This document shows, in pieces, positions 1 through 64,000 of a DNA stretch of 64,000 nucleotides (the stretch's first letter is position 1; each line of letters opens with the position of its first letter). The translations under genes and the position numbers were made by a program. The stretch comes from Hymenobacter amundsenii (lineage in GTDB: Bacteria > Bacteroidota > Bacteroidia > Cytophagales > Hymenobacteraceae): NCBI RefSeq assembly GCF_002204745.1, contig NZ_NIRR01000001.1, positions 186,001-250,000 on the forward strand, in the 5' to 3' direction. Below the pieces are notes generated by a model. It worked only from the letters and a program-made list of their open reading frames with translations. It searched no databases and was not told where the DNA came from.

Positions 1-16
1 GGCACAGTTGGTTTAC

Positions 17-1855
17 TTAGCGGCGGTTCAGGCGCAGAACCTGGCGCTGCTGGTTCTGGCTGAGCACCAAGTAGTGCATGCCGGCCGACCAGGCGGCGGC
101 TTCGGGCAGAACAATTTCCTGCAAACCAGACTGAACTGTTACGGTTTTGAGCAGCAGGAGCTGGCCCAACACGTTGCGCACTTCCACGGTTACCGGCCCT
201 GCCATAGCCGACACGAAACGAACGGTAGCAACATCGGTGGCTGGGTTGGGGAAAACACTAGCTGCCAGTTCGTTGGTGGCGCTGGACGCAGACACTATCC
301 GTACGCCCGACGTCGTGGCATCGCCCGAGAAATCGACCTGGCGCAGACGGTAGTACACGGCAGTGGCACCGGCTGGTACGGGAGTAGCATCGGTGAAGCG
401 GTAGCTGGTGGTAGCGCCGCTGGTAGTGCCGGCACCTGCTACCCGACCCACGGACCGGAACTCAGCCCCGTCGAGGCTGCGCTCAATGTCAAAGTAGTTG
501 TTGTTGAGTTCGAAAGCAGTTGCCCAGCGCAATTCCGCTCCCTGGCTGGTTTGGGTAGCCGTGAAGGTGGTTAGGCCTACTGGCAAGGGCGTATTACCCA
601 CCTGAATCTGCACGATGGCAGAACTTGGGCAGCCGCCGGCGGCCGTTGGGCCAGTAACAGTATAGCGAGTGGTAGTGAGGGGGTTCACCATTATCGAAGG
701 ACCATTGCCGGATACTGTTGTGGTAACACCATTAGTGAAGGCCGTATAGGTGTAGGAGCCGGCAGTTCCGCCGGTTGAGGTGAGGGTAACACTCGTGCCT
801 GGCGTAGTCGTGGTATTGTTGGGGGCGTTAGAAGAAATGGCAAGGCTGTTGGTGTTCACTGTAACAGAGCCCTGTGCCGAACCAGTAGAACAGCTAGGAA
901 TTGCTCCTTTGACGGTGTAGGTAGTAGAAGCAGTTGGAGTAACACTAAAAGAAACGGTTCCAGTAGCCGATGACGTAGCAGTAGCGACAGTGGCACCCGA
1001 GCCGTCTACCAGGGTGTACGAAGAATTTGCTACCAGATTGTTTGCGGAAATCGAAACCGGCGTTCCGGCACATACGCCACCCGTAGCGCTGGATGACACT
1101 ACAATTTGGTTGGTTGCTACGTTGATTGACTGTACGGTGTTATTACCGCAGGTCGTGGTGGCAGTGCGCACGAAGTAGTTTGTACTAGTGGTGGGAATAA
1201 CATCAACAAAGTTGTTGGATCCAGTGTACAGAATGGTCTCTGCACCACTGGCATTGACCGTATAGAACGTATAAACAGGGTTGGCCGGCGCTGTTTCGCC
1301 GCCTATCGCAGCCGTTAGCCTTACCGTTGTGCCGGGGCAAACCGTGCTGTTTACTGCTGCGCCAGACGGAGTGGTAGCATCAATGCTAAGCGTCGGGGCG
1401 GTCGTGACAACGATTACATCAAATTTGTTATTAGAACAGTTAACTAGCCGGCTGGTGAACTGAAAAGTGCGGCTCGATGACGCCACTGGCAGTTGAATTG
1501 TAGCAGTGTTTGGCGCAGCTGTAGCAGGATCGTTGTCAAGATTAACTGTCTGCAAGATAGGCCCCAATGGCGCATTGTTTCCACCAGGGTCGCTAATACC
1601 AGTGGCATCTCTCAACACAAAAATAGATGCACCCGTTTGATTCTCAAGCGTAACTATTATCCTGTTAGCAGTAGCAGAAGTAGTACCAGGGCAATAGAAA
1701 GAAGGAGCTAAATTTGTTCCGTTCGTTACTTTAGTTGCAGTGGCGCTGTTGGGCGCAGTGAAATCGAAGTTAGACGAGCACTGAGCTTGGGTCTCCGTGA
1801 TGCCTACTGATAATGCAAAGAGCGCGGCGGCAAGTAGCTTGTACAGGTTTTTCAT
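17..1855 (-). CDS. Secreted protein with C-terminal T9SS type A sorting domain
   Basis: A 612-residue secreted protein. Residues 1-24 form a signal peptide ending ETQA, with Gln at the first mature position. The body is rich in Ser, Thr, Asn and Ala and looks like several bacterial Ig-like or PKD-like beta-sandwich modules; phrases such as STTYTVKG and TTTRYTVTG recur. The last ~80 residues match a type A T9SS sorting domain (Por secretion tail): VFPNPATD, then VEVRNVLGQ and a basic end LNRR. From family knowledge the protein is exported by Sec, crosses the outer membrane through the T9SS (sprA lies at 53.8 kb) and is released or anchored after the tail is cleaved. No enzymatic domain is visible, so an adhesin or structural role is only a guess. 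The ATG is followed at once by the signal peptide, so the start is well supported. Confidence 0.9.
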   Translation of the reverse strand: MKNLYKLLAAALFALSVGITETQAQCSSNFDFTAPNSATATKVTNGTNLAPSFYCPGTTSATANRIIVTLENQTGASIFVLRDATGISDPGGNNAPLGPILQTVNLDNDPATAAPNTATIQLPVASSSRTFQFTSRLVNCSNNKFDVIVVTTAPTLSIDATTPSGAAVNSTVCPGTTVRLTAAIGGETAPANPVYTFYTVNASGAETILYTGSNNFVDVIPTTSTNYFVRTATTTCGNNTVQSINVATNQIVVSSSATGGVCAGTPVSISANNLVANSSYTLVDGSGATVATATSSATGTVSFSVTPTASTTYTVKGAIPSCSTGSAQGSVTVNTNSLAISSNAPNNTTTTPGTSVTLTSTGGTAGSYTYTAFTNGVTTTVSGNGPSIMVNPLTTTRYTVTGPTAAGGCPSSAIVQIQVGNTPLPVGLTTFTATQTSQGAELRWATAFELNNNYFDIERSLDGAEFRSVGRVAGAGTTSGATTSYRFTDATPVPAGATAVYYRLRQVDFSGDATTSGVRIVSASSATNELAASVFPNPATDVATVRFVSAMAGPVTVEVRNVLGQLLLLKTVTVQSGLQEIVLPEAAAWSAGMHYLVLSQNQQRQVLRLNRR

Positions 1856-2435
1856 TTGACATGTCCCTCACGGGCTTAATGTGGATTTTTGGGCTGAACG
1901 CTTTAAAAGGAACTAAGATTCCTTCTACAGGAAAAACATCTATATCTTCTAATAGACCGGCGTAAGGCACCCAAGACTAGAGTAGATAAACCTTCGTCAG
2001 CGCGGTGCCCTGCTTGAATTCATGGCGGTAAAAGTGCCACCCCTCGAATCCTTTGTTATAATGATCTGCAACCGTCATGTGCCATCAGGATAGACAGGTA
2101 CATCCGTACTAGAAGCACCGTTGCATGTCAACGCAGATATGAGGGAAAGCTAATAGTGAACCGCCCGCAACATTGAGCGGAAGCCGTTCCAGAGTTCAAT
2201 ACCCTACCTAACAAGCAGGTCAGGAGGAGGAAAAAGCGTAGCTCTCAATGCAGATAAGCTTTGGACTAACGGTTGACAAGAAGAACGCAGGAAGAGTGCC
2301 TTACTTGCACAACTCAAGGATAAATTTAGTTGACATAAATGACTACAACTATAGATCCATTATAAAATCCAAAATCCACGGTATTTTCATAGTTTGCCAT
2401 TGCCCAGGCGTTTATCATGAGTTGTTAGCCATGCC
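1856..2435. other. 580-bp gene-free stretch; possible group II intron remnant
   Basis: No convincing gene is present. The stretch from about 1990 to 2180 resembles, from memory, the 5' ribozyme part (domains I-III) of bacterial group II introns: it has GGTGCCCTGCTT near 2004, GACAGGTACATCCG near 2094, CACCGTTGCATGTCAACGCA at 2117-2136 and GGGAAAGCTAATAGTGAACC near 2143. No reverse transcriptase/maturase follows, so if the identification is right this is a truncated fragment. The part from about 2245 to 2410 is AT-rich and unassigned. An open frame running from 2248 into the neighbouring hydrolase gene on the other strand looks spurious. Confidence 0.4.
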
Positions 2436-3209
2436 TTATTTACCAGTATCTATCTCCCCCAACACGCCCGCCGCAAAGTCCAGCACCGCCCGGCGCGTCA
2501 ACTCCGGTTCCTCAATAAAGCCCAAATGTCCCACGCCACGCAACAGCACCGCGTGGCTTTGGGCGGGCAGGGCCAGCTGAGGCAGCAGGGTTTCCAGGGG
2601 CACGGCCGGGTCGTCGTGACCACCGAGGAAGAGCACCGGAAACTTAGCATCGCGCAGGATGTGGGTATTGTCGGGGCGGTGCTTCATGGCTTCGAGACAG
2701 CCCAAGATGGTGGTTTCGGGGGTGACGGCAGCTGTTTCTTCCAACTGCTTTAGCTCAGCGGCCAGCCGCTTCCGGTTAGCGGGGGCCAGCAGGGGCCGGA
2801 TGGCGGAGCGCATATACTTTTCAACGCCGTGGCGGCGCACGAAACCGGCGCTTTCGTCGCGGGCCGCCTGCTTTTCGGCGGGGTCGGGTAGGGCGGTGCT
2901 GTGGAAGAGGACGAGGCCAGCCACCCGTTTGGGGTGGGCTTCGGCCAGTGCTAGGGCCACGTAGCCGCCCATGCTATGGCCCACCAGCAGCACTTTATCG
3001 GCACCAGCCGCATCAAGTTCAGCTAGTACGGCACGGGCCTGGGCTTCCATCGCGTAATCGGCTACCGGCTGCGGGTTGGGGCCGTGGCCGGGAAGCGTGG
3101 GCGTGAGCACCCGGTAGCGAGTGGGGAAGCCGCGGGTGAAATCGGTCCAGATTTCGGGGCTTTCGGCGAAGCCGTGGAGGAAGACGAGGGTAGGTTGGGT
3201 GGCGGACAT
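2436..3209 (-). CDS. Alpha/beta-fold hydrolase
   Basis: A 257-residue alpha/beta hydrolase of the single-domain BioH/MenH/esterase type. Visible features are the N-terminal strand LVFLHGFAES with the HG oxyanion motif, the nucleophile elbow GHSMGG, a late acidic position in GGHDDPAVP, and the catalytic His in GVGHLGFIEEP. It has no signal peptide and should be cytoplasmic. The substrate cannot be told from sequence. The ATG at 3209 (MSATQPTL) is chosen over one 12 codons upstream because the fold starts right after it and the extra residues are not conserved-looking. It is transcribed divergently from the SRPBCC gene, whose start is 79 bp away. Confidence 0.85.
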   Translation of the reverse strand: MSATQPTLVFLHGFAESPEIWTDFTRGFPTRYRVLTPTLPGHGPNPQPVADYAMEAQARAVLAELDAAGADKVLLVGHSMGGYVALALAEAHPKRVAGLVLFHSTALPDPAEKQAARDESAGFVRRHGVEKYMRSAIRPLLAPANRKRLAAELKQLEETAAVTPETTILGCLEAMKHRPDNTHILRDAKFPVLFLGGHDDPAVPLETLLPQLALPAQSHAVLLRGVGHLGFIEEPELTRRAVLDFAAGVLGEIDTGK

Positions 3210-3288
3210 AAGTGGCAGGCGGGAAAGGGGGCGGAATCCCAGCAAATACGCACTTTTACCGCATCAGTTCCCGTTACCTCGCTCCCGC

Positions 3289-4284
3289 ATGGCCTTTATC
3301 GAACGACACCACTACCACTACCTGATTGCCAGCGGCGCAGGTTTGCTCGTCGCCTTGCTGGGACGCTTCGTCTTCGCCACCAACTACTTCAACTTTGGCG
3401 GGGGCCTCATGATGCTGTGCTTCCTGCTGCTGATTCCGATGGCCCTGGGAGCCGTAACGGCTCACTTCACTCCGCGCACTGCTTACAAATGGTGGCGGCT
3501 GGTGTGGGGGCCTTCCTTGACAGTGCTGGTATTTCTGGTCACAACGCTGCTGTTTCACCTGGAAGGCATGGTTTGCGTGCTAATGATTTTCCCATTGTTC
3601 ATCATCACGGCTACGCTGGGGGCTTTTGTGTACACGTATCTAACTAAGGAGAAAGACGACAAAACCAAAACCTACGTGGTGGCCGCCTTTGCCCTACTGC
3701 CCTTCGCGTTGGCCCCCCTCGAACGCCAGCTTACGGCCCCCGACGAGTACCGGCGGGTGGAAAACACGGTGGTTATTGCGGCCCCGGCGGCCGTGGTGTG
3801 GCGGCACATCGTGCGGGTGCCCCCCATTACGGCCCAGGACCTAGGCCCCAGCCCCGTAGACCGCCTGGGTTTCCCCAGGCCCATAGAAGCCACCCTCAGC
3901 CATGAAGGTGTGGGCGGGGTGCGCCGCGCGACCTTCGAGCGGGGCGTGGAGTTCATGGAAACCATCGACGTGTGGGAGCCCCAGCGGCGCATTTCGTTCA
4001 GCATCGTGCCTAACACGGCCACCATCCCGCCCACCACCTTCGACGAGCACATAACAGTGGGCGGCCGGTTTTTCGACGTGCTGCGCGGCACCTACGAGCT
4101 GGAACCCGCCGGCCCTGGCCGCACCCACCTGATTCTCTACAGCCGCCAGCGCCTGAGCACCCGCCTCAACCCCTACGCCGGCCTCTGGACTGGCTACATC
4201 ATGAGCGAAATCCAGCGCCGCATCCTGGAAGTCATCCGCCGCCGCTGCGAAACCGACGCGGCCGGGGCTGCTGCCCGCCGCTAA
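3289..4284 (+). CDS. Membrane protein with C-terminal SRPBCC (START-like) domain
   Basis: A 331-residue protein with two parts. The first ~150 residues hold four or five hydrophobic segments, beginning YLIASGAGLLVALLG and including FLLLIPMALGAV and VLMIFPLFIITATLGAFVY. From about residue 165 (VENTVVIAAPAAVVWRHI) a soluble domain follows that looks like a polyketide cyclase/dehydrase SRPBCC fold, with features typical of the family such as VGGVRRATFERG, ETIDVWEP and a final amphipathic helix. SRPBCC domains bind hydrophobic ligands; the ligand here is unknown. The ATG at 3289 directly precedes the first membrane segment; the frame stays open upstream but that extension would overlap the divergent hydrolase gene. 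Confidence is good for the architecture and low for the function. Confidence 0.8.
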   Translation: MAFIERHHYHYLIASGAGLLVALLGRFVFATNYFNFGGGLMMLCFLLLIPMALGAVTAHFTPRTAYKWWRLVWGPSLTVLVFLVTTLLFHLEGMVCVLMIFPLFIITATLGAFVYTYLTKEKDDKTKTYVVAAFALLPFALAPLERQLTAPDEYRRVENTVVIAAPAAVVWRHIVRVPPITAQDLGPSPVDRLGFPRPIEATLSHEGVGGVRRATFERGVEFMETIDVWEPQRRISFSIVPNTATIPPTTFDEHITVGGRFFDVLRGTYELEPAGPGRTHLILYSRQRLSTRLNPYAGLWTGYIMSEIQRRILEVIRRRCETDAAGAAARR

Positions 4285-4303
4285 CGTCGCCCTTCCGAAA
4301 CCG

Positions 4304-4311
4304 TATCTTTA
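4304..4311 (+). promoter_or_regulatory. Bacteroidota -7 box (TATCTTTA) of the ATPase-nuclease cassette
   Basis: The octamer fits the Bacteroidota -7 consensus TAnnTTTG except for its last base and lies 38 bp before the ATPase start. It suggests the cassette has its own promoter rather than reading through from the SRPBCC gene. No clear -33 TTG is seen. Confidence 0.5.
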
Positions 4312-4348
4312 CTACCCGCCCCTCCGGCGGCCCGCATACCCTACCGCC

Positions 4349-5584
4349 ATGAACGAGCAACTCACCGTCAAGAACTTCGGCCCCATCAAAGACGCCACTG
4401 TGGACTTCAAACGAGTCACGGTTTTTATTGGCCCTACCGGCGGCGGCAAGAGCACGTTGGCGAAGTTGGCGGCTATTTTTAGGGATGTAAATTTTCACCT
4501 ACCACAAGAAACTTCCGCATTTCTATTCGATCATTATGGATTAGAAAAATATTTTGAAAAAAATACTTATCTACAACTCTCCAGAGGCCAATATAGAGCA
4601 AAATGGAATAAAGGTAGAATTACTTACGATAGATCTACTCGCAATATAATGAACAACCGAGTTAGCAATTATTCAGAAATAGTATCAAATCGAGTTAAGG
4701 AACAGATGCATATCTTGGATAATTCAATAAATGATTATTCTAAATCAATTAACGCTAATAACAAATCCAATCAAGATTTAGAATATATTAAGAATATAGT
4801 AGATGATTTAGTTAACAATACTAGTCGTGAAATAACAAAAATGATACTCTCAAATGTATTTTTGTATACCAATCCTATATATATTCCTTCAGAAAGAATA
4901 TTTGTTTCGTCATTAAATAACTCATGGGCTGGACTAATGAGAGATGACATAGGCCTTCCATTTACACTCTTAGAATTTGCAAATAATTACGCTCAATCTA
5001 GGGTAGAGGTACTCAACTTACATATACCTTTATTTAAAATAGATTATTTCCACAAAAATGATGAAGATCTTATTAAAATTGAAGGAAAAAAGCATCCGAT
5101 AAAACTCCATCAATCTGCCAGCGGTATCCAATCCGTCACCCCAATGCTGGTGCTGCTGGAGCATCTTTCGCGGCAGAAGGAGCAGGCGCAAAGCTTCATT
5201 ATTGAAGAGCCTGAACTCAACCTCTACCCTACCGCGCAGCAGGGTCTGATGAACTGGCTGGTGGAGAAATGCACGGCTGGGGAGAATGACCTGACAATAA
5301 CCACGCACAGCCCCTATATTCTCGCCAGTTGCAACTTGCTAATGGAAGCTTACAAGGTCTGGAAAGAACGGCCCGAACTGGAGGCAGAAATTGAGAAGAT
5401 TGTACCACGGACTTCGTGGATAAATCCGGAGGAATTTGCGGCTTACTACGTGGCTGATGGAACTGTACGTTCCATTCAGGATGAGCGCACGGATTTAATT
5501 GGTGGCAACGAATTAGATGCTGTGTCAGGCAATATTTCGGATGCCTTCCGCAGCTTGTTGCGCCTCAGGAAACAGCCAGCATAA
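4349..5584 (+). CDS. SMC/OLD-like AAA family ATPase (first gene of a two-gene cassette)
   Basis: A 411-residue ABC/SMC-type ATPase. Walker A is GPTGGGKST (residues 28-36), preceded by the family start LTVKNFGPIKDATVDF. A signature-like segment QSASGIQS lies at 255-262, Walker B is SFIIEEPELNLYP (282-294) with the double Glu, and the switch-like His is in TTHSPYIL (318-325). The middle, roughly residues 46-250, is helical and Asn/Lys/Ile-rich. No C-terminal Toprim nuclease is present, which separates it from classical OLD proteins. Its base composition is mosaic: both ends look like the host genome, while about 4485-5100 is strongly AT-rich. The stop codon overlaps the next start by one base, implying coupled translation with the PD-(D/E)XK-like partner. 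Such ATPase plus nuclease pairs are common in anti-phage systems (compare Gabija, Septu, PARIS), but this pair matches none that I can name. Confidence 0.85.
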   Translation: MNEQLTVKNFGPIKDATVDFKRVTVFIGPTGGGKSTLAKLAAIFRDVNFHLPQETSAFLFDHYGLEKYFEKNTYLQLSRGQYRAKWNKGRITYDRSTRNIMNNRVSNYSEIVSNRVKEQMHILDNSINDYSKSINANNKSNQDLEYIKNIVDDLVNNTSREITKMILSNVFLYTNPIYIPSERIFVSSLNNSWAGLMRDDIGLPFTLLEFANNYAQSRVEVLNLHIPLFKIDYFHKNDEDLIKIEGKKHPIKLHQSASGIQSVTPMLVLLEHLSRQKEQAQSFIIEEPELNLYPTAQQGLMNWLVEKCTAGENDLTITTHSPYILASCNLLMEAYKVWKERPELEAEIEKIVPRTSWINPEEFAAYYVADGTVRSIQDERTDLIGGNELDAVSGNISDAFRSLLRLRKQPA

Positions 5585-6141
5585 TGCGAACAGCCATTGA
5601 AAAGCGGTTCACGCATTGTCGGCAGAAAGGCTGTATCCAGGTTTATCCGGAAGTCATTTCTTATTACGCTGACTTGCCAGGGGAGGCTTGGGTAACGCGC
5701 GTAGCTGACGAGCACTATGATGAGGAGCGTCACTTTAAAGTGCGTAATCCCGGTAACCGGCCGATTCATTTAGCCGCCATCGACAAGTGCCTGATTGGCA
5801 GAATTCAACCGGCTCCCAAACGCTGTGACTGCGTGTTTTTTGAGGACCGTGACGTGTGCTTCGTTGAGTTCAAGATTCGCGCCGAGGGGCGGGACGCAGT
5901 AGACGACCGTAATCAGGAAACCCGGCTTCTGGAAGCCGGTGAGCAACTCCTGGCCAGCATCCAGCAATTTGAGGCCGATGGCATCCTGACTGATTATCAT
6001 CGTGTCCGGGCTTACGCCTTCGTAGGTTACGGCCCTTTATTTCCCGCACCGACCACAACGCTACTTTCCATTGCGGAATATATCGACAGCAATATTCGGT
6101 CTTCCATTGATTTCGACGCGAAGGACAACGTTTTGTTTTAA
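5584..6141 (+). CDS. Small protein with a PD-(D/E)XK nuclease-like core, partner of the ATPase
   Basis: A 185-residue protein not recognised by name. The centre reads CDCVFFEDRD-VCFVEFK: Asp82, then a second strand with Glu95 and Lys97, with the spacing and hydrophobic pattern of a PD-(D/E)XK nuclease active site. A possible later helper residue is Gln121 in a helix (EAGEQLLASIQQF). The rest is alpha/beta and ends with AEYIDSNIRSSIDF. There is no signal peptide or membrane segment. The start overlaps the ATPase stop as TAATG, and a hairpin follows at once, so the two genes form a closed unit. By analogy with ATPase/nuclease defence pairs I infer that the ATPase gates a nucleic-acid-cutting or -binding activity. 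The fold call rests on a short motif and needs a profile search. Confidence 0.75.
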   Translation: MRTAIEKRFTHCRQKGCIQVYPEVISYYADLPGEAWVTRVADEHYDEERHFKVRNPGNRPIHLAAIDKCLIGRIQPAPKRCDCVFFEDRDVCFVEFKIRAEGRDAVDDRNQETRLLEAGEQLLASIQQFEADGILTDYHRVRAYAFVGYGPLFPAPTTTLLSIAEYIDSNIRSSIDFDAKDNVLF

Positions 6142-6148
6142 ACGCAAA

Positions 6149-6178
6149 AAGCCCCACTGACCTGCAACAGTGGGGCTT
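6149..6178. terminator. Hairpin terminator between the cassette and dxs
   Basis: Arms of 11 bp (AAGCCCCACTG at 6149-6159 and its complement at 6168-6178) with an 8-nt loop. On the minus strand the stem runs into a T-tract, so it fits the end of dxs; it also closes the convergent plus-strand cassette. Confidence 0.8.
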
Positions 6179-6198
6179 CACTCAAGTCAGCGAGGGAC

Positions 6199-8139
6199 TT
6201 ACAGCAGCACCTTTTCGGCTACCGGCTTCACGGCTTTGCCGCTCAGTTCGCGCAGGGCGGTGGCGATGCCAGCGGTGTCGAAGCCGCACTCTTTGTAGAG
6301 CTCGTCCTGGGTGCCATGTTCCACTACGCGGTCGGGGATGCCGAGACGGCGCATGGGCAGGCTGTAGCCGTGGTCGGCCATGAATTCGAGGATGGCCGAG
6401 CCGAAGCCGCCCTGCACGCAGCCGTCTTCCACCGTCACGAGGGCGCGGTAGCGGCGGCAGATGTCGTGGAGCATTTCCTCATCGAGTGGCTTGCAAAAGC
6501 GCAGGTCGTAATGGCCGGGGTTGAGGCCTTCGGCGCGGAGCTGCTCGGTGGCTTTGGTGGCGTAGTTGCCGATGTGGCCGATGCTGAGCACCGCCACGCC
6601 TTCGCCCTCGCGCACCACGCGGCCAGTGCCGATGGCAATTTTCTTCATGGGCTTGCGCCAATCCGGCATCACGCCCTCGCCCCGTGGGTAGCGGATGCTG
6701 AAAGGGCCGGCGTTTTCGGGCAGCGTGGCCGTATACATCAGGTTGCGCAGCTCCTCCTCGTTCATGGGCGCCGACACCACCATGTTGGGGATGCAGCGCA
6801 TGAAGGCCAAATCGTAGCAGCCGTGGTGGGTGGGGCCGTCGGCGCCGGCGAAACCGGCCCGGTCGAGGCAGAAGACCACGTGCAGGTTCTGCAAGGCCAC
6901 GTCGTGCACTACCTGGTCGTAGGCGCGCTGCATGAAGGAGGAGTAGATGTTGCAGAACGGCACCAGGCCCTGGGTGGCGAGGCCGGCCGAGAACGTAACG
7001 GCGTGCTGCTCGGCAATGCCCACGTCGAAGGCGCGGTCGGGCATGGCCTTCATCATGATGTTGAGCGACGAGCCCGAAGGCATGGCCGGCGTCACGCCCA
7101 TAATCTTGTCGTTGGCCTCGGCCAGCTCCACGATGGTGTGCCCAAACACGTCCTGGTACTTGGGCGGCTGGGGCTTATCAGGCGTCTTCTTGTAGATTTC
7201 GCCCGTGATTTTGTCGAACAGCCCCGGCGCGTGCCAGAGGGTCTGGTCCTTTTCGGCCAGCGCGTAGCCCTTGCCCTTCACCGTTACGCAGTGCAGCAGC
7301 TTGGGCCCGGGAATGTGCTTGAGGTCCTCCAGGATGGTAGCCAGGTGCTGCACGTCGTGCCCATCAACGGGGCCGAAGTAGCGGAAGTTGAGGGCCTCGA
7401 ACAGGTTGCCCTGCTTGAGCAGCGTAGCCTTCATGGCCTGCTCGACGCGGCGGGCAATCTGCTGGGGGTTGGGGCCGAACTTGCTGAGCTTGCCCAGCAC
7501 GTTCCAGAGCTCGTCGCGCACCTTGTTGTAGGTGCGGGAAGTCGTGATGTCGGTGAGGTATTCCTTGAGCGCGCCCACGTTGGGGTCGATGCTCATGCAG
7601 TTGTCGTTGAGAATAACGAGCAGGTTGGACTTCTCGACGCCAGCGTGGTTGAGGGCCTCGAAGGCCATGCCGGCCGTCATGGCCCCGTCGCCAATCACGG
7701 CTATGTGCTGGCGGTCGAACTCGCCCTTGTAATCGGAAGCCACCGCCATGCCCAACGCGGCCCCGATGCTGGTGGAGCTGTGGCCCACCCCGAAGGCATC
7801 GTAGGGGCTTTCGCTGCGCTTAGGGAAGCCCGACATGCCGTGGTAGCGGCGGTTCGACGGGAACCGGTCGCGGCGGCCGGTGAGGATTTTGTGCCCGTAG
7901 GCTTGGTGGCCCACATCCCACACCAGTTGGTCATGGGGCGTGTTGAAGACGTAGTGCAACGCCACCGATAGCTCCACTACGCCGAGCGAAGCGCCGAAGT
8001 GGCCCCCGTAAATCGAAACCGAATCAACAATGAACTGGCGCAATTCCTGGCTCACCTGCACCAACTGGTCGGGGCTGAGCTTTTTGAGGTCGTCGGGGGA
8101 ATTAATTTCCGCCAGCAGGGGCCCGGGTTCAACAATCAT
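6199..8139 (-). CDS. dxs: 1-deoxy-D-xylulose-5-phosphate synthase
   Basis: A 646-residue thiamine-diphosphate enzyme that condenses pyruvate and glyceraldehyde 3-phosphate into DXP, the first step of the MEP route to isoprenoids. Full length for the family. Visible motifs are YGGHFGASLG with His47, VWDVGHQAYGHK, the ThDP/Mg motif GDGAMTAG (150-157) followed by NDN (178-180), the transketolase pyrimidine-domain segment DVGIAEQHAV, and the C-terminal domain with SIGHIGNYA. It is cytoplasmic. It stands alone between two convergent or divergent neighbours. On the minus strand a TATCTTCG box (8158-8165) 19 bp before the ATG is the probable promoter. Confidence 0.97.
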   Translation of the reverse strand: MIVEPGPLLAEINSPDDLKKLSPDQLVQVSQELRQFIVDSVSIYGGHFGASLGVVELSVALHYVFNTPHDQLVWDVGHQAYGHKILTGRRDRFPSNRRYHGMSGFPKRSESPYDAFGVGHSSTSIGAALGMAVASDYKGEFDRQHIAVIGDGAMTAGMAFEALNHAGVEKSNLLVILNDNCMSIDPNVGALKEYLTDITTSRTYNKVRDELWNVLGKLSKFGPNPQQIARRVEQAMKATLLKQGNLFEALNFRYFGPVDGHDVQHLATILEDLKHIPGPKLLHCVTVKGKGYALAEKDQTLWHAPGLFDKITGEIYKKTPDKPQPPKYQDVFGHTIVELAEANDKIMGVTPAMPSGSSLNIMMKAMPDRAFDVGIAEQHAVTFSAGLATQGLVPFCNIYSSFMQRAYDQVVHDVALQNLHVVFCLDRAGFAGADGPTHHGCYDLAFMRCIPNMVVSAPMNEEELRNLMYTATLPENAGPFSIRYPRGEGVMPDWRKPMKKIAIGTGRVVREGEGVAVLSIGHIGNYATKATEQLRAEGLNPGHYDLRFCKPLDEEMLHDICRRYRALVTVEDGCVQGGFGSAILEFMADHGYSLPMRRLGIPDRVVEHGTQDELYKECGFDTAGIATALRELSGKAVKPVAEKVLL

Positions 8140-8157
8140 GCGCGCAGGGGTAGGAAA

Positions 8158-8165
8158 CGAAGATA
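8158..8165 (-). promoter_or_regulatory. Probable dxs -7 box (TATCTTCG)
   Basis: It matches TAnnTTTG with one change and lies 19 bp upstream of the dxs ATG on the minus strand. No -33 TTG at the usual distance was found. Confidence 0.4.
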
Positions 8166-8285
8166 TAAGTAGCGTGGCAACAGCCGCCTACGCCCGAAAG
8201 TTATCTTCCGCCACGCATTCGACTATGGTCAGCTGCCAAAGTTACGGGTTTTCTGTTCCGGTGGATGAAGTGACTAGATGGGAAG

Positions 8286-8390
8286 AGGAACGTCATTCAG
8301 AGCGCAGCGAAGAATCTCGCGTGCTGACGTTGTAGAGGTAGCCAGATGTCAGCATGCGAGATTCTTCGCTGCGCTCTGAATGACGTTCCT
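8286..8390. repeat. 105-bp intergenic palindrome, 43-bp arms
   Basis: Arms 8286-8328 and 8348-8390 are complementary at 42 of 43 positions and enclose a 19-nt spacer. The arms contain GAACGTCATTC, which recurs in the palindrome at 52930-52996 and, in a shortened form, at 43736-43830. It sits between the divergent dxs and flippase-like genes. It encodes nothing and is too long for an ordinary terminator, so it looks like a member of a dispersed REP/MITE-like family. Confidence 0.85.
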
Positions 8391-8451
8391 TCTGGAGACT
8401 TTCTTTCCAACCCCAACCCGACCTCCAATCCTACCCAACCGTTCAACCCGC

Positions 8452-8459
8452 TACCTTTA
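8452..8459 (+). promoter_or_regulatory. Probable -7 box (TACCTTTA) of the flippase-like gene
   Basis: A TAnnTTTG-like octamer 4 bp before the ATG at 8464. If it is used, the transcript would be leaderless or nearly so. Confidence 0.4.
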
Positions 8460-8463
8460 CCCC

Positions 8464-9549
8464 ATGCCCGAGTTCCCCAACACCCAATCTGAAGACCAAC
8501 AGCTCCTTGATAAGCTCCGGCCCTCGCGGATTGTGCTGCCGGTACTGATTGGATTGGGTGTGGTGGCCTTCATGTTCTGGCGCAGCTACCGGCCCGGCGA
8601 CTTGGCCCCGCTGGCCAACGCCAAGCCTTGGTGGCTGCTGGTTACTGTTGCCATCCTGCTGGCCCGCGACGCCGGTTACGTTTACCGCATCCGCTACCTC
8701 ACCGAAAAAGCCCTGAGCTGGCGGGCCTCGCTCGACGTGATTATGCTCTGGGAGTTCTCATCCTGCATTCTGCCCTCGGCGGTGGGCGGCACGGCGGTGG
8801 CCCCGGTGCTGCTGCATAAAGAAGGCATTCCGCTAGGCAAGTCGGTGGCCTACATCATGGCCACTGCCATGCTCGATAACATGTACTATGTGCTCATGGT
8901 ACCGCTGGTGGTGGTTATCGGGGGCGAAACGCTCTACCCCCACGAGGCCCTGCAGGGCGGGCTGATAACGGCCTTGCGCATCGGCTTTGTGGTGAGCTAC
9001 GTGTTCGTAACGGCTTACGCGCTGCTGATGGTATATGCCATTTTCATCAACCCCAGCGCCGTAAAGCGGCTGCTGGTGCGGTTGTTTTCGGTGCGGATGC
9101 TCCGGCGGTTTCGGGGGCGGGCCTATAAGCTGGGCAACGAGCTGGTGCTGGCTTCCGCCCAGTTGCGCGGCAACGGGGCTGCTTATTGGCTGCGGGCCGC
9201 CCTGAGCACGGCCTTCGTCTGGACGGCCCGTTACCTCGTGATTGGCTGTTTGATTGGCGCCTTCATCGACGTGGGCTGGACCGAATTCTGGCTGATCTTC
9301 GGGCGTAATCTCACCTACAAAGTCATTCTGTTGATTGCCATTACGCCCGGCGGCGCAGGCGTGGCCGAGGGCGCGTTTCCTACGTTCTTCGGCAAGTTTA
9401 TTGGCACGGCTACCATGACCAACTTCATGGTCCTACTCTACCGCATCGTCACATACTATCTCTATCTGGTACTTGGGGCCGTGTTCCTACCCCGCTGGAT
9501 TACCCGCATCTACGGCAAGCGCAAGGCTCAGGAATTAATGCATTCGTAG
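8464..9549 (+). CDS. Flippase-like integral membrane protein (LPG synthase TM / UPF0104 family)
   Basis: A 361-residue polytopic inner-membrane protein with about eight hydrophobic segments, for example VLPVLIGLGVVAFMF, WWLLVTVAILLA and IVTYYLYLVLGAVFL. The segments WEFSSCILPSAVGGTAVAP and ITPGGAGVAEGAFPTFF are the two conserved Gly/Pro-rich loops of the lysylphosphatidylglycerol synthetase transmembrane family. In MprF this domain flips lipids; stand-alone versions, as here without the synthetase domain, are of unknown substrate. The ATG at 8464 is chosen because the 28 codons before it run back into the upstream palindrome and look non-coding. Confidence 0.85.
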   Translation: MPEFPNTQSEDQQLLDKLRPSRIVLPVLIGLGVVAFMFWRSYRPGDLAPLANAKPWWLLVTVAILLARDAGYVYRIRYLTEKALSWRASLDVIMLWEFSSCILPSAVGGTAVAPVLLHKEGIPLGKSVAYIMATAMLDNMYYVLMVPLVVVIGGETLYPHEALQGGLITALRIGFVVSYVFVTAYALLMVYAIFINPSAVKRLLVRLFSVRMLRRFRGRAYKLGNELVLASAQLRGNGAAYWLRAALSTAFVWTARYLVIGCLIGAFIDVGWTEFWLIFGRNLTYKVILLIAITPGGAGVAEGAFPTFFGKFIGTATMTNFMVLLYRIVTYYLYLVLGAVFLPRWITRIYGKRKAQELMHS

Positions 9550-9580
9550 TGGACAGCAGCAGCCTGTTGGTACTTAGCAA

Positions 9581-9627
9581 GCAATAAAAAGCCCCTTCTG
9601 CCGATAGCAGAAGGGGCTTTTTATTGC
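9581..9627. terminator. Bidirectional terminator with perfect 21-bp stem
   Basis: Arms 9581-9601 and 9607-9627 are perfectly complementary with a 5-nt loop; the stem carries an A-run on one side and a T-run on the other. It lies between the convergent flippase-like and lipoprotein genes and serves both. Confidence 0.9.
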
Positions 9628-9654
9628 TTAAGTTCGATACAGATAGTATTCGGA

Positions 9655-10074
9655 TTACTCGCCTTCCAGGCGTAGCTCCGAACCGTCGGAACCCTTAAGC
9701 GTCAGCTTGTCGTCGGTCAGGGTTACTACCGTGAACATGTTCGACTGGGCGGCACCGGCGGGCATCATCGTAATAGTTTTGGCACCTTGGTCGAAGGTGT
9801 ATTTACCGTTCATGGTCTGGGCACCCGACATCATGTTATACTGGCCGTTGGCGTAGAAGGTCACGCGCTGGTCTTCCATAGCATCGCTCTGACTCACTTT
9901 GTCGCCGGTAGCGTCCATTTCTTTGTCGGTTTTCCAGGTCTTGCTGTCTTTGCCATAGAGCATATTTACGCTTTCAACGGTGCCTTCCTTACCGCCGCAG
10001 GCAGCAGTGAAGAGCAGTACGAGCATAAACAGGCTGGCCAGCAGGCGCGAGGAGGTGGAGGTCAGGGTTTTCAT
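9655..10074 (-). CDS. Small lipoprotein, possibly lipocalin-like
   Basis: A 139-residue protein with a lipoprotein signal: hydrophobic stretch then FTAAC with the lipidated Cys26. The mature part is a short beta-rich domain: VTFYANGQYNMMSGAQTMNGKYTFD, abbreviated here as FYANGQYNMM and GKYTFDQGAKTITMM, followed by FTVVTLTDDKLTLKGSDGSEL. This pattern of paired strands with a threshold clause at the end resembles the lipocalin-like domains common in Bacteroidota lipoproteins. It is likely in the outer or inner membrane facing the periplasm; no ligand can be named. The ATG at 10074 (MKTLTSTSS) is preferred over one 12 codons upstream because it gives a normal signal peptide. Confidence 0.75.
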   Translation of the reverse strand: MKTLTSTSSRLLASLFMLVLLFTAACGGKEGTVESVNMLYGKDSKTWKTDKEMDATGDKVSQSDAMEDQRVTFYANGQYNMMSGAQTMNGKYTFDQGAKTITMMPAGAAQSNMFTVVTLTDDKLTLKGSDGSELRLEGE

Positions 10075-10323
10075 TGGAGAGAGGGAAAGGATAGATGAAA
10101 GAATGGACAAAATGAAAGGCTACGTCGAGGCTGCCAGTGTTGCGCCTCTTACGGTAACGCTGCCCCCGAGGTTCGCTCCAGCTACGGTGGAGCTTACCAA
10201 CCGATAGGAGGTTTCCAGACCCAATACAACCTATTACTTACCACGGCGTAGAAGTGCCTGATTCCCCGCTGTCTGCCAGCGTCTCTACTCCTTTCCTCAC
10301 CTCCAAGCTAACGAACTATTCCC

Positions 10324-10614
10324 ATGGGACTTTTTGATTTCCTCTCCGACAAAGGCGATAAAAAACCAGTTGCCCCCAACACCACGCCCGCCGACGGCAC
10401 TACCGATTTTTTCGGTAACTCCAATAAAGATGCCGACACTACGGCCGGCGAAACCTATACTGTAGTAAGCGGCGACTCCCTCTCGAAAATCGCCAAGAAT
10501 CACTATGGCGACGCCAGCAAGTGGCACCAGATTTACGACGCCAACAAGGCCGTTGTTGGCTCCAACCCCGACCTCATCGAAGTGGGTCAGATCCTAACGC
10601 TGCCGAAGCTCTAA
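10324..10614 (+). CDS. LysM domain protein
   Basis: A 96-residue protein with a Gly/Asp/Thr-rich N-terminus (MGLFDFLSDKGDKK) and one C-terminal LysM domain at about residues 43-95: YTVVSGDSLSKIAKNHYGD, then WHQIYDANK and IEVGQILTLPKL. LysM usually binds peptidoglycan or chitin-like sugars, but no signal peptide is present, so it resembles the LysM half of the cytoplasmic E. coli protein Kbp/YgaU; the BON domain of that protein is missing. The ATG is preceded by a short gap and followed by a strong terminator, so it is monocistronic. Confidence 0.88.
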   Translation: MGLFDFLSDKGDKKPVAPNTTPADGTTDFFGNSNKDADTTAGETYTVVSGDSLSKIAKNHYGDASKWHQIYDANKAVVGSNPDLIEVGQILTLPKL

Positions 10615-10640
10615 GGCCCTTCACTTCCCGGAAATATTCA

Positions 10641-10670
10641 AAAAAGCCACCCCGAAACGGGTGGCTTTTT
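10641..10670 (+). terminator. Intrinsic terminator of the LysM gene
   Basis: A 12-bp stem (AAAAAGCCACCC and its complement at 10659-10670) with a 6-nt loop and a T-run in the right arm, 27 bp after the stop codon. Confidence 0.9.
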
Positions 10671-10883
10671 CTATGGATTTATTAGTGGCTTAGCTCCGAT
10701 TTTTGACCAATTCCCTCTCATATAATTGGTGTTCTCCTTTCCCGTTTTGGTCTCGCAGAATGGATACTGGGGTTAAAAAAATCACAGCATCAGCACTTAA
10801 TAATTTATACTTCAACTACTTATCTCATCATTTGCGTACGTTAGCCGTTGACCATATATTTTTAAATATAATTACTCAACCTA

Positions 10884-10915
10884 TTGCAAATACCAAATTC
10901 TCTCGCATACCTTTG
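10884..10915 (+). promoter_or_regulatory. Promoter of the SAM-riboswitch/met operon transcript
   Basis: TTG at 10884-10886 and TACCTTTG at 10908-10915, 21 nt apart, fit the Bacteroidota TTG-N19-21-TAnnTTTG pattern well. The start of transcription is expected near 10920, about 50 nt before the riboswitch. The 240 bp upstream (10671-10883) are AT-rich and hold no supported gene. Confidence 0.75.
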
Positions 10916-10967
10916 CAACACCAACCCGGTACTGGTCCGCTCGCGGCGGAACAGTTTTCATAGGATT

Positions 10968-11061
10968 TATACAGAAGTGGCGAGAGAACAGGCTCCCTGA
11001 CCCACTGGCAACCTTCGACCGCGCGAAAGGTGCCAATTCCTGCCCGACCAGCTTGTACGAA
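10968..11061 (+). ncRNA. SAM-I-type (S-box) riboswitch
   Basis: The core of the SAM-I aptamer is readable: GAGAGAACAGGC at 10982-10993, CCTGACCCACTGGCAACC ending at 11013, and AAAGGTGCCAATTCC at 11026-11040. These correspond to the conserved GA-rich internal loop, the pseudoknot/GGCAACC region and the AAGGTGCnAAnTCC strand. TACAGAAG near 10970 and CTTGTA near 11052 can close an imperfect P1. It sits downstream of a good promoter and upstream of metY-metX-hom, the expected target. The switch probably lowers expression when S-adenosylmethionine is plentiful; whether it acts on transcription or translation is not clear, since 427 nt separate it from metY. Confidence 0.9.
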
Positions 11062-11095
11062 CCGTACGGCGGCGGGGCATATAACTCACTGTGCC

Positions 11096-11266
11096 ATGGA
11101 AAACTCCTTCGCTTTCGTCGTTTCCTCCCCCACCGCTCCGGCCGCCTTCGGGCCCGCCGGTTCGCCGTGGGGTTTTGGCGTTGCCCCGGCTGCGTTTGCA
11201 GCAGCCCCAGCGGCCCGCCGAATGCGAATGCGTGACTTTTGCGGCCTGCGTTGTTGCTGTTGTTAG
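11096..11266 (+). CDS. Short leader ORF ending in four cysteine codons (possible attenuator peptide)
   Basis: An open frame between the riboswitch and metY. From ATG 11096 it would encode 56 residues; in-frame ATGs at 11222 and 11228 would give a 14- or 12-residue peptide, MRMRDFCGLRCCCC. It ends Cys-Gly-Leu-Arg-Cys-Cys-Cys-Cys and then TAG. Four consecutive Cys codons just before a stop, in the leader of a sulfur amino-acid operon, recall the polycysteine leader peptides that sense cysteine supply in mycobacteria. The shortest start gives the most leader-like peptide. I have no evidence of translation, and the frame could be chance in GC-rich DNA. No clear antiterminator pair was worked out downstream. 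Confidence 0.45.
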   Translation: MENSFAFVVSSPTAPAAFGPAGSPWGFGVAPAAFAAAPAARRMRMRDFCGLRCCCC

Positions 11267-12871
<1,605 letters not shown>

Positions 12872-12878
12872 TTTATTT

Positions 12879-12937
12879 AGCTGATAGCTTTTACCGAACG
12901 AAGCTGACAGCTAATGGCTATCGGCTAAAAGCTCAAA
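12879..12937. repeat. AGCT-rich intergenic repeat inside the met operon
   Basis: The segment carries TAGCTGATAGCTTTTA near its start and an inverted, diverged copy (GGCTATCGGCTAAAAGCT) at its end. The same word family occurs at 20854-20879, 28088-28207 and 39603-39794. Confidence 0.6.
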
Positions 12938-12939
12938 AC

Positions 12940-13977
12940 ATGCCTATTCACCAGTTTCAACTAGCGCAGCCGCTACCCTTGGAAAGCGGGGCCGTGCTCC
13001 CCCACGTGCAGGTGGCCTACCACACCTCCGGCCACCTCAATGCGGCCCGCGACAACGTAGTATGGGTCTGCCACGCCCTGACGGCTAACGCCGACGCGGC
13101 CGACTGGTGGCCGGGGTTGGTGGGCGCGGGCTGCCACTTCGACCCGGCCGACTGGTTTATCGTGTGCGCCAACGTGCTGGGCTCCTGCTACGGCACCACT
13201 GCCCCGCTCACGCCCAACTCCGAAACCGCCCGCCCGGTCTTCCGCGACTTTCCGCTCATCACGATCCGGGATATGGTGGCGGTACACGAAGCCCTGCGCG
13301 AACACCTGGATCTTCCCCGCATTCACACCCTGATCGGGGGCTCCTTGGGCGGGCAGCAGGCCGTGGAATGGGCCGTGCAACGCCCAAACGTGTTCGGCAA
13401 CTTGGTGCTGCTGGCTACCAACGCCCGGCACTCGGCCTGGGGTATTGCCTTTAACGAGGCCCAGCGCCTGGCCATTTTTGCTGATGCTACCTACGCGGCC
13501 GACACCCCGGCGGGCGGGGCGGCCGGGCTGCGGGCCGCCCGGGCGGTAGCGCTGCTCAGCTACCGCAGCGCCGAAGCCTACGGCCGCACCCAAACCGAAC
13601 CAGACGAGGAGAAGCTGGACGATTTTCCGGCCAGCTCCTACCAGCGCTACCAGGGCGATAAGCTCGCGGTCCGCTTCGACGCCTACAGCTACGTAGCCCT
13701 GACGCGGGCCATGGACAGCCACCACGTAGGCCGTGGGCGGGGCGGGGTGGCCGCCGCCCTGGGCCGCATCCGGGCCCGCACGCTGGTGGTGGGCATTACG
13801 TCCGATGTGCTGTTTCCGGTGGCGGAGCAGCAACTGTTGGCCCGCCACATCCGGGGAGCCGTGTACGCCGAAATGGATTCGCCCTTCGGCCACGATGGCT
13901 TCCTGCTGGAAGCCGCCCAAATCACCCATTTTCTCGAACGATTCGCTGCCCCTACCGATGCTTACGAACCAGCCTAA
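12940..13977 (+). CDS. metX: Homoserine O-acetyltransferase
   Basis: A 345-residue alpha/beta hydrolase-fold acyltransferase that acetylates homoserine with acetyl-CoA, giving the substrate of the neighbouring MetY. The oxyanion region VVWVCHALTANAD, the segment VLGSCYGTTAP (the family GSxxGTTGP motif), the nucleophile elbow GGSLGGQQAVEW with Ser135, and the final catalytic His318 in PFGHDGFLLE are all present. Whether the acyl donor is acetyl- or succinyl-CoA is not certain from this reading; acetyl is inferred from pairing with metY. The 3' end overlaps the hom start by 20 bp, so translation is likely coupled. Confidence 0.94.
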   Translation: MPIHQFQLAQPLPLESGAVLPHVQVAYHTSGHLNAARDNVVWVCHALTANADAADWWPGLVGAGCHFDPADWFIVCANVLGSCYGTTAPLTPNSETARPVFRDFPLITIRDMVAVHEALREHLDLPRIHTLIGGSLGGQQAVEWAVQRPNVFGNLVLLATNARHSAWGIAFNEAQRLAIFADATYAADTPAGGAAGLRAARAVALLSYRSAEAYGRTQTEPDEEKLDDFPASSYQRYQGDKLAVRFDAYSYVALTRAMDSHHVGRGRGGVAAALGRIRARTLVVGITSDVLFPVAEQQLLARHIRGAVYAEMDSPFGHDGFLLEAAQITHFLERFAAPTDAYEPA

Positions 13978-15217
13978 CCATATTACTGCCCTCTTCCCTA
14001 CCCGGCAGTGGCGGGTGGGCCTTATTGGGTTCGGGTGCGTGGGCCAGGGCCTGTACGATATCCTGGACCAGCGCCCCGAAGCCGGCTTTATCATCAGCCG
14101 CATTGCGGTGAAGAACCCCACCAAAGCGCGCACGTTGTCCGCCGAGCGATTCGAGTTCGACGCCGAGCTGCTGCTGGCCGACGATTCGCTGGACGTGCTG
14201 GTGGAAGTAATCGACGACGCGGATACCGCTTTTTGGTTGGTGAGCGAGTCCCTGCGCCGGGGCCGGCGGGTGGTAACGGCCAACAAGGCCATGCTGGCTC
14301 GCCACCTGCCCGCACTGGTGCAACTCCAGCGCGAAACGGGCGGCACCTTGCTATACGAGGCGGCCGTGTGTGGCAGCATTCCGGTTATCCGTACGCTGGA
14401 AGCATATTTCGGGGTCGAACCGCTGCACCGCCTCACGGGCATCCTCAACGGCTCCTCCAACTACGTGCTGACCCGCATGGGCGAGGAGGGCGCCGACTAC
14501 GCCCCCGCCCTGGCCGAAGCCCAGCAGCTGGGCTTCGCCGAAACCGAACCCAGCCTCGACATGGGCGCCTTCGACCCGCGCTCCAAGGCAGTGCTGCTGG
14601 CCGCCCACGCCTACGGTGCTTTCCTCGACCCCGAGCAGGTGCTGAACCTGGGCATTGAGGGCATCGGGGCCGTGGATATTGCCTTTGCCGCCAGCCAGGG
14701 CCAGAAAATAAAGGTAGTAGCTGGCCTCCAACGCCTGCCGGACGGCCGCGTAACCGTGCTGGTTACACCCCAACTGGTTGGGCCCGATTCGCCGCTTTAC
14801 ACCGTCGACCACGAATTCAACGGCGTGGTGATAGAGGCCGACTTTGCCGGGGAGCAGTTCCTGCGCGGGCGCGGGGCTGGCGGGCACCCCACCGGCTCGG
14901 CCGTGCTGGCCGACCTGGCCGCGTTGCGCCAGGGCTTCGCTTATCAATATCATAAAGCCGCCGAAGCCCCCGAATACGCCGCCGACCTGGAGGTGGAAAT
15001 CTACCTGCGCACCAACGAACCGAGAATCATCGACCTGCTCGATTTCAGCGAAATTTCAGAGGAGGCCGACGAGGACGAATACGTGGTGGGCTACGTCGCC
15101 CTGCAACACCTCATCCGCCACCGCGACACGCTGCGCCAGTATGGCGCCTTCGTCGTGCGTACCGGCCGGCTGCGACCCATCGGGGAAGAAGTAGAGACCG
15201 TGGCCGCATCGGCCTAG
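13958..15217 (+). CDS. hom: Homoserine dehydrogenase (monofunctional)
   Basis: A 419-residue NAD(P)-dependent oxidoreductase reducing aspartate semialdehyde to homoserine. The dinucleotide fold begins WRVGLIGFGCVGQGL, VVTANKAML is the conserved turn, and the catalytic domain has GILNGSSNYVLTRM, EAQQLGFAETEPSLD and the typical Asp/Lys region DPRSKAVLLAAHAYG. There is no aspartokinase domain; in many Bacteroidota hom is fused to aspartokinase, so this copy looks dedicated to methionine synthesis. The last ~60 residues form an extra region (EISEEADEDEYVVGYVAL) that may be an ACT-like remnant. The ATG at 13958 lies within the end of metX and removes a long non-homologous extension in the same frame. 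Confidence 0.93.
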   Translation: MLTNQPNHITALFPTRQWRVGLIGFGCVGQGLYDILDQRPEAGFIISRIAVKNPTKARTLSAERFEFDAELLLADDSLDVLVEVIDDADTAFWLVSESLRRGRRVVTANKAMLARHLPALVQLQRETGGTLLYEAAVCGSIPVIRTLEAYFGVEPLHRLTGILNGSSNYVLTRMGEEGADYAPALAEAQQLGFAETEPSLDMGAFDPRSKAVLLAAHAYGAFLDPEQVLNLGIEGIGAVDIAFAASQGQKIKVVAGLQRLPDGRVTVLVTPQLVGPDSPLYTVDHEFNGVVIEADFAGEQFLRGRGAGGHPTGSAVLADLAALRQGFAYQYHKAAEAPEYAADLEVEIYLRTNEPRIIDLLDFSEISEEADEDEYVVGYVALQHLIRHRDTLRQYGAFVVRTGRLRPIGEEVETVAASA

Positions 15218-15277
15218 CTACCGGTGGCGGCCGTTGTTTCGGCACCGCCTCACCGTAATAGCTCGCCGACTGCCGCT

Positions 15278-16435
15278 CTATTTCAGCGGGGCAGCTCCAG
15301 TTGGCGGTACAGCGGCGGGTAGTGCCGGATGGCTATAATTCGGCAGAAGCTCAGCGGAATCTGGCCCAGAAGTCCCGGGTTGGATTTCGGGCAAACGCAG
15401 TTCTACGCGCCGCCGTGGCAGCAGGGCCGTGGCCTGGGCCGTGCGGCGGGGGTTGAGGGCGGCAGCCAGCAGTGGGCCGGGGGCACCGGCTCCGAGCAGC
15501 GGACGCAGAAAGTCGCGCATGGGCACGAAGACCGAATCGAGGTATGTGGGCTCGAAGGAATAGGGTACATGGCCGGCTCCGCGCAATGGGCGCAGCACGT
15601 TGGGTACGCCCACGACCGAGGCCCGGCGGCGCAGCACCGCGCTGCCCGCCACTACCTGGGCCGGCAGCGGGCCGCCAATCAGGCCCCGGTTGTAGGGCAC
15701 AATGCCGTCGCGGGTGCCGTGGATGCTGAGCAGCGGCACGTCGCCGGGGCCGAGCCAGCTGGCCTGGGCCAGCGCGCCGCACAGGTTGATGACGCCCCGC
15801 GGACGGCTGCTGTAGCCGGCGTGGCCCCCGCTGCCTTCAAGGCCTCCCAGCGCAGCCAGGTTCAGGTAGACAGGTACTTCGGCGGCTTTATCGAGGTAGG
15901 CGGTTTGCAGGGCCATGAAGGCCCCAGCCGAAGAGCCGCCCACAAAAATATAGCGGCCATCAAGCCGGAAGCGGCGGGCCGTGGCGGCATCGTGGCGGAA
16001 AAAGCGCACGGCGGCGCGCATATCTTGGGTGGCCCGGATGGCGGCCCGGCCAATGCCCACGCTGTCAAAAGGGAAGAACAGCAGCCGGTAATCGATGCTG
16101 GCAGCCGTGTAGCCCAGCCGGGCCAGCCGGGTGCAGAGCTCGGTCATCACCGCATCGTCGCGGGTGCCGGTTACGAAGGCGCCCTCGTGGGCCAGCAGCA
16201 CCAGCGGCCGGCGGCGCACGGTGTCGCCGGCCGGCTCGTAGAAATCGAGGTAGAGCGGCTGGGTCTGCCCCAGAAGGCCACTAACCTGGGCAAATTCGAC
16301 GTTACGCCGCACTTTCACCTGTTGGAAAAGCGGGCGGTGGTAGCGGCCACGTGCAGTATCGGGCGGGGCCGATTGGGCTCGCAGAACCGGAGTTGAGAGG
16401 CCAGTTATCAGAAGCAGGAGGAGAAGTAAGCGCAC
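15278..16435 (-). CDS. Secreted alpha/beta-hydrolase esterase/lipase-like protein
   Basis: A 385-residue secreted hydrolase. The signal peptide VRLLLLLLLITGLSTPVLRA is followed by Gln at the first mature position. The mature part has LYLDFYEPAGD (a BD-FAE-like esterase start), LVLLAHEGAF, the nucleophile motif GGSSAGAFMALQTA, an acidic loop SIHGTRDGIVPY and a late His in RGAGHVPYSF. The C-terminal ~75 residues are low-complexity and rich in Pro, Ala and Arg. The GTG at 16435 is chosen because the minus-strand box TATCTTTC (16447-16454) lies just before it, so an ATG 25 codons upstream, inside a palindrome, would not be transcribed from that promoter. The substrate is unknown. Confidence 0.78.
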   Translation of the reverse strand: MRLLLLLLLITGLSTPVLRAQSAPPDTARGRYHRPLFQQVKVRRNVEFAQVSGLLGQTQPLYLDFYEPAGDTVRRRPLVLLAHEGAFVTGTRDDAVMTELCTRLARLGYTAASIDYRLLFFPFDSVGIGRAAIRATQDMRAAVRFFRHDAATARRFRLDGRYIFVGGSSAGAFMALQTAYLDKAAEVPVYLNLAALGGLEGSGGHAGYSSRPRGVINLCGALAQASWLGPGDVPLLSIHGTRDGIVPYNRGLIGGPLPAQVVAGSAVLRRRASVVGVPNVLRPLRGAGHVPYSFEPTYLDSVFVPMRDFLRPLLGAGAPGPLLAAALNPRRTAQATALLPRRRVELRLPEIQPGTSGPDSAELLPNYSHPALPAAVPPTGAAPLK

Positions 16436-16446
16436 GAGTAGGGTAC

Positions 16447-16454
16447 GAAAGATA
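16447..16454 (-). promoter_or_regulatory. -7 box (TATCTTTC) of the esterase gene
   Basis: A TAnnTTTG-like octamer on the minus strand, 11 bp before the GTG start. It decides the start call for the esterase. Confidence 0.5.
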
Positions 16455-16488
16455 GTTGGAAAGAGGTACTGTTTGAGTTGCCGGTTGC

Positions 16489-16548
16489 CAGTTGTTGAGA
16501 AGAACCTCATTCAGCGCGTGGGCTGAATGAGGTTCTTCTCAACAACTG
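16489..16548. repeat. Perfect 27-bp-arm palindrome between divergent genes
   Basis: Arms 16489-16515 and 16522-16548 are exactly complementary with a 6-nt loop. It contains AGAACCTCATTC, a relative of the AGAACGTCATTC word in the palindromes at 8286 and 52930. It lies between the start regions of the esterase and LD-carboxypeptidase genes. Confidence 0.85.
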
Positions 16549-16566
16549 ACGCACTACTTTTACTAC

Positions 16567-17472
16567 ATGCCTACTATAGCTCCGCCGCCCCTCCGCCCCC
16601 ACGACCGGGTGGCCATCGTCTGCCCCGCCCGCCAGGCTTCGCACGCCGAGCTGGCCGCGGCCGTAACAACGCTCGAAAGCTGGGGCCTGCGCGTAACGCT
16701 GGGCGCAAGCACCAACGTGGCCCACCACCAGTTCGGGGGCTCCGACGAGGTACGCCGCCAAGACCTCCAGCACCAGCTCGACAACCCAAGCATCCGGGCC
16801 ATTTTCTGCGCCCGGGGCGGCTACGGCACCACCCGCATCATCGATGGGCTCGACTTTGCCCGCTTCGCCGAAAGCCCGAAATGGGTGGCCGGCTTCTCCG
16901 ATATCACCACCCTCAACTGCCATTTGCTGGGGCGCGGCTATCAGAGCATCCACGGCGTGATGCCGTTGCTGTTCCACCAGGAAGCCGGGCAGGAATCGTT
17001 GGAGAGCCTGCGGCGGGCGCTATTTGGGGAGGCACTGGCCTACGAGGTGCCGGCCCACCCGCTCAACCGCCCGGGCACTGCCGTGGGCGAGTTGGTGGGC
17101 GGCAACCTGAGCATCCTGCAAACCCTCACTGGCACGGCGTCCGACGTATCAACGGACGGCCGCGTGCTGTTTCTGGAAGACATCGACGAATACCTCTACG
17201 CCATCGACCGGATGCTGGTCCACCTCGACCGCACCGGCAAACTGGCCGGGCTGGCCGGGCTGGTGGTGGGTCATTTTACCAACCCCCAAGACAATACCGT
17301 ACCCTTCGGCCTCACGCCCGGCGAAATCATCAATCACTACGCCGCCAAGTACAGTTTCCCAGTCGCCCACGGCTTCCCCGTCGGCCACGAACCCCAGAAT
17401 ATGGCCTTAGTGGTAGGCCAGCAGATGCGCCTGACAGTGGACGAAACGGGGGCGCGGCTGGTGGGAGTGTAA
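16567..17472 (+). CDS. LD-carboxypeptidase (S66 family)
   Basis: A 301-residue serine peptidase that removes the terminal D-Ala from cytoplasmic muropeptides during murein recycling. The N-terminal part has DRVAIVCPAR and ARGGYGTTRIIDGLD; the nucleophile is Ser111 in AGFSDITTLN. By alignment with the Pseudomonas LdcA triad (Ser115, Glu217, His285) I place the partners at Glu205 (LFLEDIDEY) and His275 (FPVGHEPQN). It has no signal peptide, as expected. A TACTTTTA box at 16555-16562 sits only 4 bp before the ATG, so the mRNA may be leaderless. E. coli calls its enzyme ldcA. Confidence 0.93.
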   Translation: MPTIAPPPLRPHDRVAIVCPARQASHAELAAAVTTLESWGLRVTLGASTNVAHHQFGGSDEVRRQDLQHQLDNPSIRAIFCARGGYGTTRIIDGLDFARFAESPKWVAGFSDITTLNCHLLGRGYQSIHGVMPLLFHQEAGQESLESLRRALFGEALAYEVPAHPLNRPGTAVGELVGGNLSILQTLTGTASDVSTDGRVLFLEDIDEYLYAIDRMLVHLDRTGKLAGLAGLVVGHFTNPQDNTVPFGLTPGEIINHYAAKYSFPVAHGFPVGHEPQNMALVVGQQMRLTVDETGARLVGV

Positions 17473-17498
17473 GGAGAAAGTCTGCGTCGGACGGCGCG

Positions 17499-18785
17499 TT
17501 AGGGCCGCAGCAGCTCGGGCAGGCCTACTTTGTCGAAGAGTACCCGCCCTATTTTCAGGTTCGACCAGCCGGGGCGCAGGCGGTAGGAAAACACGGGTAC
17601 ACCCGCGTGCAAGGTGCATTCGATGCAGTAGGTGCGAAGGCCGGGCTGGTCGGGCAGCTGGCTTTCGAGCTGGAGTAGGTGGGTGGAAATCAGGAAGCAG
17701 GACTGCGGGAAACCCGCCAGCCCGGCCACCGTGGCGCGGGTGATGTCGAGGGCGTCGTCGGAGTTGGTGCCCCGAAATAGCTCGTCGAACACCGCAAACA
17801 CCCGGCCCGGCTCCTGGGCCGCTTCCAGCACCCGCTTCAGGTTCTGAATTTCGGCCATGAAGTGGCTGTAGCCCCTGCTGAGGCTGTCGGCCAGGTTCAG
17901 GGCTACCACAATAGACGAGTAGAACGGCACGCGGCACGCGGCGGCCGGCACCCCCAGCCCCGCGTGGGCCAGGTACACGCACAGCCCCACCGCCCGCAGC
18001 AGCGTAGACTTGCCCGACATGTTGGGGCCGGTCAGCAGCACCAGGTTATCGGTGGGGTCGAGGTCGAGCGTGTTTTTCACCGGCGCCGGCAGCATTGGGT
18101 GGTAGAACTCGGCCAGGTGCAGCCCGGCCGCCTGAAACCCTGGAAACGTGAAGCCCAGTTGCCGCATGCCCTTCGCGGCCGACCAGCAGGCTTCGAACCA
18201 GAAGAACGCGGCCCAGAAATCGGCCAGTTCCTCGGGGCTTACGGCGGCCAACTGCTGGGCAAAAACTACCATCCGGCCCGCCGAAAACTGGTCTTCGGCA
18301 ATGGCCGCTGCCGTGTCGGCCAAGCTAAACCGCTCCAGAAACCGCCCGATAACCGCCAGCCGGACCTTGCCACCAGGCGGAAAACCGGCCGGATCGAGGC
18401 AACGGAAGTAGTGCTGCTCCAGCCGCCGCAGCAACTGAATGGCCTGCACGTAACGGGCACGGCTGCGGTAGCGGGCCTCCTCCGACAGCAGCAACCGCGC
18501 CGCCAGCCGCAGCCGGTTGGTTTCCAGCGCCAGCTGCCCGCTCACTACCTCGTGCAGAAACCGCTGCACCTCGGCCAGCTGAATCCGGGAGTAGCTGAAC
18601 TCCGCCACCACGTGCCACTGCCCGAGCAACGCCCGAAAAACGGCCTGCTTCTCCTCTACCTGGACCACCGTCGGCGGCAACTCCCGCAGCAGCCGGCCCA
18701 ACGCCGCCTCGCCCTCGTGGGAGTACGTGAAATTGAGCAGCGGCAGGATATCAGTTTCGAGCCGGAGGTCATCGACTAAAAGCAT
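17499..18785 (-). CDS. MutS-like ATPase (short form)
   Basis: A 428-residue protein with the MutS core and ATPase domains only. The lever/core part at residues 1-240 is all-helical; the ATPase part has Walker A GPNMSGKST, then the Walker B and ABC-like segment FAVFDELFRGTNSDDAL, with STHLLQLE as the H-switch region. The mismatch-recognition domain I (Phe-x-Glu) and the connector domain are absent, so it cannot be a standard MutS1 sensor. Short MutS relatives of this type are common in Bacteroidota and have no firm function; they are usually labelled DNA mismatch repair protein MutS. It is convergent with the LD-carboxypeptidase gene, only 26 bp away. Confidence 0.88.
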   Translation of the reverse strand: MLLVDDLRLETDILPLLNFTYSHEGEAALGRLLRELPPTVVQVEEKQAVFRALLGQWHVVAEFSYSRIQLAEVQRFLHEVVSGQLALETNRLRLAARLLLSEEARYRSRARYVQAIQLLRRLEQHYFRCLDPAGFPPGGKVRLAVIGRFLERFSLADTAAAIAEDQFSAGRMVVFAQQLAAVSPEELADFWAAFFWFEACWSAAKGMRQLGFTFPGFQAAGLHLAEFYHPMLPAPVKNTLDLDPTDNLVLLTGPNMSGKSTLLRAVGLCVYLAHAGLGVPAAACRVPFYSSIVVALNLADSLSRGYSHFMAEIQNLKRVLEAAQEPGRVFAVFDELFRGTNSDDALDITRATVAGLAGFPQSCFLISTHLLQLESQLPDQPGLRTYCIECTLHAGVPVFSYRLRPGWSNLKIGRVLFDKVGLPELLRP

Positions 18786-18817
18786 GGCGCAGGTTAGATA
18801 GAAACCAGCACAACGCC

Positions 18818-18851
18818 AACCGCCCCGGCAGCTTGCGTTGCCGGGGCGGTT
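18818..18851. terminator. Strong GC hairpin between mutS-like and TonB genes
   Basis: Stem AACCGCCCCGGCA (18818-18830) pairs with 18839-18851 around an 8-nt loop. The T-rich tail (TTTTCTTT) follows on the plus strand, yet both flanking genes run on the minus strand. It may still stop read-through from the TonB gene. Confidence 0.6.
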
Positions 18852-18920
18852 TTCTTTCAGCCAATAAGTCGGCTTTATGCTCTCCCGCCTGAATGATTAC
18901 CGGTGGTAGCAGCCGAATGC

Positions 18921-19673
18921 CTACTTGATGGCAAAAATCACAGGAACTTCGCATTCGGCGGCTACTGGCTGCCCGTTGGTGTAAGCCGGAATCCAGCCGC
19001 CAGGCAGTTGTTGGATCACCCGCAACGCTTCCTCATCGCACCCCGACCCGACGCCTTTTACCACGCGGTAGCTGGTGGCAGTACCCGTGCTGTCGATGAC
19101 AAAAGCTACCAAGACTTGCCCCATTACATTGTTGCGCAGGGCCATTGCCGGATACCGGATGTTCATACCAATCCGCATTAGAAGCGCATCCGCACCCTCC
19201 GCATATTGCGGGTTTGCAGTAAGGACTGCCGCTCCGGGCAGGGGCCGGCATACGAGTTGAGAAGGCCGTTTGGGGGGCAATGAAAACAGCGTCTGTCCGG
19301 TGCTGTGGTCGATTTTAAGGGCTGGACTGCCTTTGTCGGAATAGTATTCCCACACCCCCTTCTTCTGATCGTGCTGGTAGCGGCCTTTGGATTGGAGTGT
19401 TTTACCCCGGTCGAAATAAGTGGTCCAGACGCTGTCTTTCTCGCCGGCGGCATAAAACCCTTTAGTTACCAGCGTGGTGCCTTTCGGGCCCGCGTACTGC
19501 CAATAGGCCCCTTGCTTTGTTTCGGGAGCCGCCTGCAATACCATATATTCCTCCCGGCCCAGGCCGGACGCATGGGGCATCACAACTTTTTGAGTAAGCT
19601 GCGCCTGGCTGGTAAGCGAAATGCCCAGCAAGGAAAACAGCAATAGCAACCGGGGCGGAGTAGGGAAGAGCAT
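18921..19673 (-). CDS. Periplasmic protein with MORN-like repeats and TonB C-terminal domain
   Basis: A 250-residue exported protein. The signal peptide ends SLTSQA with Gln next. Residues ~30-130 carry MORN-like pieces (VWTTYFDRGKTLQSKGRY, GVWEYYSDKGSPALK). Residues ~165-250 are a TonB C-terminal domain: IRYPAMALRNNVMGQVLVAF, abbreviated, then TGTATSYRVVKGVG, CDEEALRVIQQLPGGWIPA and a final strand. It has no N-terminal anchor helix to reach ExbBD, so it is not a classical energy transducer; such signal-peptide TonB-C proteins are frequent in Bacteroidota and of unknown role. Confidence 0.85.
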   Translation of the reverse strand: MLFPTPPRLLLLFSLLGISLTSQAQLTQKVVMPHASGLGREEYMVLQAAPETKQGAYWQYAGPKGTTLVTKGFYAAGEKDSVWTTYFDRGKTLQSKGRYQHDQKKGVWEYYSDKGSPALKIDHSTGQTLFSLPPKRPSQLVCRPLPGAAVLTANPQYAEGADALLMRIGMNIRYPAMALRNNVMGQVLVAFVIDSTGTATSYRVVKGVGSGCDEEALRVIQQLPGGWIPAYTNGQPVAAECEVPVIFAIK

Positions 19674-19805
19674 AGTAGAAGGCGAGCCTGGCAGGCTATC
19701 GGCTATATAAGTTGGTGAGTTTGGGCGTTAAAAACCTTGGCTATATGCGGTATTGGCTGTAGGGCAGCCATCAAATCAACAAGACAGCAGCTGACAGCTC
19801 ATCAG

Positions 19806-20816
19806 CTACTCCCCGTACACTACCGTCAGCAACGTTTGGCCCACGGCCTTGAGGGTGCGCCGGTCGATGTTGGCCATGTTGTCCTGGGTGGTGTGGTGGT
19901 AGGCCTGAAACTCGCCGCTGGGCAGGAAGTCGATGACGTCGATGGTACGCACGCCGGTTTGGTTGGTGTAGACGTGGTCGTCGTCGATGCCGGGGCTATC
20001 GGCGAAAATGAAGTAATCGGAGTAGCCCAATTTGGAGGCCGTATTCCAGACCTGTTCCAACTTATCGGGGGCCTTTTCGCGGGAGATGCCTTCGCGGCTG
20101 AACCGGGCGCCCTTGGCCCCTACCATATCGAGCAGGATACCGAAATTGGGCTTGTAGTTGGCGGGTACTACGTTTTTAGCCCAATACTGGGAGCCCAGGC
20201 ACCAACTGTCTTGGTTGCCGAGCAGATTCTTTTTATCAGCCTGCGTGACGCCGTCGTAACCGTAATCTTCGGAGTCGAAGAGGATAAAATCGACGCCCAC
20301 GCCGGGGGCCAGACTATCGGGTTGGGCGCTGAGCACGCGGGCCATTTCCAGGGCCACGGCCACGCCGCTGGCGCCGTCGGAAGCGCCGTCGAGCGGGGCG
20401 TTCTTATTTTCCTTGTCCTTATCGGCAAAGGGGCGGGTGTCCCAGTGCGCAAAAATGGCAATTCGGCGCGAGGCCTGGGGCATATACTGGGCAATGATGT
20501 TGCGCGACTTAAGCATATTCCCATCGAAGGCCATGACCTCGAAAGGCTGCTCCTTCACTGTGAGGCCATACTGCTTGAACTGCCCGATGATCCAGTCGCC
20601 GGTTTGCACGTGGGCCGGGGTATTGGGCACCCGGGGCCCGAACGCTACCTGCCGGGCGGTGAAAGCGTAGGCAGAATCGGCGTTGAAGTTCGGCGTTTTG
20701 GGCAGGGCGGCTTCGTCGGCGGCTACGGTTTCGGAGGCGTCCTGTTTGGCGGGGCAGCCGGTGAGTAGCAGCAGGCCAGCCAAAGCGGCCGGAACGAGGC
20801 GGGAGAAGATTTGCAT
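19806..20816 (-). CDS. M28-family lipoprotein, probable glutaminyl-peptide cyclotransferase
   Basis: A 336-residue lipoprotein: signal peptide with LLLLTGC and the lipidated Cys. The body is an M28 zinc-peptidase fold with HWDTRPFAD, the zinc-Asp segment DGASDGASGVAVALE, FDSEDYGYDG, LLDMVGAKG, DDDHVYTNQ and YHHTTQDNM. The double use of DGASDGASG with SEDYG and HHTTQDN is the pattern of the bacterial/animal-type glutaminyl cyclases (for example Porphyromonas PgQC), which turn N-terminal Gln into pyroglutamate, rather than of aminopeptidases. Nine signal peptides in this window leave an N-terminal Gln, fitting substrates. The zinc ligands are read from motifs only; aminopeptidase remains possible. 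Confidence 0.82.
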   Translation of the reverse strand: MQIFSRLVPAALAGLLLLTGCPAKQDASETVAADEAALPKTPNFNADSAYAFTARQVAFGPRVPNTPAHVQTGDWIIGQFKQYGLTVKEQPFEVMAFDGNMLKSRNIIAQYMPQASRRIAIFAHWDTRPFADKDKENKNAPLDGASDGASGVAVALEMARVLSAQPDSLAPGVGVDFILFDSEDYGYDGVTQADKKNLLGNQDSWCLGSQYWAKNVVPANYKPNFGILLDMVGAKGARFSREGISREKAPDKLEQVWNTASKLGYSDYFIFADSPGIDDDHVYTNQTGVRTIDVIDFLPSGEFQAYHHTTQDNMANIDRRTLKAVGQTLLTVVYGE

Positions 20817-20853
20817 GGAGCGAAAAGCTTCGAATGAAGGGGAATCTGCTAAT

Positions 20854-20879
20854 TATTGGCTGTTAACTATCAGCCAATA
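20854..20879. repeat. Small TATTGGCTG palindrome upstream of the M28 gene
   Basis: TATTGGCTG at 20854-20862 pairs with CAGCCAATA at 20871-20879. The flanks (TAGCTAACAG) belong to the AGCT-rich word family seen in four other intergenic regions. Confidence 0.6.
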
Positions 20880-20953
20880 GCTAACAGTTCATTTGCAAGG
20901 TACCCGGCGGGCGGCACAAGCTACGGCTTGCGTTGCACTTGCGGCCTGGCGGC

Positions 20954-22462
20954 CTACTCCTCGCTGTAAGCCCAATCGACGCCGGCCTTGGTGTCTTTCA
21001 CCACGATGCCCTGCTGCTTGAGCGAAGTCCGGATTTCGTCGACTTTGCCGTAGTCCTTGGCCGTTTTGGCTTCCTGGTAGAAATGCAGCGTGAGGCCCAA
21101 CAAGTCCTCGGCGCGGGCACGGGGCTCGTCGCGCAGGCCCAGCACGTCCTGCACCAGCGTGTGGTAGGTGCCGGTAGCTTCGGCCAAAGCAGCGGGGCTC
21201 AGCTGGGCCAGGGTGGCGGGGTTGGCGGCGTAGCCATTGAGTTTACGGAGCAAATTGAACAGGCTGGCCAGCGTACGGGCCGTGTTCAGGTCGTCGTTGA
21301 GGCCCACGAAGCAGTCTTGGGCCAGCTTGCGCAGTTCGGTGTCGGCAGTGCTGGTGTCGGCGGCGGGCTCGACGGCTCCGTCGGGCAGTTGCAGCTTGCC
21401 CAGCAACCGCAGGCCGTTCATGAGCTTGCGGTAGCCCTTGCCGGCGCCCTGCAAGCCCTCGTCGGTAATATCAACGGGGCTGCGGTAGTGGGCCTGGAGC
21501 AGGAAGAAGCGGGCCGTCATGGGTGAATAGGCCTGGGTCAGCACATCATTTTCGCCGCTGAAAAGCTGGCTGATGGTGATGAAGTTGCCCAACGCCTTGC
21601 TCATTTTCTGGCCCTTGATGGTAATCATGTTGTTGTGCATCCACACCCGCGCTTCGTTGGTTGGATGCTCGCAGGCCTGGCTCTGGGCAATTTCGCACTC
21701 GTGGTGCGGAAACATCAGGTCCAGTCCGCCGCCATGAATATCGAACTCGGCCCCGAGATACTTACGGCTCATGGCCGAGCACTCCAGGTGCCAGCCGGGA
21801 AAACCTTCGCCCCAGGGCGAAGGCCAGCGCATGAGGTGGCGCTCATCGGCCCGTTTCCAGAGGGCGAAATCCAGGGGGCTGCGCTTTTCATCCTGGCCCG
21901 TGAGGTTGTCGCGCGAGCCGGCCAGCAGTTCCTCCACCACCCGGTTCGAGAGCTTACCGTACTCGCGGCCGGCGGCGTTGTAGGCCGGCACATCGAAGTA
22001 CACCGAGCCGTTGGCTTCGTAGCCAAAGCCGTTGCCGATAATCTGCTTCACCATCTCAATCTGCTCGATGATGTGGCCGCTGGCGCGGGGTGTGATGTCG
22101 GGCGGCAGGCAGCCCAGAGCCACCATGTGGTCCTGGTAGAGGTTGGTGTAGCCCTCGGCCACTTCCATGGGCTCGACCTGCCGGGCACGGGCAATCCGGC
22201 CGATTTTATCCTCGCCCTCATCGGCATCGTCTACGAGGTGGCCTACGTCGGTGATGTTGCGCACGTAGCGCACCTTGTACTCCAGGTAGCGTAAGTAGCG
22301 CGTGAGTACGTCGAACACCACCGGGCCGCGGGCGTTGCCCACGTGGGCCTCGCTGTATACCGTCGGCCCACATAGGTATACGCCCACGAAAGGCGCATTC
22401 AGAGGTTCGAACGGGGCTTTCTGGCGGGTAAGCGTATTATAAAGCGAGAGAGGCTGCTGCAT
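20954..22462 (-). CDS. cysS: Cysteinyl-tRNA synthetase
   Basis: A 502-residue class Ia synthetase charging tRNA-Cys. The HIGH-like motif is [16 protein letters not shown] holds the first zinc Cys, WHLECSAMS the second, and [11 protein letters not shown] the His/Cys/Glu group that reads cysteine. The KMSKS loop reads KMSKALGNF, a tolerated change of the last Ser to Ala. C-terminal DALR-type helices follow. The length is normal. A minus-strand TACTTTTG box lies 5 bp before the ATG, pointing to a leaderless or nearly leaderless mRNA. Confidence 0.97.
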
Positions 22463-22467
22463 GGATG

Positions 22468-22475
22468 CAAAAGTA
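22468..22475 (-). promoter_or_regulatory. -7 box (TACTTTTG) of cysS
   Basis: A full match to TAnnTTTG on the minus strand, 5 bp before the cysS ATG, so transcription would start at or beside the start codon. The 258 bp between cysS and the next gene are otherwise AT-rich and empty. Confidence 0.6.
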
Positions 22476-22720
22476 ACCGCTGTTTGGCAGAGTGCGCGAC
22501 CAGTTATGCTTTCGGCCCGCTTGGCGGCAGAGTAAAATAGTAACAGAACAGCTTATCAAACTAGAAATACTGCTTTCAAAGGCTGGAATAGCGAAAACAA
22601 AGTCCAAACCTTGGCTCAAATGGTATAAAATTCTGACTCGGCAGTTTATAAAGTTCCATTACCAGTATATGCAGCTGGCTTACCAGTATAAAAACAAAGC
22701 ATTTCGGCGGCAGTTGCCAC

Positions 22721-23863
22721 CTACTTTGCTGGTACTTCCGTCGGCTTCAACTGGTAAGTAGCCGTGGTCGGAAAATGGTCGGAGTACGGGATTTCGTAAT
22801 TCACCCAAAAGTCGTTGACCTGCCAGCGGGGGCCGGCGAACTGGTTGTCGATGCGTAAGAAAGGGATGCGACCGTTGTAGGTGGTGCCGACGCCGTTGCC
22901 CACGCTCGTCCAGGCATTCTGGAAGTGGTTGGCCAGCTGGTCGTAGCTATAGCTGTAGGGCACGTCGTTGAGGTCGGCGCAGAGCAGGATGGGGTAACGG
23001 CAGCGGGCGAAGCGGTTCACCAGCGTATCGACCTGCCAGTGCCGCAGCATGGCCCCGCGCTTGAAGCGCCGGAGCAACCCCAGGCCCTTGCGCCGCAGCC
23101 CGGTTTTGCTCGAATAGCTGTCCACGATGTCCTTTTCTTCCATGCTCATGCTCTGCAAATGGAAGCTGTACACTCGGATGGTATCGTGGCTAGGCAGGCG
23201 CAGGTCGGCCCACATGCCGTGGTTCTGGGTGAGCTTGCCGAAGCCGATGGTGCCACGGTTCACGATGGGAAAACGCGAGAAGATGGCCATTCCGAACTCG
23301 GCCCCCATGCTGTTGGTGAGCGTCTTCGACAGGAAAGATTCCCGTCCGGCCTGCTTCCCAATCTTATCCATCGTCCGGAACACGGTGCCGTCGCCGCTTC
23401 TGGTGCCGGCGGGCTCGTTGTAGAACTCCTGCAGGCAGAGCACGTCGGCGGGGTTTTCGGCCAGCCAGCGCACCATTTCCCTCGATGATTGCAGCCCCTC
23501 GTTGCGCAGCTGCGGGTACACGTTGAAAATGCGCACGTTGGCCGAGAGCACCTTCACGACGGGTCCAGCGGCGGCCGTTTCGGTGGCTGTGCTCAGGCGC
23601 AGCGGGTGCAGGGCCAGCCCCCGCTGGAAATGGGGCCAGGTCAGCACGGCCAGCCCCAGCGGCAGCAGCGCCACCGGCCAACGCCGCAGCAGCCAGTAGC
23701 CGGCGGCCAGCAGGTTCAGGAGCAGCGCTATGGGCAGCGTGAGGGCTCCAAAAATGGCCGGCCAGAAGGTGTAGGCGGGCACCTGGGCGCAGGCAATGGC
23801 TACCAGCACCCACCCCATCACCAACAAGGTGCACTTAAAAGCAAACGAACGACGCACAGGCAA
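22721..23863 (-). CDS. Membrane-anchored endonuclease/exonuclease/phosphatase family protein
   Basis: A protein of up to 380 residues. The first ~95 carry about three membrane helices (CTLLVMGWVLVAIACAQ, AIFGALTLPIALLLNLLAAG, VALLPLGLAVLTWP). From about residue 103 (VVKVLSANVRIFNVYP) an EEP domain follows: LCLQEFYNEP with the metal Glu, YSFHLQS, LCADLNDVPYSYSYDQL and the final SDHFPTTATYQL with the Asp-His pair. All catalytic motifs are intact, so it should be an active phosphodiesterase on the outer face of the membrane; DNase, sphingomyelinase-like or phosphoinositide-like activity cannot be separated. The start is uncertain: TTG at 23863, GTG at 23857 or ATG at 23818. Promoter TATCTTTG at 23895-23902 favours the early ones. 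Confidence 0.82.
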   Translation of the reverse strand: MPVRRSFAFKCTLLVMGWVLVAIACAQVPAYTFWPAIFGALTLPIALLLNLLAAGYWLLRRWPVALLPLGLAVLTWPHFQRGLALHPLRLSTATETAAAGPVVKVLSANVRIFNVYPQLRNEGLQSSREMVRWLAENPADVLCLQEFYNEPAGTRSGDGTVFRTMDKIGKQAGRESFLSKTLTNSMGAEFGMAIFSRFPIVNRGTIGFGKLTQNHGMWADLRLPSHDTIRVYSFHLQSMSMEEKDIVDSYSSKTGLRRKGLGLLRRFKRGAMLRHWQVDTLVNRFARCRYPILLCADLNDVPYSYSYDQLANHFQNAWTSVGNGVGTTYNGRIPFLRIDNQFAGPRWQVNDFWVNYEIPYSDHFPTTATYQLKPTEVPAK

Positions 23864-23894
23864 CTTTTTTCCGCCAGACCTACTCAGTAAGGGG

Positions 23895-23922
23895 CAAAGA
23901 TAGGCGTTCCGGACCGGCTCAA
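23895..23922 (-). promoter_or_regulatory. Promoter of the EEP gene
   Basis: On the minus strand TTG (23920-23922) precedes TATCTTTG (23895-23902) by 17 nt. The -7 box is perfect and the spacing slightly short. Confidence 0.55.
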
Positions 23923-24005
23923 CAGCTTGGCCATCTGCCTGGCAGTTGGCCCGGGTTTTGCGCCGACGATTACCTATCTTTCTCGCCCTTATTATTCGTA
24001 TTCGT

Positions 24006-26282
24006 ATGGCCCGTTTTTTTACTTGCTGTTGCCTGTTATTGATTTGTTTACGCCTGGAGGCCGCGCCGCGAGCCGCAATTGCGCCCGGCCCCGGGCAAAC
24101 GCTCGAATTCGTGGAAAATAAGGGGCAGTGGCCGAAGGTGGTGCGCTACCAGGCCGAACTGCCCGGGGGCCGCCTCTACCTCACCCCCACCGGCTTCACC
24201 TATTCCTTCCTCGAACCGGCGGCCCTGGAGCGCCTCAACCACCGCCACGAAGCCCCCACCGACCAGCCCCGCCAGCCCGAACCCGCGGCCCCGGTACGCG
24301 GCCACGCCTACACCGTCTCGTTTGAGGGCGGCAACGCCCGGGCCCCGCTGATGCCCACCCAGCCCACCGCCGGCACCCGCAACTATTTCGTCGGCAGCAA
24401 CGCCCGCGACTGGGCCGCCGATGTATCCGGCTACCGGCAGGTGCGCTACGAAGGCGTGTATCCGGGTATTGATGTGCAGCTCTACGAAAACGCCGGCCAG
24501 CACCTCGAATACGACTTTCGGGTGGCCCCCGGCGCCAAGCCCACCGATATCCGCCTGCGCTACGCCGGCCCCGACGTGGTGCGTCTGACGGCCGAGGGCC
24601 AGCTCCTGATTGAAACCAGCGTGGGTACCATTACCGAGCAGGCGCCCCAGGCCTGGCAGACCACGGCCAGCGGCCAGCGCCGCCCGATCAGCTGCCGTTT
24701 CGAGCTCCAGGGCCAGACGGTGCGCTTCCGCCTCGGGACTTACGACCCCAAACTACCGCTAATTATCGACCCGACGGTATTGTTTTCCTCCTTTACCGGC
24801 TCGCTGGCCGACAACTGGGGCTTCACGGCCACCTACGATGCCCAGGGCAATATGTACTCGGGCGGGGTAGCCTTCAACGTCGGTTATCCCACCTCCCCGG
24901 GCGCATTCCAGACCAGCTTCGCCGGGGTGGGCGACGTAGCCATCATCAAGTATAAAGTAACCAGCAAGGGGCCCGCAGCCCGCCTCTACGCCACCTACCT
25001 GGGAGGCAAAGACACCGACACCCCGCACAGCCTGGTTGTGAACGGCCGCGACGAGTTGGTTATATTGGGTACTACGGGTTCCAACAACTTCCCTGTCAGC
25101 AACGGAGCCTTGCAGCGCACGTTCCGGGGAGGCCCAACCAATGGCTTGCCAGGGGGCAAGATGGATTATCCCCAGGGCTCCGACCTTTTTGTAGCCACCC
25201 TTAGCTCCGATGGCTCGAAGCTGGTGGCCTCCACTTACCTGGGCGGTTCCGGCACCGACGGCCTCAATTATATGCTGTCCAATAATTACGGCGACCCATG
25301 GCGGGGCGACATATTAACCGATGGTGATAATAATGTGTACCTGGCGTCGGTTACGCAGAGCAGTGATTTCCCACTGGCGCAGCCCTTGCAAAGCCGCCTG
25401 CAAGGTGCTTCTGATGCCGTAGTATGTAAGCTGCCGCGGTTGCTTGACCGCCTTGTCTGGAGCACTTATTTGGGCGGATCTCAGAATGACGCTGCCTTCT
25501 CCCTGCAGCTCACTCCCGACCAGCACCTCTACGTTGCCGGCGGCACCACCAGCACCAATTTTCCGGCCGCGTCTACGGCTGTGCAGCCTAAGTGGAACGG
25601 GGGGCGCGATGGGTTTGTGGTTTGCTTTACCCCGGCCGGAACGGCCCTGCGCTATAGTACTTACCTGGGCACGGCCTCCGATGATCTGGCATTTTTCCTG
25701 CAGCTCGATAACAGCGGCGACGTATATGTGCTAGGCCAGACTAATTCAGCCGACTACCCCATTACGCCCGGGCTGTATGGCAACAAAGGCGCGCGGCAGT
25801 TTATCCATAAGCTTAGTGCCGACTTGCGCACCACTGCCTATAGTACCACATTCGGTACCCCCGGGCAGACCAACCTCTCGCCGACCGCCTTTTTGGTAGA
25901 CGACTGCGAGCGGGTGTACGTTTGCGGCTGGGGTGGCATAAATAACCAGGGTTATAGTAACGGCTCTACCTCAAGGCTGAAAGTAACCCCGGATGCCGTG
26001 CAGGCCAACACCGACGGCAGCGACTTCTACCTGGCCCAGTTCGCGGCCGGCCTCACGGGCCTGGAGTACGCCACTTTCTACGGAGAGCAGGGAGGCCGGG
26101 GTGAGCACGTGGACGGAGGCACCTCGCGCTTCAGCAAGAAGGGCGTGGTCTACCAGGCCGTGTGCGGGGGCTGCCGAGCACCCAGGGGTTTCCAGTGCCG
26201 CCGGGGGCCAACTACTTCGACACCCGCAACGGCAGCACCAACTGCAACAACGCGGCCTTCGCCATCAACTTCGAAATTATAA
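24006..26282 (+). CDS. N-terminal part of a frameshifted SBBP-repeat T9SS type B protein
   Basis: This and the next entry are almost surely one gene, 24006-27472, broken near 26165-26178. The N-part has a signal peptide (MARFFTCCCLLLICLRLEA), a DUF7948-like domain starting FVENKGQWPKVVRYQAEL and including YEGVYPGIDVQLYENA, and then beta-propeller SBBP repeats: TYLGGKDTDTPHSLVV, TYLGGSGTDGLNYML, STYLGGSQNDAAFSLQL and STYLGTASDDLAFFLQL, each ending in SNNFP or SADYP-like turns. After VYQAVCGGC the frame changes and the last ~27 codons before the stop at 26282 are out-of-frame sequence. A TATCTTTC box at 23975-23982 lies 23 bp before the ATG. The product would be a secreted surface protein. Confidence 0.85.
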   Translation: MARFFTCCCLLLICLRLEAAPRAAIAPGPGQTLEFVENKGQWPKVVRYQAELPGGRLYLTPTGFTYSFLEPAALERLNHRHEAPTDQPRQPEPAAPVRGHAYTVSFEGGNARAPLMPTQPTAGTRNYFVGSNARDWAADVSGYRQVRYEGVYPGIDVQLYENAGQHLEYDFRVAPGAKPTDIRLRYAGPDVVRLTAEGQLLIETSVGTITEQAPQAWQTTASGQRRPISCRFELQGQTVRFRLGTYDPKLPLIIDPTVLFSSFTGSLADNWGFTATYDAQGNMYSGGVAFNVGYPTSPGAFQTSFAGVGDVAIIKYKVTSKGPAARLYATYLGGKDTDTPHSLVVNGRDELVILGTTGSNNFPVSNGALQRTFRGGPTNGLPGGKMDYPQGSDLFVATLSSDGSKLVASTYLGGSGTDGLNYMLSNNYGDPWRGDILTDGDNNVYLASVTQSSDFPLAQPLQSRLQGASDAVVCKLPRLLDRLVWSTYLGGSQNDAAFSLQLTPDQHLYVAGGTTSTNFPAASTAVQPKWNGGRDGFVVCFTPAGTALRYSTYLGTASDDLAFFLQLDNSGDVYVLGQTNSADYPITPGLYGNKGARQFIHKLSADLRTTAYSTTFGTPGQTNLSPTAFLVDDCERVYVCGWGGINNQGYSNGSTSRLKVTPDAVQANTDGSDFYLAQFAAGLTGLEYATFYGEQGGRGEHVDGGTSRFSKKGVVYQAVCGGCRAPRGFQCRRGPTTSTPATAAPTATTRPSPSTSKL

Positions 26283-27472
26283 CGGCCGACCCCGGCCCCA
26301 CCCGCTACGCCTGTGCCGCTGATGGCCCCATGTTGCTGGGCGGCTTACCGGCCGGCGGCACCTGGAGTGGCCCCGGCGTCACGCGCCTGTCCGATGGCCG
26401 CTACCAGTTCCAGCCCAGCCCGGCACTGGTGGGCCGTAACCTGCTGCTATACTCCGTTAAGTCCACTGGCATCTGCGTGAGCACCCGCCCGCTGGCCGTT
26501 ATCGTGCCGCCCGTGCTTAACGTGAGCATTGCGCCGGTGCCGCCCCTGTGCGCCAGCGGTAACCCTATTACGCTCCAGGCCACCCCGGCAGGCGGCACCT
26601 GGAGTGGCCCCCGGGGGCTAAGCGGCAATGTATTCGACCCGCGCCAGTCGGGACCGGGCACTTTCACGCTCACCTACTCGCGCTCCGACTCGCTGGGCTG
26701 CGGTACGGGCAGCCGCACGGTGGTCGTGAGCCCGCTGCCCACACCCCAGGCCGGACCCGACCTCACGTTTTGCGCCTACGAAACCCAGCCGGTGCAGCTG
26801 ACCGGAGCCTCGCCGGCCGGGGGCATCTGGAGCGGCCCCGGCGTGAGCCCCGGCGGCCTGTTTACGCCCCCCGATACCCGGCTGCAAGGCGGCATTTACA
26901 CGCTCAGCTATACGGTTACGGAAAACGGCTGCCCGGCCACGGCCACCCGCCGGGTGCTGCTCGCGCCCTCGCCCAGCGTCAACTTCCCGCTGCGGGTACC
27001 CGTGTGCGAGAACTTTCCCGAGTACACCGGCCTGGCCCCGCTCACGCTCACGATGAAGCCTGTGCTGACGGGCGGCACCTACGAGTGGGATTTCGGCGAC
27101 GGCAGCCCGGTTTCGCGCGAGGAAAACCCGCAGCACGTGTTCGAGCAGCCCGGCAAGTACAACGTCCGCCTGATAGCCCGTTACGCCAATTGCACGGTGG
27201 AAACCAGCTTTGCCCCGGTTATCGTGCACCGCACCTTCGTGCCCAACATCATTACGCCCAACCGCGACGGTAAAAACGACGAGTTCATCCCCTATTTCAG
27301 CTGCGAGCCCGCCACACTGCGCCTGTTCGACCGCTGGGGCAGTGCGGTGTACGAAACGGCCCATTACAACAACGACTGGCGGGCCGACGGCCTGGCCGAT
27401 GGGCTGTATTTCTACCACCTCCAGGATGCAGCCGGGCGCACCATTAAGGGCTGGCTCACGGTGCAGCACTAG
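26162..27472 (+). CDS. C-terminal part of the frameshifted protein (PKD domain, T9SS type B sorting domain)
   Basis: Continues the preceding gene in the -1 frame, starting usefully at STQGFPVPPGANYFDTRNG. It holds three Ig-like modules that repeat PAGGTWSGPGV (also PAGGTWSGPRG and PAGGIWSGPGV), a PKD domain with YEWDFGDGSPV and HVFEQPGKYNVRLIA, and a gliding-motility-associated C-terminal (CHU_C, type B) sorting domain: VPNIITPNRDGKNDEF, LRLFDRWGSAVYE, DGLADGLYFYHL and a final GWLTVQH. The type B domain directs export by the T9SS and surface attachment. No promoter, signal peptide or good start precedes this part, so without ribosomal frameshifting it would not be exported; the joint gene is a pseudogene, a phase variant or a sequencing error. 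Confidence 0.8.
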   Translation: MRGLPSTQGFPVPPGANYFDTRNGSTNCNNAAFAINFEIITADPGPTRYACAADGPMLLGGLPAGGTWSGPGVTRLSDGRYQFQPSPALVGRNLLLYSVKSTGICVSTRPLAVIVPPVLNVSIAPVPPLCASGNPITLQATPAGGTWSGPRGLSGNVFDPRQSGPGTFTLTYSRSDSLGCGTGSRTVVVSPLPTPQAGPDLTFCAYETQPVQLTGASPAGGIWSGPGVSPGGLFTPPDTRLQGGIYTLSYTVTENGCPATATRRVLLAPSPSVNFPLRVPVCENFPEYTGLAPLTLTMKPVLTGGTYEWDFGDGSPVSREENPQHVFEQPGKYNVRLIARYANCTVETSFAPVIVHRTFVPNIITPNRDGKNDEFIPYFSCEPATLRLFDRWGSAVYETAHYNNDWRADGLADGLYFYHLQDAAGRTIKGWLTVQH

Positions 27473-27495
27473 CCCCCGGTTGGGGTGGTATGCGC

Positions 27496-27526
27496 TTGCT
27501 TACCGTGGTTTCTTGTTGTATCTTTG
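27496..27526 (+). promoter_or_regulatory. Promoter of rimP-nusA
   Basis: TTG (27496-27498) and TATCTTTG (27519-27526) separated by 20 nt give a near-ideal Bacteroidota promoter. It lies 80 bp before the rimP start. Confidence 0.75.
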
Positions 27527-27549
27527 TGCCCACAAGACCAAGTAAGACC

Positions 27550-27580
27550 AGAGGGGACGTATAGTCCCCTCTTTCTTTTT
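27550..27580 (+). terminator. Terminator-like hairpin in the rimP-nusA leader
   Basis: AGAGGGGAC (27550-27558) pairs with GTCCCCTCT (27564-27572) and is followed by TTCTTTTT. It stands between the promoter and rimP, so it could be a transcription attenuator; it could also end transcripts of the upstream cargo gene. Confidence 0.75.
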
Positions 27581-27605
27581 ACCCGCCTCACGGGCGCTTT
27601 TGCTT

Positions 27606-28079
27606 ATGACCCTCGACCGTAATCTTCTTTCGGAAATGCTCCAGAGCAGCCTGCCCATCGATGGCGACCTGTTCGTGGTCGATCTGGCCGTATCGGACTC
27701 GGTGCGGCCCAAAGTCACGGTCACGCTCGACGGCGAGCAGGGCCTGGGCATTGATGAGTGCGCGCAGATCAGCCGCCGGCTGGCCCGCCGTATCGAGGAG
27801 CACTACGGCGACGAGCTGAGCTACACGCTGGAAGTAACCTCGCCCGGGGCCGACCAGCCCCTGCGCGATGCCCGCCAGTATACCCGCCACGTGGGCCGCA
27901 CCCTGAGCCTTAAGCTCCAGGATGGCACCGAGAAAACCGGCAAGCTCGAATCTATTCTGCCCGAGAGCATCGAGTTGGCCGAAATCGTTAAAGAGAAACA
28001 CAAGGAGAAAATCCTGCCCGCCATTACCGTACCCTTCCAGGATATTGCCGAGGCCAGGGTGGTTATCTCGTTTAAATAG
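27606..28079 (+). CDS. rimP: Ribosome maturation factor RimP
   Basis: A 157-residue cytoplasmic factor for 30S subunit maturation. It shows the two-domain pattern of the family: an N-terminal alpha/beta part with VDLAVSDSVRPKVTVTLDGE, then GIDECAQISRRLARRIEE, the strongly conserved LEVTSPGADQPL, and a C-terminal SH3-like barrel from about residue 90. Its place before nusA and infB is the classical order. The ATG at 27606 is taken; a TTG two codons upstream is less likely. An AGCT-rich repeat separates it from nusA. Confidence 0.93.
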   Translation: MTLDRNLLSEMLQSSLPIDGDLFVVDLAVSDSVRPKVTVTLDGEQGLGIDECAQISRRLARRIEEHYGDELSYTLEVTSPGADQPLRDARQYTRHVGRTLSLKLQDGTEKTGKLESILPESIELAEIVKEKHKEKILPAITVPFQDIAEARVVISFK

Positions 28080-28087
28080 TCTGCTGG

Positions 28088-28207
28088 GGCTGTTGGCTAA
28101 TAGCTGTTAGCTCATAGCCTTGTTCCTGAGTTATTCACTTTTTGGTAGTGGCTGGCAGCTCTTCCCGCATGGAAAGCTAACGGCCAACAGCTGATAGCTA
28201 AAAGCTT
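28088..28207. repeat. AGCT-rich inverted repeat between rimP and nusA
   Basis: Imperfect arms around 28088-28112 and 28172-28207 share AGCTGTTGGC and TTAGCT words in opposite orientation. The element interrupts the rimP-nusA junction and belongs to the family seen at 12879, 20854 and 39603. Confidence 0.6.
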
Positions 28208-28213
28208 AAAAAA

Positions 28214-29734
28214 ATGAACAGCAACGTCCTGATTGAATCGTTTGCCGAATTTGCCCGCTCGAAAAACATCGACCGGCCCACCATGATGAGCATCTTGGAG
28301 GAAGTATTTCGCACAATGATTCGCAAAAAGTACGACGACGATTCCAACTTCGACGTTATTCTGAACGTGGACCAGGGCGACCTGGAAATCTGGCGGAACC
28401 GCGAAATCGTGGACGACAACTCGGAGGATATCTGGGATTTCGATAAGATTCCGCTGGCGGAGGCTCAGAAAATCGAGCCCGACTTTGAGGTGGGCGAGGA
28501 AGTGGCCGAAGAAGTGAAACTCGAAGACTTCGGCCGCCGCGCCGTGCTCATGGCCCGCCAAACGCTGATTCAGCGCGTGAAGGATCTGGAGCGCGACTTG
28601 CTTTACCAGACCTATAAAGACCAGGTAGGGGAAATCGTGGCCGGCGAGGTGTACCAGGTGTGGGGCCGCGAAGCCCTTATCCTCGACAAGGACGACAACG
28701 AGTTGAGCCTGCCTAAAACCGAGCAGATTCCGAAGGACCGATACCGCAAGGGCGACACCATTCGCGCCGTGGTACACCGCGTCGATGTACTGAACGGCAC
28801 GCCCAAAATCGTGCTTTCCCGCGCCGCCCCGGCCTTCCTGGAGCGCCTGATGGAGCAGGAGGTACCCGAGATTTTCGACGGCCTCATCACCATCAAGAAC
28901 ATCGTGCGCGAGCCCGGCGAGCGGGCCAAAGTGGCCGTTGAAAGCTACGACGAGCGTATCGACCCGGTAGGTGCCTGCGTGGGCATGAAAGGCTCCCGGA
29001 TTCACGCCGTGGTGCGCGAGCTCGAAAACGAGAACATCGACATCATCAATTACACCGATAACCTAGAGCTGTACATCGCCCGGGCCCTGTCGCCGGCCAA
29101 GCTCACGTCGATGAAAATCAACGAGCAGACCGGCCGCGTATCGGTATTCCTGAAGCCCGACCAAGTAAGCCTGGCTATTGGCCGGGGCGGCGCCAACATC
29201 AAGCTGGCTTCGCGGTTGGTAGGGATGGAAATCGACGTGTTCCGCGATGCGGGCGACTTTGAAGAGGATATTGCCCTCGACGAGTTCCGCGACGAGATTG
29301 AAGGCTGGGTACTCGATGAACTGAAGAAAATCGGACTCGACACCGGCCGCGCCGTACTGGCCGTGAACCTCGACGACATCGTGCGCCGCACGGAGTTGGA
29401 GGAGGAAACCGTGGAGGAGTTGTTCCGCGTGATCCGAAACGAATTCGATGACGAAGCGGAAGCGGCTCCCAAGCCCCGCTTTGCCGACGACGAGGACGAC
29501 AGCAACGATACCGACGAGGCGGCCCCAGCCGGGAATCCGGTAGCAGAAACCGCGACGGCAACGGCGGCGGATGAAACTGCTGCAACCACCGAAGCAGCCC
29601 CAGAATCCATTACTGAGCCGACCGAAACGCCAGAAGCTACTGACGAGCTAGCCGATGAGGTCGAACCAACGGCGGCTGCGGATTCCGAGCCGCTTAAAAA
29701 CGAGGAAGCACCAAATTCCGGCGCCGCGCAATGA
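28214..29734 (+). CDS. nusA: Transcription termination/antitermination factor NusA
   Basis: A 506-residue RNA polymerase-binding factor. The N-terminal domain starts MNSNVLIESFAEFARSKN; an S1 domain lies near residues 135-200 (GEIVAGEVYQVWGREALI); two KH domains follow with VGACVGMKGSRIHAVVREL and VSLAIGRGGANIKLASRL. After about residue 410 the sequence is a low-complexity acidic, Ala/Thr/Glu-rich tail with no recognisable fold. The E. coli-type acidic repeats are absent, as usual in this phylum. The leader hairpin in front of rimP may allow NusA to control its own operon, as known for other bacteria. Confidence 0.96.
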   Translation: MNSNVLIESFAEFARSKNIDRPTMMSILEEVFRTMIRKKYDDDSNFDVILNVDQGDLEIWRNREIVDDNSEDIWDFDKIPLAEAQKIEPDFEVGEEVAEEVKLEDFGRRAVLMARQTLIQRVKDLERDLLYQTYKDQVGEIVAGEVYQVWGREALILDKDDNELSLPKTEQIPKDRYRKGDTIRAVVHRVDVLNGTPKIVLSRAAPAFLERLMEQEVPEIFDGLITIKNIVREPGERAKVAVESYDERIDPVGACVGMKGSRIHAVVRELENENIDIINYTDNLELYIARALSPAKLTSMKINEQTGRVSVFLKPDQVSLAIGRGGANIKLASRLVGMEIDVFRDAGDFEEDIALDEFRDEIEGWVLDELKKIGLDTGRAVLAVNLDDIVRRTELEEETVEELFRVIRNEFDDEAEAAPKPRFADDEDDSNDTDEAAPAGNPVAETATATAADETAATTEAAPESITEPTETPEATDELADEVEPTAAADSEPLKNEEAPNSGAAQ

Positions 29735-29760
29735 GTGCCCGGCGGCCGGTACGGCAAGGG

Positions 29761-29794
29761 CGTTGAAATCAGGTCGGACGACTTGATTTCAACG
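29761..29794. repeat. 34-bp palindrome between nusA and infB
   Basis: Two 16-nt arms, complementary at 15 positions plus one possible G-T pair, with a 2-nt centre. There is no T-tract, so it is a poor intrinsic terminator; an operator or an mRNA processing site is possible. Confidence 0.75.
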
Positions 29795-29817
29795 TCGCCC
29801 GGCAAGATTTAATGTAG

Positions 29818-29825
29818 TACCTTTG
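29818..29825 (+). promoter_or_regulatory. Internal promoter -7 box (TACCTTTG) for infB
   Basis: A perfect TAnnTTTG match 33 bp before the infB ATG, suggesting that infB can be transcribed independently of nusA. No well-spaced -33 TTG is seen. Confidence 0.5.
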
Positions 29826-29858
29826 CAACTGAATAAGAGTATCGTTCGCGAGCACAGA

Positions 29859-32800
29859 ATGGCGGAAGCATCAACTAAACGGCTCAATCAGGCGGCCAAA
29901 GACCTGAATGTCGGCACTTCCACAATCGTGGATTATCTGACTGACAAAGGGCATTCCATCGAGAATAAACCCACGACCAAGCTAACGGCTGAGCAGGTAA
30001 CCCTGCTCAACAAGGCGTTTGCGTCGTCGGTGCAGGACAAGAAGGAAGCCGAGAAAGTCAGTCAGGCCAAGCGGCAGAGCGAACTCGAAGCTGCGGCGGC
30101 TCAGTCCCGCGCGGCCATGGAGTCTCGCCCTGCCCCAGCAGCCGCTGCTGCTGCTCCGGCTGCGGCTCCCGCCACCGAAACCCCTAAGCCGGCAGCTGAG
30201 CCAGCTCCTGCAGCTCCGGCTCCGGTTGCTGAGGCTCCTAAGCCAGCAGCCCCGGCCCAACCTGAACCCCCTCGGGCACCGGGTCTGAAAGTGTTGGGCA
30301 AAATTGAGCTCGACTCGAAAGGCCGTCCCGTACGGCCGAAGCCCGTTGCCGCCGAAACCCCCAAGGCTCCTGAGCCTAAGGCCGAAGCGCCGAAAGCTCC
30401 CGAGCCCAAAGCAGTAGAGCCCAAAGTTGCTCAGCCTAAGGCCGAAGCGCCCAAGGCTCCTGAGCCTAAAGCTGAGGTCCCAAAGGCTCCCGAGCCTAAA
30501 GCCCCCGAGGTGAAGGCTCCGGCTGCTCCGGCCCCGGAGGCGAAAGCCCCCGAGGTGAAGGCTCCGGCTGCCGAGGCTCCTAAAGCTGCTGAGTCCAAAC
30601 CTGCTGATGCCAAGCCAGCCCCAGCCGCTGCTACGCCGGTTGCCCCGGCTGCCGAGGCGGAGGCTGCTCCGGTTGAGGATAGCACCATCGTGGCCAAAGC
30701 CGACCAGCTCAAGGGCCTGACGGTACTTGGCAAAATTGAACTACCCGCCGATTCGTCGCGCCGGGGTCGGGGGGCTCGCCCCGTGGCTTCGTCCGACGTC
30801 CGCAAAAGCGGCATCGATAAGAAGAAGCGTCAGCGCATCCCGATGAATGGCCCCGGCCAGCAGGGTGGTGGCGCCCCCCGGCCTACCGGCACTGGCCAAG
30901 CTGCCCGCCCAACTGGTACAGGCCCGGCAGCCAACCGTGCTGGCGGCCGTGGTGGCAACACCAATACCCGCCAGCCCGCCGTACCGCTCACGCCCGAGCA
31001 GAACGACAAGCAGATTCAGGAGCAGATCAAGGCCACATTGGCTAAGCTCAGCGGTGGCAAAGGCAACCAGCAGAACCGCGCCAAGTACCGCCGCGACAAG
31101 CGGAGCAACGCGGCCGATGACCGCGAGGCCATGCGGGCGCAGAACGAGCTGGATTCCAAGACGCTGAAAGTAACCGAGTTCATCTCGGCCAACGACCTGG
31201 CTTCGCTCATGGACGTGTCGGTGAACGAAGTGATTAAGGTGTGCCTGAACATGGGCATGTTCGTTTCGATCAACCAGCGCCTCGACGCCGAAGCCATTAC
31301 CGTAATTGCCGACGAGTTCGGCTACGATATTGAGTTCCTATCGGCGGAGGAAGAGGAAACGGTAGCCGAAATTGAGGACGATGAGGCTGATCTGCAGCCC
31401 CGCGCCCCCATCGTGACCATCATGGGTCACGTCGACCACGGCAAGACCTCGCTGCTTGACTACATCCGGAGTGCCACGGTAGCCAAAGGCGAAGCCGGCG
31501 GCATCACGCAGCACATCGGGGCCTACGACGTGATGACCAAGTCGGACAAGCGCGTAACGTTCCTGGATACACCGGGTCACGAAGCCTTTACCGCCATGCG
31601 AGCCCGTGGTGCCAAAGTCACCGACATTGCCATTATCGTGGTAGCGGCCGACGACTCGGTGATGCCCCAGACCCGGGAAGCCATCAACCACGCCCAGGCG
31701 GCTGGAGTACCCATCGTTATTGCCCTCAACAAAATCGACAAGCCCGGCGCTAACCCCGATAAGGTGCGCGAGGAGCTGTCGGTGATGAACATTCTGGTAG
31801 AAGAGTGGGGCGGCAAGTATCAGAGCCAGGAAGTATCGGCTAAAACCGGTGCCGGCATTGATGATTTGCTGGAGAAAGTGCTGCTCGAAGCCGAGATTCT
31901 GGAGCTCAAAGCCAACCCCGACCGCAAGGCCGTGGGTACGGTTATCGAAGCCTCGCTCGATAAAGGCCGCGGTTATGTAACCACCATTCTGGTGCAAACC
32001 GGCACCATGGAAGTAGGTGACATCGTGCTGGCTGGTCCGCACTTTGGCCGCGTGAAAGCCATGACTGACCACCGCGGCAAGAAGATGAAGAAAGCTGGTC
32101 CGGCCACGCCGGTGCAGGTCCTTGGTCTGACGGGCGCGCCCCAGGCTGGCGATAAGATTCAGGTAATGGACTCGGAGCGCGAAGCCCGCGAACTGGCCAC
32201 CCAGCGTCAGCAGCTAGCCCGCGAGCAGAGCATGCGCACCAAGAAGCACATCACCCTCGATGAGATTGGTCGCCGTTTGGCTATCGGCTCGTTCAAGGAG
32301 CTGAACGTGATTGTAAAAGGCGACGTGGACGGCTCGGTGGAAGCACTGGCCGACTCGCTGCTCAAACTCAGCACTCCGGAAATTGCCATCAACATCCTCA
32401 GCAAAGGAGTGGGTGCTATTTCGGAGTCCGACGTGTTGCTGGCTTCGGCCTCCGACGCCATCATCATCGGTTTCCAGGTTCGCCCTTCGGTGAGTGCCCG
32501 CAAGCTGGCCGAGCAGGAGCAGATCGATATCCGCCTCTACTCCATCATTTACAACGCCATCAACGAGGTGAAGGATGCCATGGAAGGCATGCTGGCCCCA
32601 ACGGTGAAGGAAGTAGTGGTGGCCAACGCCGAAATCCGCCAAGTGTTCAACATCACCAAAGTAGGCGCCATCGGTGGCTGCATGGTGACGGACGGCACGT
32701 TTACCCGCAAAACCAAGGTGCGCCTCGTGCGCAACGGCATTGTGGTGTACTCGGGCGGCATCAAGGACCTCAAGCGCTACAAAGACGATGTGTCGGAAGT

Positions 32801-32906
32801 ACGCCAGGGTTACGAGTGCGGTATCTCGCTCAAGGACTTCGACGACCTCCAGGAGGGCGACAACATCGAAGGCTTCGAGGAGCAGGAAATCAAGCGGACG
32901 CTGTAA
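29859..32906 (+). CDS. infB: Translation initiation factor IF-2
   Basis: A 1015-residue GTPase that brings initiator tRNA to the 30S subunit. An IF2_N domain ([20 protein letters not shown]) opens the protein. It is followed by a ~300-residue disordered linker built of Ala/Pro/Lys/Glu repeats such as [11 protein letters not shown] and then Gly/Arg-rich sequence. The GTPase part has G1 [10 protein letters not shown]3 DTPGHEAF and G4 NKID. Domains II-IV follow and the protein ends [11 protein letters not shown]. The ATG at 29859 (MAEASTKRL) gives the normal N-terminus; codons before it extend into the promoter region. Confidence 0.97.
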
Positions 32907-32933
32907 GCAGCCGACGCTGGTTTATAAAGCAGG

Positions 32934-32972
32934 AGCGGGTTTCAGTCTTTCGGGATTGGAACCCGCTTTTTT
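32934..32972 (+). terminator. Terminator of infB
   Basis: AGCGGGTT at 32934-32941 pairs with AACCCGCT at 32960-32967, followed by a T-run, 28 bp after the stop codon. Confidence 0.8.
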
Positions 32973-33023
32973 GTGGGCGGCTAGGGTTAACAGGGTTTGC
33001 TCCTTGACGAAGAAGCAGAAAAT

Positions 33024-33182
33024 CCTGCTTCGCGTGTCGTTGCGCCTAGCCGCTGAACCGGGCAACGATACGCGAAACAGGAGCTTCGCGCTACAAGCCG
33101 ACTGACTCTCTGATGCGGCGAAGCATGCCTTCCTGTAAAGCAAAAGCGTCGGACCAAATGGCCCGACGCTTTTGCTTTACAG
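33024..33182. repeat. Two adjacent palindromes between infB and a convergent gene
   Basis: The first (arms 33024-33043 and 33062-33081) is complementary at 18 of 20 positions. The second (arms 33133-33152 and 33163-33182) is a perfect 20-bp stem with a 10-nt loop and probably terminates the minus-strand gene that ends at 33201. No gene is present between 32907 and 33200. Confidence 0.8.
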
Positions 33183-33200
33183 AGAATATGACGATCAGTA

Positions 33201-33659
33201 TTAGAAGAACAAGAAGTGCTTTTTGCGGCCGCTTTTGTTCTTAAGAGGCTTGCCCTTGGGGTCGGTGAAGCCAGCGGGGCGCGTCTGGCCACGTTTCTGG
33301 CGGGCCGTACCGATGCGGGTATCCTTGTATTTGCGGACCGTGAAGCCCCCGGAGCCCTTATCGTACTGGCGGGCTGGGCCGGCGGCGCGGCCGAAGCTGG
33401 TATTGGCCGTGCTACCACCCGAACGGGCCTCCAATAGTTCGAGTTGCTGGTCGCGTTTAGCCTCATCGGCGTTCATGCTCATGCGCCGCTGCACATTGGT
33501 AATGTCGGTGGCCGAGGCCTTACCCCGCTTGCGAGCCTGCCGGTCGGCTGCCCGCTGGGTCTGGGCCGCGTCGCGGGGCTGGCCGTCGAGCACGGCAGTC
33601 TGGGCATGAGCGGCCGTGCAGGCAGCAGTAAGTAGCAAAAGGGAAAGCAGTTTCTTCAT
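33201..33659 (-). CDS. Small basic secreted protein of unknown function
   Basis: A 152-residue protein not recognised. A signal peptide MKKLLSLLLLTAACTAAHA is followed by Gln. The Cys in it does not form a good lipobox (AAC-TAA), so signal peptidase I cleavage is more likely. The mature part is highly charged and repetitive in character: RDAAQTQRAADRQARKRGK, MNADEAKRDQQLELLEAR, then GGFTVRKYKDTRIGTARQKR and a basic, Lys-rich end finishing FLFF. It is probably a disordered periplasmic protein. The ATG at 33659 starts the signal peptide; 18 extra upstream codons are less plausible. Confidence 0.7.
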   Translation of the reverse strand: MKKLLSLLLLTAACTAAHAQTAVLDGQPRDAAQTQRAADRQARKRGKASATDITNVQRRMSMNADEAKRDQQLELLEARSGGSTANTSFGRAAGPARQYDKGSGGFTVRKYKDTRIGTARQKRGQTRPAGFTDPKGKPLKNKSGRKKHFLFF

Positions 33660-33744
33660 AGCGGCAAAAGGGTCGGGAGGCGAAATAGCCCCGTGAAGGA
33701 CATAAAAATCCAACTAGCCAGACACTAAGTTAGTTCACCGGGGA

Positions 33745-34746
33745 CTAAAACTTGTAAGTCAGGCCGATACCGAGGGTTTCCTTGAACTGAATCCGCCGCC
33801 CCCGGGCCCCTTCGGCCCCACCCTTGATGGGTACGGGCGTATCGTCGTCGTAAATCAGCACCGTAGCAATGTTGGCACTTACCCAATCGTTGACCGAAAA
33901 ATCGAGCAGGTTTACCCAGTTCACGTCGGTATTGAGGGGCTTATGGAAATAGTTGTTGAAGAGCTCCAGGCGGGTTTGGTATTCGATGTTGCGGAAGACC
34001 GTCTGGCGGTAGCGCACATTCACGTAGGACCCCATTTCGGCCCGGAACTGCTGGCCCGTACCGGGCACGATGCGGCCGGCAGCGTCGCGGCGGCCCTCCT
34101 GCACGCCAAATGCGCCTGCGTCGGCCAGGCGCTGGTTGCGCACAATGGTAAACTTGCCCGTGAGGGGCGAGAGCAGCACCGAGAAATGCTCGTTGGGCCG
34201 GTATTCCCAGCCTACGGAGGCCAGCACGAAGGCCGGGGCCAGAAATCCCGACGCAATGGAATCGGGCTGGTCGATGGAGCGGGTTGTCGAAAACTGCGAC
34301 TTGAAGTTGAGTTGGCCCGCGTACGACCAGCCAGGGGCATACTGGCGGGCATAGCGGCCGTTGATTTCCAGCCGGTCGTCGCTCTTACGCAGCCGCCCAC
34401 CCCCCTCGCTCACGAGGCCGTACACCACGTCGAGGGCACCGTCGAAGGTGTGGTTGCGGTTGCGGAAGTGGGCAAACGAATTGCCGATGGCCAAGCCCGA
34501 AAGCGAACTTTGCCCTCCGGCCGGCCAGTTGCTAAGGCTGATCTGGCTGACGTTGAGCGAGGCTGCGCCCCCATAATGCCAACCCCGCAACGTGTCTACC
34601 TTGATAGGTACTTTGTAGGGCTTCACGATAGGGGTGCCTTCATCCTGGGCGCGGCCCGGTAGCGCCAGGCCACCTAGCAGCAGTACCGTCAGCAGCAAAT
34701 TAAACCAAGTGGGGCGGTTACTTTGGGAAGTAAGCGTTGAAGCCAT
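33745..34746 (-). CDS. DUF3078 family exported protein, probable outer-membrane barrel
   Basis: A 333-residue protein. The signal peptide ends LALPGRA with Gln next. The mature part matches the DUF3078 family: GWHYGGAASLNVSQISLSNW, abbreviated, WPAGGQSSLSGLAIGN, ALDVVYGLVSEGG, LNFKSQFSTTR, FLAPAFVLASVGWEYRP, and an end IQFKETLGIGLTYKF with terminal Phe. Alternating polar/hydrophobic strands and the final aromatic residue point to an outer-membrane beta-barrel. The function of the family is unknown. The ATG at 34746 is chosen because the 26 codons upstream overlap the mscL terminator. Confidence 0.85.
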   Translation of the reverse strand: MASTLTSQSNRPTWFNLLLTVLLLGGLALPGRAQDEGTPIVKPYKVPIKVDTLRGWHYGGAASLNVSQISLSNWPAGGQSSLSGLAIGNSFAHFRNRNHTFDGALDVVYGLVSEGGGRLRKSDDRLEINGRYARQYAPGWSYAGQLNFKSQFSTTRSIDQPDSIASGFLAPAFVLASVGWEYRPNEHFSVLLSPLTGKFTIVRNQRLADAGAFGVQEGRRDAAGRIVPGTGQQFRAEMGSYVNVRYRQTVFRNIEYQTRLELFNNYFHKPLNTDVNWVNLLDFSVNDWVSANIATVLIYDDDTPVPIKGGAEGARGRRIQFKETLGIGLTYKF

Positions 34747-34765
34747 AGCAAACAGGAGCAAAAGA

Positions 34766-34810
34766 GAAAGCCGGTTTCCGCGCCTCCGACAGGCGCAGAA
34801 ACCGGCTTTC
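34766..34810 (-). terminator. Terminator of mscL
   Basis: Arms 34766-34785 and 34791-34810 (20 nt, mismatched at one position) with a 5-nt loop; on the minus strand a T-rich tail (CTCTTTTG) follows. It lies 18 bp past the mscL stop. Confidence 0.85.
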
Positions 34811-34827
34811 ACAAAGTTACGCAACGC

Positions 34828-35256
34828 TTAGCCGCGGGGAGCCCGGAGCGCGTCGCGGATTTCACCCAGCAGCAACTGGTCTTTGGTCGGCAATGGGTCG
34901 GTGACGGCCACCACTTCTTGGGGCTTTTTATAGCGGTTGGCAATTTTCACGAGCCAGAAGATGGCGAAGGCCATCAGCATAAACGTGATGATGGAATTCA
35001 AAAACAGGCCGTAATTAATGGTGGCCGCCTTGGCTGCCTTGGCCGCTTCGAGCGATTCATACGTTTTGCCATCCAACGCTAAGTACCACTCCTTGAAATC
35101 GAGCCCACCGGTGAGCAGCGTCAGGATGGGCATTAGAATATCGTTGGTGAGTGACGTGACAATACCACTGAACGCGCCGCCAATGATAACACCAACCGCT
35201 AGGTCGAGCACGTTGCCCTTCGAAATGAACTCTTTGAATTCGGAAACAAAGCCCAT
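34828..35256 (-). CDS. mscL: Large-conductance mechanosensitive channel
   Basis: A 142-residue inner-membrane channel that opens on hypo-osmotic shock. The N-terminal helix FVSEFKEFISKGNVLDLAVG leads into TM1 GVIIGGAFSGIVTSLTNDIL with the Gly/Ala pore pattern; a periplasmic loop containing LAALDGKTYESLEAAKAAK-like sequence follows, then TM2 SIITFMLMAFAIFWLVK and a charged C-terminal helix. The length is normal (E. coli 136). It is monocistronic. Confidence 0.96.
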   Translation of the reverse strand: MGFVSEFKEFISKGNVLDLAVGVIIGGAFSGIVTSLTNDILMPILTLLTGGLDFKEWYLALDGKTYESLEAAKAAKAATINYGLFLNSIITFMLMAFAIFWLVKIANRYKKPQEVVAVTDPLPTKDQLLLGEIRDALRAPRG

Positions 35257-35454
35257 AAGCTGGAGATGGTTGAGAGGAAGGCAAAAGTGAGCGGTCCAAA
35301 TATAGAAATTTTCTTATTTGAGGCTCAGCCAATGAATTATCGAGTCCGAAGATGGCCATTCTGGTCTTGGGGCGAATGAATTTTTCGTTTAACCCGGCTT
35401 TTTGGCTGGTCAACTGGGCCGCGGGCCGGGCGTTTAGGGTGCGTCATTTCATCC

Positions 35455-35462
35455 TATCTTTG
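35455..35462 (+). promoter_or_regulatory. -7 box (TATCTTTG) of the enoyl-CoA hydratase gene
   Basis: A perfect TAnnTTTG match 34 bp before the ATG. No TTG at the usual distance. Confidence 0.55.
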
Positions 35463-35496
35463 CTCCTAGCACTAGTGCCCGCTACTCTACCCGCCC

Positions 35497-36285
35497 ATGA
35501 CCTCTTTCGCCACCCTGCTCTACGACCTCGACGCCGAAACCGGCATCCTCACCATTACCCTCAACCGCCCCGATAAGCTCAACGCCCTCAACGCGGCCAC
35601 CATTGAGGACATTCGCACGGCCGTACAACGAGCCCAGGACGACCCCCAGGTGCGCGGCGTCATCCTGACGGGCAGCGGCGAGAAGGCCTTTGTGGCCGGG
35701 GCCGATATTGCCGAACTTACTCAGCTCGATGAGATTTCGGCCCGCCGGGCTTCCGAGCGGGGGCAGGAGGCCTTTTGCATGATTGAGGAAAGCGCCAAAC
35801 CCGTTATCGCGGCCGTGAACGGCTTCGCGCTGGGCGGGGGCTGCGAGTTGGCCATGGCTTGCCATATTCGGGTGGCGGCCGAAAACGCCCGCTTCGGCCA
35901 ACCCGAAGTGAACCTGGGCCTGATTCCGGGCTACGGCGGCACCCAGCGCCTGGCCCAGCTGGTGGGTAAGGGCAAGGCCATCGAGCTGCTACTCACGGCC
36001 GACATGGTGAAGGCCGATGAGGCGTTGCGCCTGGGCCTCGTCAACCACGTGGTGCCGCAGGCCGAGCTACTCGGTTTCTGCCGCCAGCTGCTAGGCCGCA
36101 TCCTCACTAAGGCTCCCCTGGCCCTAGGCATGTGCCTCGACTGCGTGAATGCCTACTATGACCAGGACCGCCACGGCTACCAGACCGAAGCCAATGGCTT
36201 CGCTCGCTGCTTCGGCTCCGAAGATTTCCGCGAAGGCACCGCCGCGTTCCTGGAAAAGCGGCCGGCTACCTTTACAGGCAATTAA
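35497..36285 (+). CDS. Enoyl-CoA hydratase/isomerase (crotonase) family protein
   Basis: A 262-residue crotonase-fold enzyme, probably hydrating trans-2-enoyl-CoA in fatty-acid or amino-acid breakdown. The CoA/oxyanion segments are AFVAGADIAEL and NGFALGGGCELAMAC, with the first catalytic Glu in GGCELA; the second is in GQPEVNLGLIPGYGGTQRL. Both Glu residues of true hydratases are kept. It has no organellar or signal peptide and is cytoplasmic. The exact substrate is not visible; it stands alone with its own promoter. Confidence 0.93.
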   Translation: MTSFATLLYDLDAETGILTITLNRPDKLNALNAATIEDIRTAVQRAQDDPQVRGVILTGSGEKAFVAGADIAELTQLDEISARRASERGQEAFCMIEESAKPVIAAVNGFALGGGCELAMACHIRVAAENARFGQPEVNLGLIPGYGGTQRLAQLVGKGKAIELLLTADMVKADEALRLGLVNHVVPQAELLGFCRQLLGRILTKAPLALGMCLDCVNAYYDQDRHGYQTEANGFARCFGSEDFREGTAAFLEKRPATFTGN

Positions 36286-36365
36286 GAATTAAAAATTGAG
36301 AAAAGAATTGAAAGTGGTTGGCAGTAATTGCGCTGCCATTATGCCCTGCTGAGGTACCATTTTCG

Positions 36366-36419
36366 ATTCCCATTCTTAATTTCTACTTCTTACTTCTTAC
36401 TTGAATTAAGAATGGGAAT
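36366..36419. repeat. Palindrome enclosing the start codon of the flippase gene
   Basis: Arms 36366-36381 and 36404-36419 are perfectly complementary (16 bp) around a CT-rich 22-nt loop with TACTTCT repeats. The right arm contains the ATG at 36412. In mRNA the hairpin would bury the start codon. Upstream, AATTAAGAATTAAAAATT-like words suggest a dispersed AT-rich repeat. Confidence 0.8.
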
Positions 36420-37911
36420 TGCGAAAAAGCTGGCTTCGCAGACGGCGATTTACGGGGTGAGCAGCATTGTGGGCCGGGTGGTCAACTTTATGCTTGTACC
36501 CGTGTATACCGGGCGGTTTGCGGCGGCTCAGTATGGTATTGTAACGGGGCTGTTTGCTTACGTGTCGTTTCTGAACGTGGTGTTCACCTTCGGGATGGAA
36601 ACCACATATTTCCGCTTCGCCAACCGCCCCGGCACCGACCGTCGGGAGCTCTACGACCGGGTGCTGACGCTGCTGCTGTTGAGTAGCGTGGTGCTCACGC
36701 TGCTGCTCATGCTGCTGGCCCGGCCCCTGATGGAACTGCTGGGCCTGCCGCCGGGCAAGGAGCGCTATGCCTTCTGGATTGCCGGCATTTTGGGTCTCGA
36801 TGCGCTGGCGGCCCTGCCGTTTGCCCGGCTTCGGCTCGAAAATAAGGCCCGCAAATTTGCCGCCATCCGGCTGGCCAATATTGCGCTCAACGTGGGGCTG
36901 AACCTGTTTTTCATCGTGTTCTGCCCCGACGTGCTGGCCGGCGAATACCTGGCTGGCCTCGCGCCGCTGGTGCGGGCTGTTTACGACCCCACTTTGGGCG
37001 TGGGCTACGTGTTTCTGGCGAACTTGGCGGCCAGCGCCTTCACGCTGCTGCTGCTGGGCCGCGAGCTCACTGACTTCCGCTTCCGGCTGAACCTGGAGCC
37101 GTTGCGGCCGCTGCTCAAGTACGCCTACCCCATTATGCTCATGGGCCTGGCAGGCATGGTGAACGAAACGCTGGACCGAATTTTACTGCCCCGCTGGCTG
37201 CCCAAGGGGTTCTACCCCGGCCAAAGCAGCTTGGCGGCGGTGGGTATTTACGGGGCCTGTTACAAGCTCAGCATCCTGATGAGCCTCGTGATTCAGGCCT
37301 TTAAGTACGCGGCCGAGCCGTTCTTCTTCGCCCAGAGCACCGACCAGAACTCGCCCCGTACGTTTGCCTTGGTGCTTAAGTGGTTCACGCTCTGCTGCGC
37401 CATGCTGTTCGTGGGCGTGAGCGTCAACCTCGACTTGGTGGCCCGGGTATTCCTGCACCGGCCCGAGTACCTGCAGGGCCTGGCCGTGGTACCGGTGCTG
37501 CTGCTGGCCAACCTTTTCCTGGGCGTGTACTGGAACCTGTCGGTGTGGTTCAAGCTGACGGATAAGACTTATTACGGCACTTATCTGGGCTTTGCGGGCG
37601 CGGTGCTCACTATTGCTCTCAACTTTCTGCTAATTCCGGTGCTCGGTTACATGGGTTCGGCGCTGGCCACGCTGGCCTGCTATTTTATGATGGCCGCGCT
37701 CTGCTGGTGGCTGGGCGAAAAGCACTTCCCAGTACCCTACCCTATGGCCCGGCTACTGACCTGGCTGGGGCTGGCCGTGGTGGTAGTGGCCGTCAGTTGG
37801 TACGAGCCGGTAGCACCGGGCTGGGGCCGTTACGGCTTCCACGCGCTGCTTACGTTGGGGTTTGTGGGGCTGATAGCGGCCGTAGAAGGCCGCCGGTTGC
37901 GGAGTCTCTGA
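36412..37911 (+). CDS. Lipid-linked sugar flippase (polysaccharide biosynthesis, MOP superfamily)
   Basis: A 499-residue polytopic membrane protein with 12-14 predicted helices. The start [20 protein letters not shown], abbreviated, followed by [17 protein letters not shown] is typical of Wzx-like/oligosaccharide flippases (Polysacc_synt), as are [20 protein letters not shown] and [18 protein letters not shown]. It would move lipid-linked glycans across the inner membrane for surface polysaccharide synthesis. Next to dut and a sugar nucleotidyltransferase it forms a small sugar/nucleotide cluster. The ATG at 36412 lies inside a palindrome. Confidence 0.88.
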
Positions 37912-37948
37912 GGTGTTTCACCCCGTTACTCCCCCGCCCCTAAACTTC

Positions 37949-37956
37949 TATCTTTG
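37949..37956 (+). promoter_or_regulatory. -7 box (TATCTTTG) of dut
   Basis: A perfect TAnnTTTG match 28 bp before the dut ATG, in the gap after the flippase gene. Confidence 0.55.
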
Positions 37957-37984
37957 CCTCAAACCCTTGCCTCTAGACTCCAGC

Positions 37985-38419
37985 ATGCAGATTCCTGTCA
38001 TCAACCGCTCGCGCCATCCGTTGCCCGAATACCAGACCGCCCACGCGGCCGGCCTCGACGTGCGGGCCAACCTCGCCGAGCCGGTTACGTTAGGGCCTTT
38101 GCAACGCGCCCTCATCCCAACGGGTCTGTTCCTGGAAATTCCGGTAGGTTACGAAATGCAGGTACGGCCCCGTAGCGGGCTGGCTTACAAGCACGGTATC
38201 GGCCTCGTCAACAGCCCCGGCACCATCGACGCCGATTATCGTGGCGAGCTAAAAGTGCTGCTCGTGAATCTGTCGGACCAGGAGTTCGTAGTACAGGATG
38301 GGGAGCGGATTGCCCAACTCATTGTAGCCCGCCACGAGATAGTAGCCTGGCAGCCCGCCGAAACCCTGTCCGACACCGGCCGCGGTACCGGCGGCTACGG
38401 CTCTACCGGCTCGGTCTGA
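37985..38419 (+). CDS. dut: dUTP diphosphatase
   Basis: A 144-residue trimeric all-beta dUTPase that hydrolyses dUTP to dUMP, limiting uracil in DNA and feeding dTMP synthesis. All five motifs are visible: [27 protein letters not shown] with the catalytic Asp, GERIAQLIV, and the C-terminal arm [11 protein letters not shown] that closes over the active site. The length is standard. The ATG at 37985 is chosen because upstream codons precede the promoter box. Confidence 0.97.
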
Positions 38420-38421
38420 AT

Positions 38422-38580
38422 TTTTCAATTAGAAATTGAAAATGAGAATTACTATTTGACTGTTTTTAATTCGCTGTCTTTTATTTAAAAATGACAACGA
38501 ATTATACAGGAACAGTTTAATTGATTTTTCATTCGCAGTTTTTGATTTTCCATTTAAAATTTTTTAATTATTTCCTGTAT
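38422..38580. repeat. AT-rich intergenic region with two inverted repeats before the nucleotidyltransferase
   Basis: TTTTCAATT at 38422-38430 pairs with 38434-38442. ATACAGGAA at 38504-38512 pairs with TTCCTGTAT at 38572-38580, whose last two bases are the start codon AT of the next gene (38579). The 159-bp region is very AT-rich compared with its surroundings and has no gene. Confidence 0.7.
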
Positions 38581-39592
38581 GAAAATCATCGTCCCGATGG
38601 CCGGCATGGGTAAGCGCATGCGCCCCCACACCCTCACTGTTCCCAAGCCCCTGATTCCGATTGCCGGCAAGCCCATTGTGCACCGGCTGGTTGAGGACAT
38701 TGCCAAAGTGTGCGGTGAGCCGGTGGAGGAAGTGGCCTTTATCATTGGGCGCAGCTTCGGCAGCGAGGTAGAAAAGGACCTCGTAAAAATTGCCGAATCG
38801 GTAGGTGCCAAGGGCACGATTTGCTACCAGGACGAAGCGCTGGGTACGGCCCACGCCATTCTGTGCGCCCAATCGGCGCTGGAAGGGCACGTGGTGGTAG
38901 CCTTCGCCGATACGCTCTTCAAGGCCGATTTCATTCTCGATTCTTCCGTTGATGGCACCATCTGGGTGCAAAGCGTAGAGGACCCCAAGCCCTTCGGCGT
39001 AGTGAAGCTCGACGATAAGGGCCAGATTACCGACTTCGTGGAGAAACCCCAGGAGTTCGTATCGGATCTGGCCATCATCGGCATCTATTACTTCCGCGAC
39101 GGCGAGTACCTGCGCCAGGAGTTGCAGTACCTGCTCGACAACGACATCAAGGACAAGGGCGAGTTCCAGCTCACCAATGCCCTCGAAAACATGAAGAACA
39201 AGGGCACCCAGTTCGTGCCCGGTCGCGTAACCGAGTGGCTCGACTGCGGCAACAAAGACGCCACCGTGTACACCAACCAGCGCTACCTGGAGTTTTTGAA
39301 AGAGCGGGGGGAGGAATTGCAGGCTAAGTCGGCTAAAATCACGAACTCGGTCATCATCGAGCCAGTGTATCTTGGCGAAGATGTGGTGATTACCAATTCG
39401 GTGGTCGGCCCCCATGTTTCGGTGGGTGCGGGCACCAAAATAAGCGGCTCCGTCGTTGCCAATAGTATCGTGCAGCAGTCGGCTACCGTGGAGCACGCCA
39501 ACGTGGCGGGTTCGATGATTGGCTCCCATGCCACCATCAGCGGCACGCCTCACGATTTGAGCGTGGGCGATTACAACACGCTGCGCGTCTGA
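38579..39592 (+). CDS. Sugar-1-phosphate nucleotidyltransferase with left-handed beta-helix tail
   Basis: A 337-residue enzyme that joins an NTP to a sugar 1-phosphate. The N-terminal Rossmann-like domain has IIVPMAGMGKRMRPHT (NTP binding), the Lys of VPKPLIPIAGKPI, VVAFADTLFKADF with the metal Asp, and EKPQEFVSDLAIIGIYYF. The C-terminal ~75 residues form hexapeptide repeats (SVIIEPVYLGEDVVITNSVV, abbreviated, SVGAGTKISGSVV), suggesting regulation, trimer formation or an acyltransferase-like fold. It resembles glucose-1-phosphate thymidylyl/uridylyltransferases of the archaeal type; the sugar and base cannot be fixed. It may feed the flippase-related glycan pathway upstream. Confidence 0.88.
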   Translation: MKIIVPMAGMGKRMRPHTLTVPKPLIPIAGKPIVHRLVEDIAKVCGEPVEEVAFIIGRSFGSEVEKDLVKIAESVGAKGTICYQDEALGTAHAILCAQSALEGHVVVAFADTLFKADFILDSSVDGTIWVQSVEDPKPFGVVKLDDKGQITDFVEKPQEFVSDLAIIGIYYFRDGEYLRQELQYLLDNDIKDKGEFQLTNALENMKNKGTQFVPGRVTEWLDCGNKDATVYTNQRYLEFLKERGEELQAKSAKITNSVIIEPVYLGEDVVITNSVVGPHVSVGAGTKISGSVVANSIVQQSATVEHANVAGSMIGSHATISGTPHDLSVGDYNTLRV

Positions 39593-39602
39593 AACTGATT
39601 CG

Positions 39603-39794
39603 TGGCTGTTAGCTAGTAGCTGCTGGCTGTTAGCTTCCGTTCTGTTTGACTGCTTTTTGCCCAATGTCAGCCGCCTAATTTGCCCTGTCGGAACGATGAA
39701 GTATTCCAACAGCGTAAATTAGGCGGATGCTTTTCGGTAGAACTTACTTAACAGCTGAGCCGAACGGAAGCTAATGGGCAACCGCTAACAGCCA
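39603..39794. repeat. Nested inverted-repeat element between nucleotidyltransferase and TPR genes
   Basis: Outer arms TGGCTGTTAGC (39603-39613) and its complement (39784-39794); next TTAGCTTCCGTTC (39630-39642) with 39762-39774; inner CCGCCTAATTT (39671-39681) with 39716-39726; core CTGTCGGAA (39685-39693) with 39704-39712 (one mismatch). The whole 192 bp folds on itself without coding potential and looks like a miniature mobile element or a structured RNA. Confidence 0.75.
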
Positions 39795-39806
39795 AATATT
39801 TACTGC

Positions 39807-41618
39807 ATGCCTCGATTTAGTGCGTTTTTGCTGGTAGTACTGAGCTTGTGGCTGGCTGGGCCGGCGCATGCCCAACGCAAAAAGGATAAGACGACGGCAC
39901 CACAGGCCGATAAGCCGCGCAAGCTCAGCCGCAAGGAGCGCAAGGAGTTGGCCCGGCGGTCGGCGCTGGAGGCAGCCGGTAGTGCCCGTCCCGACCTCAC
40001 GCCCAAGGAGCGCGAGCTAAGCGAGTCGTACTTTATTGATGGGGTGCGCTTTTTGCTGCTCGAAGACTACAACAAAGCACTGGAGCGGTTGCTGAAAGCC
40101 TACGCGCTCAACCCGACCAACGCGGCCGTCAACTACAAAATTGCCGAAACCAACCTGCTCAGCGGCAACATTCAGGATGCTACCAACTTCGGGCGGGCGG
40201 CCGTAAAGCTCGACGCCAAAAACCCGTATTACTACCTGCTGCTGGCCCAAATTTACTCTTCGCAGAAGCAATACCAAGAAGCGACTGAGGTGTATAACAC
40301 CCTCATCAGCCAGGTACCCAACTCGAAATACTACCTCTTCAACCTGGCCGATCTGTATCTGGCCCAGGGCAAGTTCGACGAGGCGCTGGCCACCTTCGAG
40401 CAGGCCGAGCAGAAGTTTGGAACGCTGGACGAAATATCGTTTAAGAAGCAGCAGATTTACCTGCGCCAGAATAAGCTCGACAAGGCGTTGGAGGAGGGCG
40501 AAAGCCTCATCAAATCGAACCCCGACGAAGCCCGCTACGTGCTGGCCCAGGCCCAGCTCTACGCCACCAACCGCCGCTTCGACGATGCCATTCGGGTGGC
40601 CCAGCAGGCTTTGCGCCAGAACCCCGACAATGCCAGGGCCCGCATGATTCTGGCCGATGTGTACCGGCTGCAAAACAACCGGCCCGAATCGGAGCGGCAG
40701 ATCAAGCAGGCCTTCGAAAGCCCCAGCCTGGATATCGACGATAAGGTGCGCATCCTGATTGACTACATCAAACAGCTGCCCAACCCGGCCCTCAACGAAA
40801 CGGCCCGCGAGCTGGCCGCCATCACGACCCGGGTCCATCCGCGCGAGGCCAAGGCCTTCTCTATTGCCGGCGACATTGAAACCGTAACCGGCAACCGCCC
40901 CGCCGCCCGCACCAACTACCTCAAGGCCATCCGGCTCGACAATACCCGCTACCAGATCTGGCAGCAGGTGGTGCTGATTGACGCCGAGCTTACCCAGACC
41001 GATTCGCTGCTGACGCACACGGCGCAGGCGCTGGAGCTGTTTCCGAACCAAGCTCCGCTCTGGTTTTACAACGGCGTAGGCTACCAGCTACAGAAGCAGC
41101 CGGCCAAAGCAGCTAAGTCGCTTGAATACGGCCGCAAGCTGGCCACCGACAACCCCGAGTTGCTGGCTCAGTTCGATACCCAGCTCGGCGACGTGTACCA
41201 CGAACTGAAGGAGTACCCGAAGTCGGATGCCGCCTACGATGCCGCCCTCACCTTCGACGCCAACAACGCGCAGGCCCTCAACAACTACAGCTACTTTTTG
41301 TCGCTGCGGGGCGAGAAGCTTGATAAGGCCAAGGAAATGGCGGGCAAGCTGGTGAAGGCCTACCCGGATAATTCGACTTACCTCGATACCTACGGCTGGG
41401 TGCTTTATCGGCTCAAGGACTACGCCGGGGCCCGCCAGGCGCTGGAATCGGCGCTGCGGCATACTTCCGACGCGACCGTAGTCGAGCATTATGGCGACAT
41501 CCTGTTTCAGCTCGGCGAGAAGGATAAGGCCGTGGCCGAGTGGCAGCGAGCCAACAAAAAGGGAGGCGCTTCGCCGCTCATCAACCGCAAAATAAAAGAC
41601 CAGAAACTGTATGAGTAA
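39807..41618 (+). CDS. Exported tetratricopeptide-repeat protein
   Basis: A 603-residue protein. Signal peptide MPRFSAFLLVVLSLWLAGPAHA, then Gln. A basic linker (RKKDKTTAPQADKPRKLSRK) is followed by about a dozen TPR units, for example NKALERLLKAYALNPTNAAV, abbreviated, QYQEATEVYNTLISQVPNS, KFDEALATFEQAEQKFG and KEYPKSDAAYDAALTFDANN. TPR arrays act as protein-binding scaffolds; in the periplasm of Bacteroidota they often serve envelope assembly. It overlaps the DUF4292 gene by 8 bp, and that one overlaps the EnvC-like gene, so the three are a translationally coupled operon. Confidence 0.88.
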   Translation: MPRFSAFLLVVLSLWLAGPAHAQRKKDKTTAPQADKPRKLSRKERKELARRSALEAAGSARPDLTPKERELSESYFIDGVRFLLLEDYNKALERLLKAYALNPTNAAVNYKIAETNLLSGNIQDATNFGRAAVKLDAKNPYYYLLLAQIYSSQKQYQEATEVYNTLISQVPNSKYYLFNLADLYLAQGKFDEALATFEQAEQKFGTLDEISFKKQQIYLRQNKLDKALEEGESLIKSNPDEARYVLAQAQLYATNRRFDDAIRVAQQALRQNPDNARARMILADVYRLQNNRPESERQIKQAFESPSLDIDDKVRILIDYIKQLPNPALNETARELAAITTRVHPREAKAFSIAGDIETVTGNRPAARTNYLKAIRLDNTRYQIWQQVVLIDAELTQTDSLLTHTAQALELFPNQAPLWFYNGVGYQLQKQPAKAAKSLEYGRKLATDNPELLAQFDTQLGDVYHELKEYPKSDAAYDAALTFDANNAQALNNYSYFLSLRGEKLDKAKEMAGKLVKAYPDNSTYLDTYGWVLYRLKDYAGARQALESALRHTSDATVVEHYGDILFQLGEKDKAVAEWQRANKKGGASPLINRKIKDQKLYE

Positions 41619-42375
41619 CCGCCCCGCGCTGCTGCTGCTGAGTGCCCTGACCCTGTTGCTGGGCAGCTGCAACCGTAAGTTGCTAACGGCCCGTACCAAG
41701 CCTTCGACGACTAACCCCGTGCCCGAGGCCGTGCGGGCCGCTAACCTCGATTTCCGGTTTATGACGGCCAAAGGCAAGGCCCAGTTCGGCGACCAGAGCG
41801 GCAACATCAACCTGCGCATCCGCAAAGACAGCGTGATTTGGCTTTCGGCCTCACTCATTGGCATTGAAGGCGGGCGCGTGCTCATCACCCGCGACTCGGT
41901 GCAGGTGCTCGATAAGCTCCACCGCGAATATTACGCCGGCGATTATGCCTACCTGAGCAAGCGCCTGAACGTGCCGGTGAACTTCGACATGATTCAGGCC
42001 CTCTTGCTGGGCAACTACCTAGCTCCGATTGGCATCGAAACCCAGCCTAGCATTGGCACTGAGGGAACCGTGCAGCGCATCCGCTACGAGCAGGCCGGCC
42101 TGCTGATTATGCAGCTCATCGACCTGGCGCAAGGCCGCCCCCGCCAGCTGATGGTGAAGGATGCGGGCAACGAAAACCAGTTCACGGTGGACTATTCCGA
42201 TTTCCGGGCCCTCGACCGGGCCACCCAGCCTTTCGCCTTCGAAACGCAGGTGCAGGTGCAGCAGGGCAAGGCAACACCTACCAACATCACGCTCACTTAC
42301 CGCGACGTCGACGTGGACAAGGAGCAGCTCCAATTTCCGTTTTCGGTTCCGAAAGGCTATGTGCGTAAGAAGTAG
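41611..42375 (+). CDS. DUF4292 lipoprotein
   Basis: A 254-residue lipoprotein: signal peptide MSNRPALLLLSALTLLLGSC with the lipidated Cys at 20. The mature part has the pattern of DUF4292: FRFMTAKGKAQFGDQSGNIN, abbreviated, LRIRKDSVIWLSASLIGIEGGR, VQVLDKLHREYYAGDYAYLSK and a C-terminal set of strands ending PFSVPKGY. The family has a LolA/LolB-like, half-barrel character, so binding of lipid or of lipoprotein acyl chains is a reasonable inference, not a demonstrated function. Its fixed position between the TPR and EnvC-like genes suggests envelope assembly or cell-wall work. Confidence 0.85.
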   Translation: MSNRPALLLLSALTLLLGSCNRKLLTARTKPSTTNPVPEAVRAANLDFRFMTAKGKAQFGDQSGNINLRIRKDSVIWLSASLIGIEGGRVLITRDSVQVLDKLHREYYAGDYAYLSKRLNVPVNFDMIQALLLGNYLAPIGIETQPSIGTEGTVQRIRYEQAGLLIMQLIDLAQGRPRQLMVKDAGNENQFTVDYSDFRALDRATQPFAFETQVQVQQGKATPTNITLTYRDVDVDKEQLQFPFSVPKGYVRKK

Positions 42376-43735
42376 TACGCCGGGCTGGCTGCGCCATTTA
42401 TTGGTAATAATGCTGCTGGCGGGGGCCGTGAGCCCCGGCTTGGCGCAGCGCAAACGCTCGGCCCCAGCCAAAAGCAAAACCCAGCTGGAACGCGAGCGGC
42501 GGGCCACGCTCAAGCGCATCAAGGAAACGAGCCGCATTCTGGCCCAGACCCAGGAGAAAAAGCAGGCCTCGGTGGGTCAGCTCAACGCCATCCAGGAGAA
42601 GTTGGTGGTGCAGCAGGGTGTTATCAAGAACATCAGCTCGGAGCTGCGCTACATTGAAACCGACGTGCAGCAGACGGAGGGCCAGGTGCAGCAGACACGC
42701 CAGAGCCTGACCCGCCTCAAGGCCGAGTACGGCCGCCTGATTTACACGGCTTCCAAAACGGCCAACGGCTACAACCGGCTCATGTTCCTGTTTGCGGCCG
42801 AGTCGTTCAACCAGTTTCTGCTGCGCCTGCGCTATATCCGCCAATACACCGAGGTGCGCCAGGCCCAGGCCGCTCAGATTACGCGCACCGAGCAGCATCT
42901 GAACAACCAGCTGGCTGGCCTGCAGGAGAAGAAGCAGGAGAAAGGCTCGCTGCTCAACACCCAGCTCTCCGAGAAAAAGACCCTGACTACGCTTAAAGTG
43001 CAGCAGGACCAGGTGATTACCAAACTCACCCAGCAGGAAGAAAGCCTGCGTAAGGAGCTAGTGGCCCGTCAGCAGGCCATCAGCCGCCTCGATAACCTGA
43101 TTGCGTTGCGAGTGCGCGAAGAAATTGCCCGGGCCGCTCGCGAAGCCGCCCGCCGGGCGGCCGCCGCCAAAGCCCGCACCGCCGCAACGGCCGCTGCCGC
43201 CGCTGGCCGCAGCCCCAGCACCACCTCGCGCACGCCCGCTTCCGAGGCCGCCGAAGATGCCGCCGCCGCCAAGGCCGAGCGCGTGGACCGCGTGACGCTG
43301 ACGCCCGAATCGGCGAAGCTGGCGGCTTCTTTTAATGAGAACCGCGGTAGCCTGCCCTGGCCGGTAGGCAAGGGCTTCATCAGCCAACGCTTTGGCCGCC
43401 ACAACCACCCGGTGCTCAAAAACGTGGTGGTTGAAAACCGGGGCGTTGATATCCAGACCAACTCCGGCGAGCCGGTGCGGGCCGTGTTCAGTGGCAAGGT
43501 GCTCACGGTGGCCAGCGTACCGGGAATGGGCACCATCATTATGGTGCAACACGGCGATTACTTCACGGTGTATGCCAAGCTGCGTAGCGCCAGCGTGGGC
43601 GAAGGTCAGACCGTATCGGCCAAGCAATCCATCGGCACCGTATCCACCAATTCTGAGGGCACGTCGGAGGTCCAGTTCCAGGTCTGGCACAACAGCGCCA
43701 ACCTCAACCCCGAAAACTGGCTCGGACGGAAGTAG
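42359..43735 (+). CDS. EnvC-like murein hydrolase activator with degenerate M23 (LytM) domain
   Basis: A 458-residue exported protein. The signal peptide ends VSPGLA with Gln following. Residues ~35-270 form a long coiled coil (KTQLERERRATLKRIKETS, KQASVGQLNAIQEKL), then an Ala-rich hinge, then a C-terminal LytM/M23 domain from about residue 335 (SLPWPVGKGFISQRFGRHNH). Two zinc ligands of active M23 peptidases are replaced: Asn360 stands where the first His should be (NRGVD, Asp364 kept) and Lys407 where the second His of HxH should be (TVYAK). It should therefore be enzymatically dead and act, like E. coli EnvC, by activating an N-acetylmuramoyl-L-alanine amidase during cell division. The ATG at 42359 overlaps the DUF4292 gene by 17 bp. 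Confidence 0.88.
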   Translation: MCVRSSTPGWLRHLLVIMLLAGAVSPGLAQRKRSAPAKSKTQLERERRATLKRIKETSRILAQTQEKKQASVGQLNAIQEKLVVQQGVIKNISSELRYIETDVQQTEGQVQQTRQSLTRLKAEYGRLIYTASKTANGYNRLMFLFAAESFNQFLLRLRYIRQYTEVRQAQAAQITRTEQHLNNQLAGLQEKKQEKGSLLNTQLSEKKTLTTLKVQQDQVITKLTQQEESLRKELVARQQAISRLDNLIALRVREEIARAAREAARRAAAAKARTAATAAAAAGRSPSTTSRTPASEAAEDAAAAKAERVDRVTLTPESAKLAASFNENRGSLPWPVGKGFISQRFGRHNHPVLKNVVVENRGVDIQTNSGEPVRAVFSGKVLTVASVPGMGTIIMVQHGDYFTVYAKLRSASVGEGQTVSAKQSIGTVSTNSEGTSEVQFQVWHNSANLNPENWLGRK

Positions 43736-43830
43736 ATGAGTGTTCAGTAGTCAGTGAGAGAACGTCATGCTTCGACTCCGGCTGCGCCTTCGCTCAGCAT
43801 GACTTCTCTCACTGACTACTGAACACTCAT
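43736..43830. repeat. 95-bp palindrome after the EnvC-like gene
   Basis: Arms 43736-43770 and 43797-43830 match over ~34 nt with one mismatch and a 1-nt bulge, around a 26-nt loop. The inner parts contain GAGAGAACGTCATGC, related to the GAACGTCATTC family, and the loop TTCGACTCCGGCTGCGCCTTC resembles the loops of its relatives. It begins directly at the stop codon of the gene. Confidence 0.85.
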
Positions 43831-44083
43831 TAACTCTCGGGCATAAAAAAACGTCGTACAGAATACGACGTCTTTCCGAGCTATGAAAACAAACTTAGCT
43901 ACCAGAATTCCTCCCCTGCTGCTTCCGCTGGCTTAGGCCGGCAGTAATGGCAGGGTTCGTCCCCGATAACCAATTTAAAGATACGGTACCGCAGTAGCGA
44001 ATCGGGTCAAATTCGCTGAACGGCGCTATTCGCTCGGTGAAGTTAGGAGGCCACCCGACGCGGTTCACTGCTGCGGGGTCAGA
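43831..44083. other. Gene-free stretch with minus-strand terminator
   Basis: ACGTCGTA (43851-43858) pairs with TACGACGT (43864-43871); on the minus strand this stem runs into seven Ts, a good terminator for the GAF-LytTR gene although 213 bp past its stop. The rest of the stretch shows nothing recognisable. Confidence 0.6.
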
Positions 44084-45031
44084 TCAGGTTAGCCGGCTCA
44101 GAAGTCCCGCTTTAAACGAGTTGCCAATTGGCACGGGTAGCAGGCTGGAGGCCCCCTCCGCACTGCGGCCCGCCTCCACAATCACCGCGTCGCTTTCGAT
44201 GGCGATTATGCGGTCGAGGCGCACGATATATTTGCGATGCACCCGGGCAAACTCGCAGGTGGGCAGCTTGGCCTCCAGCTCTTTCATGGTGCTGTACACC
44301 GTGTACCGCTCCCGGGCATAAATGTTGACGTAGTCGCCCAGGGCCTCCACGTAGCGAATATCAACTGTTTTGATGCGCAGCAGCTTATGATCCTGCTTGA
44401 TGAAGATTTCGTTCTGGCCCTTGCTCAGGTACATGGTTTCAGCCGTGTTATTGGCTAGGCGCAGCAGCCCTTCCAGCTTCAGGCGTTCCTGCTCTAGCTC
44501 GCGGTGGGCGCGGCGCAGCTCCAGGTGGGCTACCACCTCGCGGGCCAGCACGGCCAAGGCATCTCGTTGGTTTTCAGTCAGGCAGCGCGGCACGGTGTCA
44601 ATGGCGCAGAGCGTCCCCAGAGCATCACCTTGAGGGGTAAGCAAAGGGTAGCCAGCGTAGAAGCGGATGTTGGGGTCGCCGGTTACCAGCTCGTTGTGCT
44701 GGAACAGCGGGTGACATGTCGCATCCTCCACCTCAAAAAGCGTGTCGCCCTGAATGGCCTGCTGGCAAAAAGCCAGCTCGCGGCGGGTACTGGCGGGCCA
44801 GTTCTGATCGGTACGGGCTTTAAACCATTGCCGCTGGCCATCGAGCAGCGAAACCAACGACACAGGGGTCTCGCAGATAATAGATGCCAGGCGGGCCAAA
44901 TCATCAAAAGCGGCTTCGGGCGGCGTATCCAGAATTTCGTAGGTATGCAGGGCCGATAACCGCCGGATTTCCTGTGCCCGCGAAAAACCGGGCCGGAGAG
45001 TCGAGGTGAGAGTAGATTGATTTGAAAGCAT
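44084..45031 (-). CDS. GAF-LytTR transcriptional regulator
   Basis: A 315-residue cytoplasmic regulator. Residues ~20-180 form a GAF domain of the type found in Bacteroidota sensor proteins: RRLSALHTYEILDTPPEAAF, abbreviated, FDDLARLASIICETPVSLVS, RELAFCQQAI, RFYAGYPLLTPQGDALGTLC and IDTVPRCLTENQ. After a short coiled coil (ELEQERLKLEGLL) comes a LytTR DNA-binding domain from about 210: IRYVEALGDYVNIYAR, STMKELEAKLP, FARVHRKYIVRLDRI. There is no receiver domain, so the GAF part should sense a small ligand or redox state directly. Targets are unknown. Confidence 0.9.
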   Translation of the reverse strand: MLSNQSTLTSTLRPGFSRAQEIRRLSALHTYEILDTPPEAAFDDLARLASIICETPVSLVSLLDGQRQWFKARTDQNWPASTRRELAFCQQAIQGDTLFEVEDATCHPLFQHNELVTGDPNIRFYAGYPLLTPQGDALGTLCAIDTVPRCLTENQRDALAVLAREVVAHLELRRAHRELEQERLKLEGLLRLANNTAETMYLSKGQNEIFIKQDHKLLRIKTVDIRYVEALGDYVNIYARERYTVYSTMKELEAKLPTCEFARVHRKYIVRLDRIIAIESDAVIVEAGRSAEGASSLLPVPIGNSFKAGLLSRLT

Positions 45032-45361
45032 AGAAAGACAACGACCGGAGCAAAAGCCTGATCCGGGAAAGAGTGGCGTTATTCAAATTAGCCCAAAAAG
45101 GCTGGTAACGCCTTGGCTAAAACGTCGAATAGCCGGTTTTGCCAGCTAAATGAATTTCTTTTCCGGGTGGGCTTAGCGGCCTTCGATGAAGGCCCTATGA
45201 ACTTCACCCAGCCCGGCCTATGTGGGGCAGGTAGGCCCGTTAAACATTGCTTCGGGCGGAACTGTTTTTCAAATTATGGGGTACCTTTACCAATCCCCCC
45301 ACGTACATGGCTACGTATACTAAGCTTTGACCTTCAAACCTAGCCTTACGGCTTGCTCTCT
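45032..45361. other. Intergenic region between divergent LytTR and tatA genes
   Basis: 330 bp without a supported gene. TACCTTTA at 45282-45289 is a possible -7 box for the tat genes, 73 bp before the first start; no clear partner TTG. Confidence 0.45.
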
Positions 45362-45598
45362 ATGAACTTTGCCACCCTCCTGCTCGGAATCGGTAACTTT
45401 GGTGGTACCGAATTCCTCCTTATTGGACTTGCCATTATTCTCTTCTTCGGCGCCAAGCGCATCCCGGAATTGTTCCGGGGTATGGGCCAGGGTATCCGCG
45501 AATTCAAGGACGCTTCCAAGGAAGAGCAGCCTGAATTCCGCGACCGTCCGGTGAATCCGACCGTCAATCCTAACGACCCGACTGCTCCTCGTCAGTAA
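45362..45598 (+). CDS. tatA: Twin-arginine translocase TatA/TatE family protein (copy 1)
   Basis: A 78-residue single-span membrane protein of the Tat pathway, which exports folded proteins. The N-terminal helix FGGTEFLLIGLAIILFF is followed by the family hinge FGAKRIPEL and an amphipathic helix GMGQGIREFKDASKE, then a short Pro-rich tail. TatA oligomers form the passage together with TatC, which is not in this window. The ATG at 45362 is used; a TTG three codons upstream is possible. The second copy starts 12 bp downstream. Confidence 0.9.
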   Translation: MNFATLLLGIGNFGGTEFLLIGLAIILFFGAKRIPELFRGMGQGIREFKDASKEEQPEFRDRPVNPTVNPNDPTAPRQ

Positions 45599-45610
45599 CC
45601 CCCTTTAACT

Positions 45611-45997
45611 ATGCAAATGCCCGTTCTTCTCTTTTTAGGTGACCTCGGTGGTGGTGAGATAATGCTCATCATGGTGGTTATCCTAATTTTCTTCGGCGCC
45701 AACAAGATTCCTGAGTTAGCTCGGGGCCTGGGCAAAGGCATCCGCGAGTTCAAGGATGCTTCCCGCGAAATTCGCAGCGAGGTAGAAGGCTACGGCCAGC
45801 CGACCCAGCAGCCGTATCAGCAGCAGTTTCAGGCGCCTCAGCAGGAATATCAGCCTGCCCCGGCCGTAGCCTCCGAAACGCCCGCCCCAGTAGTCGTTGA
45901 AACACCGCTGGCTACAGTAGCCCCGCCCATGGATGGAGGCATCGCGCCTCCCGTGGAGCCGGTCAGCGAGCGGACCCGCCTCGACCAGTTGGGCTAA
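45611..45997 (+). CDS. Twin-arginine translocase TatA/TatE family protein (copy 2, long tail)
   Basis: A 128-residue paralogue of the preceding protein. The helix GGEIMLIMVVILIFF, hinge FGANKIPELARG and amphipathic helix GLGKGIREFKDASREI are clear. The C-terminal ~70 residues are a Gln/Pro/Ala-rich low-complexity tail not present in copy 1. Tandem TatA-type genes may have split into TatA- and TatB-like roles; the sequence alone does not show which. A terminator follows. Confidence 0.9.
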   Translation: MQMPVLLFLGDLGGGEIMLIMVVILIFFGANKIPELARGLGKGIREFKDASREIRSEVEGYGQPTQQPYQQQFQAPQQEYQPAPAVASETPAPVVVETPLATVAPPMDGGIAPPVEPVSERTRLDQLG

Positions 45998-46016
45998 TCT
46001 GCCCTCTCGTAACGCA

Positions 46017-46055
46017 GCAGCCAGTAGTCGAAAACTACTGGCTGCTTTCGTTTTT
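46017..46055 (+). terminator. Terminator of the tat genes
   Basis: A perfect 12-bp stem (46017-46028 with 46034-46045), loop CGAAA, followed by TTTCGTTTTT, 20 bp after the stop codon. Confidence 0.9.
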
Positions 46056-46069
46056 ACCGGTGAGGTTGC

Positions 46070-46077
46070 TATTTTCG
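46070..46077 (+). promoter_or_regulatory. Probable -7 box (TATTTTCG) of gatA
   Basis: It fits TAnnTTTG with one change and lies 43 bp before the proposed TTG start, just after the tat terminator. Confidence 0.4.
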
Positions 46078-46120
46078 CGACTTCGCCTTGCATCTAGGCC
46101 TCGCTTCTAATCTTTTCGTC

Positions 46121-47560
46121 TTGAGACGTTTCAATTCCCTCACGGAAGTCCGCCAGGAGCTGGCCACCGGCGCCACCTCGTGCCGCCAGCTGGTGGCATA
46201 TTACCTGGACAACATCAGCCATAAGGAGCACCTCAATGCTTTCCTCGAAGTGTGGCCCGACGAGGCGCTGGCCCAGGCCGAGGCCGTGGATGCCAAGCTG
46301 GCGGCAGGCACGGCGGGCAAGCTCGCGGGCATGGTTATCGGCCTGAAAGACGTGCTGGCCTACGAGGGCCATGCGTTGCAGAGCAGCAGCCACATTCTCG
46401 ACGGCTTCAAGTCGCTGTTTACCGGTACGGCCGTGCAGCGCCTGCTCGATGAGGATGCCATTCTGATTGGCCGGCAGAACTGCGACGAGTTTGCGATGGG
46501 GGCCTCCAACGAAACCTCGTACTTCGGGCCGGTGCGCAACGAACTGGACACCGACCGGGTGCCGGGCGGCTCTTCGGGCGGCTCGGCCGTGGCCGTGCAG
46601 GCCGATATGTGCCTGGCGTCCATCGGCTCCGACACGGGTGGTTCGGTGCGGCAGCCGGCGGCATTCTGCGGCATCGTGGGGTTTAAGCCCACCTACTCGC
46701 GCATTTCCCGCTATGGCTTGGTGGCCTACGCTTCGTCGTTTGATCAGATTGGCACGCTCACCCGCTCGGTAGCCGATGCCGCGCTGCTGCTCGAAGTTAT
46801 GGCCGGCCCCGACCAGTTCGACAGCACCGTGAGCCAGCGCGAAGTACCCGCTTACAGCCAGGAGCTAACGCCCGCGCCTCAGTACCGCATCGGTTACATC
46901 CAGGACTGCCTGGACCGGCCGGGCCTGAACTCCGAAATTAAGGCGGCCACCGAAAATGCGCTGGAGCAGCTGCGCGGCCAGGGCCACTTGGTAGAGAGCG
47001 TGGAGTTTCCGTACCTCGATTTTATTGTGCCGAGCTACTACATTCTGACCACCGCCGAAGCCAGCTCCAACCTGAGCCGCTACGACGGGGTGAAGTTCGG
47101 CTACCGCGCCCCCGACGTAACGGACCTGGAATCGCTCTACAAGAAAACCCGCTCCCAGGGCTTCGGCTCCGAAGTGCAGCGCCGGATTCTGCTCGGCACC
47201 TTCGTGCTGAGCGCCAGCTACTACGACGCTTACTATACCAAGGCCCAGCGGGTGCGCCGGCTCATCAAGGAGAAAACCGACGAACTGCTGCGCGACTACG
47301 ATTTTCTGGTGTTGCCCACCACGCCCACCACGGCCTTCCGCATCGGCGACGTGAACAAGGATACGCTGGCCATGTACCTGGCCGACATTTTCACGGTGCA
47401 GGCCTCGCTGGCGGGCGTTCCGGCTATTTCGGTGCCCAACGGCCTCGACTCGCAGGGCCTCCCGATTGGCCTCCAGATTCTGAGCGGTGCCTTCCGCGAG
47501 CAGCACTTGCTGGCCTTCGCCGACTCCCTGACCCAGACCCTGGCCCCGGAAGTAGCCTAG
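46121..47560 (+). CDS. gatA: Asp-tRNA(Asn)/Glu-tRNA(Gln) amidotransferase subunit A
   Basis: A 479-residue amidase subunit of the GatCAB complex, which amidates Glu-tRNA(Gln) or Asp-tRNA(Asn) using ammonia from glutamine. The amidase signature is intact: Lys76 in VIGLKDVLA, Ser151 in VPGGSSGGSAVAV and the nucleophile Ser175 in GSDTGGSVRQP, plus YSRISRYGLVAYASSFDQIG, abbreviated. gatB and gatC are not nearby, as is common in this phylum. The start is taken as TTG at 46121, giving (M)RRFNSLTEVRQEL, which matches the family N-terminus; a TTG at 46088 would add 11 unlikely residues. Confidence 0.94.
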   Translation: MRRFNSLTEVRQELATGATSCRQLVAYYLDNISHKEHLNAFLEVWPDEALAQAEAVDAKLAAGTAGKLAGMVIGLKDVLAYEGHALQSSSHILDGFKSLFTGTAVQRLLDEDAILIGRQNCDEFAMGASNETSYFGPVRNELDTDRVPGGSSGGSAVAVQADMCLASIGSDTGGSVRQPAAFCGIVGFKPTYSRISRYGLVAYASSFDQIGTLTRSVADAALLLEVMAGPDQFDSTVSQREVPAYSQELTPAPQYRIGYIQDCLDRPGLNSEIKAATENALEQLRGQGHLVESVEFPYLDFIVPSYYILTTAEASSNLSRYDGVKFGYRAPDVTDLESLYKKTRSQGFGSEVQRRILLGTFVLSASYYDAYYTKAQRVRRLIKEKTDELLRDYDFLVLPTTPTTAFRIGDVNKDTLAMYLADIFTVQASLAGVPAISVPNGLDSQGLPIGLQILSGAFREQHLLAFADSLTQTLAPEVA

Positions 47561-47665
47561 GGCAGAGGCAGTAGCCTAACGGACCACAAAGGTTTTACCC
47601 CCGAGTATTTAAAGTACAGCTTTAACTTAAAAAGCTGGCTTTATTGATGTTCTGTGTTATTTTTG

Positions 47666-47697
47666 GCAAAACGCTGAGTTTCAACTCAGCGTTTTGC
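47666..47697. terminator. 15-bp perfect hairpin between gatA and the MltD-like gene
   Basis: GCAAAACGCTGAGTT (47666-47680) and its complement (47683-47697) with a 2-nt loop. It may terminate gatA. TATTTTTG at 47658-47665, a perfect -7 box, lies directly in front, so the hairpin could also form the very 5' end of the next transcript. Confidence 0.6.
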
Positions 47698-47737
47698 GTT
47701 CCGGCCCGGCCGGTTGTTGTCCTTTTCCCGAGTCCGA

Positions 47738-49636
47738 ATGAAGAAGTTGCTGCGTGCTGCCGTCCCTATTTTGCTGGCTATTGTTCTGGCCCAGCCGGTT
47801 CAGGCACAGCGGCGGCCCCAGCCAGCTCCGGCGGCCCCGGCAGCCCAACCCGCCGACTCGATGCTGGTGAACCTGCTGCTACAACCCGATTCGCTGGTGG
47901 CCGCGCCCTTGGCACCCTTAGATTCGGCGCGGCTGGTGTGGCTGCGCACCCCTCCCGAGCTGCGCGACCTAGTCGGCGACCGGGTAGGCTGCCTTGATAC
48001 CGATGCGCCCCACGTTTTTAACGGGCAGGTGATGTCGTTCGTGAAGCTGTTTACAGAGCGGCAACGGACGTACACCCAGCGAGTACTGGAGCGCGAGAAC
48101 CTCTACTTCCCGCTCTTCGAGAAGTATCTGGCCAAGTATAACATGCCCCTCGACCTCAAGTACCTGGCCGTGGTAGAGTCGGCCCTGATTCCGACGGCCA
48201 AGTCGCGGGTGGGCGCTACCGGCCTCTGGCAGTTCATGGGCCCCACGGCCAACGACCTGCACCTGCGCCGCGACGATTGGGTGGATGAGCGAATGGACCC
48301 CGAGAAGGCCACCGAGGCCGCCTGCAAGCACCTGCGTTATTTGTACCGGGTGTTTGGCGACTGGGAGATGGTGCTGGCCGCCTATAACTGGGGTGCGGGC
48401 AACATGCAGCGCGTGATGAAGCGCACCGGCAAGAGCACCTACTGGGAAGTACACAGCAGCCTGCCGGCCGAAACACGCAACTACGTGCCCACCTTCACGG
48501 CCATCATGTATACCATGAAGTACGCTAAGGAGCACCAATTGCACGCGCCCACGCTCAACTACCAGTACGCCCAGGCCATGGACACGCTCCAGCTCGGCGG
48601 CCGGCCCTTCGACCTGGCCCGGCTGGCCCAGGCCATCGGCTACACCGATTCGCTGGCATTGCTGCGCCTGAATCCGGAGCTGCGCAAGCCTTATCTGCCG
48701 GCCGGCTACCGCAACTACACCCTACTATTGCCCGCCACTGCCCGCGCCACGCTGGTTGCCACGGCCAGCCGCGAGGCCCTGTTTGACTACTGCCGCCCAC
48801 CGGCCGATTTGCCCCGCCCCCTAGCCCCGCGCTTAGTGGCCCTAAACGGCACGATGCCGCTGCCCGGCCGCCGCCTGGCAGCTTCTTCGACAACGACAAC
48901 AACAACAGGTCCTGCCCCGGCCGCGCCGCGCTTCGAACGTTTCCGTCATACCGTGAAGCGGGGCGAAACGGTGAACTCGGTGGCGGCCCGCTACGATGTC
49001 AGCCCGGCGCAGGTACGCCGCTGGAACAAGCTGGGCACGAGTGCTTCGTTGGCCGGCCGGCAGCAGCTGGTGGTATTCCGGGCGCTGCCGACGGTAAGCG
49101 AGCCGGCTGCTAAGGCCCCGGCCACCGCTCTGGCTGCTGCCCAACCAGCCGCCGCGGTGCGCCGGACCGCAGCCGTAGTGGCCGCCGCCATTGCCGACGA
49201 CGATTCGGTACCGGGCCGCTACGTGGTGAAGCCGGGGGATTTCCTAGAGAAGATTGCCACTGCCAACGACCTGACCGTAGCCCAACTCAAGGCCTGGAAC
49301 CAGCTCAGCAGCTACGTGCTGCAGCCCGGCCAGCAACTAACGCTGAAGCCCAGCCCGGAGGCCGCTGCCGCCGACGCCGTGGCCCATTTAGTAGAAACCA
49401 CCCGCGAAGTAGCCGCCGCGGTCCAGGCGCCAGCGCAACGCGTGGCCCGTCCGGCAGCAGCGCCGACCGCGCAGGCATTGCCCCCCGCTCCACACCTGCA
49501 TCTGGTGCAGCCCGGCGACACGCTCTACAACATCTCGCGCCGCTACCAGGGCCTAACGGTGCAGCGCCTACGGGAACTTAACAACCTGAAATCGGATGCC
49601 GTACAGCCGGGGCAGAAGCTGGTCGTGGGTGGCTGA
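47738..49636 (+). CDS. MltD-like lytic transglycosylase with three LysM domains
   Basis: A 632-residue exported murein enzyme cleaving the MurNAc-GlcNAc bond to anhydro-muropeptides. The signal peptide ends QPVQA with Gln next. The SLT domain at about 125-290 has LKYLAVVESALIPTAKS with the catalytic Glu, VGATGLWQFMGPTA and LAAYNWGAGNMQRV. LysM 1 (FRHTVKRGETVNSVAARYD), LysM 2 (YVVKPGDFLEKIATANDLT) and LysM 3 (LHLVQPGDTLYNISRRYQG) follow, joined by Ala/Pro-rich linkers, and bind glycan strands. E. coli MltD has one fewer LysM and a lipid anchor, which is missing here. The ATG at 47738 (MKKLLRAAV) begins the signal peptide. Confidence 0.93.
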   Translation: MKKLLRAAVPILLAIVLAQPVQAQRRPQPAPAAPAAQPADSMLVNLLLQPDSLVAAPLAPLDSARLVWLRTPPELRDLVGDRVGCLDTDAPHVFNGQVMSFVKLFTERQRTYTQRVLERENLYFPLFEKYLAKYNMPLDLKYLAVVESALIPTAKSRVGATGLWQFMGPTANDLHLRRDDWVDERMDPEKATEAACKHLRYLYRVFGDWEMVLAAYNWGAGNMQRVMKRTGKSTYWEVHSSLPAETRNYVPTFTAIMYTMKYAKEHQLHAPTLNYQYAQAMDTLQLGGRPFDLARLAQAIGYTDSLALLRLNPELRKPYLPAGYRNYTLLLPATARATLVATASREALFDYCRPPADLPRPLAPRLVALNGTMPLPGRRLAASSTTTTTTGPAPAAPRFERFRHTVKRGETVNSVAARYDVSPAQVRRWNKLGTSASLAGRQQLVVFRALPTVSEPAAKAPATALAAAQPAAAVRRTAAVVAAAIADDDSVPGRYVVKPGDFLEKIATANDLTVAQLKAWNQLSSYVLQPGQQLTLKPSPEAAAADAVAHLVETTREVAAAVQAPAQRVARPAAAPTAQALPPAPHLHLVQPGDTLYNISRRYQGLTVQRLRELNNLKSDAVQPGQKLVVGG

Positions 49637-49665
49637 GTAGGTGTATCTAAGCACTAATTCAAAGC

Positions 49666-49691
49666 AAAAAAGCACCTACGGGTGCTTTTTT
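49666..49691 (+). terminator. Terminator of the MltD-like gene
   Basis: AAAAAAGCACC (49666-49676), loop TACG, then GGTGCTTTTTT and more Ts, 30 bp after the stop codon. Confidence 0.92.
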
Positions 49692-49850
49692 TGTGGTCAC
49701 CTAATCGGACCGAAACACTTCTACCCCTATAATAGGAGCGTTTATAGTTGAATTGTAGATATAAAAACAGTTGAACGGGAACTTTTTTGGCTCTTTTTGG
49801 CACGGTTGTTACAAACCGCCTATTATCCTTTAATCTCAACTTTGCCGCTT

Positions 49851-50474
49851 ATGTCACTCCGTGTCCTATTATTTGCCTCTATGCTCACGACTTCGCTGCT
49901 GGGCACTTCCTGCAGCAAAGATTGCGACCCTACTCCAGGTTCTGTTGCGGCGACGCCCATCCAGGCCGCCACCCTGAATGTGGGTTTTGAATACGCCGGC
50001 TCTGCCGATGGGCGCTCGGTAAGCTACCTGGCCGATAAGCCAACCGGACAACTGGCTTCCGACCGGCTTACCCTGACGCTCAACAATACATTTCCTGCTG
50101 TCGGGCCTTCCGATAAAGTGGTATTCGTGCTGGCTAAAAGCCAGCAAAAGCCCGGCCTGGTTGGCACTTATTCGTTGGCTTCCCAGCCCGATGCCAGCAA
50201 GGGCGACGTGCAGACCACCTTCTTTCGCTACAGTTCCATCAAGGAAAACACGGACAACTACGTAAGCAGCAACCAAAACCAGCTGAGCGGCTCCTTCGTC
50301 ATCACGGCCTACGACGCTGCCCGGCAGCTTATCAGCGGCACTTACGAAATCAAGGCGGCCGGCATCCGCGACGTTTTCACGTTCCGGCCCAATTTCGACT
50401 CTAGCCCCGATTCCCGCCGCTTGGGCGACTTGCGGGTGCACGGCAGCTTCCAGGAAATCCCACTGCTCCCGTAG
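49851..50474 (+). CDS. Lipoprotein of unknown function
   Basis: A 207-residue lipoprotein: signal peptide MSLRVLLFASMLTTSLLGTSC with the lipidated Cys followed by SKDCDP. The mature domain is beta-rich (SVSYLADKPTGQLASDRLTL, abbreviated, KVVFVLAKSQQKPGLVGTYSL, GSFVITAYDAARQLISGTYEI) and resembles the barrel- or lipocalin-like lipoproteins common in Bacteroidota, where an early ligand-like strand is followed by ISGTYE-type clauses. No catalytic motif is visible. The ATG at 49851 is preferred to one 18 codons upstream since it starts a proper lipoprotein signal. A hairpin with a T-run follows the gene. Confidence 0.78.
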   Translation: MSLRVLLFASMLTTSLLGTSCSKDCDPTPGSVAATPIQAATLNVGFEYAGSADGRSVSYLADKPTGQLASDRLTLTLNNTFPAVGPSDKVVFVLAKSQQKPGLVGTYSLASQPDASKGDVQTTFFRYSSIKENTDNYVSSNQNQLSGSFVITAYDAARQLISGTYEIKAAGIRDVFTFRPNFDSSPDSRRLGDLRVHGSFQEIPLLP

Positions 50475-50502
50475 CTTCCGCTGCTCATGTTCCCCGGAAC
50501 CG

Positions 50503-50536
50503 AAAAGCCCCAAACCCTACCCGGTTCGGGGTTTTT
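50503..50536 (+). terminator. Terminator of the lipoprotein gene
   Basis: AAAAGCCCC (50503-50511) pairs with GGGGTTTTT (50528-50536), with a small inner stem in the loop. Confidence 0.8.
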
Positions 50537-50555
50537 CGTGTTCGAATAGGGCTTG

Positions 50556-50563
50556 TACCTTTG
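50556..50563 (+). promoter_or_regulatory. -7 box (TACCTTTG) of the malic enzyme gene
   Basis: A perfect TAnnTTTG match 69 bp before the ATG, just after the preceding terminator. Confidence 0.55.
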
Positions 50564-50632
50564 AAGCTGGCTCATTTTGCCGCATCTTGCTTCCTTGTCC
50601 TTTCCCCGGAAACCAACCTACTGCCCTTTCTC

Positions 50633-52909
50633 ATGCTGAAAATAAACAAGCAGGACGCCCTCGATTACCACTCCCGCACCCCGGCTGGCAAGATTGAAGT
50701 GGTGCCCACTAAACCCGTCAGTACCCAGCTCGACTTAGCGCTGGCCTACTCGCCGGGCGTGGCCGAGCCCTGCAAGGAAATTGCTGCCGATAAGGATGCC
50801 GTGTATAAATATACAGCCAAGGGCAACCTGGTGGGCGTTATCAGCAACGGCACGGCGGTGCTGGGTCTGGGCAACATCGGCCCCGACGCCTCGAAGCCCG
50901 TGATGGAAGGCAAGGGCGTACTGTTCAAGAAATTCGCGGGCATCGACTGCTTCGATATTGAAATCGACGCCACCGACCCCGACGAGTTTATCCGCATTGT
51001 GAAGTCGCTGGAGCCCACGTTCGGCGGCATCAACCTCGAAGATATCAAGGCGCCCGAGTGCTTTCGGATTGAGACGGCCTTGCGCGAGCAGATGAACATC
51101 CCGCTCATGCACGACGACCAGCACGGCACGGCCATCATCTCGTCGGCGGCCCTGCTGAACGCGCTGGAAGTAGTGGGTAAGGAGATTGAGGAGATTCAGT
51201 TGGTAGTGAGCGGCGCGGGGGCGGCGGCCATATCCTGCCTGCGCCTGTACTTGGCCCTGGGGTTGAAGCGCGAGAACGTGGTGGTGTTCGATAAGGACGG
51301 CCTCATCACGCCCCAGCGCACCGACCTGGCCGATATGCAAATGTTCTTCGCCACCGAGCGTCCCATCAGCACCATGGCCGAAGCGCTGGAGGGGGCCGAC
51401 ATGTTCCTGGGCCTCTCGGCGGGCAACGTGCTGGCCCCCGAGCTGCTGCTGAAGATGGCCGCCGACCCCATCGTGTTCGCCCTGGCCAACCCCGACCCGG
51501 AAATTCCCTACGAGCTGGCCATGGCCACCCGGCCCGATATCATTATGGCCACCGGCCGCACCGACCACCCCAACCAGGTGAACAACGTGCTGGGCTTCCC
51601 CTACATCTTCCGGGGTGCGCTGGACGTGCGGGCCACTGAAATCAATGAGGCCATGAAGCTAGCTGCCGTGAAGGCCCTTTCGGACCTAGCTAAGGAGGCC
51701 GTGCCCGAGATGGTGAACCGCGCCTACGGCGACAACACGCTGTCGTTTGGCCGTACCTACCTCATTCCCAAACCCCTCGACCCGCGCCTGATTACCACCG
51801 TGAGCCCGGCCGTGGCGAAAGCGGCCATGGAAAGCGGCGTGGCCCGGGTGCACATCACCGACTGGCTGGCCTACGAGGACGATATCCGGGCGCGGCTGGG
51901 TGTGAACCAGAAGCTGATGAACCGCATTACGTCGGCGGCCCGCAGCAACCCTAAGCGGGTGGTATTTGCCGAGGGCGACAACTATAAAACCCTTAAAGCG
52001 GCCCAGATTCTGCGCGAAGAGGGCATTGCTTTCCCCATTCTGCTGGGCAACCGCAACAAGATTGAGCGCATCGCGGCCGAAACCTCTCTCGACCTGGAGG
52101 GCTGCGAAATCATCGACATCATCCGCGAAGAAGAGCGCCGCGAGCGGTACGCCGAGTTGTTCTACCAGAAGCGGCAGCGCCGGGGCATCACGCTCTACGA
52201 GGGCCGCCGACTGCTGCGCGAGCGGAACTACTTCGGCTCGATGATGCTCGAAACCGGCGAGGCCGACGCCTTTATTACCGGTCTGAGTAAGGACTACGGC
52301 AAGTCCATCATTCCGTCGCTCCAGGTGATTGGGGTGGCCGAGGGGGCTAAGCGGGTGGCCTCCATGTACATCATTCAGCACCGCAAGGGCCCGTTCTTCT
52401 TCGCCGATACCACCGTGAATATCGACCCCACGGCCGAGGAAATGGTCGATATCATTGGCCTGACGGCCCGGGCCGTGAAGTTCTTCGATACCGAGCCCCG
52501 GGTAGCCGTCATCAGCTACTCCAACTTCGGCTCGAACCCCGGCGAACTGCCCGACAAGGCCCGCCGCGCAACCGACCAAGCCAAAGCCCGCTACCCCGAC
52601 CTGCTGCTCGACGGTGAGATGCAGGCCAACACGGCCCTCAACCCCGAACTGCTGCAGGAGCAGTACCCGTTTTCGCCCCTGGCGGCCAAGGGCGGAGCCA
52701 ACACGCTCATTTTCCCCAACGTTATCAGCGGCAACATTGCCTACAAAGTGCTCCAGGAGATTGGGGGTGCTGAGGCCATCGGGCCGGTGCTGATGGGCAT
52801 GCGCAAGCCGGTGCATATCCTGCAGCTCGGCGCCTCGGTGCGCGAAATCGTGAACATGGCCGCCATTGCCGTGGTCGATGCCCAGCAGCCCGGCGGTAAA
52901 GGACTGTAG
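50633..52909 (+). CDS. maeB: NADP-dependent malic enzyme with phosphotransacetylase-like C-terminal domain
   Basis: A 758-residue MaeB-type enzyme converting malate to pyruvate and CO2 with NADP reduction. The malic part (1-~420) has [33 protein letters not shown], the metal site region [11 protein letters not shown] and [11 protein letters not shown], and the cofactor fold [16 protein letters not shown]. The C-terminal part (~430-758) is a phosphate acetyltransferase-like domain ([31 protein letters not shown]) that in MaeB is not catalytic but carries acetyl-CoA regulation. The length agrees with E. coli MaeB (759). The ATG at 50633 is chosen over an earlier start lying within the promoter. 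Confidence 0.96.
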
Positions 52910-52912
52910 GCA

Positions 52913-52996
52913 GGGATTAGGGATTAGGGATTAGGGATTAGAAGAGAACGTCATTCTTCGCTTCGCTCGGAATGACGTTCTCTTCTAATCCCTAAT
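52913..52996. repeat. GGGATTA tandem repeat fused to a perfect 27-bp-arm palindrome
   Basis: Four tandem copies of GGGATTA (52913-52940) run into the left arm of a palindrome with arms 52930-52956 and 52970-52996 and loop TTCGCTTCGCTCG. The arms contain GAACGTCATTC, the same word as at 8286-8390. It follows the malic enzyme stop by 3 bp and could terminate it, but its length and recurring word point to a dispersed repeat family. Confidence 0.88.
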
Positions 52997-53142
52997 ATGG
53001 TCCTTTGCAACACCTCTTACTTCTCCCTTCCCCACTTGCTTCACCCTCACTTCACGCGGGTCGAAAAGGAGTGTGTAACTTGGCACCAAACCGGCTACGG
53101 CCGCGTTGCGCCGATTCCACCCCTACTCTACTCTCTGCTCGC

Positions 53143-53748
53143 ATGATTGCTTACGTTGACGGTAAACTCGCTTATAAAGATCCGGCTCAGGCTATTCTGG
53201 ATGTAAACGGCATCGGCTACGAAATTCGGATTTCGCTGGCTACCTACGCCAAGCTGCCAGCCGAGGAAGAAAAAATCAAGCTCTACACCTACCAGCACAT
53301 CAAGGAAGACGGGCAGACGCTCTACGGGTTTCTTGACCCCAACGAGAAGGCGCTGTTTATGCAGCTAATTTCGGTGTCGGGCATCGGGCCGGGCACGGGC
53401 ATCGTGATGGTGTCGTCGATGTCGGTGGGGGAAATCCGGCTGGCCATCGTCAACGAAGATGTGCGGGCTATCCAGAGCATCAAGGGCGTGGGGCCCAAAA
53501 CGGCCCAGCGCGTGATTCTGGAGCTCAAAGACAAGCTGCGCAAGGACGAGTTGCTGGCCAAAGCCGGCATTGATACTGTGCCCCTGGCCAAAGCGCACAA
53601 TACGAGCCGGGCCGAGGCGTTAGCCGCTTTAGTGATGTTGGGCTTCGCCCGGGCGGCGGCCGAAAAGTCGCTCGACCAAATCCAGCGCAAGCACGGCAAC
53701 GACCTGACGGTAGAGGAATTGATTAAATTCGCTCTTAAGTCTAATTAG
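53143..53748 (+). CDS. ruvA: Holliday junction branch migration protein RuvA
   Basis: A 201-residue DNA-binding subunit of the RuvABC resolvasome. The OB-fold domain starts MIAYVDGKLAYKDPAQAILD and includes GIGYEIRIS; two helix-hairpin-helix motifs follow, VSGIGPGTGIVMVSSMSV and IKGVGPKTAQRVILELK; the C-terminal RuvB-binding three-helix domain is RAEALAALVMLGFARAAAEK. The length is normal. The order ruvA-sprA-gcvH is common in Bacteroidota. The ATG at 53143 gives the standard N-terminus. Confidence 0.97.
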   Translation: MIAYVDGKLAYKDPAQAILDVNGIGYEIRISLATYAKLPAEEEKIKLYTYQHIKEDGQTLYGFLDPNEKALFMQLISVSGIGPGTGIVMVSSMSVGEIRLAIVNEDVRAIQSIKGVGPKTAQRVILELKDKLRKDELLAKAGIDTVPLAKAHNTSRAEALAALVMLGFARAAAEKSLDQIQRKHGNDLTVEELIKFALKSN

Positions 53749-53763
53749 GCCTTTCTGGCTTCT

Positions 53764-53810
53764 GGTTGTCAGTGTTTGGGCAAGTTCCCAATAACGAGCA
53801 ACTGACAACC
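53764..53810. repeat. GGTTGTCAGT inverted repeat between ruvA and sprA
   Basis: GGTTGTCAGT (53764-53773) pairs with ACTGACAACC (53801-53810) across 27 nt. No T-tract follows. It is another intergenic palindrome of the kind scattered through the window. Confidence 0.65.
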
Positions 53811-53842
53811 ACTCCCCTCCTCCTCTCGACCGATATTGACGT

Positions 53843-56800
53843 TTGACTACCGGTAAGAAGTTCTCTGCTACCTCCCTTGTAGCCCTGGCATCGTTGGTAG
53901 CCTGGTGGGCCCAGGCCATGCCGCTGGCCGGCGGGGCCGCGCCCTTTGCCATGCGCCAGCTCTGGACCGGCTGGTTGTCGGCTGGTTCACGGCCGGCCCG
54001 CGGGATTGATTTCGCGTTGGCGGCCGATACGCCCCGCACCGATACCACCCGTTACCAGCCCGGCACCCGCCCCCGGGTAGCGCCCAACGACCGGCGCGGC
54101 TCCCGTTTCTCGACCCAGCGCCGCTCCTCTCCCCTGGTGCTGCCCCTGCCCGACAACGTGAAGCTCGATGTGCAGGCCGACGACAGCCTGAAGAACTTCG
54201 ATATCCGCGAGGGCATTGGGTCCGACTTCGATTACCGCGACCCGAGCCGCATGACGTTCGAGGAGTACTCGCGCTGGCAGCAGCGCAAGGCCGTGCGCGA
54301 CTATTTCCGGGAGCGGGCCGGCGGCGGCGGCGTGGCCGGCGACCCTAACCAGCCCGACAACCGGCGCCTGATTCCGAAGATTTACCTAGGCCCGATGGCC
54401 GACCGCATTTTTGGGGGCAGCTACGTCGATATCCGGCCCCAGGGGGCCGTCACGATTCGGATGGGCTACCGGGGCAACCGTAACCGCAACCCCACCCTCA
54501 CGCTGCGCCAGCAGAAAGTGGGCGACTTCCAGTTCGACCAGAACATGAACCTCAACCTGAGTGGTCAGATTGGGGAAAAGCTGCGCCTAACGTTCAACTA
54601 CGACACCCGCGCCGCCTTCGACTTCGAGAACAACATGAAGCTCGATTACACGGGCTTCGATACCGATATTATCCGCAAAGTGGAGCTGGGCAACGTGAGC
54701 CTGCCGCTCAACAACTCGCTCATCACTGGCGGCCAGAACCTGTTCGGCGTGAAAGCCCAACTCCAGTTTGGGCGCCTGGGCGTTACGGCCTTGGCCAGCA
54801 CCCTGCGCGGCCAGGCCGACGAGGTACGCATCCAGAACGGAGGCCAGAGCCGGCCCTTCGAAATCAAAGCCAGCCAGTACGAGAAAGACCGCCACTTTTT
54901 CCTCAACCAAACCTTCCGCGAGCGGTACAACGCCTCGCTGCGCAACCTGCCCACCATCCAGAGCGGCGTGAACATCACCTACCTCGAAGTGTGGGTGACC
55001 AACGACAACCGCCAGAGCGACAACCTGCGCAACGTCATCACGCTCATGGACGTGGCCGAGCCCCGGCGCGTGTACCGGCAGAAATTCCTGCAACCCACCC
55101 CACCCCTGCTGGCCGACAACCCCGCCAACACGGAGCTGGCCACCATCCAGGGCCTGCCGGGGTTCCGCGACGAAATCGCCATCGATAACCTGCTGCGCGA
55201 CAACCTGCAGCTGGTGAAAAACGTGGACTTTGAGCACGTGCGGGCCCGTAAGCTCGACCCGCGCGAATACACCTACAACGCTCAGTTGGGCTACCTCTCG
55301 CTCAACACGCAACTGCTGCCCGAGCAGGTGCTGGGCGTGTCGTACCAGTACATCTACAACGGTAAGACCTATACGGTCGGCGAAATCCAGAACGACTACT
55401 CGCAGGTGGGCAACAACCAGGTGGTCTTCCTCAAGATGCTCAAGGCCACCAACCCGGCCGTGGGCCTGGTCGACTTCAACGACCCGAGCGTCAACCTGCC
55501 CCGGTTCAACCCCAACCCCGCTACCAACAACCCTAACCTGCGCACCGGCAACCTGCCGACCTGGGATTTGATGATGAAAAACATCTATCCTTTGAATGCC
55601 AGCCAGCTCAACCGCGACAACTTCCTGCTCCAGATCGTTTACAAGGATGATGTAACGGGCGTTGACTTAATCTCGCTCAAGGAAGGCCTGAACATCAAGA
55701 ACAAGCCGCTGATTGAGGTTTTCAACCTCGACAACGTGAACCCCAACAACGACCGGAACCCCGACGGCAACTTCGACTTCTTCCCCGGCATCACGATTGA
55801 TACGGAGCTGGGCAAGATTATTTTCCCGGAAGTGGAGCCTTTCGGCCAGTACCTGGCCGCCAAGTTCGACAGCACGGCCGAGCCGGAACTGATTGACAAG
55901 TACGTGTACCGCGAGCTGTACAACCAAGTGCAGAGCGACGCCCAGCAGCGCCAGGAAAAGGACAAGTTCTACCTGAAAGGCCGCTTCCAGGCCGTATCGA
56001 CCGATGAGATTAACCTGCCCGGCATCGGCATTGCCGAGGGTTCGGTGCGGGTGCGGGCCGGCAGTACGCTGCTCCAGGAGGGCGTCGATTACCAGGTGTT
56101 TTACGACCAGGCCAAGGTGAAAATCCTGAACCCGGCCTACCTAAATTCGGCCAACGAGCTGCGGATAGAGTTCGAGAAAAACGCGCTGGTGCAGGTGCAG
56201 CCCCGCAAGCTGCTCGGAGCCCGCTTCGACTACCGGGTGTCGTCGGATATGAACTTTGGGGCCACAGTGCTGCACCTGCGCGAAAACCAGGCTCCCGGCA
56301 TCAACCGCGTGAACATCGGCGATGAGCCAGGCAACAACACCATCTACGGCTTCGACGTGAACATGCGCCGCGAGTCGCGGGCCATTACCAAGTACCTCAA
56401 CGCCCTGCCCTTCATCACGACCAAGGAGATTTCGACCGTGTCGTTCAGCGGCGAGTTCGCGCAACTGCTGCCCAGCCAGAGCAAGCTAGGCTCGGGCGAC
56501 GCTGGGGGCGAAAACGGCGTGTCGTACCTCGACGACTTCGAAAACGCCCGCACCCCCTACACGCTGGGCGGCCTGAATGCCTCGGTGACCTGGCGGCTGG
56601 GCTCGACCCCGCTGCCGCTGCGCGGGAACAACACGGGCTTGGCTACCGCCTACAACCGGGCCAAGCTGGCTTGGTACACCGTCGACCAGACCTACTACAC
56701 CAACGGCCAGAGCAAGCCCAACAACATTGGGGTGGCCGACCTGAAGAACCACTACGTGCGCGGCATCAAGCGCACGGAGGTGTTCCCGAACCGCGACGTG

Positions 56801-59800
56801 GGCGCAATTGGCAACTCGTTCGAGACGACCTTCGACTTGGCCTACTACCCCGACCAGCGTGGCCAGTACAACTACACCCCGGACTTCGACCGGGGCCGGC
56901 CCACGTTTTTCGCCGACCCCTCGGCGGTGGCCAACCAGACCCGGCAGGCGGCCATCTCCCGCGAAATCACCTTCGATACCGACTTCGACAACTCCAACGT
57001 GGAGTACCTCGAATTCTGGCTCATGGACCCCTTCCTGCCCGGCGACAACGGCAAGATTACCGACAACGACGGCCACAACCTGAACAACGACACCGGCGGC
57101 GACCTATATGTGAACCTGGGCGCGGTGTCGGAAGATGTGCTGGAAGACAACAGCCGCTACGAGTTCGAGAACGGTATTCCGGCCGATGCGAATGACCTGG
57201 AACAAGACACGGCGCCCACCGTGTGGGGCCGGGTATCGAAGCTGCCCTTCCTGACCGACGCCTTCAGTGCCACACCTGGCGCCCGGGCCCGCCAAGACGT
57301 GGGCCTCGATGGCGTGGACGACACAGGCGAGCAAGGCATCGAACCCCGCTACACGGGCGTAGCCGACCCGGCCGCCGACAACTTCCGCCACCACCTCGAC
57401 CCAAGCTACGACCAGGCTGGAGCCAAGGTACTGGCCCGCTACAAGGACTACAACGGCACGCAGGGCAACTCGCCCGAGGGCAGCCAGCTCAGCTCGACGG
57501 CCTACCCCGACAAGGAGGACTTGAACCGCGACAACGTGCTGTCGGAAACCGAGCGCTACTACGAGTACCGGATGCGCCTGCGCCCCGGCTCGCTGGAAAT
57601 CGGCCAGAACTACATCGTTGATAAAGTAACCAACACCAACGACGACACCAACAAGGAGCCCGTGAGCTGGTACCAGTTCCGGATTCCGATTCGCCAGTAC
57701 GACAAGGCCGTGGGCACGCCCGGGGGCCAGGAGTTTGGCTTTAAATCCATCCGCTTTCTGCGCATGTACCTCACGGGCTGGCAGCAGCCGGTGGTGCTGC
57801 GCATGGTGCAGCCCCAGTTCGTGGCCAACCAGTGGCGGCGCTACCTCACCAAGCTGGCCGAGCCCGGTGGTATCCTCAACCCCGACACCGACGCCGACGA
57901 GTTCAGCATTTCGACGGTGAGCATTGAGGAGAATGGCCGCACCGCAACAGTTGGCAACCCCGCCATTCCGTACCTGCTGCCGCCCAACATCCGGCGCGAC
58001 AAGGAGTACGGCTCCAGCACCACCAACCGCCAGCAGAACGAGCAGAGCCTGCGCCTAGTGGTGGGTAACCTGCGCGACGGTTTCGCCAAGGCCGCCTACA
58101 AGAACCTGACGCTGAATATGCTGCGCTACAAGCGCCTTAAGCTGTACCTGCACGCCGAAAGCCTCGACCGCAACTTAGAGGACGGGGACGTGCGCGGCTT
58201 CGTGCGCCTGGGCACCGACTACACCCAGAACTACTACGAGTATTCGCTGCCGCTGCAGGTAACGCGCCAGCCCACTGCCGCCAACCAGAACTATACCGTA
58301 GATGAAGTGTGGCCGGTGGCCAACCGGGTAGACCTGGAGTTCCAGAAGTTCATTGATGCCAAGGCCGCCCGCAATGCCCAGGCTACGTCGGGCATCGATT
58401 ACAACACGCCGTTCGTGGTGAATTTCGCCGACGGCTCCCGGATTACGGTGGTTGGCAACCCCGATCTGTCGTCGGTGCAGGGTGCCATGATTGGTATCCT
58501 GAACCCGCGCAACGACGGGGCCAGCAAGTCGCTTACGCTGTGGGCCGATGAGCTGCGGGTGGCGGAGTTCGAGAACGAGAGCGGCTGGGCCGCTACCGCC
58601 CGCTTCAACGCTAAGCTGGCCGACGTGGCCAATATCACGGCCACGGGCAGCTACATTACAACTGGCTTCGGCGGGCTGCAGGACCGGCCTCAGCAGCGCT
58701 CCATCGACAACATCAGTCGCGGCGACGTGAATGCTACGGTGGCGGCGGGCAAGTTCTTCCCCGAAGCGGCTGGCATCCGGTTGCCGGTGCTGTTACAGGC
58801 CGGTATCGAAACCCGGGCGCCCAAGTACGACCCGCTCGACCCCGACACCCGCCTCGAACAGAGCCTGGACAAGTTCGACAACGCCGACGAGCGGGCTGAT
58901 TACCGCAAGGAGGTTATCGACCAGACCAGCCAGCGCAGCCTTTCGGTGCTTAATGCCCGCAAGGAGCGCACCAACATCGAGAAAAAAGTACGCCCCTGGG
59001 ACATAGAAAACGTGGCCCTGAGCTACTCCATCACCGAGCGCAACCACACCGACATCCGCACCGACCGCGACTACACCCGTACCTATACCGGGGCGCTGGC
59101 CTACGTATACCAGGCTACGCCCCGCAACTACACGCCGCTGGCCAAAATAAAGGCCTTCGACTCGCCTTACCTGGCTATTTTCAAGGAAGTCAACTTCACG
59201 CCATTGCCCTCGCGCTTCTCGTTCCGGGCCGATCTGGACCGGCGCTACAACGAGCGGTTTTTGCAGCGGACGCTGGAGCCCGGCCAGGTACCCGTGCGGG
59301 GCGACATTCCGGGCGTGTTCCAGAAGTCGTTTTTCCTGAGCCGCATCTACGATTTGCGCTGGGACCTGACCAAGGCCCTGGCACTCGACTACACGGCCAC
59401 CAACCGCTCGTCGGTAGATGAAGGCCGGGGCCGGACCATCGGCGACTCGCCGGAGGCCCAGCGCAACCGCCAGCAGTTGCGCGACAACCTACTCCAGGGC
59501 GGCCGGACCATCAACTTCAACCAGACCGTAGCCGCCACCTACCGCCTGCCCCTCGACAAGTTCCCGCTCACCGACTGGCTTTCGGCCGATGCCCGCTACG
59601 CGGCCACGTATAGCTGGCTGGCCGCCTCCACGGCCCTGCGCAAGCCTGCTAACCCCGGCATGCCAACCGATACGGCCACCATTCCGCTGAACCTGGGCAA
59701 CACCATTGAGAACAACCGGGAGGTGAGTACCAACGGCAAGATTGACTTGGTGAAGCTCTACAACAAAGTGCGCTTCCTCAACATCATCAACAACGCGCCG

Positions 59801-61381
59801 CCGCCCCAGCCCAAAGCGCAGGTCGACCCGAATGCGCCCCAACCCGCGCCCGGCGAAGTAGCCGCCGCCGACTCGGCCAAGGGCCCCGAGTTGCGGGTGC
59901 TCAAGGCGGTGCTTCGCTCCCTGATGACGGCCCGCTCGCTCAACTTCACCTACACCCGCTCCAACGGCACGCTACTGCCCGGCTACCTGCCCGGCACCCG
60001 CTTCCTGGGCTTCGACAACGGCTTCAACGCCCCCGGCGTGGGCTTCATCCTGGGCCAGCAGTACCGCGATTATGGCGAGCTGGACAATCTGTTTCAGAAG
60101 GCCTACAACAACAATTGGTACACCAACGACAGCGAGTACCTGAATACGGCCCTGAGCTCCCTGCTCACCGAAGCCCTGACGCTACGCACTACCTTGGAGC
60201 CCATCCGCGACTTCAACATCCAGCTCGATGCCCGCAAAAACTCGGTCAGCAGCCGGCAGGTATTCTACCGCACGTTGGTCAATGACAACTTCGAGCCTAT
60301 CTCAGATCGACCAACAGCCAGCAGCCAGTTGGGCTCGGGCACGTTCAGCATCTCGTTCATTTCCATCCAGACGCTGTTCGGCGATTTGAGCGACAATGGC
60401 GAAACGTCGAAGTCCTTCAACCGCTTCCTCGACAACCGGGAGGCAGTGCAGGGTAAGCTGCAGGCGGCCACGGCCGGCAATAACCCCGCTGGCAACTTCG
60501 GCTACAACTCGCAGGACGTGCTGCTGCCCGCTTTCCTTGATGCCTACCGGGGCAAGTCGTCGGCCGGCTACTCGGCCAAGACGTTCGAGCCGACCATCAA
60601 GATCCCGATTCCGAACTGGAACATCACTTACAACGGCCTCTCGGAGCTGCCCTTCGTGCAGCGCTACTTCAGTTCGTTCCGGCTCAACCATGTGTATAGC
60701 TCGGTGTACACCATCGCGGGCTACAACACGTCGGCTACCTATAGCCAGCGACCCAGCCTGAACACCCTGCAAGTCAATACGGCCACCGCCAGCACGCCAG
60801 GCGGGCCGGCTATTTCCTACTTCCTGCCCTACTACATCGTGGGCCAGACTTCGATTGCCGAGCGGCTGGCCCCGCTGATTGGGGTTGACTTCCAGACCAC
60901 CGGCCGCCTCACGGGCCGCCTGGAGTACCGCATCGACCGCACCATCGGCCTCAACCCGGTGGTGGCCCAGGTAACCGAGCTGCGCCGCAACGATATGGTT
61001 ATCGGGGTGGGTTTTGCCACTAACAAGTTCAAGCTGCCCTTCCGCATCGGGGGCGAGCAGCGGGTGCTGCGCAACGAGCTCAACGCCCGCCTCGACCTAA
61101 GCATCAGCGACAACTACGCCGTGCAGCGGGCTATTGTAGACGTGGTGAACCCAGCCGAAGAAACCACGGCTATTCCGCGCAGTCTGGGCCGGGCGTCGAG
61201 CCGGGTTGTGAGCGGCACCCGCCAGATGCAGCTGCGCCCCACCGTCGATTACGTGCTCAACCAGCGCCTGAATCTGCAGTTCTTCTTCACCCAGAACATC
61301 ACCACTCCCCGGGTCCAGAACGCCTTCAAGAACACGTCCACCGAAGCCGGCATTCAGCTCCGCTACAGCCTGTCGCAATAA
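53843..61381 (+). CDS. sprA: T9SS outer-membrane translocon protein SprA (Sov)
   Basis: A 2512-residue outer-membrane protein, the size expected for SprA/Sov, which forms the very large single-chain beta-barrel of the type IX secretion channel and is needed for gliding motility in relatives. The sequence shows family hallmarks: PKIYLGPMADRIFGGSYVDI, abbreviated, RPQGAVTIRMGYRGN, FQFDQNMNLNLSGQIGEKLR, VSLPLNNSLITGGQNLFGVK and a late region rich in aromatic beta-strands. It ends LRYSLSQ. The two T9SS cargos at 0-1.9 and 24-27.5 kb would use it. The start is TTG at 53843; an in-frame stop lies two codons upstream, and the signal peptide (SLVALASLVAWWAQA) follows closely. Confidence 0.96.
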   Translation: MTTGKKFSATSLVALASLVAWWAQAMPLAGGAAPFAMRQLWTGWLSAGSRPARGIDFALAADTPRTDTTRYQPGTRPRVAPNDRRGSRFSTQRRSSPLVLPLPDNVKLDVQADDSLKNFDIREGIGSDFDYRDPSRMTFEEYSRWQQRKAVRDYFRERAGGGGVAGDPNQPDNRRLIPKIYLGPMADRIFGGSYVDIRPQGAVTIRMGYRGNRNRNPTLTLRQQKVGDFQFDQNMNLNLSGQIGEKLRLTFNYDTRAAFDFENNMKLDYTGFDTDIIRKVELGNVSLPLNNSLITGGQNLFGVKAQLQFGRLGVTALASTLRGQADEVRIQNGGQSRPFEIKASQYEKDRHFFLNQTFRERYNASLRNLPTIQSGVNITYLEVWVTNDNRQSDNLRNVITLMDVAEPRRVYRQKFLQPTPPLLADNPANTELATIQGLPGFRDEIAIDNLLRDNLQLVKNVDFEHVRARKLDPREYTYNAQLGYLSLNTQLLPEQVLGVSYQYIYNGKTYTVGEIQNDYSQVGNNQVVFLKMLKATNPAVGLVDFNDPSVNLPRFNPNPATNNPNLRTGNLPTWDLMMKNIYPLNASQLNRDNFLLQIVYKDDVTGVDLISLKEGLNIKNKPLIEVFNLDNVNPNNDRNPDGNFDFFPGITIDTELGKIIFPEVEPFGQYLAAKFDSTAEPELIDKYVYRELYNQVQSDAQQRQEKDKFYLKGRFQAVSTDEINLPGIGIAEGSVRVRAGSTLLQEGVDYQVFYDQAKVKILNPAYLNSANELRIEFEKNALVQVQPRKLLGARFDYRVSSDMNFGATVLHLRENQAPGINRVNIGDEPGNNTIYGFDVNMRRESRAITKYLNALPFITTKEISTVSFSGEFAQLLPSQSKLGSGDAGGENGVSYLDDFENARTPYTLGGLNASVTWRLGSTPLPLRGNNTGLATAYNRAKLAWYTVDQTYYTNGQSKPNNIGVADLKNHYVRGIKRTEVFPNRDVGAIGNSFETTFDLAYYPDQRGQYNYTPDFDRGRPTFFADPSAVANQTRQAAISREITFDTDFDNSNVEYLEFWLMDPFLPGDNGKITDNDGHNLNNDTGGDLYVNLGAVSEDVLEDNSRYEFENGIPADANDLEQDTAPTVWGRVSKLPFLTDAFSATPGARARQDVGLDGVDDTGEQGIEPRYTGVADPAADNFRHHLDPSYDQAGAKVLARYKDYNGTQGNSPEGSQLSSTAYPDKEDLNRDNVLSETERYYEYRMRLRPGSLEIGQNYIVDKVTNTNDDTNKEPVSWYQFRIPIRQYDKAVGTPGGQEFGFKSIRFLRMYLTGWQQPVVLRMVQPQFVANQWRRYLTKLAEPGGILNPDTDADEFSISTVSIEENGRTATVGNPAIPYLLPPNIRRDKEYGSSTTNRQQNEQSLRLVVGNLRDGFAKAAYKNLTLNMLRYKRLKLYLHAESLDRNLEDGDVRGFVRLGTDYTQNYYEYSLPLQVTRQPTAANQNYTVDEVWPVANRVDLEFQKFIDAKAARNAQATSGIDYNTPFVVNFADGSRITVVGNPDLSSVQGAMIGILNPRNDGASKSLTLWADELRVAEFENESGWAATARFNAKLADVANITATGSYITTGFGGLQDRPQQRSIDNISRGDVNATVAAGKFFPEAAGIRLPVLLQAGIETRAPKYDPLDPDTRLEQSLDKFDNADERADYRKEVIDQTSQRSLSVLNARKERTNIEKKVRPWDIENVALSYSITERNHTDIRTDRDYTRTYTGALAYVYQATPRNYTPLAKIKAFDSPYLAIFKEVNFTPLPSRFSFRADLDRRYNERFLQRTLEPGQVPVRGDIPGVFQKSFFLSRIYDLRWDLTKALALDYTATNRSSVDEGRGRTIGDSPEAQRNRQQLRDNLLQGGRTINFNQTVAATYRLPLDKFPLTDWLSADARYAATYSWLAASTALRKPANPGMPTDTATIPLNLGNTIENNREVSTNGKIDLVKLYNKVRFLNIINNAPPPQPKAQVDPNAPQPAPGEVAAADSAKGPELRVLKAVLRSLMTARSLNFTYTRSNGTLLPGYLPGTRFLGFDNGFNAPGVGFILGQQYRDYGELDNLFQKAYNNNWYTNDSEYLNTALSSLLTEALTLRTTLEPIRDFNIQLDARKNSVSSRQVFYRTLVNDNFEPISDRPTASSQLGSGTFSISFISIQTLFGDLSDNGETSKSFNRFLDNREAVQGKLQAATAGNNPAGNFGYNSQDVLLPAFLDAYRGKSSAGYSAKTFEPTIKIPIPNWNITYNGLSELPFVQRYFSSFRLNHVYSSVYTIAGYNTSATYSQRPSLNTLQVNTATASTPGGPAISYFLPYYIVGQTSIAERLAPLIGVDFQTTGRLTGRLEYRIDRTIGLNPVVAQVTELRRNDMVIGVGFATNKFKLPFRIGGEQRVLRNELNARLDLSISDNYAVQRAIVDVVNPAEETTAIPRSLGRASSRVVSGTRQMQLRPTVDYVLNQRLNLQFFFTQNITTPRVQNAFKNTSTEAGIQLRYSLSQ

Positions 61382-61442
61382 GGCCTGAAGCAGGGAGAAG
61401 CAGTGGCCTCAAAACCCATTTCCCCATCTCGCCTTTAACCTG

Positions 61443-61450
61443 TACTTTTG
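61443..61450 (+). promoter_or_regulatory. -7 box (TACTTTTG) of gcvH
   Basis: A perfect TAnnTTTG match 52 bp before the gcvH ATG, separating it transcriptionally from sprA. Confidence 0.55.
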
Positions 61451-61502
61451 GCGTGGTGCGCGCGGCGTACCGCTCCTTTACTCCCATCCTTAGCATCGCC
61501 CC

Positions 61503-61883
61503 ATGAATCTGCCCGCCACCCTCAAGTACACCAAAGAGCACGAATGGATCCGCGTTGAAGGCGACGTAGCCTTCATCGGCGTAACCGACCACGCCCAGAA
61601 AGAGCTCGGCGACATTGTGTACGTTGATATTGATACGCTTGATAAGGAGGTTGCCCGCGACGAGGTGTTCGGCACGGTAGAGGCCGTGAAAACAGTTTCC
61701 GACCTGTTCAGCCCCATCAGCGGCACCGTACTCGAAATCAACGATAAGCTCGATGGCAGCCCCGAGCTGGTCAACTCCGACCCCTACGGCGACGGCTGGA
61801 TGATCAAGATGTCGGTAAGCGACCCGACCGAGCTGGAGGCCCTGCTCTCGGCTGAAACCTACGGCGAACTGGTAGGCGCTTAG
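61503..61883 (+). CDS. gcvH: Glycine cleavage system H protein
   Basis: A 126-residue lipoyl carrier that shuttles the aminomethyl group among the P, T and L proteins. The sequence has the standard start KYTKEHEWIRVEGDVAFIGV, abbreviated, the turn TDHAQKELGDIVYVD and the lipoylated Lys63 in FGTVEAVKTVSDLFSP. GSPELVNSDPYGDGWMIK completes the hammerhead fold. The length is normal. The VanZ gene follows 24 bp later. Confidence 0.97.
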   Translation: MNLPATLKYTKEHEWIRVEGDVAFIGVTDHAQKELGDIVYVDIDTLDKEVARDEVFGTVEAVKTVSDLFSPISGTVLEINDKLDGSPELVNSDPYGDGWMIKMSVSDPTELEALLSAETYGELVGA

Positions 61884-61907
61884 GCCCCGTATCATTTCAC
61901 TCCGCTT

Positions 61908-62315
61908 GTGTTAGTTTCCGCGCCACCCACGCCAACCCGGCGGACCTTCGGGCTCCTGCCGCTGGCGTGGGTGGCGTTTATTATGGTGAGTACGCTTACG
62001 CCCTCGGCCGACATGCCACCGCTGCCCCACTGGCAGCTACTCTCCTTCGACACGGCCGCTCACGCCTTTGTGTTTGGGGTGTTGGCCGTGCTGGGTACGT
62101 TTTCGGCCCGGCGGCAGCAACGCTGGCCCTGGCTGCACCGCCACGCTTTCGGCGCTGTATTCGGGTTCTCCGTGGCTTTAGGGGCACTGGTCGAAATCCT
62201 GCAGATGCGCATGGCCCTGGGTCGCCACGGCGAATGGTCGGACTTGCTCTCCGACGCGTTGGGCGTGGCCGCCGGTACGCTGCTGATATGGGCCACCCGG
62301 CACCGGTGGCAATGA
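61908..62315 (+). CDS. VanZ family membrane protein
   Basis: A 135-residue membrane protein with about four helices: FGLLPLAWVAFIMVSTLTP, AAHAFVFGVLAVLGTF, HAFGAVFGFSVALGALVEILQ and ALGVAAGTLLIWAT. The conserved Pro after the first helix, the His in FDTAAHAFVF, the Glu/Gln of GALVEILQ and the Asp in WSDLLSDALG are the VanZ-like pattern. VanZ itself raises teicoplanin resistance; the role of these short relatives is unknown. The start is GTG at 61908. The stop overlaps the next ATG as ATGA, so the two are coupled. Confidence 0.85.
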   Translation: MLVSAPPTPTRRTFGLLPLAWVAFIMVSTLTPSADMPPLPHWQLLSFDTAAHAFVFGVLAVLGTFSARRQQRWPWLHRHAFGAVFGFSVALGALVEILQMRMALGRHGEWSDLLSDALGVAAGTLLIWATRHRWQ

Positions 62316-63637
62316 GTTGCCGCCATTTGTGGTGGCGCAGCCAGGCGGCCGGGTTGCTTGGGGCAGCCTTGGCGTTAACCTGGGCCACCCCAACCGTTGC
62401 CCAGGACCTACCCCGCGTCCGCCAGACCATTGAGAAGCTAACGAGCCCCGCTTTCCACGGCCGCGGCTACGTGAACCAAGGCGAACAACGAGCCGCCAAT
62501 TACTTGGTGCAGCGGTTCCGTGCCTTAGGCTTGCAGCCGCTGGCCCCTGGCTTCCGCCAGCCTTTCATGCTACCCATCAACACCTTCCCTGGCCGGGCCG
62601 AGCTGCGGGCCGACAACCAGGCGTTGCGCCCCGGCCTCGATTTTATTGCCGAACCCAACTCGGGCTCTGGCCACCTCTGCGGCCCGGTATACCAGCCCGA
62701 TACGCTGGTTTTCTCGCAGCCCACTGCTCAGGCGGCGCTGCTGGCCACCCCGCTCACGGGTGCAGTGCTCGTGCTCAGCCAGGCCCAGGTGCGCCGCCTG
62801 CCTGCCTTGCCAGCGGCCGTGCAGGCCCATCTGGCTACGGCAGCCGGCCGCCTTACGCTTGTGTCCGGCAAGCTCACGGCCAGCCTGGCCGGCGAGCAGG
62901 CCCCTCAGCCCCGGCTGGAAGTGCGGGCCGCCGCCTGGCCCGCAACCACGCGCACGGTAAGCCTGCGCCTCGATGCCACGCTGGTGCCAGCCTACCCCAC
63001 CCAGAACGTAGTTGGCTACCTGCCCGGCACCGCTCGCCCCGACTCGTTTTTGGTGGTGTCGGCCCACTACGACCACCTCGGCCAACTCGGGCGTGCCACA
63101 TACTTCCCGGGGGCCAACGACAACGCCAGCGGCGTGGCCATGCTACTGGAACTGGCTGCCTACTACGCCCGGCCCGAAAACCGGCCGGCCTATTCGGTGG
63201 CCTTCCTGGCATTCGGGGCCGAGGAGGCCGGCCTGGTAGGCTCGCGCTATTTCGTGGAGCACCCGCTGGTTCCACTGGCCAACATTAAGCTACTTGCCAA
63301 CCTCGACCTGTTGGGCACCGGCGGCGAGGGCCTGACGGTCGTGAACGGGCGGGTGTTCGAAAAGCAGTTCGCGCAGCTTCAGCAACTCAATACGGTTCAC
63401 CATTACGTGCCTTCCCTGGCCGCTCGGGGCCGGGCCGCCAACTCCGACCATTTCTACTTTTCCGAGCGTGGCGTGCCAGCCCTGTTCTTCTACACCCGCG
63501 GGGGCATCAGTGCCTACCACGACGTGCTTGACCGCCCCGAAACCCTACCACTCACCGCTTTTAGCGCCGTATTTAACCTGTTGCGCGACTTCCTAAACCA
63601 ATTAGGCGCATCCTCAGCCGTGAGAAGTGAGAAGTGA
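62312..63637 (+). CDS. Secreted M28-family metallopeptidase
   Basis: A 441-residue exported aminopeptidase-like protein. The signal peptide ends WATPTVA with Gln next. An N-terminal region and a PA-like insertion (about 130-215) precede the zinc domain: VVSAHYDHLGQL with the first His, FPGANDNASGVAMLLE with the bridging Asp, AFGAEEAGLVGSRYF with the catalytic Glu pair, LLANLDLLGTG, and NSDHFYFSERGVPALFF with a late YHDVLDRPE His. All ligands are present, so it should be an active peptidase. The last residues (SSAVRSEK) and stop are formed by the start of the TGAGAAG tandem repeat, so the C-terminus has been altered by it. Confidence 0.9.
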   Translation: MSCRHLWWRSQAAGLLGAALALTWATPTVAQDLPRVRQTIEKLTSPAFHGRGYVNQGEQRAANYLVQRFRALGLQPLAPGFRQPFMLPINTFPGRAELRADNQALRPGLDFIAEPNSGSGHLCGPVYQPDTLVFSQPTAQAALLATPLTGAVLVLSQAQVRRLPALPAAVQAHLATAAGRLTLVSGKLTASLAGEQAPQPRLEVRAAAWPATTRTVSLRLDATLVPAYPTQNVVGYLPGTARPDSFLVVSAHYDHLGQLGRATYFPGANDNASGVAMLLELAAYYARPENRPAYSVAFLAFGAEEAGLVGSRYFVEHPLVPLANIKLLANLDLLGTGGEGLTVVNGRVFEKQFAQLQQLNTVHHYVPSLAARGRAANSDHFYFSERGVPALFFYTRGGISAYHDVLDRPETLPLTAFSAVFNLLRDFLNQLGASSAVRSEK

Positions 63638-63666
63638 GAAGTGAGAAGTGAGAAGTGAGAAGTGAG
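63621..63666. repeat. TGAGAAG tandem repeat (six copies) overlapping the peptidase stop
   Basis: Six 7-bp units at 63621-63662 plus a partial copy. The first two units and part of the third are read as codons of the peptidase, which stops at 63637. Confidence 0.9.
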
Positions 63667-64000
63667 TACGGACGCATGGGCAGGTTATTCCGCCCGCTGA
63701 ATCGCGAGGGGCGCTGTATTCGCAGTGCGGTGGTGGTTTACTAGCTCCGGAAGGACGCCATATTTAGAAGTAAATCTCACGGCCCGTTATAACCCCAGAA
63801 GCACGGCTTAAACCGGTCAAGGACCGTATGTCGTCCATGCAAGGCGCTGCTTGTATACGTTTCCGTTTCTAGAGATACGGGTGTTCCTGCTGAGCTGGCA
63901 AACGACTATTGCGCTGTAACCACATCGATCCGCCACCGCTGCTTGCGCAGTGGGCACGGCTTACAATGCCCCGGTGGAGCCCAATGGGTGGCGTTGGCTG
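63667..64000. other. Unassigned end of window
   Basis: 334 bp with no supported open reading frame on either strand and no recognised RNA or mobile element. A gene might begin beyond the window edge. Confidence 0.6.

Follow-up and report, generated by a model that had tools for sequence, protein, structure and literature searches.

Both halves of the arrangement described here are already known, namely SAM-I riboswitches and leader open reading frames (ORFs) with Cys codons. Like other members of the SAM-I family (S box, RF00162), the riboswitch of the present leader is a full-length aptamer upstream of methionine genes; it departs from the usual form in that its helix P1 ends TATAA and appears to serve as the start region of a leader ORF. 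A form with P1 ending GATAAG occurs in the same genomes and is mostly followed by a terminator, whereas the TATAA form has no convincing intrinsic terminator. As for the second half, the polycysteine leaderless short ORFs of mycobacteria reportedly answer to cysteine, to judge by the title of a 2020 study by Canestrari. The upstream ORF (uORF) examined here meets the same description in that a Cys run ends a short ORF before sulfur genes. It differs from the mycobacterial ORFs in not being leaderless, as an aptamer and a promoter-like site lie upstream of it (the transcript start being inferred), in belonging to another phylum and in the enrichment of Met as well as Cys in the uORFs of Bacteroidia.

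Leader ORFs with a Cys run near the stop codon before sulfur genes were noted in 2005 for the cys operons of Mycobacterium and P. acnes and for cbs of B. longum; as far as the accessible text of that work goes, the aligned mycobacterial leaders lacked conserved hairpins able to terminate and Rho-dependent termination was suggested, as in tna (PMC1262725). These Cys leaders of Actinobacteria differ from the present case in phylum and, within the same accessible text, in that neither a riboswitch beside them nor conservation of RNA structure ahead of methionine operons was reported (PMC1262725). The uORFC-8-2 motif before cysS in Rhodobacterales is alike in having tandem Cys codons in a uORF and has been proposed to be a ribosome-mediated attenuator, but its Cys codons number two, it ends in a U-run compatible with an intrinsic terminator, and no riboswitch is mentioned for it in the available portion of the source (PMC8632094). 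The B12 riboswitches of M. tuberculosis ppe2 and metE join a riboswitch to a uORF that is translated and influences the gene behind it, and Rho-dependent termination is discussed for them; however, the ligand is B12, the sections available describe no codon-specific sensing of an amino acid, and ppe2 relies mainly on termination-reinitiation (PMC11260477). The introduction of the same paper notes that the influence of uORFs associated with riboswitches was still unaddressed (PMC11260477). The Clostridium ubiG operon is likewise a sulfur operon that takes Cys-tRNA and SAM signals via RNA, but it does so with a T-box that senses tRNA charging and an S-box that acts via an antisense RNA, with no leader peptide in the part of the account available (PMC2940859). 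Within the Bacteroidota, leader-peptide attenuation has been proposed for amino-acid operons of F. psychrophilum, although the available main text, supplements not covered, names neither Cys leader peptides nor a SAM riboswitch (PMC9723704), and similar short ORFs are mentioned, in the text available, for B. thetaiotaomicron (PMC7366714). No description of a SAM riboswitch paired with a Cys leader peptide was found in the open-licence literature, supplements again not covered. The signals of the mgtCBR leader of Salmonella, a further case of tandem attenuators, are other than SAM and Cys. That leader is alike in that it holds two short ORFs, the translation of which is anticipated, in the portion of the paper available, to control the operon (PMC3641672).

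The met operon leader and its uORF

In the window, by which we mean the whole 64,000-nucleotide stretch of Hymenobacter amundsenii DNA that was analysed (genome 4.58 Mb), covariance model searching with cmscan placed a SAM-I riboswitch aptamer (RF00162) at 10964-11087 on the forward strand, with a score of 65.6 bits (gathering score 44.4, E 5e-13) and at full length (1-108). The covariance model criterion for membership of SAM-I is met; binding of SAM and a consequent change in expression are inferred, without assays. The 3′ strand of helix P1 lies at 11080-11087 in the cmscan alignment, with one mismatch elsewhere in the helix. A TTG element is part of the Bacteroidota-type promoter, and a match to the pattern (TTG, 21 nt, TACCTTTG) precedes the aptamer at 10884-10915 on the same strand. 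When 2000 stretches of 205 bases were drawn at random from the window, 26 contained the pattern. The sigma-A consensus given for the Bacteroidota species F. psychrophilum, in the part of the source available, is TAnnTTTG (PMC9723704).

Three genes of methionine metabolism follow on the forward strand. The first, metY at 11489-12871, encodes an O-acetylhomoserine sulfhydrylase (TIGR01326 673 bits, cut-off 495; PF01053) and is 85-86% identical to the metY of two Hymenobacter. It is followed by a metX-like homoserine O-acyltransferase gene at 12940-13977 (TIGR01392 350 bits, below the cut-off of 500) and by a homoserine dehydrogenase gene at 13958-15217 (NF004976 296 bits, cut-off 205), the start of the latter being the ATG before the domain within the frame 13733-15217, as located by residue counting.

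The initial annotation had pointed to an open frame in this leader, between a SAM riboswitch and metY, that ends in four Cys codons and holds two ATGs in the same frame, at 14 and 12 codons from the stop. Translation confirmed each of these elements. The frame runs from 11096 to 11266 (+) over 56 codons, translates in full as MENSFAFVVSSPTAPAAFGPAGSPWGFGVAPAAFAAAPAARRMRMRDFCGLRCCCC-stop and ends RMRMRDFCGLRCCCC; the four Cys codons, TGT TGC TGT TGT, occupy 11252-11263 directly before the TAG stop at 11264-11266, a fifth Cys codon lies at 11240-11242, and the two in-frame ATGs are at 11222 and 11228. These internal ATGs were ruled out as the true start. The likely start is the ATG at 11096, 8 nt 3′ of the aptamer end, because relatives within the genus share this start, in the same frame and with the same spacing from the aptamer. 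A competing GTG frame at 11091, which a ‘first start’ rule had chosen for the window (locus L003), was rejected as well: it contains no Cys, and relatives retain the ATG frame. An antisense ORF at 10967-11341 gave no Pfam match. Translation of the uORF is itself inferred, from conservation only.

Recurrence and codon content of the uORFs

We compared the window with several samples of SAM aptamers, in which aptamer forms were defined by a pattern rule on the P1 3′ strand. Set A comprised 113 SAM aptamers, among the matches listed, in 59 genomes belonging to the same genus and order as the window, the window included (33 loci and 80 further fetched regions), and was divided by the rule into 61 TATAA, 47 GATAAG or similar and five others. 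At least three consecutive Cys codons were present within 230 nt in 50 of the 61 TATAA leaders, where dinucleotide shuffles gave an expectation of 3.5, and 49 of these 50 runs were in the frame of a start about 9 nt 3′ of the aptamer, again among the matches listed. A Cys run followed three of 46 unique GATAAG aptamers among the matches listed (L200, L203 and L216); L200 and L203 were assigned to the wrong form by the pattern rule, being metY leaders that carry a uORF. Set C was built from metY loci (titled records and a class-wide sample), with 100 of the 110 loci L034-L143 scanned with cmscan; the scan yielded 70 SAM aptamers, of which 69 were kept after L059 had been dropped for its position far upstream of metY, and a single place is common to sets A and C (L168 = L119). 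A Cys run was present in 20 of the 40 TATAA-type metY leaders of set C (0.7 expected), in frame in 20/20, and in 0/15 of the GATAAG leaders; the other 20 TATAA-type leaders are without three consecutive Cys codons. The promoter pattern was found within 200 nt 5′ of the aptamer at 20/32 loci of set A (among the matches listed), 30/69 of set C and 11/30 of set E, counting only loci with enough upstream sequence. For the genus itself, 32 metY loci were examined and 30 kept in a set that was built by searching for Cys runs; L234 had coding sequence at the expected place of the leader, its assumed start being wrong, and the leader of L247 contained no Cys run. Related sequences are not independent, hence no p-values are given.

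Peptides that end in two to seven Cys in a row, after a SAM aptamer and before metY, were found in Hymenobacter, Pontibacter, Pedobacter and a Flavobacteriaceae strain, and likewise in metagenome-assembled genomes (MAGs) labelled Sphingobacterium, Haliscomenobacter, Lewinella, Saprospiraceae, Cyclobacteriaceae and Bernardetia. In a further family, f60, the uORF was detected by pattern at 42 of the 69 metY loci examined, 25 of the remaining loci being without an aptamer core by pattern and two having a core without a uORF. We take f60 for Sphingobacteriaceae because its member L277 and the Sphingobacterium locus L037 share the same uORF. A class-wide sample of 90 aptamers, made of the 30 best and 60 picked from the listing (with Hymenobacter, previously sampled places and some loci close to contig ends excluded), contained 74 GATAAG, 10 other and six TATAA aptamers. 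Among the six TATAA aptamers, four were followed by a uORF whose last 12 codons hold at least two Cys; L349, one of these four, coincides with L135 of set C. Of the other two, L394 runs directly into a metX-like gene and L360 has no uORF; L156 is another TATAA-type leader without one. The TATAA/uORF form is a minority among the high-scoring SAM aptamers of the class, in a sample that favours high scores. Loss of the Cys run or its frame in related leaders would have spoken against the initial annotation, and it was not refuted on this point: the run, the frame, the place before the stop and the pairing with a SAM aptamer are all found again within the genus and in further families of Bacteroidia.

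The window's own genome holds a second composite leader (L001, G000:C51:42890-42982, minus strand), in which a SAM aptamer and a GTG-start uORF ending GLCCRGCCCCCSRA lie upstream of a RimK-like ATP-grasp gene. In another leader (L023:1760-1780) a second TGCTGTTGTTGC-TGA stands right after the poly-Cys uORF, like a Cys segment duplicated out of frame.

The codon content of the uORFs was analysed for 137 unique sequences, excluding the Cys-picked genus set and keeping the window's peptide as L003. Cys made up 33.8% of the last 12 codons versus 3.2% elsewhere and Met 10.7% versus 1.3%, and 121 of the 137 had at least two Cys within the last 12 codons. Three further amino acids rose in the last 12 codons, namely Gly (from 2.8 to 6.5%), Arg (from 4.0 to 5.6%) and Trp (from 0.1 to 1.0%), the last being rare with 16 residues; the other 15 amino acids fell (full table). 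In an alignment of 30 genus peptides, the window's own not included, the last 14 codons showed a difference in 4.9% of comparisons at codon position 2 and in 22.4% at position 3; the N-terminal half showed no such constraint by codon position and was not conserved as protein in the same alignment. Read from these alignments, selection acts on the amino acid, with a free body and a fixed run of putative sensor codons before the stop, which gives the uORF the look of a leader peptide. Some lineages have a uORF without the Cys run, ending RMR or with a single Cys. In two Bacteroidales MAGs (L058 and L110) the uORF tails are Met-rich, HMAMPMPGC and HMSMRMPGC, as if Met codons were the sensor.

These data bear on two alternatives in which the Cys codons would not be read by a ribosome as a signal. 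The run could be a nucleotide repeat or an RNA structural element in an untranslated frame, a suggestion lent some support by the repetitive GCTGTTGCTGTTG, the absence of peptide data and the unconserved N-terminal half. We consider this scarcely credible, as the runs lie in the frame of a post-aptamer start in 69/70 cases (49/50 plus 20/20), TGT and TGC are mixed (475 and 279 codons, the Cys-picked set included), enrichment extends to the second sulfur amino acid, Met, and the pattern is found in both GC-rich and AT-rich leaders with very different flanks. Cys-rich tails can bind metals, and with its 56 residues the window peptide might alternatively be a functional small Cys-rich protein, binding metal or acting in redox, rather than a sensor. 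This, too, would be very surprising: neither Pfam nor NCBIfam gave a match to the peptide, the uORFs differ in length and N-terminal sequence, the number of Cys in the last 12 codons ranges from 0 to 8, and the frame stays beside a SAM riboswitch, mostly before sulfur genes.

Target genes were named from BLAST clusters, one representative being scanned per cluster (L028, L146, L163 and L191 fell in no cluster). In set A, among the matches listed, the TATAA form precedes cysH in 19 leaders (representative PAPS reductase 247 bits, cut-off 154), an amino acid permease gene (15/16), a RimK-like ATP-grasp gene (9/11), metY (nine leaders) and a SusC/RagA-like gene (four). The GATAAG form, among the matches listed for the same set, precedes metH (26/27), metB-like genes, a homoserine dehydrogenase gene (four) and a cysK-like gene (two). 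Outside the genus the uORF form also stands before genes reading as metX (L393 and L398); for L393, L394, L398 and L402 the downstream gene was identified by eye. Metabolically, the metB-like enzymes form cystathionine from Cys. To judge by these targets, genes that gain sulfur or cysteine would mostly carry the Cys reader, and metH and the metB-like genes would respond only to SAM; the cysK-like gene, which has the terminator form, is an exception to the rule. The SusC/RagA-like targets suggest uptake of a sulfur compound. The same leader form was seen before a gene cluster at L022, L181, L182 and L195, the gene at L182 being SusC/RagA-like.

The initial annotation had proposed two inputs for the operon, SAM through the riboswitch and charged tRNA-Cys through the ribosome. 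The recurrence of the Cys run, its frame and its pairing with SAM aptamers supports this as the best reading: because the pairing recurs in many Bacteroidota, mostly before sulfur genes, the leader is very probably a two-input switch that reads SAM and the supply of cysteine.

The aptamer 3′ end and uORF initiation

The start of the uORF follows the aptamer closely, with an offset of 9 nt as the mode (55 of 98 TATAA-type leaders), and 46 of the 98 uORFs start with GTG. In these leaders A is found at positions -14 to -11 of the uORF start in 73-88%, and these positions lie inside the 3′ end of the aptamer in 94-99%. In the window, the A's at 11083-11084 correspond to -13 and -12 and are paired in P1 in the cmscan alignment. 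The Bacteroidota are described, in the available text on F. johnsoniae, as a phylum without Shine-Dalgarno sequences; A's are over-represented at -14 to -11 in that species, A at -12/-13 promotes initiation, and A at -3 and -6 are also positive determinants (PMC6847099). In the 98 leaders A was present in only 40% at -3 and only 26% at -6, which counts against the match to F. johnsoniae.

Since the A-rich stretch at -14 to -11 is inside the aptamer and pairs in P1, we propose that P1 is both the switch helix and the initiation element. The uORF start region overlaps the aptamer as in riboswitch-controlled uORFs of the M. tuberculosis B12 type, an arrangement in which the ligand could block it, and the riboswitch appears to control initiation of the uORF itself, the closing of the start site by SAM being inferred. 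One locus seems to use the same geometry directly on a real gene: at L394 the gene reading as metX starts 11 nt after a TATAA-type aptamer without a uORF, which looks like a plain translational SAM switch.

Because the riboswitch appears to control uORF initiation, the two sensors would be arranged in series. The A/U-rich P1 strand would at the same time provide the A-rich element for initiation at the uORF start, 11096; judging from this geometry, with SAM plentiful P1 would be closed and the uORF not started, and with SAM low ribosomes would enter. From the codon content, the speed of the ribosome over the terminal Cys codons, and the Met codons before them, may then report charged tRNA-Cys and perhaps tRNA-Met. 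A ribosome held at the Cys codons would raise expression of metY-metX-hom, and fast passage, or no ribosome at all, would leave it low. The operon would open only when SAM and Cys are both short, as an AND gate, the direction of which is inferred from the target genes. That the uORF is a SAM-gated, Cys-coding sensor is in our judgement highly likely, in the absence of transcript, ribosome or reporter data.

With somewhat less assurance, we regard it as likely that the window exemplifies a widespread composite regulator of Bacteroidia, a SAM-I riboswitch whose expression platform is the start site of a leader peptide reading Cys and Met codons. Without an intrinsic terminator or a Shine-Dalgarno sequence, this composite would act as a serial AND gate for metY, metX, cysH and the permease, the SAM-only terminator form being kept for metH and metB-like genes. 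If true, this would be a natural two-input RNA gate for sulfur assimilation, with a riboswitch and a codon-reading leader peptide in series, in several families of a single phylum. It would also explain the two SAM riboswitch forms of these bacteria, split largely by target gene, and assign a concrete role to the A-rich initiation element of Bacteroidota. Finally, it would offer a system for studying control by leader-ORF ribosomes where no intrinsic terminator is visible, a question raised in 2005, as far as the accessible text goes (PMC1262725).

Readout between the uORF and metY

The step by which a ribosome on the Cys codons would affect metY was examined in terms of terminators, folds and composition. 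An attenuator of the trp type, with competing terminator and antiterminator hairpins, would be expected to go with a leader ORF that holds codons of the regulated amino acid, as this one does, and terminator-like matches were indeed found in 28 of 64 TATAA-type leaders versus 12.7 expected. In 17 of the 28, however, the T-run, as read from the matches, consists of the Cys codons themselves, and the 11 left are about the number expected. The other aptamers gave a terminator-like site in 32 of 49 (3.3 expected), over a shorter scanned stretch than that used for the TATAA leaders. In the window leader the single match (0.9 expected) overlaps the Cys codons, so that no convincing intrinsic terminator was found there. 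Competing terminator and antiterminator structures after the uORF were not found in the window, nor as a rule in TATAA-type leaders. A strict trp-type attenuator is thus not supported, and we hold it to be improbable. The description of the locus as an attenuator in the initial annotation stands as regards a leader ORF with codons of the regulated amino acid, but not as regards a terminator/antiterminator readout.

Eighteen of the GATAAG leaders with a terminator share one hairpin, a nearly invariant GCTCTTCTGACTTGTCGGAAGGGC or close to it followed by a T-run (L007-L011, L013-L018, L020, L021, L024, L027, L033, L157 and L173).

Translational attenuation was considered next to this, in which a ribosome held on the Cys codons would refold the leader and free the metY start, as for the mycobacterial polycysteine ORFs, where the Cys run is likewise placed right before the stop. 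The cysteine genes of M. smegmatis are described, in the portion of the source available, as being under translation attenuation, citing Canestrari 2020 (PMC13236596). Thirteen Pedobacter-like leaders (L040, L043, L044, L125, L126, L263, L268, L276, L283, L285, L295, L299 and L311) have two hairpins adjoining the uORF stop; compensatory changes are seen in the second, and no T-run follows either of them. The presence of these hairpins speaks for such a mechanism. Against it, the metY start lies 93 to 225 nt from the uORF stop (genus and f60 loci with a uORF, L247 left aside), with no conserved partner in the genus. Masking of a stalled or a terminating ribosome in silico gave no consistent change in the accessibility of the metY start in 29 genus and 41 f60 leaders: the stalled ribosome did better in three and the ribosome at the stop in 12 of the 29, and the figures were 10 and five of the 41. 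Translational attenuation accordingly seems unlikely to us, although less so than the trp-type model.

A Rho-dependent readout is the version that we prefer. The untranslated spacer between the uORF stop and metY (11267-11488, 222 bases) is C-rich, with 41% C and 19% G. Over the 30 genus leaders the spacer averages C 0.39 and G 0.22, versus 0.276 and 0.248 in 29 upstream regions of the window, from which the metY leader was not removed; two of these 29 control regions are as rich in C over G as the window spacer. Rho is encoded in the window's genome (642 bits). A ribosome on the Cys codons would not cover the C-rich tract, which counts against the simplest picture of a ribosome blocking Rho, and for this reason some structure must pass the signal on. 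No conserved fold was detected in the genus spacer (RNAalifold on 30 leaders, 12 pairs, -7.2 kcal/mol), so that the link from ribosome to metY is a guess, and the folding z-score of the window stretch was only -1.27. From the results on terminators, folds, composition and masking taken together, Rho-dependent termination within 11267-11488, gated by a structure adjoining the uORF stop, is therefore preferred, but only tentatively; without Rho data it may well prove wrong, and it would be the least certain step of the proposed mechanism.

Several f60 leaders have further features around the uORF stop. The two hairpins of the Pedobacter-like group consist of CTTCC-loop-GGAAG, mostly with a pyrimidine-rich loop, and a second hairpin, after which comes TAC. 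A second f60 group (A4) has a five-pair stem adjoining the uORF stop, and the group ending RMR (A5) was aligned only. In L306, L307, L310, L315, L316 and L320 of f60, the uORFs after TATAA-type or similar aptamers end RMR without a terminal Cys run, and in several RMR-ending f60 leaders a stem opening at the stop codon was visible by eye (TAGTCGTC ... GACGAC).
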